Below the pieces are notes generated by a model that made no database searches, was not told where the DNA came from, and was given only the letters and a program-made list of their open reading frames with translations. Made by a program: the position numbers and the translations under genes. 45,916 nt of DNA from a virus: IMG/VR virus record IMGVR_UViG_3300048834_001291, positions 1 to 45,916 of that record; one strand, given 5' to 3'. Below, piece after piece: positions 1 through 45,916 of the stretch. Each line of letters opens with the position of its first letter. The stretch's first letter is position 1.

Positions 1-1125
1 ATGCAGATCGCGTTCAAACCAGCCCGCAAGCGGCCCTGGTACGTGGATTTGCGGGCGGTGGGAGGTGGGCAGCGATTCTTTCTCACCGAAAAAGAGGCGA
101 AGGACGCGGTGAAGGCCGCATCCAAGGACAGGCAGGAGATCGGCCGCGAATGGGCAGATTTGGCGCCCCGCGACCGTTTGAAGGTCGTCCGGATCCTCGA
201 CGAGATGAAAGCAGCGGGCACGACGCTCGAAACCGTCTGGGCTGCCTGGAAGGCCAAGGAGATCGCTGCCCCGCGCACCGGTCCCACGCTCGGGGCTGCC
301 ATCACCCAACTCGTTGCGGCAAAACGCGAAGCCAACCTTCGATCCGCGTACATTGACGGGCTGGAGAACTACCTGGAATCGTTCGCCAAGGGTCGGGAGA
401 AGATCCCGGTCGACGCGATCACCGCTGACGACGTTCTCGACTGGTTCACCGCTCGCGCAGAGAAACCCGCCACGAAGGCCTCGAACATCGGGCGGCTCTC
501 GGCCCTGTTCACCTTCGCGATCCGACGCCGATGGAGGACCGACAATCCGGTGGACGTGGTGGAGCGTCCCCGCCTGGAGGGGCGACCGCCTCAGATCCTC
601 ACAGTCCGTCAGGCCGCGAAGGTCCTGGTGTGGGTGAAGCGGAAACACCCCAAGGGCCTCGCCTGGTTCGCCCTGGCCCTCATGGCGGGAATCCGCCCCG
701 AGGAGTGCGATCGGCTGTCCTGGGATGCCGTGAATCTCAAGGACGGGATCGTCACCATCGACGCGGCGGCCTCGAAGGTGCGCCGGCGCCGGATCGTCCA
801 CCTCCAGCCTGCCGCCGTCGCCTGGCTGAAGCTCGCGAAGGAGCTGAAGGCCGACCTTCCTCTGGCATTCATCACCCGCCGACGTTACCTCCGCGGCCTT
901 CGGGCGAAGCTCGGGTTCGCCTCCTGGCCGCAGGACATCCTCCGCCACACCTGCGCCTCCTACCTCATGGCACAGTGGCAGGACGCCGGCCGCGTGGCGG
1001 CGGAACTAGGCAACTCGGCCGGGGTTCTCCTGCGCCATTATCGAGAGCTGGTGCGTCGAGAGGACGCGGAGCGGTTCTGGAAACTGATGCCTCAGGCTCC
1101 TGATCGACTTTCACACCATGCGTGA
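1..1125 (+). CDS. int: Phage integrase (tyrosine recombinase)
   Basis: This protein should catalyse site-specific insertion and excision of the element. The N-terminal part (to about residue 190) looks like an arm/core-binding domain with a SAM-like helical stretch, and the rest is the catalytic domain. Box I is AGIRPEE (Arg232), a basic SKVRRR stretch gives the likely beta-hairpin Lys259, box II is DILRHTCASY (Arg315, His316) and the nucleophile is most likely Tyr347 in LLRHYREL. The usual His of HxxR is Asp312 and the usual His/Trp of LGH is Asn338; I recall the LGNS...HYREL form from verrucomicrobial integrases. At 374 aa the length is normal. It is the first gene on the plus strand, followed by the restriction-modification pair. 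Upstream sequence is not in the window, so the start is taken as the first ATG. Confidence 0.93.
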   Translation: MQIAFKPARKRPWYVDLRAVGGGQRFFLTEKEAKDAVKAASKDRQEIGREWADLAPRDRLKVVRILDEMKAAGTTLETVWAAWKAKEIAAPRTGPTLGAAITQLVAAKREANLRSAYIDGLENYLESFAKGREKIPVDAITADDVLDWFTARAEKPATKASNIGRLSALFTFAIRRRWRTDNPVDVVERPRLEGRPPQILTVRQAAKVLVWVKRKHPKGLAWFALALMAGIRPEECDRLSWDAVNLKDGIVTIDAAASKVRRRRIVHLQPAAVAWLKLAKELKADLPLAFITRRRYLRGLRAKLGFASWPQDILRHTCASYLMAQWQDAGRVAAELGNSAGVLLRHYRELVRREDAERFWKLMPQAPDRLSHHA

Positions 1126-1155
1126 TTATCTTCAGGAACGCGTTTTTGTTCACCC

Positions 1156-2604
1156 GTGAAGACGAAGATCTTGGGCCAATACTTCACCCCGGATGAGGTG
1201 GCCAGCAGCCTGGTGCGTTGGGTGGTGCAACGCCCAGGGGACAGGCTGCTTGATCCATCGTGCGGTGATGGCCAGTTCCTCAAAGCGCACAGGTTCGCGG
1301 TTGGGGTGGAGATTGATCACGCGCATGCCGTTCGTGCTCGCGAACGCGCGCCAGCGGCACTTGTACACGGGGGAGACTTTTTCATCTGGGCCTCGGCTAC
1401 TGAGGAGCGGTTCGATGCGATCGCTGGCAATCCCCCATTCATCCGGTACCAGCGGTTCTCGGGCGAATCGAGGTCTCGTGCGCTTGCGGCTGCACGAAGC
1501 ATGGGCGCGAACTTCAGCTCCCTTGCGTCCTCATGGGCGCCTTTCGTCATCTCTGCCGCATGCTTGCTGAATCCAGGCGGTCGTATGGCGTTCGTCGTCC
1601 CAGCCGAGATTGGGCATGCGAGGTATGCCCAGGCGCTGCTACCAGCCCTGTGCTCCCACTTCGAACGGGTACAAATCGTGGCTTGCCGAGAGAAACTTTT
1701 TCCATCTCTCGCCGAGGACTGCTGGCTCCTTTTCTGTGCTGGGTTCGGCGGCCGGAGCTCGGGAATCCACCTCAGCAGCACTGAAGTCTTCAAGGAATCC
1801 GCCCGTCCCCCTCGACGGTCACGGTTCGTCTCCCTTGCCGAATGGCAGCGCATCGGTATGCGACTGCGTCCGTTCCTCCTATCCGAGGACGCATTATCCC
1901 TGTACGAGAGATTCCTCCAAGACCCCGGCGTCAGTAGGCTTGGCGCCCTTGCGTCTACCAATATTGGGTACGTGAGCGGGGCTAATTCATTCTTTCACCT
2001 CCGCCCAAGCGACTTGGAGAAGTTCGACATCCCGCGTTCCTTCACGCGGGTCACAATACGCAAATCGGAACAGCTCCCACACGGTCGTGTGGACGAGCGG
2101 GTCGTTCAACAGTGGATCCAAGCGGACGATCAAGTGCTTCTGATGGACCTGAAGTCTGCCAGCGAGCTGCCACAAAGCATTCGTCGGTATCTCGACAGCG
2201 ATGAAGGGCATGAGGCTCGTGCAAGCTACAAGTGCCGGTCGCGCACCCCATGGTACGCAGTGCCAGACGTGAAGACCCCAGATGCCTTCATGAGCGTCAT
2301 GGCAGGAGATCGGCCGATCTTGGTTGAGAACGCTGCGGGTTGCTCGTGTACAAACTCGATCCTTGCCCTCTCGCTGAAGCCCGGCACTCGCTTTTCTGCC
2401 ATCAGCAGCGGTTGGAATTCAGCACTCGCTGAACTGGGTGCGGAGATCGAGGGCCATCCGCTTGGTGGGGGAATGCTGAAACTTGAGCCGCGGGAGGCGG
2501 CGGCGATTCCGATCCCAGGCCCAAGTGTCAGGATTAACCCCGAGGAGGAATCGATTCTAAGGGCGGCAACAAAGCAGGCCCGTGCATGGCGTCACTATGA
2601 CTAA
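1156..2604 (+). CDS. DNA adenine methyltransferase of an R-M pair
   Basis: Class I SAM-dependent N6-adenine methyltransferase of the gamma type, predicted to protect host and phage DNA from the neighbouring endonuclease. Motifs appear in gamma order: GQYFTP (motif X, residues 7-12), DPSCGDGQF (motif I, 33-41) and NPPF (motif IV, 92-95), followed by a GRMAFVVP strand typical of the later core. Residues from about 230 to the end are a long variable part that probably contains the target recognition domain. The start is GTG, 30 bases after the integrase stop. The stop overlaps the ATG of the next gene by 8 bases, so the two are probably translationally coupled. The family resembles stand-alone type II M.PaeR7I-like enzymes. 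The recognition sequence cannot be read from the gene. Confidence 0.87.
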   Translation: MKTKILGQYFTPDEVASSLVRWVVQRPGDRLLDPSCGDGQFLKAHRFAVGVEIDHAHAVRARERAPAALVHGGDFFIWASATEERFDAIAGNPPFIRYQRFSGESRSRALAAARSMGANFSSLASSWAPFVISAACLLNPGGRMAFVVPAEIGHARYAQALLPALCSHFERVQIVACREKLFPSLAEDCWLLFCAGFGGRSSGIHLSSTEVFKESARPPRRSRFVSLAEWQRIGMRLRPFLLSEDALSLYERFLQDPGVSRLGALASTNIGYVSGANSFFHLRPSDLEKFDIPRSFTRVTIRKSEQLPHGRVDERVVQQWIQADDQVLLMDLKSASELPQSIRRYLDSDEGHEARASYKCRSRTPWYAVPDVKTPDAFMSVMAGDRPILVENAAGCSCTNSILALSLKPGTRFSAISSGWNSALAELGAEIEGHPLGGGMLKLEPREAAAIPIPGPSVRINPEEESILRAATKQARAWRHYD

Positions 2605-3451
2605 TTGGGTTCCTGACTTCATCGACCTCCGAAAAGCCCTCACGGAGTTCGTCACTTGTGACCTGACTCAGGGACAGGCTCACATTAAGCCGCTGCATCA
2701 ATACATCGCGCTGCGTTTGGTTATCGAGGGCGGGTTTTTGCCAGAGGAGATCACGCCAAGGCCACCCCTGATCGCAGATAAGAACCAACTTCGTTTCAGC
2801 GAGGCTTCCGGCACACAGAGCGAACAGACGATTCTTGGCGGACTTAAGTCAAAGAACATCGACGTGGTTGTCTGCAAGGATGGAGTCGGGCCTGTCGTGG
2901 CGATCTCGGTCAAGGGCACCAAGGGGGCATTCCGCAATCTCGTTAACCGGATGGAAGAGGCCATTGGTGACTGCACCAACATCCACATCATGTACCCGGG
3001 CCTCGTCTATGGCTTTTTCCAAGTGATCCAGGGCAACCGACCCGGGCATCCCGGTCTGAAGTCCAACGACTTCGCGCTTACCGAGGACGGAGATGTGGTT
3101 GGTTCGATCAAGCGTTACCATGACGTCCTGACAGGACTTTCCGGTCGTCGATTCGTTCGCGACGACTTCACACGATACGAGGCGGTCGGCTTCAGCCTCG
3201 TGGAGGCGCTTGGCGAGGATCAGGGAGCGGTCCTTCCGGGTTTCCCACCAGCGGGAAGTCCACTCCAGCCGCAACAATTTTTCGATACGCTCTTGAACGT
3301 GTACGACCTGCGATTCCCGTACGTCGCAGCAGACATGCGCAAATTGAGGCGGTGCGAATGGTCGCCCGATAGTCCTGCTTTTTCGTCCATCGGCGGAACT
3401 GATGGATGGATGGACGCGTTGGGATACCTTCCACGCATCAGCGGCGACTAA
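2597..3451 (+). CDS. Putative type II restriction endonuclease
   Basis: The best candidate for the nuclease partner of the upstream methyltransferase. From the chosen ATG it is 284 aa; a GTG 15 bases earlier is possible, but the ATG gives a tight 8-base overlap with the methyltransferase stop. A PD-(D/E)XK-like core is visible: Asp89 in KNIDVVV, then about 15 residues later VVAISVKG with Lys106. The acidic residue before the lysine is replaced by Ser104, which occurs in divergent members of the fold. The following amphipathic NLVNRMEEAIGD helix and a hydrophobic strand are also typical. Function is inferred from this core and from being coupled to a methyltransferase; no close family was recognised. 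Confidence 0.65.
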   Translation: MTNWVPDFIDLRKALTEFVTCDLTQGQAHIKPLHQYIALRLVIEGGFLPEEITPRPPLIADKNQLRFSEASGTQSEQTILGGLKSKNIDVVVCKDGVGPVVAISVKGTKGAFRNLVNRMEEAIGDCTNIHIMYPGLVYGFFQVIQGNRPGHPGLKSNDFALTEDGDVVGSIKRYHDVLTGLSGRRFVRDDFTRYEAVGFSLVEALGEDQGAVLPGFPPAGSPLQPQQFFDTLLNVYDLRFPYVAADMRKLRRCEWSPDSPAFSSIGGTDGWMDALGYLPRISGD

Positions 3452-3587
3452 GGCGTACGGCTAATCGCGCGATTTCCCACGAGGCCATGCTCTGAAGGAC
3501 GATCAGATCCCACCAGAAACCGGAGATCCTCCACAGAATCCGCGCGATGATCCTCATGCCCTGACAACGGGCGTTTCGTGACGAACC

Positions 3588-6146
3588 TTACACGATGTTC
3601 CATCCAGGCGGCGTTTCGTCGACCGCCTGCGCGTAATCCTCCTGGACCGTCGGCGAGTCGGAGAGCCCCATGGCGGTCGCCCGCGCGTAGAGCGACTTCT
3701 GGCCGGTGACGGACACCGGGCTCGAATAGGTCGTCCAGGTCCCCGTCGGGGCCTGGCCCAGCTCCCTTAGCTCATATTCGATCGTCGCGCCTGGGGTGCT
3801 GCTGGCCAGGGTGACGGCGACCGGGAACGCAGCCACAGCGCCGCCCGGGGGAGTGGCAACCGGTGCGATGGCGGCTGTGTCCGCGCCAGGATTCGTCCGA
3901 AGCCGCAGCATCACCGGCGAGCCGCCGCCTCCGGGTGTCATCTGCACCTCACGCCGCCGTCCCGTGCTGTCGTCCGCAACCACGTAGAGCCTCCAGTCCC
4001 CCTCGGTCATCGCGCTGCTCGAGGGCCGGAAGGCGACGCTGCGGGTCAGCGTGCCCGTCGGCCCCGTCGTGACCGCCAGGAGGGTCCGGGAATCTGTTCC
4101 GAGCCGGGCGATGAGCGTGAGGCCGACCAGGTCCGAACCGGCGTCCGTGGCCTGGGCGGTCAGGCTGAAGTCGTCGGTCAGGGCGAAGTCGTCGTCGAAG
4201 TCAGTGATCTCCACCCAGTTGCGCTTCACACTGAGCCACACGGCATCCGGCGCATACGGGTCGTCGAAGGTGTACGGGATGTCGGGACAGACGTCCGTGT
4301 CCGAGACGTCGGCCTCCCCCCATGCGTTGAACGACTGCAACCGGAAGGTCGCCGTCGCCGCGGCCGCCGCGTACGCCGGGAATCGAGCGTGGGAGTAGGT
4401 CACGAGGTCCTCGCCGAGGAGGATGAAGGCTCGGTCGTCCGCGGCGAACGCGAGCTGCCGGGTTCCGAAGCGCGCCCGGCGCACCTTGAGCCGGTAGAAC
4501 GGCTCTCCGTCGATGATCCGGATGCCTTTCAGGGCCATCACCTCGAACTGTGAGGGGTCCGACGCCTTGAACACCCACACCAGCACCGCTGCGTCGCTGA
4601 TCGAGTCCGCCGTCTGGGTCGTGGACACCTTCGTCAGGTCCTGGGCGTTCGTCGCGGGGTCGAGCGTCAGGCGGAGGGATTCCCCGTCGTCGTCCGGAGG
4701 AACGGTGCCCGCCGCCGGCGCATCGGCGCTGTACGCCTGTTGGAGGGTTCCGGTGATCGCCCAGCCGGTCTGCCCGCCGAGCTGGTAGAATAGGCCGCTG
4801 CCGTCCTCCTGCTGAAGGTGGACGTACAGTCCGAGGGACAGCGGGTCGGTCCGGGCCGCAAGCACCGCGATGCGGACGGTCGTGTCACCACCCGCCAGCA
4901 CGGGCGGCACCTGGACGATCTGTTGCAGGCTGACCTCCTCCGCCTCGACCTCCTGGGGTTCCCCCAGCCCCTGCACGGTCGCCTGATGGGGTGCGGGCGC
5001 GATCCCCCTCTCCGCGGCGAAGCGGAGGAGCACTCGGCCGGCGTCGGACGCCGGGTGGGTCTTCTCCAGGCACCGACAGACGATGGAAAGCTGGACGGGG
5101 TCGTGGTTCAGCAGGAAGACGTCCCCGGGCAGAATCGCGACAGCCTTCTCGGCGCGGACATCCAGGGTGCCGGACAGACTCGTCTCGGAGGCCATCCGCA
5201 CCAGCTCGGCCGCGTGGTCAGCCGCCTGCTGGGGTCTGGTGATGAACGGGCGTTCGATCCGTGCCTGACGGGGTTCCCCGACCACCTCCCGGTTCCAGGC
5301 CGACACGGCCCGGGCTCCCGCATCCTTGAACGCGCGCTCGCGATCACGGAACCGGACGAGGACCTCGTTCACGGTATCGGCCCACCCTTCGGCATCGAAC
5401 TCCACCTCCTCGACGAGGTCGTGGACGTCGATCGTGGTGGTCGCGTCGAACGCGGGGGCGGCCTCGTTGTGAATGAACCTGCCCGCCTCAACCGCGCCGT
5501 CGGAGTTCCAGCGCAGCCACCCATCGAAGTAGACGAGGATTCCCGCCACGGCGGAACGGAAGGCCGTGCCCTGGTCCAGGACGGCCGAAAGATGCGTCCT
5601 GGCCGACTGGGCGGTGAGCGCGTCCGCCGTCGTCTGCCAGGACGGGGCGTCGAGCAGGCTTTGAGGCTGCCCGAGGCCGAAGACCGGATCCGTCACGAGT
5701 TCGGCGAGGGCCGCGAGGGGGTTGGCCTGGTGATCGGCGTCCAGATCGGCCGCCGGGCCGGTGAGGGTCGCCTGACGGGCCTTCCGACGGACCACGAACT
5801 CGACGTTCGGCGCCGACGTGCGCTCCCGGCCGAACAGGAAGTCCTTGAGAACGACCCACGCCTGCCGCCGATAGGGCGGGTGGTGCGCCAGCTCCGGGGT
5901 GAGGGTCGTGTTCACGACCTGGTCGTCCGTGCCCCAGTAGAAGATCACGGTCCCGTAGCCGGCGACGGCGATGCTCTGGGGGTTGGTGATGCCGACGCCG
6001 GTCCGCGACATCGGCCCCTCCCAGACCGTCTTCTTGTCGACGATGATCGAGACCAGCTCGTCGACAGGCCCGGCGCACACCAGGCCCGCGATCGACCCGA
6101 AATAGTCCTTCGCCTTGCCGCCGCCGCCGCGTTTGCCACCACCCAT
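3588..6146 (-). CDS. Tail tip / host-specificity protein (gpJ-like)
   Basis: At 852 aa this is the last gene of the tail operon and the expected central tail-tip (baseplate hub) protein that contacts the host. It begins with a Gly/Lys-rich stretch followed by KDYFGSIAGLVCAGPVDEL, an N-terminal pattern I know from phage tip proteins of the gpJ/GTA host-specificity type. The middle (about residues 150-380) has the mixed alpha/beta sequence expected of hub domains. The C-terminal third is beta-rich, with fibronectin-like stretches ending in SPVSVTGQKSLYARA, a chitobiase/bacterial-Ig-like C-terminal motif. It follows a small gene by 15 bases. Its 3' end faces the endonuclease gene across a 136-base convergent spacer in which no convincing terminator was seen. 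Confidence 0.82.
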   Translation of the reverse strand: MGGGKRGGGGKAKDYFGSIAGLVCAGPVDELVSIIVDKKTVWEGPMSRTGVGITNPQSIAVAGYGTVIFYWGTDDQVVNTTLTPELAHHPPYRRQAWVVLKDFLFGRERTSAPNVEFVVRRKARQATLTGPAADLDADHQANPLAALAELVTDPVFGLGQPQSLLDAPSWQTTADALTAQSARTHLSAVLDQGTAFRSAVAGILVYFDGWLRWNSDGAVEAGRFIHNEAAPAFDATTTIDVHDLVEEVEFDAEGWADTVNEVLVRFRDRERAFKDAGARAVSAWNREVVGEPRQARIERPFITRPQQAADHAAELVRMASETSLSGTLDVRAEKAVAILPGDVFLLNHDPVQLSIVCRCLEKTHPASDAGRVLLRFAAERGIAPAPHQATVQGLGEPQEVEAEEVSLQQIVQVPPVLAGGDTTVRIAVLAARTDPLSLGLYVHLQQEDGSGLFYQLGGQTGWAITGTLQQAYSADAPAAGTVPPDDDGESLRLTLDPATNAQDLTKVSTTQTADSISDAAVLVWVFKASDPSQFEVMALKGIRIIDGEPFYRLKVRRARFGTRQLAFAADDRAFILLGEDLVTYSHARFPAYAAAAATATFRLQSFNAWGEADVSDTDVCPDIPYTFDDPYAPDAVWLSVKRNWVEITDFDDDFALTDDFSLTAQATDAGSDLVGLTLIARLGTDSRTLLAVTTGPTGTLTRSVAFRPSSSAMTEGDWRLYVVADDSTGRRREVQMTPGGGGSPVMLRLRTNPGADTAAIAPVATPPGGAVAAFPVAVTLASSTPGATIEYELRELGQAPTGTWTTYSSPVSVTGQKSLYARATAMGLSDSPTVQEDYAQAVDETPPGWNIV

Positions 6147-6161
6147 CGCGTCCTCCTGCTC

Positions 6162-6359
6162 CTATTTCTTCCCCGGCCGCGCCAGCGGGGCGTCCTTGGT
6201 GAACTGGTTGAAGGGGTCGCACAGCCACTTCAGGGTGAACTTGGCCTCGCCCGCGAACACAGGCACCACGATCACCTGCTGGTTGGTGCTCAGGTCCTCC
6301 TCCGACAGGTTGCCGGGATCGGGTTCGGTGTCCGGCAGACGCTCAAGTCCCTTGCTCAT
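6162..6359 (-). CDS. Small tail-module protein, unknown
   Basis: A 65-aa acidic-to-neutral protein with a conserved-looking core (VIVVPVFAGEAKFTLKW) and no signal or membrane segment. It sits between the NlpC/P60 gene, whose TGA overlaps its ATG in an ATGA arrangement, and the tail tip gene. Position alone suggests a tail-tip assembly or tail-associated role. No family recognised. Confidence 0.6.
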   Translation of the reverse strand: MSKGLERLPDTEPDPGNLSEEDLSTNQQVIVVPVFAGEAKFTLKWLCDPFNQFTKDAPLARPGKK

Positions 6360-6835
6360 GGTTCAACGGGCCTCCAGAGCGCCAGCAGGCGATGTCCCCA
6401 TGTCGGGTCCTCGAGGGCGCTCTGGACGGTCCCGAGGTGCTCGATGGCGTGCAGGAACACCCCCGGCCAGACGCAGACGCCGATGTGATGCAGGGTGCGG
6501 AGGATCCGGAAGCCCAGGAGGTCCCCCGGCATCACGGTGAGCGGGTCGGCGACCGCAAAGCGGATGAACTCGGTCCTGTTATCCAGCCATCCCTCGATCA
6601 GGCTGGAACCGTTGAACCGCGCGTGGGCCGCTGGCGCGTCGGGCAGGTCCACGAGCAGGAACCCGGCCGCCCGATACAACGCGCCGACGAGCTTGTGACA
6701 GCATACGCCGCCCTTCGGGCCCGGCGAGCAGGAGTTCGGGAAGAAGGGCGTGCCCGTCCATCGGAGGGCTTCCGCCTGGAGGGCCCTCAGGCGATCGGGC
6801 CGATCCGCACGAAACCAGGGTGTCCGGTTGCTCAT
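6356..6835 (-). CDS. NlpC/P60-family tail peptidase
   Basis: A 159-aa cysteine peptidase-like protein that in tailed phages rides near the tail tip and cuts peptidoglycan peptides during entry. The likely nucleophile lies in GGVCCHKLVGALYRAAGF (Cys45 or Cys46 at the start of a helix), and the catalytic His lies in TLHHIGVCV (about residues 117-118), the usual Cys-then-His order of the family. The start at MSNRTPW was chosen because its ATG overlaps the TGA of the upstream BR0599-like gene by four bases; the open frame runs much further upstream but that part is antisense-like. The same tail order (BR0599, NlpC/P60, tip) is found in gene-transfer-agent-type tails. It is the only recognisable peptidoglycan hydrolase in the window. 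Confidence 0.8.
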   Translation of the reverse strand: MSNRTPWFRADRPDRLRALQAEALRWTGTPFFPNSCSPGPKGGVCCHKLVGALYRAAGFLLVDLPDAPAAHARFNGSSLIEGWLDNRTEFIRFAVADPLTVMPGDLLGFRILRTLHHIGVCVWPGVFLHAIEHLGTVQSALEDPTWGHRLLALWRPVEP

Positions 6836-7572
6836 GACTTCTTTCCTCCCCCCACCGAGGCGCTGACTTTCACGAGAGACGGGTTTCCGATGGGCATGTA
6901 GGGGTGCCCCCCGAAGTTCAGGCGGTTGTTGAACTTCCCCTGGGGATTCGTGTCGCCGTGGTGCGCGCCGCAGGTCTCCCAGCGACCGTCGCACCCTGGA
7001 AACAGGGAGACCTCCTCGCCGACCTCGGGAAATGCCAGCGGATCCCGCGCGAGGGTGATGGTCAGGGCTCCCCCGGTGACCGTGGAGGACCTGAGGATCG
7101 GGCGTCGACACCAGGTCGCGCCAGAGCCGAACTCCGCCCACCCGCCGGCGAACCAGTGCTCGAAATAGGCCGGGGTCGGCCCGGAGACGCGCTGTAGGTC
7201 CTCGAGTTCGAACTCGAACGGGAAACCCGGATCGCCCGCGTCGGCGATTGTCGCGGTAAATCGCCACGCGGTCCTGACGAGCCCGCAGCCGGTGTCGAAC
7301 AGCACATGGTTGCAGCCCGTCTGCATGCGGAAGCGAGGGACCTGCCGGTCGAACACCGCGCCCCCGGTGCGGCACCGGGCGGTGATGATCCGGCCGCGCA
7401 CCGTCGCCCGGGAGATTTCGCCCACGAACACGATGGCGTTCGACAGCACGGTCACGGTAGGCGTGCCGTTCCCGACCAACGGGCTGCCGGACACCCACAG
7501 GCTGAAGTCCCCGCCATTGGCGGTTTCCACCACGGGTGCCCCGTGCAGCCAATTGTCGAGGGTGCCGCTCAT
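6832..7572 (-). CDS. Phage BR0599 / DUF2163-like tail protein
   Basis: A 246-aa tail protein of the phage_BR0599/DUF2163 group, known from siphophages and gene transfer agents just before the NlpC/P60 peptidase. Diagnostic features are the paired-cysteine GCNHVLFDTGCGL stretch in the middle and the C-terminal GCDGRWETCGAHHGD segment followed by FNNRLNFGGHP. In GTA structures this family forms hub domains and carries metal- or cluster-binding cysteines; the cysteine spacing here is consistent but ligand binding is inferred. The ATG overlaps the TGA of the gene before it (ATGA), favouring this start over an in-frame GTG 21 bases upstream. Confidence 0.85.
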   Translation of the reverse strand: MSGTLDNWLHGAPVVETANGGDFSLWVSGSPLVGNGTPTVTVLSNAIVFVGEISRATVRGRIITARCRTGGAVFDRQVPRFRMQTGCNHVLFDTGCGLVRTAWRFTATIADAGDPGFPFEFELEDLQRVSGPTPAYFEHWFAGGWAEFGSGATWCRRPILRSSTVTGGALTITLARDPLAFPEVGEEVSLFPGCDGRWETCGAHHGDTNPQGKFNNRLNFGGHPYMPIGNPSLVKVSASVGGGKKS

Positions 7573-8048
7573 GCGACCTGGATCGTGTCCCACCAGGCTC
7601 CGGCGTCTCCGCCGTGGTGCCAGGAGGCCAGTTCGACCACCACCCCGCCCGCGGACGCGGCGGTGAACGAAATCGGACCGATCCTCACCCAGGACGCTCC
7701 GGTCGGGGCGGTGGCGATCAGGTCGGTTGCGATGCCCACTTCGGCGTTGGCAAGCACCCTCAGCGTCGGTCGTGGGAGGTCGGCTGATGGCTGTTTGACG
7801 CGCACCGACACCGATCGCGGACCGGCCTCCACACCGAGGCGGAACCGCAACGACCCGCCACGAGGCACGCGCAGGCAGGGCGGGGCCGGAAATCCATCAT
7901 CGTCGACGCGCCCGGAGCCCAGCGGCAGGACGTCGGATTGAAGGCAGACGATGGTCCTGTTGGTGAGCGGGTACACCAGCGGGTTCGCCACCCGGCCCGA
8001 AGGCTCCAACTGGCCCAGGCACTCCGCGATGTTCCCGTGGTCCGCCAT
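7569..8048 (-). CDS. Putative tail/fibre-associated protein
   Basis: A 159-aa protein, beta-rich by eye, with a C-terminal strand-turn pattern ending VVELASWHHGGDAGAWWDTIQV that resembles a small jelly-roll or carbohydrate-binding fold. There is no signal peptide or membrane helix. It lies in the tail-tip gene run with a 3-base gap from the preceding gene and a four-base overlap with the following one. A virion accessory or receptor-contact role is inferred from position; no family identified. Confidence 0.6.
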   Translation of the reverse strand: MADHGNIAECLGQLEPSGRVANPLVYPLTNRTIVCLQSDVLPLGSGRVDDDGFPAPPCLRVPRGGSLRFRLGVEAGPRSVSVRVKQPSADLPRPTLRVLANAEVGIATDLIATAPTGASWVRIGPISFTAASAGGVVVELASWHHGGDAGAWWDTIQVA

Positions 8049-8051
8049 AGC

Positions 8052-8993
8052 TCAGTTCCGTTCGACGGTGTCGGAGGCCTCAACGAACATCCGGCCGTTC
8101 GTGTTGGCGCTGTTCGCGACGCGGCCGACATGCAGAAAGGATCGTCCGGTGAGTTGGCCCACTCCGCCCACCGTGTCCCCCTGGGCGTAGGTGATGGCGG
8201 TATAGGGATGACTCGGAGCCCAGATGCCGCGGAGCCGACCCCGGAGGACGACGCCAGGGGCATCGGACATGCGGATGAACAGCGGTGCGAGGAGCAGTCC
8301 GCCGTTCGCCGGGTTCGGGAAGGCAACCGTGCCGTTGCAGTTCGCGATGTCGCCAAAGCCAGCGACGACGTCACACTGAGGGCTTTTGACGAGTCCCGTG
8401 GAATCACGGAAAACGTAGTGCCCGTTCATTGCCGAGTAGCCGGCTTGCGCGGTCATGCCGATGCCCTCGATGCCCGCGATCCAGTTGTTGGTGTTCTCCC
8501 AGTAGCGGGAGATCAGGGCGACGCCATAGTCGTCGTTTGGCAGGAACGAGAAGAACTCCCCGAAGTAGGTGCCGCTGACCACACCCGAGGCGTCGTAGTG
8601 CGTGAACAAGACGAAGGTGCGGTCGTCGGCAGCGAGCCACCACTGGCGCGAGGAAGAATCCGCCGCCGCCGACTTCTTCAGGATCAGGTGGCCAGCAGAG
8701 GCGACGGGATCGGTCCCGGAATCGATGTCCGTCATCCCCTCGAACGACTGAATGCGGGCCTCGGTGGCCAAAGTCGAGTTGGCCTCATCGACACGGAGGT
8801 AGGCACGGAGCCGGCCGCTGCCCATCCGAAAGGCCGCACGGTTGGTGTCCGTGAACGGCTTCGACCAGCCGGCGGCAGGCTGGCTTCCGTACCCGTTGAC
8901 CAGACATGCGTCGAGGAGGGCTATGAGCGAACCGCGGGTGCCGTTGAGGACGGGGGCGCTCGTGTCGTCGTGCTTGTAGATTCGCCAGGGCAT
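8052..8993 (-). CDS. Putative virion tail protein
   Basis: A 313-aa protein starting MPWRIYKHDDTSAPVL. The recurring WWLAADDRTFVLFTH block (residues about 117-132) and the Ala/Gly-rich beta sequence resemble tail or baseplate-associated proteins of several Mu-like and siphophage genomes, whose biochemical role is unknown to me. It is separated by only a few bases from both neighbours, so it belongs to the tail operon. It may form part of the adhesion apparatus together with the collagen-like fibre two genes upstream. The homology impression is from memory. Confidence 0.6.
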   Translation of the reverse strand: MPWRIYKHDDTSAPVLNGTRGSLIALLDACLVNGYGSQPAAGWSKPFTDTNRAAFRMGSGRLRAYLRVDEANSTLATEARIQSFEGMTDIDSGTDPVASAGHLILKKSAAADSSSRQWWLAADDRTFVLFTHYDASGVVSGTYFGEFFSFLPNDDYGVALISRYWENTNNWIAGIEGIGMTAQAGYSAMNGHYVFRDSTGLVKSPQCDVVAGFGDIANCNGTVAFPNPANGGLLLAPLFIRMSDAPGVVLRGRLRGIWAPSHPYTAITYAQGDTVGGVGQLTGRSFLHVGRVANSANTNGRMFVEASDTVERN

Positions 8994-8997
8994 GGGG

Positions 8998-9333
8998 CTA
9001 CTGGGTGACGCGGAGGTTCACGACGGCGACCAGCACGCCGAACAGGTGGTTCGTGCTTCGCGGCGACTCGATGCCACCGAGGCCGGTTGCCGTCACGGCG
9101 ACCGTGTGGAGTCCGGGCGGCAGGGTGATCGGCCAGGAGTTCGACGTGGTCGTTCCCAGCAGGGTGTAGGTCGCTGGGGCGACGAACCGAAAGACGTTGT
9201 ACGACGTCACGCTGCCGGCCGGGTTCGGGTCGTCCCAGGTCAGCCGCCAAGGAGGCACGGCGACAGACTGGGCGTAGACAACGGCGCTGGTGGCGAGGGC
9301 CAGCATGGAGGCGATCAGGGTCTTGGTTTTCAT
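8998..9333 (-). CDS. Secreted fibronectin III-like small protein
   Basis: A 111-aa protein with an N-terminal Sec signal peptide (MKTKTLIASMLALATSAVVYA, probably cut after VYA-Q) followed by one fibronectin type III-like domain: W-rich LTWDDPN, SYNVFR, then LPPGLHTVAVTATGLGGIES. The order of motifs is the classic FN3 strand pattern. An exported protein in the middle of a tail-fibre operon is odd, because virion proteins do not normally carry Sec signals. It may be displayed by the lysogen or be a recruited host domain. It lies directly after the fibre gene. Confidence 0.7.
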   Translation of the reverse strand: MKTKTLIASMLALATSAVVYAQSVAVPPWRLTWDDPNPAGSVTSYNVFRFVAPATYTLLGTTTSNSWPITLPPGLHTVAVTATGLGGIESPRSTNHLFGVLVAVVNLRVTQ

Positions 9334-9335
9334 GG

Positions 9336-12302
9336 TCAGTTCAGTCGGGTGATGCGGAACGAGGAGAGGCCCTTCAACGTCGCCGTGACGACGCCGTCGT
9401 TGGACGCGAAGCGAAGCTGGACGATGCCGGCCGTGGTGCTGGCGCGGATGACGCCGAAGATATGCACGCCGGCCGCGGACGAGGTCATCACCGCGCCGGT
9501 GAGGGTGTCCAAGGCGGTGATCTGCACGGGGGCCGCGGCAGTCCCGCGAACAACGGCTGCGATGGTGGCGCCGGCCGGCCCGTTGATGGCGAAGCGCACC
9601 CCGGAGGCCCCGGAGACGTTCACCACCAGGAAGAACTCGAAGGCGATGTCCTCGCTCGCGCCGATCGGGAAGGCCATTCCTGTGCAGTCGACGGCGGTGG
9701 CGGAGGTCGTCGACTGGTCGGCGGTGATGTACCCGATGGGACCAGATGTGTTCGCGGGAATCGGGCGAACGTGGGAGACACCGCCAACCGCCCGCCCGTT
9801 GGCAGCGTTGGAACTACGGTCGGGAATGAAGGTCCCGCGTCCCACGCCAAGATCGAGGTCGATGATCGCGCCGATGCGCTCAAGGCTGATGTCGTCGATG
9901 TACCACGTCGTCTCCTCGCTTGGGGTCTCGCGGTAGGTGTACGCCGTGACGTAGTTCGCGCTACCGTGATCCGGCAGGATTCCCTCGACGCTGAACCGCT
10001 GGAACTGGCCTGAGGTCGGGCCGATCAGAGACGGGAAGAACACACCGCCCGCGATGTTCACCTGTCCGCGGAAGAACAGGCGCACCTGTCCGGCATCGAC
10101 TCGGATAAAGGCGGTGATGCGATACCGCTTCCCAGCCACCCCCTTCCCGGCAAGTTGCTGGTAAATGCCGGAATAGTTGTCGGGGGCGACGATCTTCTGG
10201 GACTTCGCCCCGCTGTTGACGATGGAGGTTTCCTCAGTGCAAACCGTGGACACGCCCTGCTTCGTCCAACTCGCTCCGAGTCCGCTGGTGAACGTCCCCT
10301 CGAAGTTCCCGTTGGCCAGGAGGGGACCCTCGGCCCACCGATCCGCTTGGCCGACCCCGTTGACGATCAGGCTGGTGACGTCGGCCTGGTTCAGGGTTCG
10401 GTTGAACAGGACCACCCGAAAGATGCGGTCGCCGAAGACATTCGCGGATGACTGCATCCCGAGGTTCAGAAACCCGTGGGCGATGGTGTCACCCCAGGCT
10501 GGCGGTGTCCCACCCGTGGCCTCGGAGAACGCGGTGTCCGTGCCGTTGACGTAGAGCTTCAGGGTGTTGCCCGAGCGCGTGACGACGACATCGACCACCA
10601 ACCCGGCGTAGGTCGTGACGAAGTTGTCGATGGTCGCGATCCGGTTGTCTGTCGTCGGCGTAGCTCCGTGCCGGAACAGGCGAAGACGGTTGCTGGTGTT
10701 GTCGAGGTAGAGAACGAGTGCGTTGGCTCGGTTGGTCGCGTCGTTCTGGTCACTCAACGCCCAGATGCCCGGGAGCGATCCGTTGCCGCTCGCCGGAACG
10801 GACGTCGGACAGCGGAAGCGAACCCAGACGGAGAAGTCCCCTGTGCCGATGGCGAACGGGACCTGTGCGTGGATGCGCGTTCCAGCCGTTAACCCATCGA
10901 ACGCGACGCCCTGCTTCTCGCCGATCAAGTCGAGGCGGCGGACTTCGGGCATGGACACCGCAGCAAGGTTCCCGCGCAACGTCCACGTCGACGCGCCGGT
11001 CTTCTCGTAGTGGTCGAGGTTCGCGGTGTTGAGGTAACGGTCCCCGACGACTCCGGTGCCACCGGCTGGCGCTCCGGACCCGGAGTGCCAGACGGACCCC
11101 GGAGCCCCTGTGGACCCAGTCGATCCAGTCGCCCCTGTGGCACCCGTGGCGCCCCGAACGTCGACGGCGTCCCCGATCAATGCCACCAGCCCGCTCGGCC
11201 CGATGTAGGAACCCGTCGCCGGCTTCGTACTCTCGCCCCCGACCCAGTCCGTCACCTGCAACACGCGACGCTCGCCATCGGTCGCGACGGCGAGGACTGG
11301 ACTCCAACCGTCGTTGCCGTCCGCGCCGGCCGGACCTTGTTCACCCTGGGCACCTTCGGCGCCGGGATCACCCTGGGGACCTTGCTCCCCCTGCGGCCCC
11401 TGAGGACCCTCGGGACCTTCCGGCCCTGTCTCTCCCTGGATGCCTTGGATGCCCTGGATGCCCTGGGGACCTTGTTCCCCTTGGGGACCGGCCGGGCCTT
11501 GCTCGCCCTGCGGACCTTGCGCCCCTGTCGCCCCGGTCTCCCCCTGAATCCCCTGCGGTCCCTGCTCGCCCTGCGGCCCAGCGGGACCTTGTTCTCCCTG
11601 GGGGCCTTGTGCTCCCGTGGCGCCGGTTTCGCCCTGGATGCCCTGAGGGCCTTGCTCCCCTTGGGGCCCGGCCGGGCCTTGCTCGCCCTGCGGTCCTTGT
11701 GGCCCTGTCGATCCCGTGGCGCCCACCGCACCCCGAACGTCGACGGCGTCGCCAATCAGCGCCACCAAACCGCTCGGCCCGACGTACGAGCCTGCCGCCG
11801 GCTTCGTGCCGCTCCCGCCCGTCCAGTTGACGACCTGATGCACACGGCGTTCGCCGTCGTTCACAACCGCCAGGATCGGGCTCCAACCATCGAGGCCTCC
11901 ACCAGGTCCGCCTGCCGGGTCCTCCCAGTCCGCATCGAAGTCACCGTCCGACTGTTTCGTGAGGACCTGGCCCTCGACGCCGCCCGGTGGGATACCCACC
12001 TCGGCGGTTGGGGGATTCACGGCCCCGTGAGTCACGAGGACCGCGATCGAACGAGTAGCGGATCCCGATGGGACCGCGATCCGGAACGGGGAGGTTCCGG
12101 GCAGCGTCACGACATAGGTGCCCTCCGCGAGTTGAAGGGGCTCGACGGGCTCCGCGTCCTGGAACCTGACGGTCACCGACGCTCCGGTGACGGTGTCGCC
12201 GCCGAGCACCCTGGCCTTTTTCTCAGGCCATGGACTGAAGGTCGCCGGGCCCGTGAACGTGGTGCCGTCGGGCAGAATGAGGGGTCCGGTGATGGTGGTC
12301 AT
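9336..12302 (-). CDS. Tail fibre with collagen-like repeats
   Basis: A 988-aa modular fibre. Residues about 1-100 are an N-terminal beta domain. Residues 138-192 and 331-385 are two near-identical copies of a DGWSP...[13 protein letters not shown] module. Between and after them lie Gly-X-Y collagen-like tracts (191-330 and 384-403), built in part from a 30-residue unit repeated three times. Next comes a [11 protein letters not shown]...GDRYLN linker typical of phage collagen fibres. From about 455 to 650 there is a LamG/concanavalin-like domain (FSVWVRFRC), followed by a CBM-like jelly roll ([13 protein letters not shown]..., about 665-800) and a beta-rich tip. Collagen tracts trimerise phage fibres; the lectin-like domains suggest carbohydrate receptors. 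It probably forms the side fibre. Confidence 0.85.
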
Positions 12303-12309
12303 GGGAGGC

Positions 12310-13746
12310 TCAATGGACGAGCACGTCAGCGCGACGGATGGTCAGGGTCATGGGCGACTCGGTTCGAAGGGTCGCGAACCGAACGAGCGGGTGATGGACG
12401 TCCGATGGGACCTCCATCCGCACCTCCACCTCGTCCCGGTCCATGGCGATGCCCTGGCGGATGGCGCCGTGGTCAATCCTCGCCGCCAGGTAGGTCTCCC
12501 CATCCACCTCAAGATCGTGCTCGAAGGAGGTGTAACGGTGGATGGTCGCCCCGTCGTTCTGGGTCGGCTCGCGAAGCTCATACAACCACACCCGGTGCGG
12601 CAGCAGGCCCAGGGTGCCCCCGAGGGTCTCCCCCTCGGCCGGGGAGTACTCCGCCGGCAGCTCCCTCACAGCCAGCGTGGCGCGGACCACGGTCGGGCTC
12701 TGCCACTCGAACCGCATGCGCGGCCGATCGAACCGACAGAGGAGAAGGTGGGATATCAGGGTCGCCTGCGGATGAGCGTCGACCTCCTCCTCGAGGGTGA
12801 TCTCGTCCTCAGCCGTCGCGGACGCCCGGGCGGAGCGGTCCCCAACCATCAGCCAGTCTCCGGGCCGGACGTCGTGTCCCGCCTGGACCTCAAGCGTGGC
12901 GGATCCATCGGTGATCGGTGCCTTGAGGATCGCTGCCGCGGCCCAGGAAGCCGCCCAGAACGGCCTCCCTGCGCCATGGTCGACAAAGAACCGGGAGAGC
13001 GCGGCGATCGCGGTCCCGGTCTCGAGCATCGCAGCCTCGCCGGACCTCACCGGGGCCTGCCCGTGAAAGGTCTCCACCGGCGAACGTCCGAAGCCCAGCC
13101 GTTCCCGGATGATCTCCACGCTCGCCGTCATGGTTGGCCGATCGTGGTGGATCTGGAACGGCAGAAGTGCGGGCGGATGGTCCGCCCATGCGGCCGACGG
13201 TTCAGGCCCGGCGGTCCATTCCTGCGTCGCCACGGACAGAGCGTAATCCGCCGGCGACTGCTCGACGAAGGTGACGTCGACGGAGCAGACGGTCGGGGTC
13301 AGCCATCGCGGCTCCTGCCGCTCGATCCGACCCAGCAGCACGGGCACCACCATCGCCTCCGAATCCGCCCACATCGGCTCCGATCCGGGTTCAAAGAGGT
13401 CCCAGATGGAGAATCCGGGCAGGTACGCCAGCCGGATGCGCGACTGGAATGGAGCATCATGGCGCTGGCTCCAGGGGACTGCCCCGGGCCAGAAAGGCAC
13501 CGCGACCAGGTCGGTCGTCCACGCCCGCAGCCCGGCGGCGAACCGTGTGGCGTCCGAACCATTCAGGGTCAGTCCGAACTCCAGCACCACGCGCAGGTGC
13601 CGACCGTAAGGCCGTCGTGCTTCGCGGTTTGTCAGTCCGGTCTCCACCTCCGCCAGCAGTTCGAGGCCCGCCTGGACACTCGTGCGCCAGTCCGGTTCCC
13701 AGGGAATCACGAAGAGCGGCAGCGAATTGTGGGTGACCGGGATCAT
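12310..13746 (-). CDS. Distal tail / minor tail protein
   Basis: A 478-aa protein immediately downstream of the tape measure gene, the slot normally held by the distal tail protein. The sequence opens with MIPVTHNSLPLFVIPWEP and contains GVETGLTNREARRP-like and WPGAVPWSQ segments over a beta-rich body with two halves. This start was chosen because its ATG overlaps the tape measure TGA (ATGA); the open frame extends upstream only as antisense-like sequence. A role in joining tail tube to tip is inferred from gene order. Confidence 0.68.
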   Translation of the reverse strand: MIPVTHNSLPLFVIPWEPDWRTSVQAGLELLAEVETGLTNREARRPYGRHLRVVLEFGLTLNGSDATRFAAGLRAWTTDLVAVPFWPGAVPWSQRHDAPFQSRIRLAYLPGFSIWDLFEPGSEPMWADSEAMVVPVLLGRIERQEPRWLTPTVCSVDVTFVEQSPADYALSVATQEWTAGPEPSAAWADHPPALLPFQIHHDRPTMTASVEIIRERLGFGRSPVETFHGQAPVRSGEAAMLETGTAIAALSRFFVDHGAGRPFWAASWAAAAILKAPITDGSATLEVQAGHDVRPGDWLMVGDRSARASATAEDEITLEEEVDAHPQATLISHLLLCRFDRPRMRFEWQSPTVVRATLAVRELPAEYSPAEGETLGGTLGLLPHRVWLYELREPTQNDGATIHRYTSFEHDLEVDGETYLAARIDHGAIRQGIAMDRDEVEVRMEVPSDVHHPLVRFATLRTESPMTLTIRRADVLVH

Positions 13747-16244
13747 GCGCGATTCCATCGGTGAGCGGTCCGGCGGGCCATGTCGACGAACCAGACCTCG
13801 CCCTCCTGGCTGTTCGCCCAGCGCCGCGCATCCAGCCGGCTGTCGAACGCGGCGATCTGCACTGCGTTGTTCACCCGCGAACCGGCATCGGGCGGGGCGG
13901 CCTGGGCGGCTGGAACAACCCCGCTCCTCATCGCCTCCAGGTTCTCCACCCCGATCCGCTGGACGGCCGGCGCGTCGAACACGAACTCGCGACCGTGGAC
14001 CACACCGGCCACCCTTTCTTCCGGCAGGTCCCCGGTGTAACCGCCGGAGCGGAATCCCCCGAACGCCGCCAGCGCCGCAATCACGGCGGCCACACCCACC
14101 GCCGCGGCGACGCCCCACGAGGAGATCGATGTCAGCACCGCCCCGGGAGCCTTCGCCGCGGTGTCAGCCGCGCCCTCCTTCGCGCTGAACAGCATGTTCT
14201 TCGCGGCTGCCAGAGCACGCTTGGCCATCCACTCCGCGAACATCCTGGAGATCGCCTGCACGACGGACGTCAGCATGGTCTGCGCGACGTTTCTCAGGGC
14301 ATCCGCCCAGGACATCGTGCCCATGATGAGCCCCTCGATTCCCTGGGCGACGGAATCGACCGCCGAGCCGACGACCGAGGTGAACCCACGGGCGATCGCC
14401 TGCGCCGCGGTTCCGAACTGATCCTCCAGGCCGGTCACGGCGGCCGTCATCTGCTCGCCGAGGGAGTGCGGGTCGGGCCCCATCGTGCCCAGCCCTCGAT
14501 CGACCCCGGCGAGCCGTCCCTCCCAGGCGTCCGACCGGGCGAGCATCTGCTCCCGCGCCGCGGGGTCCGCCTCCAGAACCGCCTTCTCCCGAAGCGTGGC
14601 CACGATCCGCTCCAGCTCGCGTCGCTCCTCCTGGAGGCTCGCCCGTTTTAGGCGCCACTTCTCGGCGGCCGTCACGGAGAAATCCCCCTCCTGCATCGCC
14701 CGGCGTCCCTCGATTCCGAGCAGGCGATCCTTCGCCTCCCGCTCCAGATCCGCGAGGCGCACCCGGGACGTGCTCGTCCCCAGCGCCGTCCGGGACAGGG
14801 ATACAGACGCCTCCTCGGTCCTGGTCCTCTCCTCGAGCAGGGCGTTGATCCGTTCCTGGATCTCTTCGAGCGCACCGCCATTCTCCAGCAGTTCGCCGCC
14901 GAACACCGATCGAGCCGCCTGGGAGCCCGCTTCGAAGAAGTCCGCGGCCGCCCGGGTCAGACTCCGGCGCGATTCCGCCGCCATCTCCATCGCCTCCTCG
15001 AGTCCGATGGGTGCGGCGACGGCGGCCGGTGTCGGCTGCACCCGCCCGAGGCCGACCTCGCGCAGGCCTTCCATGCCGGGAATGCGTCTGGCCAGGGCGA
15101 CCGCGGCGTTCAGGGTGTTCTCGATCCGGGTGGCGACCCAGTTCACCGCCGCGGCCCCGAGGCGCTTGAACAGTTCCCAGACCGACTCGAACGCGAAACG
15201 CCAGAGATCCGCCTGCCAGGTCATCCAGCCGACGACCGGTTGGAGGATCGCAGTCACGGCGGACAGCAGTGACCGGGTCGTCGAGTTCGCCACGGAGACC
15301 AGTCCGATCGCCACCTGGGACCAGAACCCGGGGCTTCCCAGCCATGCCACGAGCTGATTCCAGGTCCGCCTGGCTGCCATCGCCCCCAGCTCGAACCCGC
15401 TCTCGATGGTGAGGCCGATCAGCTCCCCGATGCGTCCGGCCTGCCATTCGGAGACCACCAGGGCGACGAACGCACCGAACCGCTGGCCGACCGGGGTCAG
15501 GTCCAGGGCATTGACGGCATTCGCCACGCGCATGAGTTCGGGGGCGATTCCCTCGGCCATCCCCGCGAACAGTCCCATCGCCTTCACCCGCAGCCCACCG
15601 ATCGCGTCGGAGATGGCGTCGAAGGTGACTGCGTTCCGCTCCATAACGTCCGCAAGCCCGCCCACTCTCTGCGCCGCGGTGTCGAAGGCCGAGGCATCGC
15701 GAAACAGCACCATCAGTTCCGATCCGGAGCGTCCGAACACGTCCATCGCCGCGGCTGTCCGCCTGGCGGGATCGTCAATCCCGGCGATGGCCCGTCCGAT
15801 CTCCGCGAGCTGGCGGTCCGGCTCAAGGGCCAGCAGCTCCTCGACCTCCAGCCCGAGGGCGCGAAACGCGCGGGACTGCGCCCCCTCGCCCCGGGCGGCC
15901 GCGACCAGAGCGTCCTGCATCTTCGCCACTGCCTTGCCGACCCCTTCGGCGGCCACCCCGGAATCGGCGAATGCCTGCTCGAGGACCACGAGCGACCGAG
16001 TGGCGATTCCGGTTTTCGCGGACACGTCGGAGAGACGTCCCCCCATGTCGAGGGCTTCCTTGAGCCCTGCGGCGACACCGGCAACCCCGGCCGCCCCGGC
16101 GAGGAGACCGGTGGCCGATGTGGCGAGCCTCTGAACCCCGGATGCCAGCGATCCCGCCATCCCCTGGACGCGCGAGAACGCGGCCTGCACTCCAGCGAGA
16201 CCGCTGACGCCCAGCCGAACAATCAATGATGGGCCGGAAGCCAT
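13743..16244 (-). CDS. Tail tape measure protein
   Basis: An 833-aa protein that sets tail length and is ejected into the host envelope. It is Ala/Gly-rich with long helices, an N-terminal SLIVRLGVSGLAGVQAAFSRVQG segment and the ALDMGGRLSDVSAKTGIA block (about residues 70-90) recurrent in tape measure proteins. Hydrophobic stretches occur near residues 280-350, and heptad-rich helices between about 470 and 600. A glycine-rich hydrophobic segment (AAVGVAAVIAALAAFGG) lies near the C-terminus. It follows the tail chaperone G/GT genes by a few bases, the invariant siphophage order. The start MASGPS was chosen because it begins just past the GT stop. Confidence 0.9.
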   Translation of the reverse strand: MASGPSLIVRLGVSGLAGVQAAFSRVQGMAGSLASGVQRLATSATGLLAGAAGVAGVAAGLKEALDMGGRLSDVSAKTGIATRSLVVLEQAFADSGVAAEGVGKAVAKMQDALVAAARGEGAQSRAFRALGLEVEELLALEPDRQLAEIGRAIAGIDDPARRTAAAMDVFGRSGSELMVLFRDASAFDTAAQRVGGLADVMERNAVTFDAISDAIGGLRVKAMGLFAGMAEGIAPELMRVANAVNALDLTPVGQRFGAFVALVVSEWQAGRIGELIGLTIESGFELGAMAARRTWNQLVAWLGSPGFWSQVAIGLVSVANSTTRSLLSAVTAILQPVVGWMTWQADLWRFAFESVWELFKRLGAAAVNWVATRIENTLNAAVALARRIPGMEGLREVGLGRVQPTPAAVAAPIGLEEAMEMAAESRRSLTRAAADFFEAGSQAARSVFGGELLENGGALEEIQERINALLEERTRTEEASVSLSRTALGTSTSRVRLADLEREAKDRLLGIEGRRAMQEGDFSVTAAEKWRLKRASLQEERRELERIVATLREKAVLEADPAAREQMLARSDAWEGRLAGVDRGLGTMGPDPHSLGEQMTAAVTGLEDQFGTAAQAIARGFTSVVGSAVDSVAQGIEGLIMGTMSWADALRNVAQTMLTSVVQAISRMFAEWMAKRALAAAKNMLFSAKEGAADTAAKAPGAVLTSISSWGVAAAVGVAAVIAALAAFGGFRSGGYTGDLPEERVAGVVHGREFVFDAPAVQRIGVENLEAMRSGVVPAAQAAPPDAGSRVNNAVQIAAFDSRLDARRWANSQEGEVWFVDMARRTAHRWNRA

Positions 16245-16248
16245 GCGC

Positions 16249-16569
16249 TCAGTCCCCGTCGGCCTGCCGCGCAAGGCGCTCTTGCAGGGTGCGGAGGATG
16301 GTCTGGTTGTCCTTGTGCATCACGGCGGCAGCGGCGGCGAACATCACCTGGCTGTCGATCAGCGCATCTCTCGCCCTGAGTCGTCTGGCGGCCTCCGCCA
16401 GCAGGCGAAGCTGGGCCAGCGAATGATCCCGAGCCTCAGCGAGGGTCAGGCCGCATTCGACGGCGACCTCGGCGACCCAGTCGGCAAGTTCTCGGACACG
16501 CTGGCGCCCCGTCGCAGCAGTGGCGCGAGCCACTCCTTGCGCGCGAGCCGGCGTTGGAGCCAACGCTCG
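16249..16569 (-). CDS. Tail chaperone T domain (made by -1 frameshift)
   Basis: This open segment encodes the T part of a GT fusion and lacks a credible start of its own; the only initiator-like codon is a TTG inside the G gene. After slippage at T-TTT-TTC the reading continues CGA GCG TTG, joining residues 1-90 of G to a 106-residue helical, Ala/Arg-rich domain, for a 196-aa fusion. In lambda-like phages the T domain contacts the tail tube protein while G binds the tape measure. The segment ends 4 bases before the tape measure start. Confidence 0.8.
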   Translation of the reverse strand, partial: RALAPTPARAQGVARATAATGRQRVRELADWVAEVAVECGLTLAEARDHSLAQLRLLAEAARRLRARDALIDSQVMFAAAAAVMHKDNQTILRTLQERLARQADGD

Positions 16570-16838
16570 AAAAAATCCCTGTTCAGCCGCTCTCCCTCGG
16601 TCACGACGGTCTCCAGGGACTCGGGCGTCAGGGTGTCTCCCCAGCCTTCGGAGTGCTCGGTGAACAACTCCACAACGCGGGGCTCGTCATCCATGACGGT
16701 GAGCCACCGCTCGAAATCACGGATGGGGAGCTGGCGCACCAGGACATCCCCGGTGCTTCCGTCATGGTGCGTGACGCGGACGGTGGTGCCGCCTCGCAAG
16801 GTTTCGGCCTTCGTCGGGCCTGCTTCGGGTGCGCTCAT
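16446..16838 (-). CDS. Tail assembly chaperone G (unshifted product)
   Basis: A 130-aa short form of the tail assembly chaperone. It lies between the membrane protein gene and the tape measure gene, where siphophages carry the lambda G/GT pair. Composition is typical: an N-terminal beta part (TTVRVTHHDGSTG, VRQLPIRDFERWL) and helical C-terminal half. Codons 88-90 read GAT TTT TTC, which is a perfect slippery heptamer in the correct phase, so a fraction of ribosomes should shift to -1 and make the GT fusion. The start MSAPEAG is the ATG 13 bases after the previous gene's stop. Confidence 0.82.
   Translation of the reverse strand: MSAPEAGPTKAETLRGGTTVRVTHHDGSTGDVLVRQLPIRDFERWLTVMDDEPRVVELFTEHSEGWGDTLTPESLETVVTEGERLNRDFFERWLQRRLARKEWLAPLLRRGASVSENLPTGSPRSPSNAA
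16551..16575 (-). promoter_or_regulatory. Programmed -1 frameshift site (slippery heptamer plus stem-loop)
   Basis: On the minus strand the heptamer TTTTTTC (16575 down to 16569) fits X XXY YYZ in the zero frame of G. Two bases later a perfect 6-bp stem with a tetraloop (GCGTTG-GCTC-CAACGC, 16566 down to 16551) can form. The overlap of the two open frames is exactly in the -1 register. Spacing to the stem is shorter than the usual 5-8 bases, so a longer downstream structure may be the true stimulator. Confidence 0.8.
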
Positions 16839-16851
16839 GGATCGGTCTCGG

Positions 16852-17319
16852 TCAATGTTGGGCAACATGCCCATGGGAGATGCCCCCAGAGGCATCCCCC
16901 CCACGTCTGGGGAAGGGGATCCCCCCGGGAGCCAGGCCCCGGGCGATGGCACAGGACGCCTGGAGGTCCTGGAGGGTCGTGCGAACCTCCCCCATCACCT
17001 CCGCGTTCCGGACCAGGGCGTCGGCCTGGGTCTTGGCCATGTCCCGATAGGACGCCGCCTGCTCCCGCTGGATCTCCCGGAGCTGGGCGGCGTAATCGTC
17101 CGCGGCCTTCAGACGGTCGGAGTGGAGCATCGAAATCTGGGACTGCATCGCCAGCATGTCCTCCCGCCACTGCTCGAGCATCTTTTGGTACTGCCCCGCC
17201 AGCCACTTCGCCGCGAAATAAAAGGCGATGCCACCCACTAGGAGCACGGCCACAAAAAGCCAGCGGTCGCTCTGAAGTGAGGCATGGTCGGCGATCTGTC
17301 TGACGGCGTCGGGAGTCAT
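16852..17319 (-). CDS. Membrane-anchored coiled-coil protein (i-spanin-like?)
   Basis: A 155-aa protein with one N-terminal transmembrane segment (about residues 20-37, WLFVAVLLVGGIAFYFAAK) followed by a long predicted coiled coil (about 41-125) rich in Gln, Glu and Lys. That is the topology of Rz-type inner-membrane spanins and of some phage holin/antiholin partners. A lipoprotein gene lies two genes upstream, which would supply an outer-membrane partner. The assignment is by topology only; it could equally be a structural or superinfection-exclusion protein. It is in the same operon as the tail genes. Confidence 0.6.
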   Translation of the reverse strand: MTPDAVRQIADHASLQSDRWLFVAVLLVGGIAFYFAAKWLAGQYQKMLEQWREDMLAMQSQISMLHSDRLKAADDYAAQLREIQREQAASYRDMAKTQADALVRNAEVMGEVRTTLQDLQASCAIARGLAPGGIPFPRRGGDASGGISHGHVAQH

Positions 17320-17332
17320 GCGCCCGGATTCC

Positions 17333-17521
17333 TCAGGTCCGACGCACGAAGGAGGGTTGCCAGTGCGGCGCGGTCATCCGCTCGGCCTTGAACCGATCCC
17401 ATTCGGCTTCCTCCTCGGGCGTGAGTTCCCTGCGCCGCTTTCGCTCCTCCATGATGGCGACGACCTTCTCGGTCAGAGTGATGGCGGCGGAGATGGCTGC
17501 GATGGCGGTCACGGGGTCCAT
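17333..17521 (-). CDS. Small helical protein, unknown
   Basis: A 62-aa protein with a short hydrophobic N-terminus (VTAIAAISAAITLTEKVVAIM) followed by a strongly charged ERKRRRELTPEEEAEWDRFK helix. It sits between a lipoprotein gene and a membrane coiled-coil gene, 13 bases before the latter. It might be a small membrane-associated lysis or holin-like peptide, but nothing diagnostic is visible. Confidence 0.55.
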   Translation of the reverse strand: MDPVTAIAAISAAITLTEKVVAIMEERKRRRELTPEEEAEWDRFKAERMTAPHWQPSFVRRT

Positions 17522-17532
17522 GGGCGGTGTCC

Positions 17533-17970
17533 TCAACGGGGGCTGGGTCCTGCCGCCGCGTACGCCGCGTTGGCCTGCGGGGGCGGCAGGTGCCGCAGGG
17601 CGGCGAGCATCGCCGAGTTGACGGTCGTGAGCCATGTCCGCACCGAGGCGCGACCGTCGGCGTCACGGGTTCGCTTGTACGTCCTCAGCACGTCCTCGGC
17701 CGACTGGAGGTAGACCGGAAACCGGACCCGCAGATCGTCTGCGAGGGCGGTCACCTCCGCACCCACGGCCGCGCGGTTGGCCGCCTCCCACGCCAGAAAT
17801 CCGTCGACGACGTGGAAGGCGGTCCTCAGGTCCTTCTCCGCCTCGACGACGAACGCCTCCTGGCCCTCGGCCACCTGGCCGCTGGATGCACAACCGGTCA
17901 ATCCGACACCCGCCCCGAGGGGCAGGAGCAGCAGGACGCACGTGAGGGTGACAGACACCAGGTGGCGCAT
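17533..17970 (-). CDS. Phage-encoded lipoprotein
   Basis: A 145-aa protein with a lipoprotein signal: basic N-terminus, hydrophobic core LTCVLLLLPLGAGVG and lipobox LTGC with Cys27 as the lipidation site. The mature part is helical, Ala-rich, and lacks cysteines. In phages such proteins serve as outer-membrane spanin subunits or superinfection-exclusion factors. Because a membrane coiled-coil gene follows two genes later, a spanin-like pair is possible, but 145 aa is long for a typical Rz1. It lies 4 bases after the previous gene in the tail operon. Confidence 0.7.
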   Translation of the reverse strand: MRHLVSVTLTCVLLLLPLGAGVGLTGCASSGQVAEGQEAFVVEAEKDLRTAFHVVDGFLAWEAANRAAVGAEVTALADDLRVRFPVYLQSAEDVLRTYKRTRDADGRASVRTWLTTVNSAMLAALRHLPPPQANAAYAAAGPSPR

Positions 17971-17974
17971 GGAG

Positions 17975-18409
17975 TCAGAGGGTCAGGGTTCCGGGCGGGT
18001 TGTTGTCGAATGGCGCTGCGGCGGCCAGCGAGGCCGCCCCCGTGGTGGGACGGACAAAGGTCAGCGAAGTCGTGCCGAGGGTGATGGCCCCGGTCGTGGT
18101 GAGCACCCAGAGCCCGGCATTCGCGGTGCCCTCCGTCGTCCGCACCTTCCGATCGGCGAAGAACTCAATCGCGGCGTCCGCGTCCGGTGCTCGGGTCGAC
18201 GCCGATTCCCCCACGACATACGGGCCGGCCGCGGCACCGGGGCCCGCGTACAGGAAACGGTCTCCCACCCCCAGCGCGACGTCGTCGATCTCGTCCTCAT
18301 CGGCGACGCTCGTTGGGTCCACCTCGCCGGTCAGCACCGCCCGAACGTCCGCCCATGGCTCGAACGCCATCGCGACCGGCTGGGCGGGAGTGTTGTCGAA
18401 GTCGGGCAT
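17975..18409 (-). CDS. Virion-module protein, unknown
   Basis: A 144-aa protein with a beta-rich C-terminal half (VRTTEGTANAGLWVLTTTG...LGTTSLTF). It starts MPDFDNTPAQPVAMAF and its last residues return to NNPPG. It lies between the tail tube and lipoprotein genes. The C-terminal block resembles a small beta-sandwich repeat seen in phage decoration and fibre proteins, so a virion role is inferred. Confidence 0.6.
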   Translation of the reverse strand: MPDFDNTPAQPVAMAFEPWADVRAVLTGEVDPTSVADEDEIDDVALGVGDRFLYAGPGAAAGPYVVGESASTRAPDADAAIEFFADRKVRTTEGTANAGLWVLTTTGAITLGTTSLTFVRPTTGAASLAAAAPFDNNPPGTLTL

Positions 18410-18416
18410 GGGTGGC

Positions 18417-18965
18417 CTATTCGAACTTCAGCGTGTTGAGGGTGCTGTGGATCGACTTCGCCTCGATCTCCACCTGGGCGATGTTGCGTCCGCTCCACGG
18501 TTCAGCCGACGTCACCTTCAGCCGGCACCACAGATCCCCCGTCACCCGCCGGGATGGCCCTGCATAGGCCTGAAACTTCAACCAGCCCTTGACCATCAGA
18601 TCCCCTTCGAGAGGGTTGGCCTGGTTGGACGAGCCGGTCAGGCCGAGCGTCCCGAAGAGGAGCTGATGGGCCAGAGGGGTCACATCCTGCGTCTTCCATT
18701 TCAGGGTGAGCTTCTTCCACAGCTCCACCACGTCCACCACCACCAGCGTCCCCGGACGCCCCGCCATCTTCTCGTACTCCTCGGACTCAGGGGTGATCAG
18801 GAACTCCTCGACATCCCCCAGGCTGTTCGCCGCCCAGACCGGGTCGGCGGCGTCCGGCTTGGCCGATGCGCTCACATTCCCGGCGCCGGGTACGGTGAAG
18901 GCGAGCCCCAGCGGCAGGAAGAACGCGTGGGTGAAGAACATCGTGGTTTCGGTGGCGATGGGCAT
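18417..18965 (-). CDS. Major tail (tube) protein
   Basis: A 182-aa protein in the position of the major tail protein, between the head-tail completion genes and the tail chaperones. It has the composition of tube subunits: FFTHAFFLPLG near the N-terminus, a long central loop, and alternating beta strands in the C-terminal half (GDLWCRLKVTSAEPW, AQVEIEAKSIHSTLNTLKFE). ATG at MPIATETT is preferred over a TTG 39 bases upstream; the spacer before it carries two GTTGACGT boxes in inverted orientation. Confidence 0.68.
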   Translation of the reverse strand: MPIATETTMFFTHAFFLPLGLAFTVPGAGNVSASAKPDAADPVWAANSLGDVEEFLITPESEEYEKMAGRPGTLVVVDVVELWKKLTLKWKTQDVTPLAHQLLFGTLGLTGSSNQANPLEGDLMVKGWLKFQAYAGPSRRVTGDLWCRLKVTSAEPWSGRNIAQVEIEAKSIHSTLNTLKFE

Positions 18966-18975
18966 GGCGGCGGCG

Positions 18976-19005
18976 GTTGACGTCCACCAGAGCGGGCACG
19001 TCAAC
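18976..19005. repeat. Inverted GTTGACGT boxes before the tail tube gene
   Basis: GTTGACGT at 18976-18983 and its exact complement ACGTCAAC at 18998-19005 form a perfect 8-bp dyad around a 14-base spacer. The minus-strand copy is one of several near-identical boxes found just upstream of head and packaging genes. It may be a transcription factor site or promoter element; function unknown. Confidence 0.5.
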
Positions 19006-19020
19006 TTCCACGCCGCCGGC

Positions 19021-19341
19021 CTACATCGACAGCCGGTAGAACCACCGGGTCAGCGGTCCGATACGCCGCGTCCGCAGGGCTTCCTGGAACATCTGCATCG
19101 CCTCCTCCCGGGAGACATCCGAGGCCTCGGACCGCAGGTAGGCGTACAGCATCACCGGCCCCATCTCCGGTGAGTCGGGGGATAATCGTCGGCGCAACGG
19201 GGGCGGGATCATATCCAGTCGCGTGCGAAACCCCGTCGGCACGGTGACCGCCGGCAGTTCCGCGGAGACGAACGAGAAGGGCGCCTGCGCCTCAAACACC
19301 CCGGTAAAGGGCTCATCGACTCGGACAACCCCGAGGATCAT
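19021..19341 (-). CDS. Head-tail module protein, unknown
   Basis: A 106-aa protein with a proline-rich LDMIPPPLRRRLSPDSPEM centre and a helical C-terminus (REEAMQMFQEALRTRR). It sits between a tail terminator-like gene and the tail tube gene with a 3-base gap upstream. A head-tail completion or tail assembly role is inferred from position only. Confidence 0.55.
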   Translation of the reverse strand: MILGVVRVDEPFTGVFEAQAPFSFVSAELPAVTVPTGFRTRLDMIPPPLRRRLSPDSPEMGPVMLYAYLRSEASDVSREEAMQMFQEALRTRRIGPLTRWFYRLSM

Positions 19342-19344
19342 GCC

Positions 19345-19800
19345 TCAACTGGGCACGATCGGCTGTTCCAGCGCAAGAAACATGGCAATCCGCTGCACCC
19401 CGTTGGTCGTCCCGAAGTTCTTGAAGGGGGGATCTCCGGGACGCAGGGCTGCGCCGGGGTCCGAGCTGTGTCGTTTCCCGACCGTGGCCGCCCTGGCCAG
19501 CCGCAGGGCCTTCTCCGCGCGGATGTTCACGCCCCCCGATCCGCGGCAGACCGCCGCGTTTTCCTCCACCACCACGACCAGCTTCAGGGTTTCGATCGCC
19601 GCCCCCTTGGGCACGTCATCCAGCAGCCCGTCGCTCTCGATCTGCCACACCACCAGGCAGAGCCCCTGGGTGGACAGGGCCTCCTCCCGGCCGGGCGTCT
19701 TGGGATAGGTCCCGTCGTCCTCGATCACGCTCACCCCGGCCAGCCCCGGGGAGGAGGCCAGCAGGGACGCGATCCACGGTTGGACGTCCTCGAGGTTCAT
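19345..19800 (-). CDS. Putative tail terminator protein
   Basis: A 151-aa alpha/beta protein. Its place, just after the HK97 gp10-like gene and before the tail tube gene, is the slot of the tail terminator (lambda U-like). The sequence has the expected early beta-alpha pattern (LEDVQPWIASLLAS, VSVIEDDGTYPKTPGRE) and central strands TLKLVVVVEE. Its ATG overlaps the previous stop (ATGA). No motif is unique to the family, so the call rests mostly on gene order. Confidence 0.55.
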   Translation of the reverse strand: MNLEDVQPWIASLLASSPGLAGVSVIEDDGTYPKTPGREEALSTQGLCLVVWQIESDGLLDDVPKGAAIETLKLVVVVEENAAVCRGSGGVNIRAEKALRLARAATVGKRHSSDPGAALRPGDPPFKNFGTTNGVQRIAMFLALEQPIVPS

Positions 19801-20513
19801 GGGGTCGCCGCGGTGCGGGCCGCACGTTCCAGCGTCTTACGGAGGTCGACCAGCATGTCCTGGGTACGTCCGCGGATCGCCTCCGCGACAATCCGATCAT
19901 CGTCGCCGTGCTGCGCCCACTCGGAACGGTTCTCCGCCTCCATCGTCGGATCCAGAGGGGATCCCAGTTCGTCCCGCACCCGCCCGACCCTCGCCCAGCG
20001 GGCCACCCATTCAGGGGGACGCCCGCCGGCGGCGATCATCGCCGGGGCGAAGCCGCCCTTGGCTCGCCCCACGTGGTCCTGCTGCTCCTTGACGTACGCC
20101 CGGACGGCTTCTGTATCCGGGGTGACAAGCCCGGTCGGGCGCACCCGGCCGCGCGAGTCCCTGGCCTCCTGGTGCAGACGCGGGTCGAAGGCCACGACCT
20201 TCGCCCGATACCCGGGCTTCATCGCCTCCATCGCGGTCTGCAACCCCTCGTAATCGCGATCACGGATGAGCCGTCGAATGCGGGGATTCTTCCAGGTGGC
20301 GGGATTCATGGGTTCGACCGCCCTCATCACATCCCGCGCCACAGCCCTTCGGCCCTCCGCGCGGGTCTTCGGGTACACACGCTGCACGATCCGGGTGAAC
20401 AACAGCCTCGCCTGCTTCCGCAGCACGATCGGGAGGGCCAGCCCGGTCTCCCGCACGTACTGCCGTACCGCATCCTGGAACCCCGTGGCGTCGACCTGGA
20501 CGGATACTCTCAC
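19797..20513 (-). CDS. HK97 gp10-like / minor tail completion protein
   Basis: A 238-aa basic protein that opens MRVSVQVDATGFQDAVRQYV, followed by VLRKQARLLFTRIVQRVYPKT, the amphipathic pattern of HK97-gp10-type head-tail completion proteins. It is longer than the usual 120-150 aa because of a basic insert (about residues 70-190). It overlaps the previous gene by four bases and sits between the connector and terminator slots. The assignment is by pattern and order. Confidence 0.6.
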   Translation of the reverse strand: MRVSVQVDATGFQDAVRQYVRETGLALPIVLRKQARLLFTRIVQRVYPKTRAEGRRAVARDVMRAVEPMNPATWKNPRIRRLIRDRDYEGLQTAMEAMKPGYRAKVVAFDPRLHQEARDSRGRVRPTGLVTPDTEAVRAYVKEQQDHVGRAKGGFAPAMIAAGGRPPEWVARWARVGRVRDELGSPLDPTMEAENRSEWAQHGDDDRIVAEAIRGRTQDMLVDLRKTLERAARTAATP

Positions 20514-20833
20514 GGCACGGGGGCGACCTCACACGTCAGGACCACGGACACGCGAATCGGGAGGTCATCGATCTCCGTCACCCGGTACGTCCAGTCTCCG
20601 GCGTCCCTCAGGACCGTGCCGATACCGATGGCGAGTTCGGCGGCGTGGGTCCTCAGCACATGAAGCCGGGCGGCGGCGGCGGTCGGGCGTCCCACGGAAA
20701 ACTCGCCCTGGTCGGGGCTGACGGGCTCCACCAGCGCCTCGACGACGGAACCTCCTGGAAGCTGAAACAGAACGCCCCGCTCCGCCAGCGAGGCGAGGAA
20801 GCCCTCGGTCCGCGCGCTCTGGGCGGGGGTCAT
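20510..20833 (-). CDS. Head-tail joining protein
   Basis: A 107-aa protein, small and beta-rich (FQLPGGSVVEALVEPV, YRVTEIDDLPIRVSVVLTCEV), consistent with the head-tail joining or head closure proteins found upstream of gp10-like genes in siphophages. Its stop overlaps the following gene's start. No diagnostic residue motif; assigned by size and order. Confidence 0.55.
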   Translation of the reverse strand: MTPAQSARTEGFLASLAERGVLFQLPGGSVVEALVEPVSPDQGEFSVGRPTAAAARLHVLRTHAAELAIGIGTVLRDAGDWTYRVTEIDDLPIRVSVVLTCEVAPVP

Positions 20834-20836
20834 GGG

Positions 20837-21250
20837 TTACGTCCTGCGGCTCTTGCCCTTCCCCCTCGGCACCTGGAAGTCATTCGCCGCATCCTCCTCA
20901 TCGGCCTCGCCCGCGTCGGGGGCTGCCGGTTCGGTGGTCGGGGCTGCGGAAGCCTCGGACGATGGGGCCTCAGCCGGGGCGGTGGACGGTTCCTCATGCG
21001 GCGACGCCGGCTGCGTACCGGGATCCTCCGTGGTCGAGGGGCCGGGTTCGCCGTCCGGCGCCATTCGGTGCCGCACGACGATCCCAGCCCCCGATTCCCA
21101 CAACTGGACCTCCTCGTACTTCGGGTGAGCCCGCAGCACGCGAAGCTGCTTGAACCCAGAGCGGTGCTCCTCGATCGGGGATTCCGGCCCCCGCAGGAAC
21201 TCCCACACCCCGCTCCCGTGGATGCGGCCAATGGTGATGGCCGTCCTCAT
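20837..21250 (-). CDS. Head-module protein with acidic Pro/Ala tail
   Basis: A 137-aa protein. Residues 1-55 look folded (MRTAITIGRIHGSG, VLRAHPKYEEVQLWESGAG), while residues about 60-125 are a low-complexity Pro/Ala/Ser/Glu tail ending in a short basic RGKGKSRRT. A similar small-domain-plus-disordered-tail layout is found in some phage head completion proteins. The ATG overlaps the stop of the previous gene, which fixes the start. Confidence 0.58.
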   Translation of the reverse strand: MRTAITIGRIHGSGVWEFLRGPESPIEEHRSGFKQLRVLRAHPKYEEVQLWESGAGIVVRHRMAPDGEPGPSTTEDPGTQPASPHEEPSTAPAEAPSSEASAAPTTEPAAPDAGEADEEDAANDFQVPRGKGKSRRT

Positions 21251-21840
21251 CGGAGGGTGAACGTCACGGAGTTGATGCTCGCCGAGTTCGTGGCGGTGAG
21301 CACCATCGCCACCGGACGCCCCCGGTCGCCAACCCACAGAGGGCCGGCGATGGACACGGTAGCCGCTCCCACGGGGATCCGGCCGGAGGTCGAGAGCTTG
21401 TAAATCGCATCACCCGGCGCCAGGGCTCGGGACAGCGCGTTCAGGGTGGTGATGTTCGTCGGGCCCACCGTGCCCACGGTCGTCAACTGGTACAGATCGC
21501 TCCCCACAGCGCGGAGGAGGATCCTGTCGGCCGGAGCGAACGCATTCGTGCCGCCGGCCGTGATGACATTGGTCCCGTCGGCGGCGGAGGTCCCGTTGAC
21601 GAGCACGGCGGGTCCGGCCGCATAGAATTGCACCACGCTTCCGGCGACGTCGGAGGTGGCCGACAGGTATTCGACAATCGGCGTGCCCCCGTTGCCGGCG
21701 GGGATGACCGCCACCGTGTTCGTGGTGCCATTGGCATTGCCGGTCGCCGCACCCCAGGTCTGCGCATGGGCGAAAGGGCAGCACAGCAGGGCAAGCAGGG
21801 TGAGCATCGCCGTTCCGGCGGGAATCCGTCTGGTGTTCAT
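21247..21840 (-). CDS. Secreted protein next to the capsid gene
   Basis: A 197-aa protein with a clear Sec signal peptide (basic MNTRR, hydrophobic AMLTLLALLCCPFAHA, cleavage after AHA-Q). The mature part is Gly/Asn/Thr-rich and beta in character, with repeated short turns (VNGTSAADGTN, TVGTVGPTN). It occupies the slot directly after the major capsid gene, usually held by a decoration protein. A virion protein should not need a signal peptide, so it may instead be exported by the lysogen, or the signal may be a leftover of a captured host gene. It overlaps the next gene by four bases, so it is not a chance frame. Confidence 0.68.
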   Translation of the reverse strand: MNTRRIPAGTAMLTLLALLCCPFAHAQTWGAATGNANGTTNTVAVIPAGNGGTPIVEYLSATSDVAGSVVQFYAAGPAVLVNGTSAADGTNVITAGGTNAFAPADRILLRAVGSDLYQLTTVGTVGPTNITTLNALSRALAPGDAIYKLSTSGRIPVGAATVSIAGPLWVGDRGRPVAMVLTATNSASINSVTFTLR

Positions 21841-21897
21841 CGGTTTCAACAAGGGGGGTGGTTTCGGGAACTGGGTCTCGGAATCAGGCTCCAGGGC

Positions 21898-22806
21898 TCA
21901 GACCTTTGTGATGGGCTTCAACGCCGCGGCCTCCAGCACGTTGTACCCGTAGTTGCACTCGATGACCTCCTTCTGCTTGTCCGTATCGGGGTCACCCCAG
22001 ACGCGGTACTCCAGGGTCAGCCCGGAGTCGGGGTCGGTGAAGGTCGAGTACTCCGCGAGATGCCGCCGCACCGCCGGCGGCGGTTCAACGGGCGAAAAGG
22101 CGACCGCCATTGACGACGGCAGCGCGACGAACCCGACCAGGTTCTCCGCGTTCTCCGGCATGTTCGGCACCTCAAAGGGCTCGAACCCGGCGATGCGCCC
22201 ACCGAAGCGGCCGTCGCGGACCGGTGCCGTCGAGCCGGCGTTCTGGTTCCCCAGACGGGAGTCCTTCAGGAGGTTCTCGACGTGGCCCGAATCCAGCACG
22301 ATCGACCGGCCGACCTCAGACCAGTCGCTCTCGTTGCAGATGCGCCGAAGGCTCAGAACCTCGTCGAGATCAAAGGCGCTCGCCGCGACCGGAGCGATGG
22401 TGGCGGACGGGTAGTTCGTCGCCGTGATGACGCTGAAGATGTCGTCCAGGACATCGGCGGCGAGCTTCTCCACCTTCATCATCACGATCCGCTCGATGTC
22501 GAGGTAAGGCTGCCGGTTCCACTCCTCCCCGGTGAACGAGAGCGACTGGTACTTCCGCTTGTTGACGGTCACCTCCTTCGTCTGCACCTCGCTGTCGTTC
22601 CCCACCGTGTAGGTCCCGTTGAAGTCCGTCGACGCGGCCGTCGCCAGGGGATAGTACGGCACCAGGATCTTGTTCGTGCCCTGGAGGGGGACGTTCCGCA
22701 TGGCCGTCGCGAACGCCATCACCGGCAGGACCCGCCGTTTGAAGGCGCGGAGCGCATTGTTCAGGATGACATCGCGCTTCAGCGCGGCAGGAATGACGTT
22801 GGGCAT
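21898..22806 (-). CDS. Major capsid protein
   Basis: A 302-aa coat protein of the HK97-fold kind. It opens VIPAALKRDVILNNALRAF, has a KYQSLSFTGEEWNRQPYLD segment with a long central spine helix (MMKVEKLAADVLDDIFSVI), and contains VGRSIVLDSGHVENLLKD, a pattern I associate with phage coat proteins. It is not preceded by a fused protease domain; the protease and a scaffold are separate genes upstream. The 57-base gap downstream is short and the gap upstream is 47 bases. Confidence 0.85.
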   Translation of the reverse strand: MPNVIPAALKRDVILNNALRAFKRRVLPVMAFATAMRNVPLQGTNKILVPYYPLATAASTDFNGTYTVGNDSEVQTKEVTVNKRKYQSLSFTGEEWNRQPYLDIERIVMMKVEKLAADVLDDIFSVITATNYPSATIAPVAASAFDLDEVLSLRRICNESDWSEVGRSIVLDSGHVENLLKDSRLGNQNAGSTAPVRDGRFGGRIAGFEPFEVPNMPENAENLVGFVALPSSMAVAFSPVEPPPAVRRHLAEYSTFTDPDSGLTLEYRVWGDPDTDKQKEVIECNYGYNVLEAAALKPITKV

Positions 22807-22853
22807 GGTCGACTCGCTTGGGTTACGGTCTCAGGGACAACGGTTTATGCAGA

Positions 22854-23345
22854 TCACGCCGCGATCGCCAGTCGGCGCAGATCCTCGCCGTGCCTGGCGA
22901 GGAACGCGGCCTTCTCCTTCGGATCACTCAGCGCCTGGTACTGCGCGACAAGGTTCGAGCCCCCTTCAGCCCTGGCGGCGGCCGGCGCGATCGCCTCGGC
23001 GCGGATGCCGTGCTTCGCCAGTTCGGCGGCCAGGCGGGCGTTGAAGTCCCGGCTCTCCTTCTGGAGGGCGTCGCGTTCCGCGCTCAGCTTCGCGTGAGCC
23101 TCGGTCAGAGCGTCCAGGCTGGTGCGCGTCGCGGCGTGGGCCTCGTGCTCCGACTTCGCCTTCTGCTCAGCCTCCGCAAGCTGCTTCTCCAGCCCGGTCG
23201 CCCTGGTCCGTGCCTCATCCCTCTCCGCGGTCACGGCGGCGATTCCGGCCTGGGCGTCGTCGCGGGCCCTCACGGCTGCCGCAAGTTCGGTGGTGAGCCG
23301 CTCGTTCGCGGCGATGACATCGGTCTGATCGGCGTGCTTCGACAT
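22854..23345 (-). CDS. Capsid scaffolding protein
   Basis: A 163-aa, almost entirely helical protein with a strong coiled coil (about residues 10-110, rich in Ala, Glu, Arg and Lys) and a short Ala-rich C-terminal tail (KEKAAFLARHGEDLRRL). Size, composition and position between the prohead protease and the major capsid protein are those of a scaffold, which would be cleaved by the S49 protease on maturation. Confidence 0.75.
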   Translation of the reverse strand: MSKHADQTDVIAANERLTTELAAAVRARDDAQAGIAAVTAERDEARTRATGLEKQLAEAEQKAKSEHEAHAATRTSLDALTEAHAKLSAERDALQKESRDFNARLAAELAKHGIRAEAIAPAAARAEGGSNLVAQYQALSDPKEKAAFLARHGEDLRRLAIAA

Positions 23346-23387
23346 GGCAGTGGGCGTTTCGCGTGCGACTACATCAGACGGGGGACG

Positions 23388-24260
23388 TCAACTCCGGTTC
23401 CTCTCCCTCACGAGCGCCCGCAGGGCCGCGAGCGCGAAACTCCGATCCCCCACGCGGTCCACGAGCCCTTGTCCCTTGGCCTCCGGCCCGAAGTAGGTCT
23501 GCCCCCGCATCGCCTCGTCGGGGACCGCAGGACGGACGGCCCGGACCGCGCGGCGGAACTCACCGAACAGCTCGTCCGTCCGGGCCTGGAAATGCTTCCG
23601 TTGTTCCTCGGTCAGGCTCGTGCCGGGAAGACCCGCGGCCTTGTAGGCCCCCTCGCGGTTGCGAAACAGCTCCAGCCGCACCCCGACCGCCTCGTAAAGT
23701 CGGGTGTAATCCAGGATGGCTGTGAACACGCCGATCGAGCCCACCGATGCGCTTCGGCTGGCGATCACCTGGCTGGCCTGGCTGCCCACCCAGTACGCCA
23801 GCGAGGCCATCAGGCCCCCGGACCAGGCCACCACGGGCTTCCGGCGGGCTGCCGCCCTCACCGCGTCCGCCAGTTCCGGGCCGCCGCCGTAGAATCCCCC
23901 CGGGGAGTCGATGTCGAGCAGGATGCCCGTCACCTCCTCGGAGGACGCCGCCTTGTCCACCAGGCCGCGGACCGCATCGGTGTCCTCCACATCCCCCCAG
24001 ACCATCTCGAACGGGTCCGGATGTCGTGCCAGGGCCCCGGCGACCGGGATCACCGCCAGGTCGCCAACCCGCTCCATCTGCGCGGACAACCGCTCCCGCA
24101 TCTGCTTCAGGGCGGGGTGTTCCGCCAGCCTCGGCTCGGAGATTCCGGCCCGGCGGACGAACGCCGAGAGCGCCCCGTCGTGGAGAATCGGGGTGTCGGT
24201 CGCCAGGCGTCGGAGAATCGCTGTCGACGCCAGCTCGACGAGGGAGTTCTGGTCGGTCAT
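23388..24260 (-). CDS. S49-family prohead protease (SppA/lambda C-like)
   Basis: A 290-aa serine protease of the S49 family, equivalent to lambda C, which processes scaffold and portal during head maturation. The ClpP/crotonase-like core is visible: VIPVAG (71-75), LDIDSPGG (115-122), the nucleophile region SGGLMASLAYW with Ser153 in S-x-x-Y, and SVGSIGV (172-178). It sits between portal and scaffold as in lambda-like heads. The TGA is embedded in a GTTGACGTC box repeated upstream of other genes. Confidence 0.9.
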   Translation of the reverse strand: MTDQNSLVELASTAILRRLATDTPILHDGALSAFVRRAGISEPRLAEHPALKQMRERLSAQMERVGDLAVIPVAGALARHPDPFEMVWGDVEDTDAVRGLVDKAASSEEVTGILLDIDSPGGFYGGGPELADAVRAAARRKPVVAWSGGLMASLAYWVGSQASQVIASRSASVGSIGVFTAILDYTRLYEAVGVRLELFRNREGAYKAAGLPGTSLTEEQRKHFQARTDELFGEFRRAVRAVRPAVPDEAMRGQTYFGPEAKGQGLVDRVGDRSFALAALRALVRERNRS

Positions 24261-24284
24261 CCCAACACAGCGGCGACGTCAACC

Positions 24285-25877
24285 TCACTCCCCCGGCTTC
24301 TCCTCCTCGTCCTCCTCGTCCTGCCTGGGGGTCTCCCCGCCAGGGGGGGCCGCCTGGGAGGCCTTCTGCTCGAACCCGTACCGCGCCAGAATGGTCACCA
24401 GCGGGACTCCGGTCCGCTCCGAGAGCTTTTTCGCCCGCTCGATCACATAGGAATCCTCGGCGAAACACTGGTCGGTCTCCCGCTGCCAGTCCTTGCCCCG
24501 TCCGCCGAAGTGATCCTGGCGCGTCATGAGCCCGCGCCCCTGATCCTCGCGCTCCTGCTGGGCCTCCCGTCCGGCGTCGATCGTCATTCTCGCCGGCCGC
24601 TGGAAGGTCAACCGCCACCACCCGTCGACGGCCGGCAACTGCCCCGTGTCGATCGCCCAACCGATCACCCTCGCCCACAGCCACTCCATGAGCCGGCACA
24701 TCACCGTCTGGCGGTGGTCGAACTTGCGCTGGGCCTTCGCGATCACCGCCCGCTGGTTCGGTCCGGTGAGCTTCTGATCGAGGAAGTAGGCCGGCGGGAT
24801 GTCCAGGCCTGCCGAGAACAGGGCGACCAGGGAGTTCAGGAACTCGCCGAAGTTCGCGTTCGGACGGTTGGATTCGACCCTCTTGAAGGTCTGTCCATCT
24901 TCCAGCACAGGAATGTCCCCGCCCAGGAGATCCGCCCGCGACAGCGATTTCTCGCCCTCCGTGGGCTCGGGTGGCGGCTCGTCCTCCGAGGCGGGAGCCA
25001 GCGGCGACGGGGGCGCCCCTCCCGACAGGTCGAAGCCGTGGCCGTCCTCCATGAACTTGCCCTCCAGGACCCCCACGAACGCCGAGTTCTGTTTCACCGC
25101 GAGCTTCTCGAACGCCATGATGTCCCTGGCGTCCCGGATGTCGTTCATGCCACGCCGCAACGGGGACAGGCCCCGCAACGGGCTCACGATCGAGGGGTCG
25201 CGGAGCAGGATCATCTCCCCAGCCGCGAGCTCCGTGTCCCTGCCGTCCTCCTCGATCGCGTACCCTCGGACCCGGCCCAGGGGGTCCAGTATCACCCCAT
25301 CCTTCGACCGTCCGTCATCGTTCCGGACGCCCGAGCCGATCCGCCATCCCTCGATGAGCTGGATCTGCGGGAACCCTCCCGCCCCGGTCAGAGCGACCCC
25401 GATGTCACCGTCGAGGTCGATCGCGTGGCTGATGACCGTCTGGATCGCCCAGAGGTCGTACTCGGCCCGACCCACGAAATCGCATTTCCTGCTCCACTCC
25501 GCGAACCAGGCCTCCGCCCGCTGGTTCCAGCCGTCGTTGTCGGACGCCGCCTGCGGAATCACCGGTGTCGAACACAGGGCGATCTGGTTCACCGCGTACC
25601 CCACGAACCCCCCGTTGTCGTACAGTGCACGCGACAGGGCGGCGAGCTGGACCCGGTCCATGCCCATCGCGCCCCCGCGCATCTGAAGCTGGAGCGCGGC
25701 GGCAACCATCGGGGTGCGGTCACTCGACGGCCGCAACGCCTCGAAATACCCGTGGACCATGGCCTGGGGTTCGGCACTGCCGGCCCGGGTCTTTGACCGG
25801 CTGGCGCGGTGGGGTGCGGGCGGCCTGGGTTGCGGATCGGGACCGAGCAGCAGTCGGCGAAGGAACGGTCGGATCAT
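24285..25877 (-). CDS. Phage portal protein (lambda family)
   Basis: A 530-aa portal of the lambda B type, the dodecameric ring at the packaging vertex. Landmarks are the N-terminal LARALYDNGGFVGYAVNQI (about 82-100), ISHAIDLDGDIGVAL, IQLIEGWRIGSG and GVILDPLGRVRGYAIEED, then PLRGLSPLRRGMNDIRD in the stem region. The C-terminus (about 500-530) is a Glu/Lys-rich low-complexity tail. The gene lies between the gpW-like gene and the S49 protease, the canonical lambda order. Confidence 0.92.
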   Translation of the reverse strand: MIRPFLRRLLLGPDPQPRPPAPHRASRSKTRAGSAEPQAMVHGYFEALRPSSDRTPMVAAALQLQMRGGAMGMDRVQLAALSRALYDNGGFVGYAVNQIALCSTPVIPQAASDNDGWNQRAEAWFAEWSRKCDFVGRAEYDLWAIQTVISHAIDLDGDIGVALTGAGGFPQIQLIEGWRIGSGVRNDDGRSKDGVILDPLGRVRGYAIEEDGRDTELAAGEMILLRDPSIVSPLRGLSPLRRGMNDIRDARDIMAFEKLAVKQNSAFVGVLEGKFMEDGHGFDLSGGAPPSPLAPASEDEPPPEPTEGEKSLSRADLLGGDIPVLEDGQTFKRVESNRPNANFGEFLNSLVALFSAGLDIPPAYFLDQKLTGPNQRAVIAKAQRKFDHRQTVMCRLMEWLWARVIGWAIDTGQLPAVDGWWRLTFQRPARMTIDAGREAQQEREDQGRGLMTRQDHFGGRGKDWQRETDQCFAEDSYVIERAKKLSERTGVPLVTILARYGFEQKASQAAPPGGETPRQDEEDEEEKPGE

Positions 25878-25884
25878 GGGAGGG

Positions 25885-26196
25885 TCAGAGGCTGGCTCGG
25901 TCGAAGCACACCCGCAGCCGCCGGGTCCGCTGGGGCGGGGCAGACGTCGTGGTGACGTTGCGCCGGATGGCCTCGGCCGCCAGCTCCATCACCTCCGCCG
26001 GGGTCAGACCCGTCGGCAGCGCGAACTCGGTCGACCCTCCGGCCTCGCTCGTGCGAATGACCGTCCTGCCGTTCACCACCGAGGCCGAGAACTGGCCGAG
26101 CAGGATCGCCTCGGCGACCTCCTTCGGGGTCTTTCCGTCGCGATCCGCCTTCAGCCTCAGCGCCAGGATGAACGTGGACAGGGTGATGGCCGCCAT
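25885..26196 (-). CDS. gpW-like head-tail connector
   Basis: A 103-aa protein between the large terminase and portal genes, the position of lambda W. It is alpha/beta with a KTPKEVAEAILLGQFSASVVNGRTVIRTSEAG segment resembling the gpW fold (two helices around a beta hairpin). The start MAAITL is preferred over an ATG-less upstream extension; a GTTGACGTC box lies 12 bases upstream. Fold assignment is by pattern. Confidence 0.6.
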   Translation of the reverse strand: MAAITLSTFILALRLKADRDGKTPKEVAEAILLGQFSASVVNGRTVIRTSEAGGSTEFALPTGLTPAEVMELAAEAIRRNVTTTSAPPQRTRRLRVCFDRASL

Positions 26197-26256
26197 CACA
26201 GGAGCGGGGACGTCAACCCATCCCAACGGTCAGGGAATGCTCAACAGCTCGCGGCC

Positions 26257-28014
26257 TCATCCCGGCTTCGCCGACGGCGTAGCCACCACCAACCCGGTCA
26301 TGGCGGCCACCGCCATCAACTGCAATTCGCAGTCCAGCAGATGGTTGTCGCGATGCTTCTGGTGCCACCGGTATCGCAGGCGTCCGCGCGCATCGCGCTC
26401 CTCGACCCGGTGCTCGGCGGTGATCTGCTTCAGGTAGTCACGCCCGATCTCCTTCGGAATCGTCCACTCACCCACCAGCCCGGTCAGGTGCTCGAACAAC
26501 AGATCCTTCATCCCCGGGTTCGACCACCGATACAGGGGCAGTGGCCGGACCCTCCCCTGAAGTTTCGTTCCATACGCCGGGTCGACCCGGGTCTTCTGCC
26601 ACAACCGGCGGACCACCTTCTCGGTCTTCGGATCCCGGGCCGCGAACCACTCCGCATCGTCCCCCTTGAACGGCTTCCAGCCCGTTGACTGGCAGAACCG
26701 GTACACCTCCGACGCCTTGAACCCGGAGTCGATCACCGCGTTCCCGATCGGGACCCGATGCTGCACCCGGATCTCTTCCAACTCCTGCGTCGAGTTGCAG
26801 CGGCCATAGGTGACCAGTCGGCTCTTTCCGAACGGTCCGAAGGCCCGCACCGCGTACCAGTAGTGCTCCCCGCCGGAGGCCTGGCGGTCCGCAGACATGA
26901 ATCGGACCCGTTCCTCCGGCCACGGCGCCCCGAAGTCGTACTCGCCGCGTCGGCCCATCAGGAAGTCGAAGTCCTCGATCTCCCCGAGCTGGTCCTTCCA
27001 AGGTTCTCCAAGGGTCTCGTTCACGAAGGTCTTCATGGGCTGGATGTCGCCGCCCCTCGCGGCCGCCCGCGCCGCCAGGAACTCCTCCACCACCGACCGC
27101 CATGCCACCCAGGGAGGCAGGAGCGCGTTCCAGTGGAACGAGACCCTGTGCCGCGGGGCTGTCGGATTCATGCGGACGAACCGGCCCGTCCGGGCGAGCG
27201 CCTTGCGCTCGGCGGGTGTGTCGCGGATCGCATGACCGCAGGCGGCGCATTCGTAGCGGATCGTGGGGGCCAGGTTGTCAAAATCCCATGCCCCGTTCGG
27301 TTTCGTCCGGTCGTCCGTGTCCCATTTGAGCTGCTCCATGCAGAGCGGCTGGAGCTGCCCGCAGGACGGACACTGGAAATGGAAGACGCGCTGGTCACCC
27401 GCCTTGTACGCACGGTCGACGGTGTCGTTCTCCCGGTCAGCGGTCGAGATGATGAGCCGTCGGCTGTTCCAGAAGGCCCGGGTCCGCTTCAGCACCGTCT
27501 CGAGGGCGCCGGCGGGATAGTTGCGGACTTCGTCCAGGAACAGCCATCGGATGGGCTTCGACTGGAGCTTGGACGGGCTTCCGGCGCCGACGAAGTACAG
27601 GGGGCAGGAGGCGAACACGAACTCCAGCCGCTCCTCGGCGATGATCTGGCGGGCCACCGGCTCGCAGGCGTTGACCGTCGGGGCGAATCGGTCGCGCACG
27701 AAGTCCTTCACGTCGTCCTTCGCCGCCATCACCCACATCGCCGGACCCGGGTCCTCGCTCACCGCCCAGCAGGCGAGGTTCATCACCGTCTGCGTCTTCG
27801 ACGACTGGGCCGAGCACTGCACCGCGATGTCACTGACCCGGTTGTCCGCGAACACCTCCATCAGCTCCCGGACCCACGGCGAGGAATCCGATCGCCAGCG
27901 CCCCGGCATCGGGGAGGTGTTGTCGACCACGATATGGTCTTCGCACCAGCGCCACGGCGGCCTCCGGTCCGCCGGACGGACGGCCGCCGTGAATCCCTTA
28001 AGCAACGGGTTCAC
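26257..28014 (-). CDS. Terminase large subunit (GpA family)
   Basis: A 585-aa packaging motor of the lambda GpA type, which translocates and cuts phage DNA. The ATPase has a deviant Walker A (CSAQSSKT, 67-74) and Walker B WLFLDEV (157-163). A zinc-ribbon pair follows: FQCPSCG near 215 and ECAACG near 257. The nuclease half contains conserved acids in MSADRQASGG and VIDSGFKASEV. The C-terminal DNHLLDCELQLM segment (near 560) is a GpA landmark. Start is GTG; it overlaps the small terminase stop by 17 bases. Confidence 0.93.
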   Translation of the reverse strand: MNPLLKGFTAAVRPADRRPPWRWCEDHIVVDNTSPMPGRWRSDSSPWVRELMEVFADNRVSDIAVQCSAQSSKTQTVMNLACWAVSEDPGPAMWVMAAKDDVKDFVRDRFAPTVNACEPVARQIIAEERLEFVFASCPLYFVGAGSPSKLQSKPIRWLFLDEVRNYPAGALETVLKRTRAFWNSRRLIISTADRENDTVDRAYKAGDQRVFHFQCPSCGQLQPLCMEQLKWDTDDRTKPNGAWDFDNLAPTIRYECAACGHAIRDTPAERKALARTGRFVRMNPTAPRHRVSFHWNALLPPWVAWRSVVEEFLAARAAARGGDIQPMKTFVNETLGEPWKDQLGEIEDFDFLMGRRGEYDFGAPWPEERVRFMSADRQASGGEHYWYAVRAFGPFGKSRLVTYGRCNSTQELEEIRVQHRVPIGNAVIDSGFKASEVYRFCQSTGWKPFKGDDAEWFAARDPKTEKVVRRLWQKTRVDPAYGTKLQGRVRPLPLYRWSNPGMKDLLFEHLTGLVGEWTIPKEIGRDYLKQITAEHRVEERDARGRLRYRWHQKHRDNHLLDCELQLMAVAAMTGLVVATPSAKPG

Positions 28015-28651
28015 TACGCGCGCGCTCCAGGCGTTCGGGCAGGGTGTGCAACTGGTCGAGGATCTCGTCCTCGATCTCCTTCAGACGGGCCTCTGCCTCC
28101 GGGACGGACACCCCGACAACCGAGGGCGCCGCGAGGTGAATCTGGCCGACAACCTTGCGAATCGCCGCGCCCAGCTCGGCGCCCCAACGCTCCACATCCG
28201 AACCCGGAAGGTAGTCGCGGCGCATCACCGCCAGGTTCAGCTCGAGCTTCTGGTTCTGGAGGAGCAGATGCCGCGCCTTCAGCTCCGTCGCGCTCAAGGC
28301 CTCCTCCTCGAGGGCCCCGGTCGACTGGAGGAAGGTCCTCCACGCCGCGACCTCCAGACGTCCGTCCGGCCGCGGCGGGGGATGGCCCTCCAGCTTCATC
28401 GCCCGCTGGATCGTCTTCCTCGAGACCCCGAGCACCTCGGCCAGCTCGGACTGGGTCTTGGCGAAGGTGATCGCCTCGGGCTTCCCTCCGTTCTGGATCG
28501 ACTGGAGGAGGTTGACCTCGCCGGCGGACAGCGTCTTGCCGGCCTGGACCTTCTTGACGAGGTTCCGGTAGTTCGCCTTGAGGATGGTCTCCGCCTGCTG
28601 CGCGGTCAGCGTATCGGGCCTGTCCTGCCCGTTATCGGTTCCGATTGGCAT
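27998..28651 (-). CDS. Terminase small subunit (Nu1-like)
   Basis: A 217-aa DNA-recognition subunit that should bind the cos/pac site. A winged helix-turn-helix is visible in the middle: KTQSELAEVLGVSRKTIQRAMKLEGHPPPRPDGR, followed by a helical oligomerisation region (TELKARHLLLQNQKLELNLAVMRRD) that resembles Nu1 family members. The C-terminus that would contact the large subunit ends in the 17-base overlap with the next gene. ATG at MPIGTDN was chosen, since a few codons upstream only extend into the XRE intergenic region. Confidence 0.8.
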   Translation of the reverse strand: MPIGTDNGQDRPDTLTAQQAETILKANYRNLVKKVQAGKTLSAGEVNLLQSIQNGGKPEAITFAKTQSELAEVLGVSRKTIQRAMKLEGHPPPRPDGRLEVAAWRTFLQSTGALEEEALSATELKARHLLLQNQKLELNLAVMRRDYLPGSDVERWGAELGAAIRKVVGQIHLAAPSVVGVSVPEAEARLKEIEDEILDQLHTLPERLERARSEPVA

Positions 28652-28673
28652 TCGCTCCAATGGAGCGCGCACG

Positions 28674-28877
28674 TCAACGGCGGATCACCTTCAGGACCAT
28701 CGACAGGGCGAGGCCGGTGGGCATCGTGCGGCCGATTTCCCAGTTCTGGAGGGTTCGGACGGAGGGCACGCCGAGGTGTTCGGCGGCTTCGACCTGCGTC
28801 ATTCCCATCACCTCGCGCCATGCCTTGAAGTCGGCGGCGAACCGATGCTTCTCACGCTGGGAGACACGCTTGCCCAT
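28674..28877 (-). CDS. Small XRE-family regulator (Cro-like)
   Basis: A 67-aa single-domain DNA-binding protein. Helix-turn-helix residues are MTQVEAAEHLGVPSVRTLQNWEIGR (helix 2 and 3 of an XRE domain). It lies between the terminase operon and the amidoligase operon. Its own promoter and start codon overlap a TACGC...GCGTA dyad that also occurs at three other promoters in the window, so it is the best candidate for the repressor or activator of that regulon. The ATG at MGKRVSQ begins only a few bases after the -10 hexamer, suggesting a leaderless message. Confidence 0.75.
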   Translation of the reverse strand: MGKRVSQREKHRFAADFKAWREVMGMTQVEAAEHLGVPSVRTLQNWEIGRTMPTGLALSMVLKVIRR

Positions 28878-28913
28878 ACGCGGGTAGCGTATCGGGGCGA
28901 CTGGACAGGTCAA
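28877..28913 (-). promoter_or_regulatory. Promoter and operator of the XRE gene
   Basis: On the minus strand TTGACC (28913-28908), a 16-base spacer and TACGCT (28891-28886) form a plausible sigma70-type promoter. The -10 is half of the dyad TACGC-TACCC-GCGTA (28891-28877). The ATG starts within 10 bases of the -10, so the transcript should be nearly leaderless, as for lambda cI. Placement of the dyad over -10 and start codon suggests autorepression. Confidence 0.55.
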
Positions 28914-29521
28914 CGGGCCTTCGCCTTCAGTCGACGCGCCCTGCTCAGCGACTTCTCGAACTCATCAGGATCGATCCACAGGATCTTCGACAGGCCGGTG
29001 TGGATGCACCCGCGCAGGCACAACGCACGACCCGCCGAGAATCCCGTCGCCTCATGCACGAAGCACCAGTTTCGGTCGTGGTTCCCGGGGGTCGCCGGTG
29101 TGGCGTACGCGAACCAGCGTTCATGAGCGGCGAACCCCGGATGCATCAGCACCACGGCCACCCCCCGGACCTCTACCAGGCCCTCCCGGGTCTGGGTCGT
29201 GAACCGGCCCTTCGGCCCGACACGGTAGGTCTGCCCGGGCGGGTGCCACAGGTCGTCGCGATCCACCAGACGCCCGTCGATGGCATTCACCCGAAAGTCC
29301 GGGTCGCGTCGGCGCCCCGCCTGGTGCGCCCGACGGATCCCGCCGGTGTCCGCGCACTCCGCGCAGATCATCCTGGTCCCGAACAGCCGAGATCCCTTGT
29401 AAAGGTCCAGAGACACGCTCCGCCGCGCGTCGAGGACCTCCTCGCACCCGGGGCAGAACATCTGCTTCGAAGCCTGATGCCTCATCATCTGCCCGACCAC
29501 CGTTCGCTCGAGGTATCTCAT
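28910..29521 (-). CDS. Zinc-ribbon protein of the amidoligase operon
   Basis: A 203-aa protein with a CPGCEE...CAEC pair (about residues 22-58) forming a probable zinc ribbon. Further Cys/His residues lie near CFVHEATGFSAGRALCLRGC at about 160-180. The rest is alpha/beta with no recognised fold. It is the last gene of the amidoligase/amidotransferase operon, so it may assist or be a substrate of that pathway; no function is claimed. Confidence 0.6.
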   Translation of the reverse strand: MRYLERTVVGQMMRHQASKQMFCPGCEEVLDARRSVSLDLYKGSRLFGTRMICAECADTGGIRRAHQAGRRRDPDFRVNAIDGRLVDRDDLWHPPGQTYRVGPKGRFTTQTREGLVEVRGVAVVLMHPGFAAHERWFAYATPATPGNHDRNWCFVHEATGFSAGRALCLRGCIHTGLSKILWIDPDEFEKSLSRARRLKAKAR

Positions 29522-29528
29522 AAAGGGC

Positions 29529-30203
29529 TCACTTGGGGCAGGCGGCGCGGAGACGGGCCCAGTAGTCCCGGGATTCCCCGCCCCATAGATCCACCGTCTG
29601 CATGCGCTGGGGCGCGCTGGATCGCGCGACCAGGTGCGGGGGGATGTCCGAGTCCTCCCGGCACCAGTGCAGGTTGGAGAACCGGATGCCGCCCCGTTCC
29701 CGCCACTGGCCATGCGCGATCGTCGTGTCCGCGGTGAACAACACCCAACGGGACGGGGTCAGGTCCCTGAGGAAGTCCGGGCCGTGAACGTGGGTCAGCC
29801 ATGCGGCCGCCCGGGCGTCGCTCATCGGACCCGCCGGACGCTTGTGGCCGGCCCGGACGGCCCGCTCAACCGCCTCCACCCATCCGTGCCACGTCCCGTT
29901 CTGGAACAGCACCGCCCGGGCGGTGCCTTCGTGGGACAGGCCGGATCGACCGGTCACGAGGAACGGGTGCCGCAGGTGGGGGGACACACCCCCCACGGAG
30001 GCGATCCGGAAGTGGATGACGACCTCGCCGCGGGCCTGCGACGCGAGGCGCCGCATCTCCGCGGGATCGTCGGTCTTGCGGTAATGAACAAGCCCGCGCT
30101 CCCGCCACGCGATGCCTCCCCCGTGGGGGTTGGCTTCGGCGCAGGCCTCGAGGGTTTCCATCGTCGGTCGGAGTTTCGGTGGGGCGATCAGAATGACACA
30201 CAT
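29529..30203 (-). CDS. Class II glutamine amidotransferase-like protein
   Basis: A 224-aa Ntn-hydrolase that should release ammonia from glutamine. The initiator Met is followed by Cys2, the nucleophile after Met removal. NPHGGGIAW (25-33) and HFRIASVGGVSPHLRHPF (64-81) match the conserved glutamine-binding region of GATase II domains (NxDGxG-like and RxxT/A-like positions). The domain ends near residue 200 with no synthetase domain attached, so it is a stand-alone amidotransferase. It follows the amidoligase gene by 35 bases in one operon. Paired amidoligase plus GATase II genes are known from comparative genomics (Iyer, Aravind and colleagues). Confidence 0.8.
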   Translation of the reverse strand: MCVILIAPPKLRPTMETLEACAEANPHGGGIAWRERGLVHYRKTDDPAEMRRLASQARGEVVIHFRIASVGGVSPHLRHPFLVTGRSGLSHEGTARAVLFQNGTWHGWVEAVERAVRAGHKRPAGPMSDARAAAWLTHVHGPDFLRDLTPSRWVLFTADTTIAHGQWRERGGIRFSNLHWCREDSDIPPHLVARSSAPQRMQTVDLWGGESRDYWARLRAACPK

Positions 30204-30238
30204 GGGGACGTCGGGTTGGGGTTGCGATGAGCGGGGGT

Positions 30239-31228
30239 TCAGAGGTTCGCGTTTGGGAACTCGCGCTCGAACCGTTCGGCGCGGCTCATCGCGGCGTTGC
30301 GGTAGCGTCCGAACTCAGCGTGCAGCCGGCCGAAGAGGCCGAGGGCGATCGGCTGGCATTCCGTCGGGTTGCACCAGCCGAGGATCCTCCAGAGGCGGCG
30401 CACCGCCTCGGGTGCGCTTCGGGACCGGTTCTTCTTCGAGGACTTCTGAAAGCGGCCCACCGTTCGCATCACCGCGGCACGGCGGACCAGGCCGAGGGTC
30501 GTCGCAAGGTGATGCAGCGCCTTATCAGTGTTCAGGGTTCCGGCGAAGGCCCGGAACTCCACGGCGCTGTTCGCGGTGAAGGCTTTCCGCAGGTTCACCA
30601 TTCCGCGTCCGCAGGCCTCGGCGAACTGCGCCGCGTCCTGCGCGGAGGCGTGCCGCATCGAGATCAGCAGGGCCTCCGTGGCCGGAGGCAGCACATGGGC
30701 GTAGCTGTTGAGGTGCCGCCCGGTCCCCGTCTGGGCGTAGATCGCCCACGCATTCTGATGGGCGATGTGGCACAGGTTGCGAACGTAGGCCGCGACCTTC
30801 TCGGTCTCGACCGACCCGATGACCGACCGCACGCCGACGGTGATGTGCAGGCCGCACGATCCGTTCACCCGCCCCCCGATCCGCCGAATGAACGCGAGCA
30901 TTCGGATCAGGTTCTCCAGGCCGGCCTCCCCGCGCAGGATCGGCGACACGAACTCGCAGGGCATGAACCCCTGATCACAGCGGATCGATCCGTCCCGGTC
31001 CGCTCGCCAGCAGGGAGCGTTCACAATCGCGACCCCCTCGAGCACCGGAGCCATGACGAGGTTCCCGGTCTCGGCCTCGCGGCCGCTGGTGACCGCGACC
31101 CCGCGGTGGTATCCGCCGACCTCCACGCCGCTGCCGACGGGGATCTGCGTTTCAATCTCCACGCCGAACTCGATCGCGGCGGCGGCGTCATCCTGCGGGC
31201 GGGCGGCTGTTTTCATCGTGGTCTTCAT
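30239..31228 (-). CDS. Amidoligase-family protein (COOH-NH2 ligase)
   Basis: A 329-aa member of the amidoligase superfamily, glutamine synthetase-like ligases that form amide bonds using ATP. Hallmarks: FGVEIET (21-27, metal-binding Glu), WRADRDGSI (74-82), CEFVSPIL (91-98), CGLHITV (125-131) and VEFRAFAGTLN (223-233), in the order usual for phage and bacterial members. The neighbouring GATase II would provide ammonia or modify the product. Substrate is unknown: a peptide, a cell-wall peptide or another amine acceptor. It heads an operon controlled by the TACGCTGACAGCGTA operator 37 bases upstream of its ATG. Confidence 0.82.
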   Translation of the reverse strand: MKTTMKTAARPQDDAAAAIEFGVEIETQIPVGSGVEVGGYHRGVAVTSGREAETGNLVMAPVLEGVAIVNAPCWRADRDGSIRCDQGFMPCEFVSPILRGEAGLENLIRMLAFIRRIGGRVNGSCGLHITVGVRSVIGSVETEKVAAYVRNLCHIAHQNAWAIYAQTGTGRHLNSYAHVLPPATEALLISMRHASAQDAAQFAEACGRGMVNLRKAFTANSAVEFRAFAGTLNTDKALHHLATTLGLVRRAAVMRTVGRFQKSSKKNRSRSAPEAVRRLWRILGWCNPTECQPIALGLFGRLHAEFGRYRNAAMSRAERFEREFPNANL

Positions 31229-31264
31229 TCGTTGGTGTTTGTCCGAACTGCGGCCTGAGAGTAC

Positions 31265-31279
31265 TACGCTGACAGCGTA
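31265..31279. promoter_or_regulatory. Operator palindrome upstream of the amidoligase operon
   Basis: TACGCTG-A-CAGCGTA is a perfect 15-bp palindrome. It is embedded in a 33-bp block (31263-31295) identical to the block at 34904-34936. On the minus strand TAGTAC immediately follows the dyad and could be the -10. No good -35 is seen. The block also overlaps the stop codon of the DUF6908 gene. Confidence 0.6.
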
Positions 31280-31765
31280 TCAGGAACCCGCCAAAAGCGG
31301 GTCGGTTCCGTTTGAATCCGAACTCATGGGCGCCGATTCATTCCGCTGATGGACACGGCGGAAGGCGTCGAGGAATCCCTGCCGGTGGAGGTTCGAATCC
31401 CACTGGCGGGCGAACGCGGCCTGACCGCGTTCCTGCCCATTCGAGATCGTCTCCACGGCTCCGAGGCCGTCGTACCGAGCGGCCTCACGGAACCAGCCGG
31501 CGTAGTCGTTCCGGAACGTCAGCGGGTGCCAGATCCAGCCGCAGGCCTCGGGGACGACGATGAAGGTCATCTCCGGGTCCCGCATCGCATCCCCGTTCTG
31601 CTCGCCGTAATGCGCGACGCTCACCTCGAAAGTGCCGATCTCCAACGGGCCGGCGACGACCTCGATGACCAGTCGCATGTACGGTGGGTTCTCGATTCGG
31701 ATGTAGTTCTGCCGGACGGCCTCGAGGCCGCCCGCTTCGCGGATCATGGTTTCGATGGTTTTCAT
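31280..31765 (-). CDS. DUF6908-like protein
   Basis: A 161-aa protein. The SVAHYGEQNGDAMRDPEMTFIV block (about residues 48-70) is typical of a small uncharacterised phage/plasmid family that I recall as DUF6908, often found near amidoligase or replication genes. The beta-strand LVIEVVAGPLEIGTF precedes it. The last 15 or so codons are encoded by a repeated promoter/operator block and the stop lies in the palindrome, so the C-terminus is probably not conserved. First functional gene after an AAA+ operon. Confidence 0.65.
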   Translation of the reverse strand: MKTIETMIREAGGLEAVRQNYIRIENPPYMRLVIEVVAGPLEIGTFEVSVAHYGEQNGDAMRDPEMTFIVVPEACGWIWHPLTFRNDYAGWFREAARYDGLGAVETISNGQERGQAAFARQWDSNLHRQGFLDAFRRVHQRNESAPMSSDSNGTDPLLAGS

Positions 31766-31781
31766 GACGGATGGTTTCTGT

Positions 31782-31874
31782 TCAGAGGCAGAAGATCAGG
31801 GTGACAAGGATCCACCCGGCCACGACGGCCAGGGCGGCTCCGAGGGTTCCGAGGATCAGCTCGACGGGCTTCAT
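31782..31874 (-). CDS. 30-residue membrane peptide
   Basis: A 30-aa peptide that is almost wholly one transmembrane segment (ELILGTLGAALAVVAGWILVT). It has a strong ribosome binding site, GGAAGGAGGG, four bases before its ATG, and the ATG overlaps the stop of the preceding gene. It could be a small holin-like, inhibitor or toxin peptide. Confidence 0.6.
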   Translation of the reverse strand: MKPVELILGTLGAALAVVAGWILVTLIFCL

Positions 31875-32113
31875 TCGACCCTCCTTCCGGGGGCGGCTGC
31901 ATCCTTCAGGGCCCGCTGCATCGCGTCGAATCCGGCACCGTCCACGATGAAGACGTCGGCCTGCGCCGGTTCCACGTAGAACGGGCCGACCTTCACGGCC
32001 ACCTGTGCCAGGACGAACGCGCTGCCCGACGGCGCCTGCGCCTGATCCCACAGTTTGCGGACCTCCCGCGTCTGCTCGCGGGTCAGCTTCAGGGTCAATC
32101 GACCAAGAATCAT
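31871..32113 (-). CDS. Small operon protein, unknown
   Basis: An 80-aa protein with a charged N-terminal helix (RLTLKLTREQTREVRKLWDQ) and a beta-rich middle (FYVEPAQADVFIVDG). It is coupled by overlaps to both neighbours in the AAA+ operon. No family recognised; the N-terminal helix could be a small regulator or subunit. Confidence 0.55.
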   Translation of the reverse strand: MILGRLTLKLTREQTREVRKLWDQAQAPSGSAFVLAQVAVKVGPFYVEPAQADVFIVDGAGFDAMQRALKDAAAPGRRVE

Positions 32114-32628
32114 GGTGCCCCCCCTTCATTCAGCCGCGCGCAGAGGCGGTCGATCTCATCAGGGTTCAGCGGCTCCAGCGCACCCTCGTCGGTGGCGATG
32201 CCCCATTCGGGGAGTTCTTCGAGGCACTCACGGTACGTCTGCTGCCAATGCCTCAGCGCGGCGAGCACCGTGGCGTGTTCCCGCCGGTTGAGCCTGATGC
32301 AGACGGGCTCCGATTCCCGAACCGGGGCATCCGGGTCCCCGTCGTCCATGAGTTCCTCACCGATCGAGAATCCCTTCGCCCTGAGGACCTCCACGAGGTC
32401 CGCCGGGAGGTCGAAGACACCGTCATAGTCGATCAGGGTCGTGCCTCTCCAGATGAGCCCGATCTCCGCGTGCAGCCTGTCTGTGACCAGTTCCGCGCAG
32501 TTGGGCACCACCGCGCCGTCCGGCCAGTGCAGGAACAGGACCGCCTTCTCCCGCGTGGGCGGGCTGACCGCTCCGTCCTGCCCGACCATCACGAGTCGGC
32601 TGTTCAACGGAAAGACTTCGCATTTCAT
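32110..32628 (-). CDS. Uncharacterised phage protein
   Basis: A 172-aa protein. It begins MKCEVFPLNSRLVMVG with beta strands, has an IGLIWRGTTLIDYDGVFDLPADLVEVLRAKGF stretch and a helical C-terminal half with HWQQTYRECLEELPEWG. Both ends overlap neighbouring genes, so translation of the operon is tightly coupled. No known family; a phage early or accessory role is inferred from the operon. Confidence 0.6.
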   Translation of the reverse strand: MKCEVFPLNSRLVMVGQDGAVSPPTREKAVLFLHWPDGAVVPNCAELVTDRLHAEIGLIWRGTTLIDYDGVFDLPADLVEVLRAKGFSIGEELMDDGDPDAPVRESEPVCIRLNRREHATVLAALRHWQQTYRECLEELPEWGIATDEGALEPLNPDEIDRLCARLNEGGAP

Positions 32629-32828
32629 CGCCCACCTCCGCGCTTCCGCGCCCGCGCGCACCTCAACAGCACAATCGCGGAGTGACGCCGTCCGCCGGTG
32701 GGGTTCGTCGTGTCGCGAAAATACCTCATGGCGGGGTGGTCCTTGAGGTGCTCCGCGCAGGTGCCGCAGAGCATGGTTTCCCGTTCCTTTCGGTCCCCGC
32801 ATACGCAGCTTGTGTCGTCGTAGCTCAT
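32625..32828 (-). CDS. Small putative zinc-binding protein
   Basis: A 67-aa protein with CVCGDRKERETMLCGTC near its start: a CxC plus CxxC cluster likely to hold one zinc ion. The C-terminal half is basic (RCARARKRGGGR). It overlaps the next gene by 4 bases and follows the AAA+ ATPase gene. It could be a regulator or nucleic-acid-binding accessory protein. Confidence 0.6.
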   Translation of the reverse strand: MSYDDTSCVCGDRKERETMLCGTCAEHLKDHPAMRYFRDTTNPTGGRRHSAIVLLRCARARKRGGGR

Positions 32829-32895
32829 GGTTCCTTTCGGTCTGGTGCCGGGTGGCACCGACCTCGACCCCGGTCTCCCGGGGCCGACGTCGGCG

Positions 32896-33870
32896 TCACT
32901 GTTCCAGTTCGGCCTCCCCGATGAATCCGATGGGCCGATCGGTCCTGCGGGCGCAGGGCTGCGAGTGCTGGCGCTTCGCCTCCCGGACCTTGGCGATCTC
33001 GGAAAGCAGGATCGGCTCTGTGACAGCCCACAGCTCCGGATCCTCCGCGGTGGAACCCGCCATGATGCCATTCACGCAGACATTCAGGATCTCGCCGCCG
33101 GACAGTCCCTTGCTCGCGCCGGCGATGACGGACAGGTCTGCGCGAACACGTTCCCGGTTCGGTAGGTGGAGTTCGAACAGCCGCCGCCGCATGGCCCGGT
33201 TGGGCAGCTTGAACTCGATGTGCCGGGCGATCCGGCGGAGGAGCGCCGGGTCATAGTTCCCGAACAGGTTCGTCGTCATGACCACCACGCCATCGAACCG
33301 ATCGAGGCACTGCATCAGGACGTTCCGATTCTGGTTGATGGACGTCGCGCAGGACTCATTCATGTCCACCCGGCGGGACAGGAGGCTGTCCGCCTCGTCG
33401 AAGAACAGCACCGCGCCGATCTCGGCTGCCCGGGCGAAAGCCGCCGCGATGTGCTTCGCGGTGTCGCCGAGGTACTTCGAGATCACCGCCGCGTAATCGA
33501 CCTGATACAGGGGGCGTCCAAGCCGCAGAGCGATGCCCAGGGCGGCACGGGTCTTCCCCGTCCCCGGGTCGCCGTAGAAGTTCAGAATGCAGCGACCCTG
33601 CATCGGGTGGACCGCGGAAAGGTTCCAGATCCGGTCCAGATCGTCGCGATGCTCGATCGCCCGCAGGCCGGCGAGGATGTCCGCCTTCGCCTCCGGGTGG
33701 AGGACAAGGGCGTCCAGATCATGCCGGGGTTTGGGGATCACCACCACGCCCACCTCCGGCGCCTGCTGCTGCCGGTCCCGACGGCGGGGGTTGCGGTTGT
33801 CGTCGGCCATCCCGGCGTCAGCGGGGACTTCGGCGATGGGTTCACATGGGTTTGCGCTCAGCTCTGGCAT
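32896..33870 (-). CDS. AAA+ ATPase (SpoVK/Cdc48-type)
   Basis: A 324-aa single-domain AAA+ ATPase preceded by a disordered N-terminus (about 1-50). Motifs are complete: Walker A GDPGTGKT (100-107), the pore loop SKYLGDTAKHI (131-141), Walker B AVLFFDEADSLL (153-164), sensor 1 VVMTTNLFGN (196-205) and an arginine pair LLRRIARHIEF (210-220). The aromatic-hydrophobic-glycine pore loop is typical of ATPases that thread or remodel proteins, rather than of DNA helicases. It is in an operon with the DUF6908 gene, and a further operon carries the amidoligase. A start at MPELSAN is used; an in-frame Met 20 codons later is also possible. Confidence 0.82.
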   Translation of the reverse strand: MPELSANPCEPIAEVPADAGMADDNRNPRRRDRQQQAPEVGVVVIPKPRHDLDALVLHPEAKADILAGLRAIEHRDDLDRIWNLSAVHPMQGRCILNFYGDPGTGKTRAALGIALRLGRPLYQVDYAAVISKYLGDTAKHIAAAFARAAEIGAVLFFDEADSLLSRRVDMNESCATSINQNRNVLMQCLDRFDGVVVMTTNLFGNYDPALLRRIARHIEFKLPNRAMRRRLFELHLPNRERVRADLSVIAGASKGLSGGEILNVCVNGIMAGSTAEDPELWAVTEPILLSEIAKVREAKRQHSQPCARRTDRPIGFIGEAELEQ

Positions 33871-33892
33871 AGGTTCAAGGGTTGGATGGGTG

Positions 33893-34090
33893 TTACAGCA
33901 CGGATTCAATTCGCTGCATGAGGTCGGTCAGTTCAGGCCAGCTAACGTGTCGGCAGTCCTCGATATCGGGGTCGTCGCTCACGTCGAGGTAGAACGATCC
34001 GCCGTCGTGCTTGGCGGCGAGTGCGGCGTGCAGATCGCGCAGTAGAGCGAGGGCATCGGTGGGGTTCAGCTTCGGGCGTTCGTTGTTCAT
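33893..34090 (-). CDS. Small early protein, unknown
   Basis: A 65-aa protein of two or three helices (DALALLRDLHAALAAKHDGG) and an acidic beta stretch (YLDVSDDPDIEDC). Its leader (ribosome-binding AAAGGAACG, then ATG) is nearly identical to that of the 47-residue gene at 34730-34873, and both follow a copy of the palindrome. The frame extends upstream through the operator but the shared leader architecture favours MNNERPK as the start. First gene of the AAA+ operon. Confidence 0.6.
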   Translation of the reverse strand: MNNERPKLNPTDALALLRDLHAALAAKHDGGSFYLDVSDDPDIEDCRHVSWPELTDLMQRIESVL

Positions 34091-34122
34091 GGTCTGCGTT
34101 CCTTTCACTGCCTCCACTGTAC

Positions 34123-34137
34123 TACGCTGCCAGCGTA
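34123..34137. promoter_or_regulatory. Operator palindrome of the AAA+ operon
   Basis: TACGCTG-C-CAGCGTA, a perfect 15-bp palindrome 32 bases upstream of the start of the small early gene. The flanks GGGTTCC (left on the minus strand) and GTAGTAC (right) match the other copies. TAGTAC could be a weak -10. The same arrangement precedes the amidoligase and MgsA-like operons. Confidence 0.6.
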
Positions 34138-34172
34138 TCGGGAACCCACCATCTGGCACCATCTGCATGGGT

Positions 34173-34733
34173 TCACGGTTGCGGAGGGTTGAGGGTCCAA
34201 TCGAACTCCCCCTGCTCGCGGGGTATTAGAGCTTCGAACTCGGCTGCGAAGAACTCGCCCTTCGTCCGTCCTGCCTTGCGGCCCCGTCCGGTATGGCAGT
34301 CGAAGGTGTAGTCGGGCAGTTCGACCCTCTCGGGTGATCGCCGAGCCTCATCGAGGGCCTCGGTCAACCGCTCGGCGTCGAGCATCATGCGGTCATAGAT
34401 GAAGTTCTGGAGGTGATCGGCGTCCCGGGACTTCCGGCTCTGGCAGAGCACAATCACCGCCTTCGAGAGGAAGATGCGGCTGCGGTGCTTCTTCCCTTCG
34501 TCGGTCAGCACCAGCCAGGAATCGTACAGCGCCTTGATCTCCTGCGTGATGATTCCGGCACAGTCCTCGGCCGAGATGGTCAGGAGGCGCTTCCAGGCGT
34601 ACCGCCCGAAGCCGGACTCGAACAGCTCGAGAGCCATGTACCCGGCCAGGGCGGTGTCCGCTCGCCGGATCGCCTTCTGGAGGCAGGAGGCGACCTCCAG
34701 CATCACGTACCCGCGTTTTGTGAACAGCTTCAC
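34173..34733 (-). CDS. RarA/MgsA C-terminal-like protein
   Basis: A 186-aa protein resembling the C-terminal domain of the RarA/MgsA AAA+ recombination proteins, here without an ATPase domain. The recognisable section is VASCLQKAIRRADTALAGYMALELFESGFGRYAWKRLLTISAED (about residues 14-57), which follows the family pattern of LQKAIRRG...A..W..EL..SGYG...WKRL. In RarA this region contacts DNA and forms the tetramer. As a stand-alone phage protein it may adjust replication fork handling. The start is GTG, overlapping the 47-residue gene by four bases (GTGA), so the pair is coupled. Confidence 0.62.
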   Translation of the reverse strand: MKLFTKRGYVMLEVASCLQKAIRRADTALAGYMALELFESGFGRYAWKRLLTISAEDCAGIITQEIKALYDSWLVLTDEGKKHRSRIFLSKAVIVLCQSRKSRDADHLQNFIYDRMMLDAERLTEALDEARRSPERVELPDYTFDCHTGRGRKAGRTKGEFFAAEFEALIPREQGEFDWTLNPPQP

Positions 34734-34873
34734 GCGGCCTCCAGATGAATGACGTTGGCGATCTCCGCCTCGCAGTGGGCACAGATCTTCGCCAGCCCCT
34801 TTGACGGGGCATCCACAACGACGACGAGCGGCGTCCCAAGCCTGTTCTGATAGAGCACTTTGAACCGGTTCAT
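34730..34873 (-). CDS. 47-residue CxxC protein
   Basis: A small gene with no strong ribosome binding site, encoding 47 residues: two beta strands (FKVLYQN, TPLVVVVDAP) followed by a helix carrying CAHC (residues 31-34), so it may bind zinc through a dimer. The fold is similar to small alpha/beta phage proteins of unknown role. It ends in a GTGA overlap with the RarA/MgsA-like gene and is the first gene after the palindrome at 34906. Its leader matches that of the gene at 33893. Confidence 0.55.
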   Translation of the reverse strand: MNRFKVLYQNRLGTPLVVVVDAPSKGLAKICAHCEAEIANVIHLEAA

Positions 34874-34905
34874 GGTTGGCGTTTCTTTCACTTCTTCCAT
34901 CATAC

Positions 34906-34920
34906 TACGCTGACAGCGTA
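34906..34920. promoter_or_regulatory. Operator palindrome of the MgsA-like operon
   Basis: TACGCTG-A-CAGCGTA, identical to the copy at 31265. The identical block is 33 bp (34904-34936 versus 31263-31295) and a second shared motif TTCCGTTTGAA follows 40 bases from the palindrome. TAGTAT directly downstream on the minus strand could serve as -10. It lies between this leftward operon and the rightward winged-helix gene. Confidence 0.62.
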
Positions 34921-35074
34921 TCAGGAACCCGCCAAATGACCGTTTTTCCGTTTGAAGTTGTCCTCATGTGCGTGACACGCCTTGAATTATCAGTACCAAC
35001 AACTTCGCCTTTGGGGCAGATCGCGAGACAACACAGAAAGTGTGTGATACAAGAACAAATGTTTGGTACGTGCG

Positions 35075-35103
35075 TTGACATTGCCACCCAACCATGGGAA
35101 TCT
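35075..35103 (+). promoter_or_regulatory. Promoter of the winged-helix gene
   Basis: TTGACA (35075-35080), a 17-base spacer and GAATCT (35098-35103) form a good sigma70-type promoter. The ATG of the gene starts 8 bases after the -10, so the transcript would be leaderless, as for the XRE gene. Reading-through would include the structured RNA and end at the terminator at 36002. Confidence 0.55.
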
Positions 35104-35110
35104 CGCCCGC

Positions 35111-35527
35111 ATGAAGGCGATCAGCATTCAGGTCACGGGCGAGGACGCTCCCGCCATTCTGTCCGCCCTGCGGGCTAAAGCGGCGGGGTTGGAGCAGGAA
35201 CTTCGTCGGACTGTTACCTTGATTCAGGCGATCGAGTCGCAGGTGGCGGCCTGCGCTGATCCGAACGCCAAGGCGAAGGGGCAGGTGCAGTTGTTGCCTC
35301 TTGGGGACCTTACGGCGGATGCTGCGAAATCGAAGGCCCGGAAGGCTCCTCCGGGAGAGAACCTTCGCGTGATTCAGGACCACATCTCGAAGGTCGGGCC
35401 GGCAACCGTCGCCGAGTTGAATCGAGCCACCGGGATCGGGGTGTCCTCGATCCAAGCCGTCATGAAACGATCTACTTCGAGCTTTCGTCGCGATGAGGCG
35501 ACGGGTCGGTGGTCCCTGGTGCGCTGA
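35111..35527 (+). CDS. Winged helix-turn-helix protein
   Basis: A 138-aa protein. Residues about 10-60 are a helix-rich, coiled-coil-like region (LSALRAKAAGLEQELRRTVTLIQAIES), residues 65-90 a basic linker, and residues about 90-138 a winged helix (VIQDHISKVGPATVAELNRATGIGVSSIQAV ending RRDEATGRWSLVR). The shape suggests a small transcriptional regulator. It is the only plus-strand gene between the integrase/R-M block and position 43929. Its stop is at the start of a candidate structured RNA and inside the short palindrome GCGCTGAGCGC. Confidence 0.72.
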   Translation: MKAISIQVTGEDAPAILSALRAKAAGLEQELRRTVTLIQAIESQVAACADPNAKAKGQVQLLPLGDLTADAAKSKARKAPPGENLRVIQDHISKVGPATVAELNRATGIGVSSIQAVMKRSTSSFRRDEATGRWSLVR

Positions 35528-35550
35528 GCGCGACCGGGCCGCAACAATTC

Positions 35551-35575
35551 GGAGGTAACTACAATGACGAAGTGA
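35551..35575 (+). other. Ribosome binding site with a three-codon open frame
   Basis: GGAGG (35551-35555) followed 8 bases later by ATG ACG AAG TGA (35564-35575). The site is well formed but codes only three residues, just before the first large hairpin. It may be a leader peptide that couples translation to RNA folding, or chance. Confidence 0.3.
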
Positions 35576-36001
35576 GTTAGCGCGAGGCGGCCACGAAAGC
35601 CGACCGCAACCAGCGCTGTGACATAAAAAGCACCGGGCATCTCGATACCCCTGAAAAGGTATGCCCGAGACGCCCGGTAGGCTGATCTCGATATTCCCAG
35701 CGACGGGAACATCGAGGGTGCGCGGGGTGGGCCCCGCACGACGTGCAGTTGTTAGCGTAGGGCCCGGAATCCTCGGCGTCAATTCCACGTCGCAACGAAA
35801 CGAAAGGAATACCTTGAAAAATTCTTTCAAGACGTGCTTTCGGTGCGTCGGACCTATCATTTTCAGGCGATGGATTAACGATCCTCGGACTGGATTGCGT
35901 AGGTGTCCGCCTCACGGATGTCGGGCTTGGCCCATTCATCTTCATGGGCCGTGTGCTCAGCTCTGGTTGAACATCTAGGCCCCATTCCGGTTTTTAACGA
36001 A

Positions 36002-36036
36002 GCCACACTGCGGCATGCCGCAGTGTGGCCCTTTTT
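36002..36036 (+). terminator. Intrinsic terminator
   Basis: A perfect 13-bp stem (GCCACACTGCGGC paired with GCCGCAGTGTGGC, two-base centre) followed by CC and five T residues on the plus strand. This is the clearest terminator in the window and ends the transcript running from the winged-helix gene and the structured region. The stop codon of the converging glycosyltransferase gene touches its last base. Confidence 0.85.
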
Positions 36037-36842
36037 CAGAGCTCCACCTTCTGCCGCCTTTCGACCAGGACCTTCACACGATCCTGCGACTGGTAGGTGT
36101 CGATGAGGATGTGGCCCTTCCACTTCGAGCGGAGGTAACGCTTCTCGGCCTCGATCCGCTCGGGCGAGCGGAACCGGGAGTTTCCGCCCAAGTTCTTGTC
36201 GCGCGCCTGAAGGAAGCAGAACCGCGACTCGTGCCAGATCACGCGGTTGACCATCAGCTCGGTCATGCACGCGTCGATGTCGCACTTGAAGCGGAGCAGT
36301 TCGTCCCAGCGAACATCCTTGCCGACAACCCCGACCACACCCCCGGCCCAGTGGACGACGGAGAACGGATCGTTACGCTGGAGGACGCGCGGGTCCGGCC
36401 GCTGGTTCCAGCCAAAGACCCGGGCCCTGGCACCCTTCGCCGACCAGGCGACATTCTCGACCATCGCCTCGGTCTCCGCCGGCGACAGAGCACGATTCAG
36501 AAGGGAGGCGATCGTTCGGCAGGCGGTGACGTCATCGTCGTACATCACGACCACCTCCTCAGCGAAGCGACGGATGATCCAGTTTCGGACGGCGCTCACC
36601 CCAATCCTGTCGGAGGGGATCGTCACGATTTCCATGCCGTACCCGCACCCCGCGTAGGACTCAGCCTCGTCCTCGGGGACGACGAGCGTTGCGTGCGGCA
36701 CGAGCCGGTTGGTGGTGATCCTGCCGGCTCGGCCCCGGCTCATGATCACATGCCGGATCGACAAGCTGACCAGGTCCTCCGTCAGCTGCGGCGGCGGTTC
36801 CCAATGGGGTTTGGATGGGTTGGTCATCGGCGGATGGGACAT
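36036..36842 (-). CDS. Glycosyltransferase, TET-associated (TAGT)-like
   Basis: A 268-aa GT-A fold transferase. Landmarks are SIRHVIMSRGRAGRITTNRL (residues about 28-47), ATLVVPEDEAESY, the GISAVRNWII-like SAVRNWIIRRF, and VVMYDDDV (about 98-105) in the position of the DXD metal-binding motif. This pattern fits, from memory, the phage family named TET-associated glycosyltransferases, which sugar-modify oxidised bases in phage DNA. No TET/JBP dioxygenase was recognised in this window, so the substrate is open: a modified base from another enzyme, or a protein. It overlaps the ParB-like gene by 182 bases at its start, where the ParB frame looks low-complexity. Confidence 0.58.
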   Translation of the reverse strand: MSHPPMTNPSKPHWEPPPQLTEDLVSLSIRHVIMSRGRAGRITTNRLVPHATLVVPEDEAESYAGCGYGMEIVTIPSDRIGVSAVRNWIIRRFAEEVVVMYDDDVTACRTIASLLNRALSPAETEAMVENVAWSAKGARARVFGWNQRPDPRVLQRNDPFSVVHWAGGVVGVVGKDVRWDELLRFKCDIDACMTELMVNRVIWHESRFCFLQARDKNLGGNSRFRSPERIEAEKRYLRSKWKGHILIDTYQSQDRVKVLVERRQKVEL

Positions 36843-37482
36843 GCTCGGGTTCCAGAGAGTTCAGGAGGCGTTTGCCGTCGAGCACACGGCCGACACCGAT
36901 CTTCGGGGTTTTCCGGGTGATCGAGTAGTTCACCTTCCCGATGTGGAGGAGCTGGAGCACCCGCAGCCAGTCTCGGATGTCCCGGAACATGAAGCACAGG
37001 TAGTCGTAGTGCTCGAACGGCTGAAGCTCCATCCGAGGGATGTTCTCCACCTGTTCGGTGTCCACCTCGCCGGCCAGCATCCGCGCCACCTCGTCCTCCG
37101 TGAATCCCGCGAGCTGGACATCATGGCCGGCGCTCTGGAGGTCCCTCAGCACCCGTGCGAGGGCGTCTTCGTCCAGTTCCGCCAGCTCTGACAGACGGTT
37201 GTCCGCCACCATGTCGGCCAGTTCCTCCTCGTCGGAGGCGTACTCCTGCACGTCCACAGGCACCTGCGGACACCCAAGGAGCATCGCAGCCTCCAGGCGC
37301 CCGTGCCCTCGGATTACCAGGCCGGAACGCTTCGACACCGTGATCGGCGCCCTCCAGCCGTTCCCTTCAATCACAGCCGCCAGCGCCGCGATCTGCGCCG
37401 CCGAATGCGTGTTCGGGTTCTTCGGGTGCGGCTTCAACGTCGCCGGGTCCACCAGAGCAGAGTAGGAGCAGTGGGTTTTCAT
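36661..37482 (-). CDS. ParB-like nuclease-domain protein
   Basis: A 273-aa protein beginning with a ParB/Srx-type domain (about residues 10-100): LVDPATLKPHPKNPNTHSAAQIAALAAVIEG, then VIRGHGRLEAAMLLG with the conserved GHGR, and the helical follow-up of ParB. Residues about 150-220 form an additional domain (EHYDYLCFMFRDIRDWLRVLQLLHIG and KIGVGRVLDGKRLL). In phages such proteins occur beside base-modification enzymes; comparative-genomic work on phage DNA hypermodification reported ParB-like proteins with TAGT genes. The last 50 residues are low-complexity and overlap the downstream glycosyltransferase start. Confidence 0.72.
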   Translation of the reverse strand: MKTHCSYSALVDPATLKPHPKNPNTHSAAQIAALAAVIEGNGWRAPITVSKRSGLVIRGHGRLEAAMLLGCPQVPVDVQEYASDEEELADMVADNRLSELAELDEDALARVLRDLQSAGHDVQLAGFTEDEVARMLAGEVDTEQVENIPRMELQPFEHYDYLCFMFRDIRDWLRVLQLLHIGKVNYSITRKTPKIGVGRVLDGKRLLNSLEPEHVPSADDQPIQTPLGTAAAADGGPGQLVDPACDHEPGPSRQDHHQPARAARNARRPRGRG

Positions 37483-37598
37483 CGCATTCAGGGCCTTTAG
37501 CGGCTCAGAAAATCATGGGACTCTCGGTTTTATCGGGTCGGTGTGCGTTCCCTGGGCTGCTGCCTGACCCCCTTCGATCAACGTCATAAAAAGATTCC

Positions 37599-38120
37599 TT
37601 ACACACGGGGCTTCGGGCGGTCGTTCGGCTTTCGTACGGCTTCGCCGTTCGCACGCACCTTCGAACTCACTTCGTTCGCGCGATGCGCCTCACCGTTCAT
37701 CCGGGGCGGCGGGGGCTTGCGGTTCCAGCCCCGGGACTGCCCGCGTGATACCACCCCGAACAGGCGGCTGAACTCGCACGCCTGCTTCGAGAGCCCTGCC
37801 CGCGTCTCCCCGAGCTGCCTGGCGATTCTGGCCAAGCTGGGCGTCCCTTCGATCAGATCCGGCCGGACCACCCAGATCATCGCGATGACTCGGCGACCGA
37901 TGGTCCGGTCGAGGTGGCGCGAGGCTGCCCGGCCATTGAGCAGGTACGCGAAGATCCGGTTGAGCGTTTCCCCGAGGAGTGCGAAATCGGGTGCGCTCTC
38001 AGCGATGGGACGGCTCTCCCCCAGCAGCTCCGACAGGCCGGCCCAGTCGAACTCCTCCCGTCGTCCGTCCACCGGATCCAGGCACGGGCTTTGGAACTCC
38101 TCATGGAACTCGGGTTTCAC
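37599..38120 (-). CDS. Helix-turn-helix protein, replication region
   Basis: A 173-aa protein. Residues about 25-85 are helical (DWAGLSELLGESRPIAESAPDFALLGETLNRIFAYL), and residues about 105-140 contain a helix-turn-helix (PSLARIARQLGETRAGLSKQACEFSRLFG). The C-terminus is basic and disordered. Start is GTG, overlapping the stop of the DnaC-like gene by four bases, in preference to an upstream frame that lies inside that gene. Likely a DNA-binding accessory of the replication operon. Confidence 0.65.
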   Translation of the reverse strand: MKPEFHEEFQSPCLDPVDGRREEFDWAGLSELLGESRPIAESAPDFALLGETLNRIFAYLLNGRAASRHLDRTIGRRVIAMIWVVRPDLIEGTPSLARIARQLGETRAGLSKQACEFSRLFGVVSRGQSRGWNRKPPPPRMNGEAHRANEVSSKVRANGEAVRKPNDRPKPRV

Positions 38121-38776
38121 CTGTCGGAGCGCAGGGCGTAATCGGTCGCCGTGACCTCGATCACCTGAGAGGAGTCCCGGCGCATTCGGGAGGCGATGCG
38201 AACGTCGAGGGCCTCGACATCCCGGAAGGTGAGATTGCCCGTGATGAGGGTCCATCGTCCCCCCCGGCAGCCGAGCAGCGTGGACAGCCTGTCCGCGGCG
38301 AAACCGCTGGGATCGCGCTCCGCCCCGATGTCATCGAGGACCAGGAACGGCCACCGCTTCATGTCATTGAAGAACCCGTAGAAGTCGCCGCCGCGCAGCT
38401 TGTCCACCAGGTCGGGCCAGTAGACGAAGCTGGGCGTGTAGGCGCACGAGTCCGGGTTCCAACGACAACGCCGTTTGATCTCGCTCCAGAGCGCCCTGGC
38501 CAGGTGGGTCTTCCCGGTGCCTGAGTGGCCGAGGATCGTCAGCCAGTGCGGAGCCGCCCCGTTGAGGATCGCGTGGCGATAGCGTCCCACGTCCTCGACA
38601 AGGCCGAGGAGCTTGGGATCGCCGAGGGTCCGGAAGCCGCAGGTCCACTCCAGCGTCGAATCGTCAGCGACGGATGATGCCGGGGGCGTTGGCGTACTGC
38701 CCGACGACGGCGGCGTTGGCCGTGCCAGCGTTCCGGTCAGGACGCGCGATACCAGGTCGGCTGTTGGCGTTTGCAT
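38117..38776 (-). CDS. DnaC/IstB-like helicase loader ATPase
   Basis: A 219-aa AAA+ ATPase of the DnaC type, loading the replicative helicase on the phage origin. Walker A is GHSGTGKT (about residues 84-91) and Walker B is FLVLDDIGAE (about 146-155), with sensor-like TLITGNLTF and an arginine-rich segment IASRMRRDS near the end. The N-terminal 45 residues are Pro/Ser-rich and overlap 113 bases of the upstream replication gene. The neighbours (initiator upstream, HTH downstream) fit a phage replication module. Confidence 0.85.
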   Translation of the reverse strand: MQTPTADLVSRVLTGTLARPTPPSSGSTPTPPASSVADDSTLEWTCGFRTLGDPKLLGLVEDVGRYRHAILNGAAPHWLTILGHSGTGKTHLARALWSEIKRRCRWNPDSCAYTPSFVYWPDLVDKLRGGDFYGFFNDMKRWPFLVLDDIGAERDPSGFAADRLSTLLGCRGGRWTLITGNLTFRDVEALDVRIASRMRRDSSQVIEVTATDYALRSDR

Positions 38777-39452
38777 GGCGTTGCTTCTCCTTCTCCACGT
38801 TGGCTCTCCAGGTCGCTGCGTAGGCCAGGAGGCTCGATTCCCAGCGGTCCAGGGGCTGCCCCGTCTTGTCGAGGCCCCCTCGGGCGTCGTGCTCGAGCCA
38901 CCACTTCTCGGCGACCTCCTTCGGAACGGCCCGCAGCTCGGCGACCTTCAGGACCTCCGCCAGCCCGGGCCAGGGGCCCTCGCGCGTGCGCGCCTGAGAG
39001 TGAGCCTCTTGGTTGGGTTGGGTTGGGTTGGGTACGTCCGCCGTCACGGGGATGTCCGGCGGACGTCCGGCGGACATCCTTCGGACAGGCCCCGGAGGGC
39101 CGGTGGACCTCCGTTCCCTTTCCGAGCGTTTCCGGTCGCGGTCCTTCGACCGCTGTTCCACCAGACGCCCGGCGTACTCCATCCAGTCATGCACCTGCAT
39201 GCCTTCATCCAGCCATCCGGTTTCGATGAGCGCCTTGGCGAACAGCTCGGCGTCTCCCGGGAAGCACGCAGCAGCCGAAATCTCTGCGGGTTCGAACGCG
39301 GACAGGTCCCCGTTGGGGGCGTAGTCCAAGGTCCAAAGCCAGAGAAACGTCAGGTGCCCAGCGGCCTGCGCGGTACAGACACGGAGCCGGTTCGCGAGGC
39401 GAATCAGCTTCGGGTGACGGGGAAGGGTCTGGTGAAGTTCGATCCAAGCCAT
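38664..39452 (-). CDS. Phage replication initiator (O/DnaD-like)
   Basis: A 262-aa protein beginning MAWIELHQTLPRHPKLIRL, a common opening of phage replication initiators with an N-terminal winged-helix domain (about residues 1-90: LRVCTAQAAGHLTFLWLWTLDYAP and EISAAACFPGD). A basic linker with PNPTQPNQE follows, then a second helical region with a KWWLEHDARGG motif near residues 185-195. It lies just upstream of the DnaC-like loader, as lambda O lies beside P. The last 37 codons overlap the loader's 5' end. Confidence 0.75.
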   Translation of the reverse strand: MAWIELHQTLPRHPKLIRLANRLRVCTAQAAGHLTFLWLWTLDYAPNGDLSAFEPAEISAAACFPGDAELFAKALIETGWLDEGMQVHDWMEYAGRLVEQRSKDRDRKRSERERRSTGPPGPVRRMSAGRPPDIPVTADVPNPTQPNQEAHSQARTREGPWPGLAEVLKVAELRAVPKEVAEKWWLEHDARGGLDKTGQPLDRWESSLLAYAATWRANVEKEKQRHANANSRPGIARPDRNAGTANAAVVGQYANAPGIIRR

Positions 39453-39455
39453 GGT

Positions 39456-39602
39456 CTACTGTGGGATGAGCCGGGCGCGTCGGCGCTCCTTGGCCGGTCC
39501 GTATGTCTCAGGCTTGCGCTGGCACAACGCGCGAAAGGCCGCCGCGAACTCCCGGGCGGAGATGCGACGTGGCTTTGCCGCTTTTCGCCTACCGCGCGTC
39601 AT
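39456..39602 (-). CDS. Small basic protein
   Basis: A 48-aa very basic protein (MTRGRRKAAKPRRIS..., C-terminal KERRRARLIPQ) that could bind nucleic acid. The start overlaps 14 bases with the end of the two-segment membrane protein. No family recognised. Confidence 0.5.
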   Translation of the reverse strand: MTRGRRKAAKPRRISAREFAAAFRALCQRKPETYGPAKERRRARLIPQ

Positions 39603-39783
39603 GGGTTGAGTGCGTCCGTTCCCACAGGCGGCAGCACACCGCCATGGCGAAGTAGACGAGAAAGACCAGGGTTGCCACGCAGGCGACCGCCCACACCGCG
39701 GCGCAGAACGCGATGCCGGCCGTCCAGCCGAGACCGATCCCGAGCTTCGTGAGCGCCCAGAGCAGACCAAAGGTGAGCTTCAC
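39589..39783 (-). CDS. Small membrane protein
   Basis: A 64-aa protein that is mostly hydrophobic, with two probable transmembrane segments (about residues 3-24 and 27-50) separated by a short Trp/Gly turn. Two-segment proteins of this size occur as holins and as superinfection factors; here it lies in the early replication module rather than near lysis genes. It is coupled to the next gene by a four-base overlap. Confidence 0.6.
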   Translation of the reverse strand: MKLTFGLLWALTKLGIGLGWTAGIAFCAAVWAVACVATLVFLVYFAMAVCCRLWERTHSTHDAR

Positions 39784-40013
39784 GCGGTCCTCCGCTTGCG
39801 GATCGTTGTCAGCTCCCAGCCCCAGGACCCATCTTCCTTCCGGAAGGTCCGCCCACCGCCCTCTCCGGCGAACTTCTGCACCGCTGTCGCGTCGATTGCC
39901 TGCTTCGCGAGCCGCTTCAACAGGCGCACCGTCTGGACCTCGGTCAGCGTTTCCGCCTTGGGAAAGCCGGCGACGGTGTAGAGGACGAGGAACATCGGCT
40001 TGGGGTTATTCAC
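39780..40013 (-). CDS. Small early protein, unknown
   Basis: A 77-aa protein with a beta strand (FLVLYTVAGF) followed by an amphipathic helix (TEVQTVRLLKRLAKQAIDATAVQKFAG) and a Gly-rich strand pair (GGGRTFRKEDGSWGWELTTIRK). The arrangement could be a small alpha/beta fold. It is coupled to its neighbours by four-base overlaps. Confidence 0.58.
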   Translation of the reverse strand: MNNPKPMFLVLYTVAGFPKAETLTEVQTVRLLKRLAKQAIDATAVQKFAGEGGGRTFRKEDGSWGWELTTIRKRRTA

Positions 40014-40330
40014 GGCTGGCCTCCCGTCGGGAACTCACGGACGCGAAGGCCATGGGGCCCTTCCGTAGGATCGCCCCCTTTCAGGTGTCGAGATGCGTGT
40101 AGGCAGGTGCCTTCCAGACTGCTCGTTCGCTCACCCGGCGCGTTCGGCGAATCGGATGTTTCCGCGAGCATCCGAGTCATCTCCTCGCGAGTTACCCCCG
40201 GGCAGCGGTCTCGAAAGAATCGCCAGAAGCGTTCGGACGAATGTGCGTGCGCTTCATGGGGATGGGCTCCAGCAAACCACTCCCATGCCGCCTGCTCCGC
40301 GTCCGCGTCGGATAGCTCGTCGATGCTCAT
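40010..40330 (-). CDS. Small early protein, unknown
   Basis: A 106-aa acidic protein (MSIDELSDADAEQAAWEWFAG) with an aromatic, charged middle (SERFWRFFRDRCPGVTREEMTRML) and a disordered C-terminal part. The start was chosen where its ATG overlaps the next stop. No motif assigned. Confidence 0.55.
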   Translation of the reverse strand: MSIDELSDADAEQAAWEWFAGAHPHEAHAHSSERFWRFFRDRCPGVTREEMTRMLAETSDSPNAPGERTSSLEGTCLHASRHLKGGDPTEGPHGLRVREFPTGGQP

Positions 40331-40548
40331 GGCTGCTCCCTTACGACGGGACGGCAGAACGCAGGGCTCGTGGTCCGAAACTCCCGTTCGCATTGGTCGA
40401 TGGCGTCCCGAAGCCTCGATGACGTGTGCCATCTGGTGACGCGGTTCACACACACGGAAAAGGCTCCAGGGATCAGGTTCTCCCCGGAATCGGGGACCAC
40501 GTTCGCGCCGCTCCGTTCCAGAAAGTCCAGACGTTGGGTGTCGGTCAT
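40327..40548 (-). CDS. Small early protein, unknown
   Basis: A 73-aa protein starting MTDTQRLDFLERSGANVVPDSG, an opening seen in many short phage proteins. The C-terminal half is Arg-rich with a helix LRDAIDQCEREF. ATG is preferred over an upstream open extension. Position suggests an early accessory role. Confidence 0.58.
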   Translation of the reverse strand: MTDTQRLDFLERSGANVVPDSGENLIPGAFSVCVNRVTRWHTSSRLRDAIDQCEREFRTTSPAFCRPVVREQP

Positions 40549-40618
40549 GCAGGACAAGGCCTCCTTCGCGCCGACCACAGAGGCCACGCTCGCGCGTGGC
40601 CCGTGGGGTCGAGGCGGA

Positions 40619-41446
40619 TCAAGCCGGAGGGATTCCCCGCAACGGTGCGATCGCCGTGGCGGTGTGGACGCGATTGACCACCATCGCCAGCGCGTCGCGC
40701 ACCGTGCGGTGCGGATTCACCATCTCGAACCAAAGCCCGAACTCCCCGCCGGCGAGCCGGTATCGCAGACGCGCCTGGATCTCGAACGCCTGCTCCTCCT
40801 CGAACACCGGCATCGCGAGCGTGAACTCGGCCGGCACCTCCAGTTCGCCGGATTTGGCCCGCTGTTCGTTCGTGAACGCGAACCGCACCGTGCCGTTCTG
40901 CGTCTTCTGGGCCGATCGGAACTCGACCTTCCCGTCGACTTCGATCGTGTTGATGATCTGGAGCAGGTCCGCGCCGTCCGGCTGCCTCACCGTCGAGAGG
41001 TTGTCCTCCAGGAACAACGCGAAGGCCTCCTGGCTCATTCGCTTCCGGTCCACCTCCCGCCATCGCTTCCATTCCTCGGCGATCTGGGGAACGAACACCG
41101 CCCGGTGCTGGCACCACCCCGGGACGCCCCCGTGGTAATCGAGAATGGCCGTGATCTTCCCGATTTCATTGCCGATCTCCGCGAAGATCCTGGTCTCGGT
41201 CGACTTGAAGTCGTTCACATACCGGGCGAAGGACTCCGCGGTCCCCAGATTCACGGTCGTCCGAATCCGCTGCGGCTCGTCCCGTTCCCATCCGGGGACG
41301 GATTTTGCGTCCCATCCCTTCGGAACGAGGATCATCGGCTCGCCGTTGAACCCTTCGGGCGGCGGTTGCGGTGCGGCGAGGCGCTGGGCGTGCTGGAACA
41401 CGGCGTCCGTGTCCACGAGTGGGGTTGGCTGCTGGCTGTTGTTCAT
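40619..41446 (-). CDS. DUF2303 family protein (YfdQ-like)
   Basis: A 275-aa protein of the DUF2303 family, found in many temperate phages and in the YfdQ prophage protein. The recognisable part is SFARYVNDFKSTETRIFAEI, then GKITAILDYHGG with HRAVF, a WKRWREVDRKRMSQEAFALFLEDN stretch (about residues 90-150) and the C-terminal FRFALTNEQRAKSG-like and LWFEMVNPHRTVRDAL segments. The biochemical role of the family is unknown. It is followed by a 70-base gap and preceded by another early gene. Confidence 0.8.
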   Translation of the reverse strand: MNNSQQPTPLVDTDAVFQHAQRLAAPQPPPEGFNGEPMILVPKGWDAKSVPGWERDEPQRIRTTVNLGTAESFARYVNDFKSTETRIFAEIGNEIGKITAILDYHGGVPGWCQHRAVFVPQIAEEWKRWREVDRKRMSQEAFALFLEDNLSTVRQPDGADLLQIINTIEVDGKVEFRSAQKTQNGTVRFAFTNEQRAKSGELEVPAEFTLAMPVFEEEQAFEIQARLRYRLAGGEFGLWFEMVNPHRTVRDALAMVVNRVHTATAIAPLRGIPPA

Positions 41447-41478
41447 CGTCGGGTCGGTTCTGGGTTTCGGCTGGGGTG

Positions 41479-41868
41479 TCAGGCAGTTCGGGCCCGCCCG
41501 GTTTCGGCGGGGCCATCGTCGGCGCCTCCGGGAATCGCCTGGGGCGTGAAGCGCAGTTCCCGCTGCCGCGGATCCTCCCGGCAGAGCTGGCCGTGCTCGT
41601 CGGCGAACCAGAAGGAGTCCGGGGTCTTCTCCGCCGGAATCTTCGGATTCAGGTCGTCCGTCATCACGACGGCGTTCGCCACCCGTCCGGCCGGTTGGAT
41701 CGTGAGCTTGAGGGTCAGACTCCCCGGCCTGCCGGTCGCCATGACGCCTGCCACGATGGCGGCGAGGTGTTCGCTGGCTTCCTCCAGCGCCTTCCCGCCC
41801 CGATGACGCTGGAGCGCGGAGAGGAAGCCGTTCTGCGGTGGTGCGATTTCGTTGTTCGTGGTTTTCAT
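41479..41868 (-). CDS. Early protein, unknown
   Basis: A 129-aa protein with a helical N-terminus (FLSALQRHRGGKALEEASEHLAAIVAGV), a beta-rich middle (SLTLKLTIQPAG, NAVVMTDDLNPKIP) and a short C-terminal tail. It is located between DUF2303 and the annealing-protein candidate. The ATG at MKTTNNE was selected because the extended upstream frame is antisense-like. Function unknown. Confidence 0.58.
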   Translation of the reverse strand: MKTTNNEIAPPQNGFLSALQRHRGGKALEEASEHLAAIVAGVMATGRPGSLTLKLTIQPAGRVANAVVMTDDLNPKIPAEKTPDSFWFADEHGQLCREDPRQRELRFTPQAIPGGADDGPAETGRARTA

Positions 41869-41893
41869 GGTTGTGGGAATCGGTCGGGCTGCC

Positions 41894-43192
41894 TCATGTC
41901 GGCTTGCCGCCAGCGCGGACGGCGGCGACGAAGGAACCGGTTCCCCGGGTGATCGCCACCAGCACCTGCGGGCAGGACTTCTCAACGTCCTCCAGCCCCT
42001 GGCACTGCGCGGTTTCGGGGAACATGCGATGGACACATTCCATCGCAGCCGCCTCGGTCAGGCCCTCGCGCTCGAGGATGCGCTTCACAGCCCCGAGGTT
42101 CCGGCGCTCGGGGGCCGAGCCCTGGGGTGTGGCGGGGTTTGGCTGGGGGGTGTGGGCCGCAGATGCCGGAGCCGCGTCCGGCCCGGCAGAGCCCGGCCCA
42201 CGTGTCCCATTGGCCCCTTTATCCGGGGGCGCGGAATGCTGCGGGGCAGGGCGGGCCTCGGGGCCGGCGGGCGCCTCACCCGCGGCACTCTCCGGCCGGG
42301 ACCGGTAGTCGGCCCATCGGGCTTCGCCGTCACGGATCGCCGTGTAGATCGATCGCAGGCTGGCGACCTCCTTCGGCGTGGTCTGCTCCAGCGGGTGCCC
42401 GAGGTAGGTCTCCAGCTCGGTCGGCGGCACCCCGATCTCGCCAAAGGCGTCCGTCAGCCGCTTCAACCGAGCCTTCGGGTCGTCTCCGCCCTTCTCACGG
42501 GTCTCGCGGATCACCGTCTCGGCCTCCTCGAGGATGTCCTGGGGGATGAGCCTCCACCCCGAGTTCCGGATCACCTTCGATTTCGCGGCGTTGACCTTGT
42601 TCGACAGCTCGTCATCGGTCGCCTTGACGATGAAAACCCGGTGGCCGCTGGACGTCTCGCGCTCGCTGACGACCTCCTGGCCGGCCCGGACCGAGCGCCG
42701 TTCCACGGTCTTCGAGAGCATCACCTCGTCCGAGTAGGACAGGTTCGTCTCCAGGTCGGTGACGGTGATCCTGACGATCCGCGACTGGTCGTCCTCCCAG
42801 GCGGTGATCACCGTCACGTCGACGTTCCGCCACACGCTCAACGCCTGTTCCGCGAACCGAATCGAGAACCCCTCGACGAAGTTGTCCTCCCACTGGTCCC
42901 CATCGCCCACCGGCCGGCGACCCTGTTTCTTCCAGTACATCGCCCCCTCGGCGAAGGCGGGCCGCTTGCATGCCTCCAGGATGGCGGCGCGTGCTGCCAG
43001 GATGGATCGGGGGCGCTGGAGGGCGATGACGAACTTCGCCTCGATCGTGGCCTTCGCCAGCGCGGCGGAGGCCGACGCGGCGATCTCGTGCGAGTTCGCC
43101 CGGGGTTGAACGGACAGGGGGGATGATGCGCTCATGGATTCGGTCTGCTGGGTTCGGGTTTGCTGTTCGGCGGCGATCGAGCTGCTTGCCAT
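41894..43192 (-). CDS. Candidate single-strand annealing/recombination protein
   Basis: A 432-aa protein. Residues about 30-230 (counted from the ATG at MASSSIAAEQQ) match a phage family with the signature ACKRPAFAEGAMYWKKQG, VEGFSIRFAEQALSVW, VTDLETNLSY and NKVNAAKSKVIRNSGWRLIP. I associate this pattern with RecT/ERF-like annealing proteins, which pair phage DNA ends for recombination, but this is from memory. The C-terminal 120 residues are a Pro/Ala-rich linker plus a helical domain (LGAVKRILEREGLTEAAAMECV). A later start at MSASSPLS (43135) is possible; the first start is preferred since it leaves a normal 48-base gap. Confidence 0.58.
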   Translation of the reverse strand: MASSSIAAEQQTRTQQTESMSASSPLSVQPRANSHEIAASASAALAKATIEAKFVIALQRPRSILAARAAILEACKRPAFAEGAMYWKKQGRRPVGDGDQWEDNFVEGFSIRFAEQALSVWRNVDVTVITAWEDDQSRIVRITVTDLETNLSYSDEVMLSKTVERRSVRAGQEVVSERETSSGHRVFIVKATDDELSNKVNAAKSKVIRNSGWRLIPQDILEEAETVIRETREKGGDDPKARLKRLTDAFGEIGVPPTELETYLGHPLEQTTPKEVASLRSIYTAIRDGEARWADYRSRPESAAGEAPAGPEARPAPQHSAPPDKGANGTRGPGSAGPDAAPASAAHTPQPNPATPQGSAPERRNLGAVKRILEREGLTEAAAMECVHRMFPETAQCQGLEDVEKSCPQVLVAITRGTGSFVAAVRAGGKPT

Positions 43193-43240
43193 ACGCAACC
43201 ACCCGCCGCCTCTGGTTGTGAGCCTCATGGGTGCCGGGAA

Positions 43241-43600
43241 TCAGGGGACGACGAGCCGGGCCGCCAGGTCACCCACCTTGCCTTTCCCTGGCAGGTAGCG
43301 AGTGCAGCAGGCCATGAACGTCGGGAAATGGATTCCGATGACGGTCCCTTCGCCCGTCTTCACGACAGGGATCGCCTCGTTCTGGATCCAGGTCTCCACC
43401 GTGCGCGGGGACCGGTTCACGATCGCCGCGAGTTCAACCGGGGTGAGGAGGCGCTGTCCCGGTCCCGCTCGAAGGATCTCCGCAGCCACCTTGGCGGCTT
43501 CGGCGGGTGGCACCCCACGGGCCGCCAGTCCGTCGACGAGGGCGAGGGTTTCCTCGACCGCCGATCGCGGGGGATCAGGTTTGCGAGGGGTGGGACGCAT
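43241..43600 (-). CDS. Helix-turn-helix protein
   Basis: A 119-aa protein with a MerR/excisionase-like helix-turn-helix (LLTPVELAAIVNRSPRTVETWIQNEAIPVVKTGEG, about residues 51-85) after a helical N-terminal region. It may be an excisionase or early regulator. It is one gene upstream of the annealing-protein candidate and six bases after the TAG of the preceding gene. Confidence 0.68.
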   Translation of the reverse strand: MRPTPRKPDPPRSAVEETLALVDGLAARGVPPAEAAKVAAEILRAGPGQRLLTPVELAAIVNRSPRTVETWIQNEAIPVVKTGEGTVIGIHFPTFMACCTRYLPGKGKVGDLAARLVVP

Positions 43601-43606
43601 ACGCTG

Positions 43607-43831
43607 CTAGGCGGCCATCTGGTTCCGGGCCCGTCGCCCGTCGACCTCGTCGATGTCGGGCCTTGGAAGCCTGAACGCGACGGCGAGCTTCTCGTTCAGG
43701 AGGTAGTTGCGGCTCACGCCCGGGCGCTTCTGAAGCTCGCCCTCCAGCGCCCGGCGGATGGCAGGGAACGGCCGGAACGGGATCGGAATGGGTTGAGCCC
43801 TCTTCGTTTTCGCAGGACTTGGCTTGGGCAC
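43607..43831 (-). CDS. Small regulator-like protein (RHH-like)
   Basis: A 74-aa protein from the GTG at VPKPSPAK. It has a beta strand (QPIPIPFRPFPAI) followed by two helices (RRALEGELQKRPG and SRNYLLNEKLAVAFRL), the order of Arc/MetJ-type ribbon-helix-helix proteins. A TTG start 36 bases upstream is possible but falls inside a dyad TTGAATC-AAAA-GATTCAA. It diverges from a second RHH-like gene on the plus strand. Confidence 0.6.
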   Translation of the reverse strand: MPKPSPAKTKRAQPIPIPFRPFPAIRRALEGELQKRPGVSRNYLLNEKLAVAFRLPRPDIDEVDGRRARNQMAA

Positions 43832-43849
43832 GCGGGTTCTAGTGCCTGA

Positions 43850-43867
43850 TTGAATCAAAAGATTCAA
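43850..43867. promoter_or_regulatory. Operator dyad between divergent RHH-like genes
   Basis: TTGAATC-AAAA-GATTCAA is a perfect 7-bp inverted repeat around four A residues. It lies 19 bases upstream of the GTG of the leftward gene. The intergenic region to the rightward gene is A/T-rich and also holds two GTGCAT direct repeats 15 bases apart (43879-43899). A likely control site for a small switch. Confidence 0.5.
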
Positions 43868-43928
43868 GAGATTTTGTGGTGCATAAAAACCAAGTGCATT
43901 TTCGAGCCAAATATGCGAAGGGAGTCTT

Positions 43929-44354
43929 ATGAGTCAGGCGCAAGTTAAGCCCTATTCCTTCAGAATCCGCGAGGATCTGGCGGAGCTTTGGGATGCTGCA
44001 TGCGAGGTCTACTCGGGCTCCATCAACGACATGCTGAACGAGTGCTTCGAGCGGTACGCGCCAGCCGTCATCGAGGCCAATGCCGCCAGTCGGGAGGCCG
44101 CCCTGCGCCGGTTCCGAGATCTGGCCGCACGACGCGGGGGCCAGGCTCCTACCGCCGAGGATGCCGTCGCGCAGAGCGGCGCGGCCGGCCTGACCGCGGC
44201 TGGGGTTCCAATACCTCCGCCGACAGCCATAGCTGCTTCGCCCAGCGGTAGTACACCTTCGCGAGCTTCCGGCGTTCGCCAGCGGGGAGGCTCCCCGCAA
44301 TCGCCTCAAGCCTCGGTTCGAGCCTCACGCGGACCCCGATCTGCTGCTGCATGA
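43929..44354 (+). CDS. Ribbon-helix-helix regulator
   Basis: A 141-aa protein. Residues 1-50 fit a ribbon-helix-helix domain: strand KPYSFRI, helix A EDLAELWDAACEVY, turn and helix B SINDMLNECFERYA. A helical linker (residues about 50-75) follows, and the last 65 residues are low-complexity (Ala, Pro, Ser, Arg). That tail overlaps, antisense, a minus-strand gene with a strong ribosome binding site, so the tail may be a by-product of coding on the other strand. The ATG follows GAAGGGAG by 4 bases. A repressor or Cro role in the lysis-lysogeny switch is an inference. Confidence 0.72.
   Translation: MSQAQVKPYSFRIREDLAELWDAACEVYSGSINDMLNECFERYAPAVIEANAASREAALRRFRDLAARRGGQAPTAEDAVAQSGAAGLTAAGVPIPPPTAIAASPSGSTPSRASGVRQRGGSPQSPQASVRASRGPRSAAA
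44149..44352 (-). CDS. Small protein antisense to the RHH gene tail
   Basis: A 67-aa basic protein with a helical middle (ERRKLAKVYYRWAKQLWLSAEVL) that looks like a genuine protein; similar small proteins with a WAKQL motif are familiar to me from verrucomicrobial genomes. AAGGAG lies 10 bases before the ATG. It overlaps nearly all of the low-complexity 3' part of the plus-strand RHH gene. Both may be expressed, but the C-terminal part of the RHH protein is less credible in this segment. Confidence 0.5.
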   Translation of the reverse strand: MQQQIGVRVRLEPRLEAIAGSLPAGERRKLAKVYYRWAKQLWLSAEVLEPQPRSGRPRRSARRHPRR

Positions 44355-44431
44355 ACTCCGATCTCCTTGCGCCCGACGGTTTCGCTCCGCGCTCAAGGTT
44401 TTCGTCGGGCGTGCGCGAGATCGTTGGAAAC

Positions 44432-44487
44432 GGGGGTGGACATCCGTAGTCCCACCCCGGGCTCGGTTGCTCACAAGTTGCTCACAA
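44432..44487 (+). repeat. Hairpin and tandem direct repeat before the DprA-like gene
   Basis: GGGGTGG (44433-44439) pairs with CCACCCC (44452-44458) in a 7-bp hairpin. Then GTTGCTCACAA occurs twice in tandem (44466-44476 and 44477-44487), about 60 bases upstream of the DprA-like gene. Could be a regulatory region or part of an attachment or junction site; no T-tract follows the hairpin. Confidence 0.35.
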
Positions 44488-44544
44488 GAGTCCTGATTCG
44501 CTTTGACCTGGAGGACGATCTTCGCTCCAAGGTGCGTACGACAA

Positions 44545-45243
44545 ATGTCCGACATGATCACCACGCACAACGCCGCCGAGCTGCTCGGACCGTTCAACGA
44601 GGTGGAGCTGAAGTTCGCGCCGAAGACCCTCTTTGTGGCGGGGGATACCGGGATCCTCGAAACCGGCGCGCGGGTCAGCCTCGTGGGCTCCAGAGCCGCG
44701 AGCCGTGATGGTCTTGCGCGTGCGAAAAAGCTGGCCCGAATGCTCGTCGAGCGCGGAGTGGTCGTTGTCAGCGGGCTGGCCAAGGGGATCGATGCGGCCG
44801 CCCATCTCGGCACGATCGAAGCCGGTGGCAAAACCGTTGCGGTGATCGGGACTCCCCTGAACCAGTGCTATCCGAAGGAGAACGCCGAGCTTCAGGCGCG
44901 AATCATGCGCGAGCACCTTTGCGTGTCGCAGTTCCCGGCCGGGTACCCGGTCCAGCCGAAGAACTTTCCGATTCGCAACCGCACGATGGCGCTGATTTCC
45001 GACGCCACCGTCATCGTTGAGGCCGGCGAGACCAGCGGGTCGCTCTCGCAGGGGTGGGAAGCTCTAAGGCTGGGGCGCCGACTGCTGATCATGAAGTCGC
45101 TCGCAGAGAGCCGCACCCTGAAGTGGCCGACCGAAATGGTCTCGTACGGCGCGGGAATCCTTTCGGATGACAACTTCGACGACTTCATCGATTCGCTGCC
45201 TGTGCGTGATCGCGACCTGAAGCCGTTCGACTTCGCCTTCTAG
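44545..45243 (+). CDS. DprA/Smf-like protein (ShosA-like)
   Basis: A 232-aa Rossmann-like DprA family protein without the extra SAM or winged-helix domains of housekeeping DprA. The core is VSLVGSRAASRDGLARAKKLARMLVERGVVVVSGLAKGIDAAAHLG (with GSR, SGLAKGID and HLG, all DprA landmarks), then AVIGTPL and PKNFPIRNRTMALISD and ETSGSL. It is followed, one base after its stop, by a phosphoribosyltransferase-like gene. This two-gene order is that of ShosA (DprA-like antitoxin) and ShosT (PRTase-like toxin), an antiphage toxin-antitoxin system known from phage satellites. Either of two nearby ATGs can start it. Confidence 0.8.
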   Translation: MSDMITTHNAAELLGPFNEVELKFAPKTLFVAGDTGILETGARVSLVGSRAASRDGLARAKKLARMLVERGVVVVSGLAKGIDAAAHLGTIEAGGKTVAVIGTPLNQCYPKENAELQARIMREHLCVSQFPAGYPVQPKNFPIRNRTMALISDATVIVEAGETSGSLSQGWEALRLGRRLLIMKSLAESRTLKWPTEMVSYGAGILSDDNFDDFIDSLPVRDRDLKPFDFAF

Positions 45244-45244
45244 G

Positions 45245-45916
45245 GTGAAATTCGCCGCGTTTCTGCAATACCGCCCTCGGTACATCGACGAGATGTCGTG
45301 GAAGTCTCAACGCATCCGTGATGCTGTAAAAAACGACGGGTTTATGAAGGTGACCGCTGAGCGGGGAGCGATGACGCGTCGGGCGCTCGAGTTCTTTGCC
45401 GAAGCGATAAAGCACGGAATCGATGGATCCCCGTTCCTCAAGCAGTACCTCGGGCCGGAAGTGCTTCTGGTGCCGATTCCGAGAAGCGCCCCGCTCAAAG
45501 ATCAGATGGCGCTCTGGGTGCCCAGGCGAATCTGCGAGGAGTTCGTGAAGGTTGGGCTCGGAGGTGCCGTTTTGCCCCTCCTGCGTCGCACGGAGGCTGT
45601 CCAGAAGGCGGCATTCGCGCGGCCCGGGGAACGTCCGACGCCAGCAACCCACTCCAGGAGCATCGCGGTTGACCGGGTGCAGGACCTGACGACGCTGCGG
45701 TTCACTCGGATCACCCTCGTTGACGACTTCGTCACGCGGGGGGCCACGTTTCTCGGTATGCAACCGGTTCTCGCGAGGGCCTTCCCCAAGCATCAGATAC
45801 GTTGTTTCGCCCTCGTCAGGACAGAGAGCTTCAAGCCGATCACGGGAATCCTACATCCCGTCGAGGGCACGCTTTCGGTCGACGACTGGGGGAAGCCGTC
45901 CTGCACGGTGCCGTAG
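45245..45916 (+). CDS. Phosphoribosyltransferase-like toxin (ShosT-like)
   Basis: A 223-aa PRTase-fold protein related to ComF. The PRPP-binding loop LVDDFVTRGAT (about residues 157-167) fits VDDv(t/s)TRGaT-type motifs, and an early strand VLLVPIPRS precedes it. Start is GTG, 1 base after the TAG of the DprA-like gene, so the two are cotranslated. By analogy with ShosT it would be toxic when freed from the DprA-like partner, but neither toxicity nor the substrate can be read from sequence. The gene ends at the last base of the window. Confidence 0.78.
   Translation: MKFAAFLQYRPRYIDEMSWKSQRIRDAVKNDGFMKVTAERGAMTRRALEFFAEAIKHGIDGSPFLKQYLGPEVLLVPIPRSAPLKDQMALWVPRRICEEFVKVGLGGAVLPLLRRTEAVQKAAFARPGERPTPATHSRSIAVDRVQDLTTLRFTRITLVDDFVTRGATFLGMQPVLARAFPKHQIRCFALVRTESFKPITGILHPVEGTLSVDDWGKPSCTVP

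Follow-up and report, generated by a model that had tools for sequence, protein, structure and literature searches.

A candidate minus-strand small RNA convergent with a winged-helix gene in a phage that most likely infects Verrucomicrobiota

Introduction

The closest described system to the locus reported here is the OOP RNA of phage lambda, a short RNA that is made from its own promoter, ends at a hairpin terminator and overlaps the end of a regulator gene convergently; RNase III-dependent cleavage of the resulting hybrid has been proposed (PMC5869508). A different layout is found in the large ornate RNAs GOLLD and ROOL, which often lie near tRNA islands; GOLLD members are often longer than 800 nt, and ROOL contains multiple pseudoknots (PMC12286853).

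We analyzed a 509-nt segment (positions 35528-36036) of the virus record IMGVR_UViG_3300048834_001291, a 45.9-kb linear sequence of 66% G+C that was examined over its whole length (45,916 nt; hereafter the window). An earlier, sequence-only reading had described a chain of strong hairpins on the plus strand of this segment and had interpreted them as a large ornate RNA with a loop-to-distal pseudoknot. The hairpins exist, but that reading placed them on the wrong strand and made too much of them. Here, we describe a predicted minus-strand small RNA that would be antisense to the mRNA of a winged-helix protein, and weigh it against other explanations of the same sequence.

Results

The gene content of the window includes a tyrosine integrase, a terminase large subunit and a replication initiation protein. 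Its AAA ATPase has its nearest relatives in Verrucomicrobiota genomes, e.g. Chthoniobacter and Prosthecobacter, so the phage most likely infects a host of this phylum. The ATPase itself (32896-33909, minus strand) is kept across this phage group at ~56-72% identity, and displays a distant match to the anti-phage protein IetA (E = 1e-33; NCBIfam 'IteA'). At 44503-45916 (plus strand), a DprA-like protein matching ShosA (E = 5e-69) precedes a phosphoribosyltransferase-like frame with a match to ShosT (E = 2e-18), and the two are likely a phage-borne ShosTA toxin-antitoxin defence pair. Directly 3' of the integrase, the stretch 1156-3451 (plus strand) contains a type II-like DNA methyltransferase (E = 2e-93) and, adjoining it, a frame that weakly matches a restriction enzyme (E = 0.004). 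The segment studied here borders a plus-strand gene on one side (35111-35527) and, on the other, a TET-associated glycosyltransferase gene on the minus strand (36036-36842).

The description of the segment as a structured region was borne out, with positions 35528-36036 folding beyond chance on the plus strand (z = -4.8) and the nested hairpin at 35632-35678 present as described. A sliding-window scan identified other sites in the window that fold well too, and fold energy alone would therefore not pick out the segment. Comparison of the two strands across positions 35615-35752 revealed a more stable fold on the minus strand (MFE -72.2 kcal/mol, z = -6.8) than on the plus strand (MFE -63.4 kcal/mol, z = -4.0). 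The hairpins are more stable on the minus strand because each stem imperfection (a single one in hairpin 1, another in hairpin 2 and three in hairpin 3) is a G·U pair there and A·C on the plus strand, without exception. The two-sided chance probability that five imperfections share one polarity is ~0.06, so the G·U polarity supports the minus strand and does not prove it.

These strand data bear directly on the proposal of a large ornate plus-strand RNA held by a loop-to-distal pseudoknot. This proposal draws on a plus-strand fold that beats shuffles, on the terminator at its end, and on an 8-nt complementarity that is real: the loop CCTGAAAA (35650-35657) has an exact complement, TTTTCAGG, at 35860-35867. 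The match had been judged unlikely by chance; however, a loop 8-mer with a perfect complement far away turned up in 3% of dinucleotide shuffles (a loop 7-mer in 10%), and the region contains one distant complementary 8-mer pair compared with 2.1 expected from shuffles. Support for the pseudoknot is only marginal and near chance. On the minus strand the '8-base loop' is mostly absorbed, as the helix gains two U·G pairs and a UUCA tetraloop remains. The second suggested loop pairing joins sequences that do exist (GCGAC, 35700-35704; GTCGC, 35789-35793), but it carries no weight, since a given 5-mer occurs at ~1 in 1,000 per position and would thus turn up by chance about once per two 500-nt regions. 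The terminal plus-strand stem with its T-tract was also present, with 14-nt arms and a 12-bp folded stem in place of the 13 bp claimed. An Rfam covariance search of the whole window gave no match, to GOLLD or ROOL or any other family, at the gathering score and nothing at E ≤ 1, and no tRNA was identified in the 45.9 kb by ARAGORN. A structured non-coding RNA is supported by these analyses, but the GOLLD/ROOL-type plus-strand layout is not: the greater stability of the minus strand, the G·U polarity, the lack of an Rfam match or tRNA cluster in the window and the near-chance pseudoknot make it very improbable.

The segment had also been described as holding no credible protein, and our coding analysis agreed. 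A small gene could start with TTG at 35814 and encode 54 aa with several cysteines, and the AAAGGA upstream is a plausible ribosome-binding site at plausible spacing. However, this frame had a codon score of -13 and a third-position GC of 0.53, compared with 0.73-0.86 in the neighbouring genes; it matched no family, and its sole viral match covered 15 residues around RCPPHGC. We consider a small protein gene hardly probable here. A 298-aa minus-strand frame (34964-35860; codon score -45) had no family match and was rejected, on its codon usage, as a shadow of the winged-helix gene described below.

On the minus strand, the hairpins are preceded by a sigma70-like promoter (35782-35754) composed of TTGACG (35782-35777), a 17-nt spacer and TACGCT (35759-35754). 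This promoter-like sequence abuts the hairpins, ending at 35754, immediately upstream of them. It matches 8/12 consensus bases, with a weak -10 hexamer (3/6), and is omitted by a generic stricter promoter scan because of this partial match; the pattern TTGACN-16..18-TANNNT has two matches in the window (both strands, 92 kb), one of which is this promoter. Hairpin 1 (35719-35740) has 8 bp with one U·G pair (-16.6 kcal/mol on the minus strand versus -13.1 on the plus strand), and hairpin 2 (35687-35716) has 12 bp with one G·U pair and the loop GUCGCU (-18.8 versus -14.5 kcal/mol). Hairpin 3 (35623-35678; -30.9 versus -25.2 kcal/mol) is an intrinsic terminator of 13 bp plus an inner 7 bp, followed by GCUUUUUAU (35631-35623), and together with its U-run it forms the most stable terminator-like structure in the window when both strands are scanned. 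With a start predicted at ~35746-35750 and an end at the U-run (35629-35625), the minus-strand transcript would span 35622-35750 and measure ~125 nt. The locus thus has a candidate promoter and an intrinsic terminator of its own, which would give a short RNA as in OOP. We also scanned 89 sequences of related loci (1.1 Mb) jointly for such a promoter and a terminator within about 220 nt. The promoter-structure-terminator arrangement was found at only 3 places, and the small-RNA locus greatly surpassed the other two in stability (-70.7 kcal/mol). We consider it fairly likely that a compact ~125-nt small RNA exists on the minus strand.

The same hairpins might instead be the 3' untranslated region and terminator of a minus-strand operon that contains the glycosyltransferase gene, with a free RNA either absent or a processing product. 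Consistent with this, the glycosyltransferase gene (stop codon at 36036) lacks a T-tracted minus-strand terminator of its own, and hairpin 3 is the first strong terminator downstream of it. However, the promoter-like sequence lies between the gene and the hairpins, ~250 nt beyond the stop codon, termination does not need hairpins 1 and 2, and the element is absent from relatives. Overall, an operon 3' end appears quite unlikely.

The plus-strand gene convergent with the predicted small RNA (35111-35527; codon score +26) encodes a 138-aa protein with an N-terminal helix and a C-terminal winged helix. AlphaFold2 modelled residues 81-138 with a pLDDT of ~84-90 in the order H-H-H-E-E, and the top Foldseek matches were largely winged-helix domains, all with E values of 0.0085 or more. 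No match was found in PHROGs, and Pfam/NCBIfam gave weak sub-threshold matches only. The model points to a likely winged-helix fold, and we claim no specific family. Terminator scans detected no strong plus-strand terminator from the winged-helix stop codon to 36002, where an intrinsic terminator begins (36002-36036; perfect palindrome 36002-36029, then CCTTTTT). Because this is the sole strong plus-strand terminator downstream, the winged-helix mRNA probably has a ~500-nt 3' untranslated region (35528-36001), which would hold the full complement of the small RNA. A separate palindrome, TACGCTGACAGCGTA (34905-34919), closely precedes the minus-strand gene 34730-34903. It contains TACGCT, as does the -10 element of the small RNA, and may serve as an operator.

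The position of the predicted small RNA suggests an OOP-like antisense RNA that opposes the winged-helix mRNA along its long 3' untranslated region. Such an RNA would start from its own sigma70-like promoter (35782-35754), fold into three successive hairpins and stop at the intrinsic terminator (35631-35623). It would be wholly antisense to the predicted ~500-nt 3' untranslated region of the convergent mRNA, which would end at 36002-36036, and would pair with the regulator's mRNA via complementary stem-loops. The duplex would then be cut or destabilised, leading to less regulator, and convergent transcription might add interference. The promoter-like sequence, hairpins, terminator, strand preference, antisense position and accessory insertion come from computation; that the RNA is transcribed, that the 3' untranslated region is long, and that the two RNAs pair with a regulatory effect are inferences. 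The minus-strand fold, the G·U polarity, the placement of the promoter, the strength of the terminator, the rare architecture and the lack of a coding signal all favour this reading. It is weakened by the failure to find homologues, and hence to see either covariation or conservation, by the weak -10 hexamer (3/6), by the end of the small RNA ~96 nt before the regulator's stop codon, and because so tightly folded an RNA might be no more than a terminator region or might work in trans. We therefore favour it tentatively, at somewhat less than an even chance.

Many small RNAs of phages and accessory loci work in trans. The same minus-strand RNA, with the same anatomy, could act in this manner on host or phage mRNAs or by titrating a protein, and its antisense position would then be incidental. 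Besides the general commonness of such RNAs, this explanation gains from an outline of three hairpins and a terminator like that of Burkholderia ncS35 (ncS035, RF02870), the only Rfam match at E ≤ 10 when 1.2 kb was searched (30.4 bits, E = 7e-5). We do not claim membership in this family, as the match falls far below the gathering score of 79 and the resemblance was gone when the whole window was searched at E 1. Our target search also gave no convincing phage target, with 11-nt complementarities at about the chance level (6 in 4 places versus 2.6 expected). An 11-nt match of the RNA 5' end to the winged-helix mRNA (35285-35295) lies partly upstream of the likely start and was not used. Action in trans is, in our view, unlikely; it and the operon 3' end are the chief rivals of the antisense arrangement, which we tentatively prefer.

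The winged-helix gene and the predicted small RNA are situated in an accessory insert of ~1.1 kb (34904-36035; ends approximate) that comprises a divergent control region, the winged-helix gene, the small RNA and the terminator. We compared the syntenic interval from the glycosyltransferase gene to the next conserved gene (34173-34733) across related loci. This interval was 95-166 nt long in L007, L027, L028, L040, L043, L044 and L087 and 472 nt long in L003, without the insert features in each case, while it held a dehydrogenase-like frame in L029, L031, L032, L034 and L036 and other frames in L022 and L024. The small-RNA segment was not present in relatives infecting Verrucomicrobiota. Because the intervals of relatives are short or carry other genes, the simplest explanation for the winged-helix gene, small RNA and plus-strand terminator is that they inserted into a variable interval. 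We identified no target-site duplication at the insert. The interval past the glycosyltransferase gene (34173-36036 in the window; also L003, L022, L024, L029, L031, L032, L034 and L036) is a hotspot for accessory genes, which differ from phage to phage. Successive genes in L022 (4228-4692) and L024 (3466-4881) begin with a repeated in-frame leader, e.g. MNPSEGFGFEGAAGGCSRVGM, which is probably a repeated untranslated start motif ahead of the true ATG.

No homologue was found by blastn or tblastn in phages and plasmids, or by blastn comparison of the insert with all related loci. Winged-helix peptide patterns had no match in viral and genome contigs, and a weak winged-helix match in L009 proved to be a spurious frame. 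The winged-helix protein was not found in 388 Verrucomicrobiota genomes, nor the DNA in 289, in a search that had no positive control. The RNA was sought with a single-sequence covariance model (80 loci and 289 genomes), with stem patterns (viral contigs) and with a pattern of the promoter plus hairpin 1 (384 genomes), and none of these searches revealed a homologue. Since near-identical records may lie outside the collections and the genome searches lacked a positive control, the absence of homologues is weak evidence for rarity.

Discussion

Our analysis indicates that the segment most likely encodes an orphan small RNA whose general kind is already known from phages, plausible but unremarkable, and that large ornate RNAs gain no new class from it. 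Were it transcribed, we would have here a small RNA from a Verrucomicrobiota phage, a subject on which a search of open-access papers gave us no report, and an easy test case for antisense control of a phage regulator. The locus also illustrates that a striking plus-strand fold can mirror a minus-strand RNA, and that G·U polarity together with flanking signals can expose this. A more ambitious interpretation, which we regard as improbable, treats the winged-helix gene together with the convergent small RNA and the flanking terminator as one mobile regulatory cassette, complete in itself, that Verrucomicrobiota phages exchange in the interval beside the glycosyltransferase gene. In this view the small RNA would control either the regulator or some host process by an undescribed route.

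Compared with known RNAs, the predicted small RNA resembles GOLLD and ROOL in that it is phage-encoded, structured and non-coding, but it is ~125 nt long and lies on the strand opposite to the one first proposed, and the window contains neither a covariance-model match nor a tRNA. With Burkholderia ncS35 it has in common an outline of three hairpins and a U-run terminator; the aligned pairs differ in sequence, so that the outline is common and the sequence is not. The likeness to lambda OOP (pO-oop-tO) is one of layout. OOP reaches 52 bases into the coding end of cII, whereas the RNA predicted here would be ~125 nt long, fold into three hairpins and overlap only the putative 3' untranslated region. 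The predicted arrangement at the locus described here is OOP-like in that a short phage RNA would run from a promoter of its own to a hairpin terminator, converge on a regulator gene and, if the winged-helix mRNA extends as proposed, be antisense to that mRNA.
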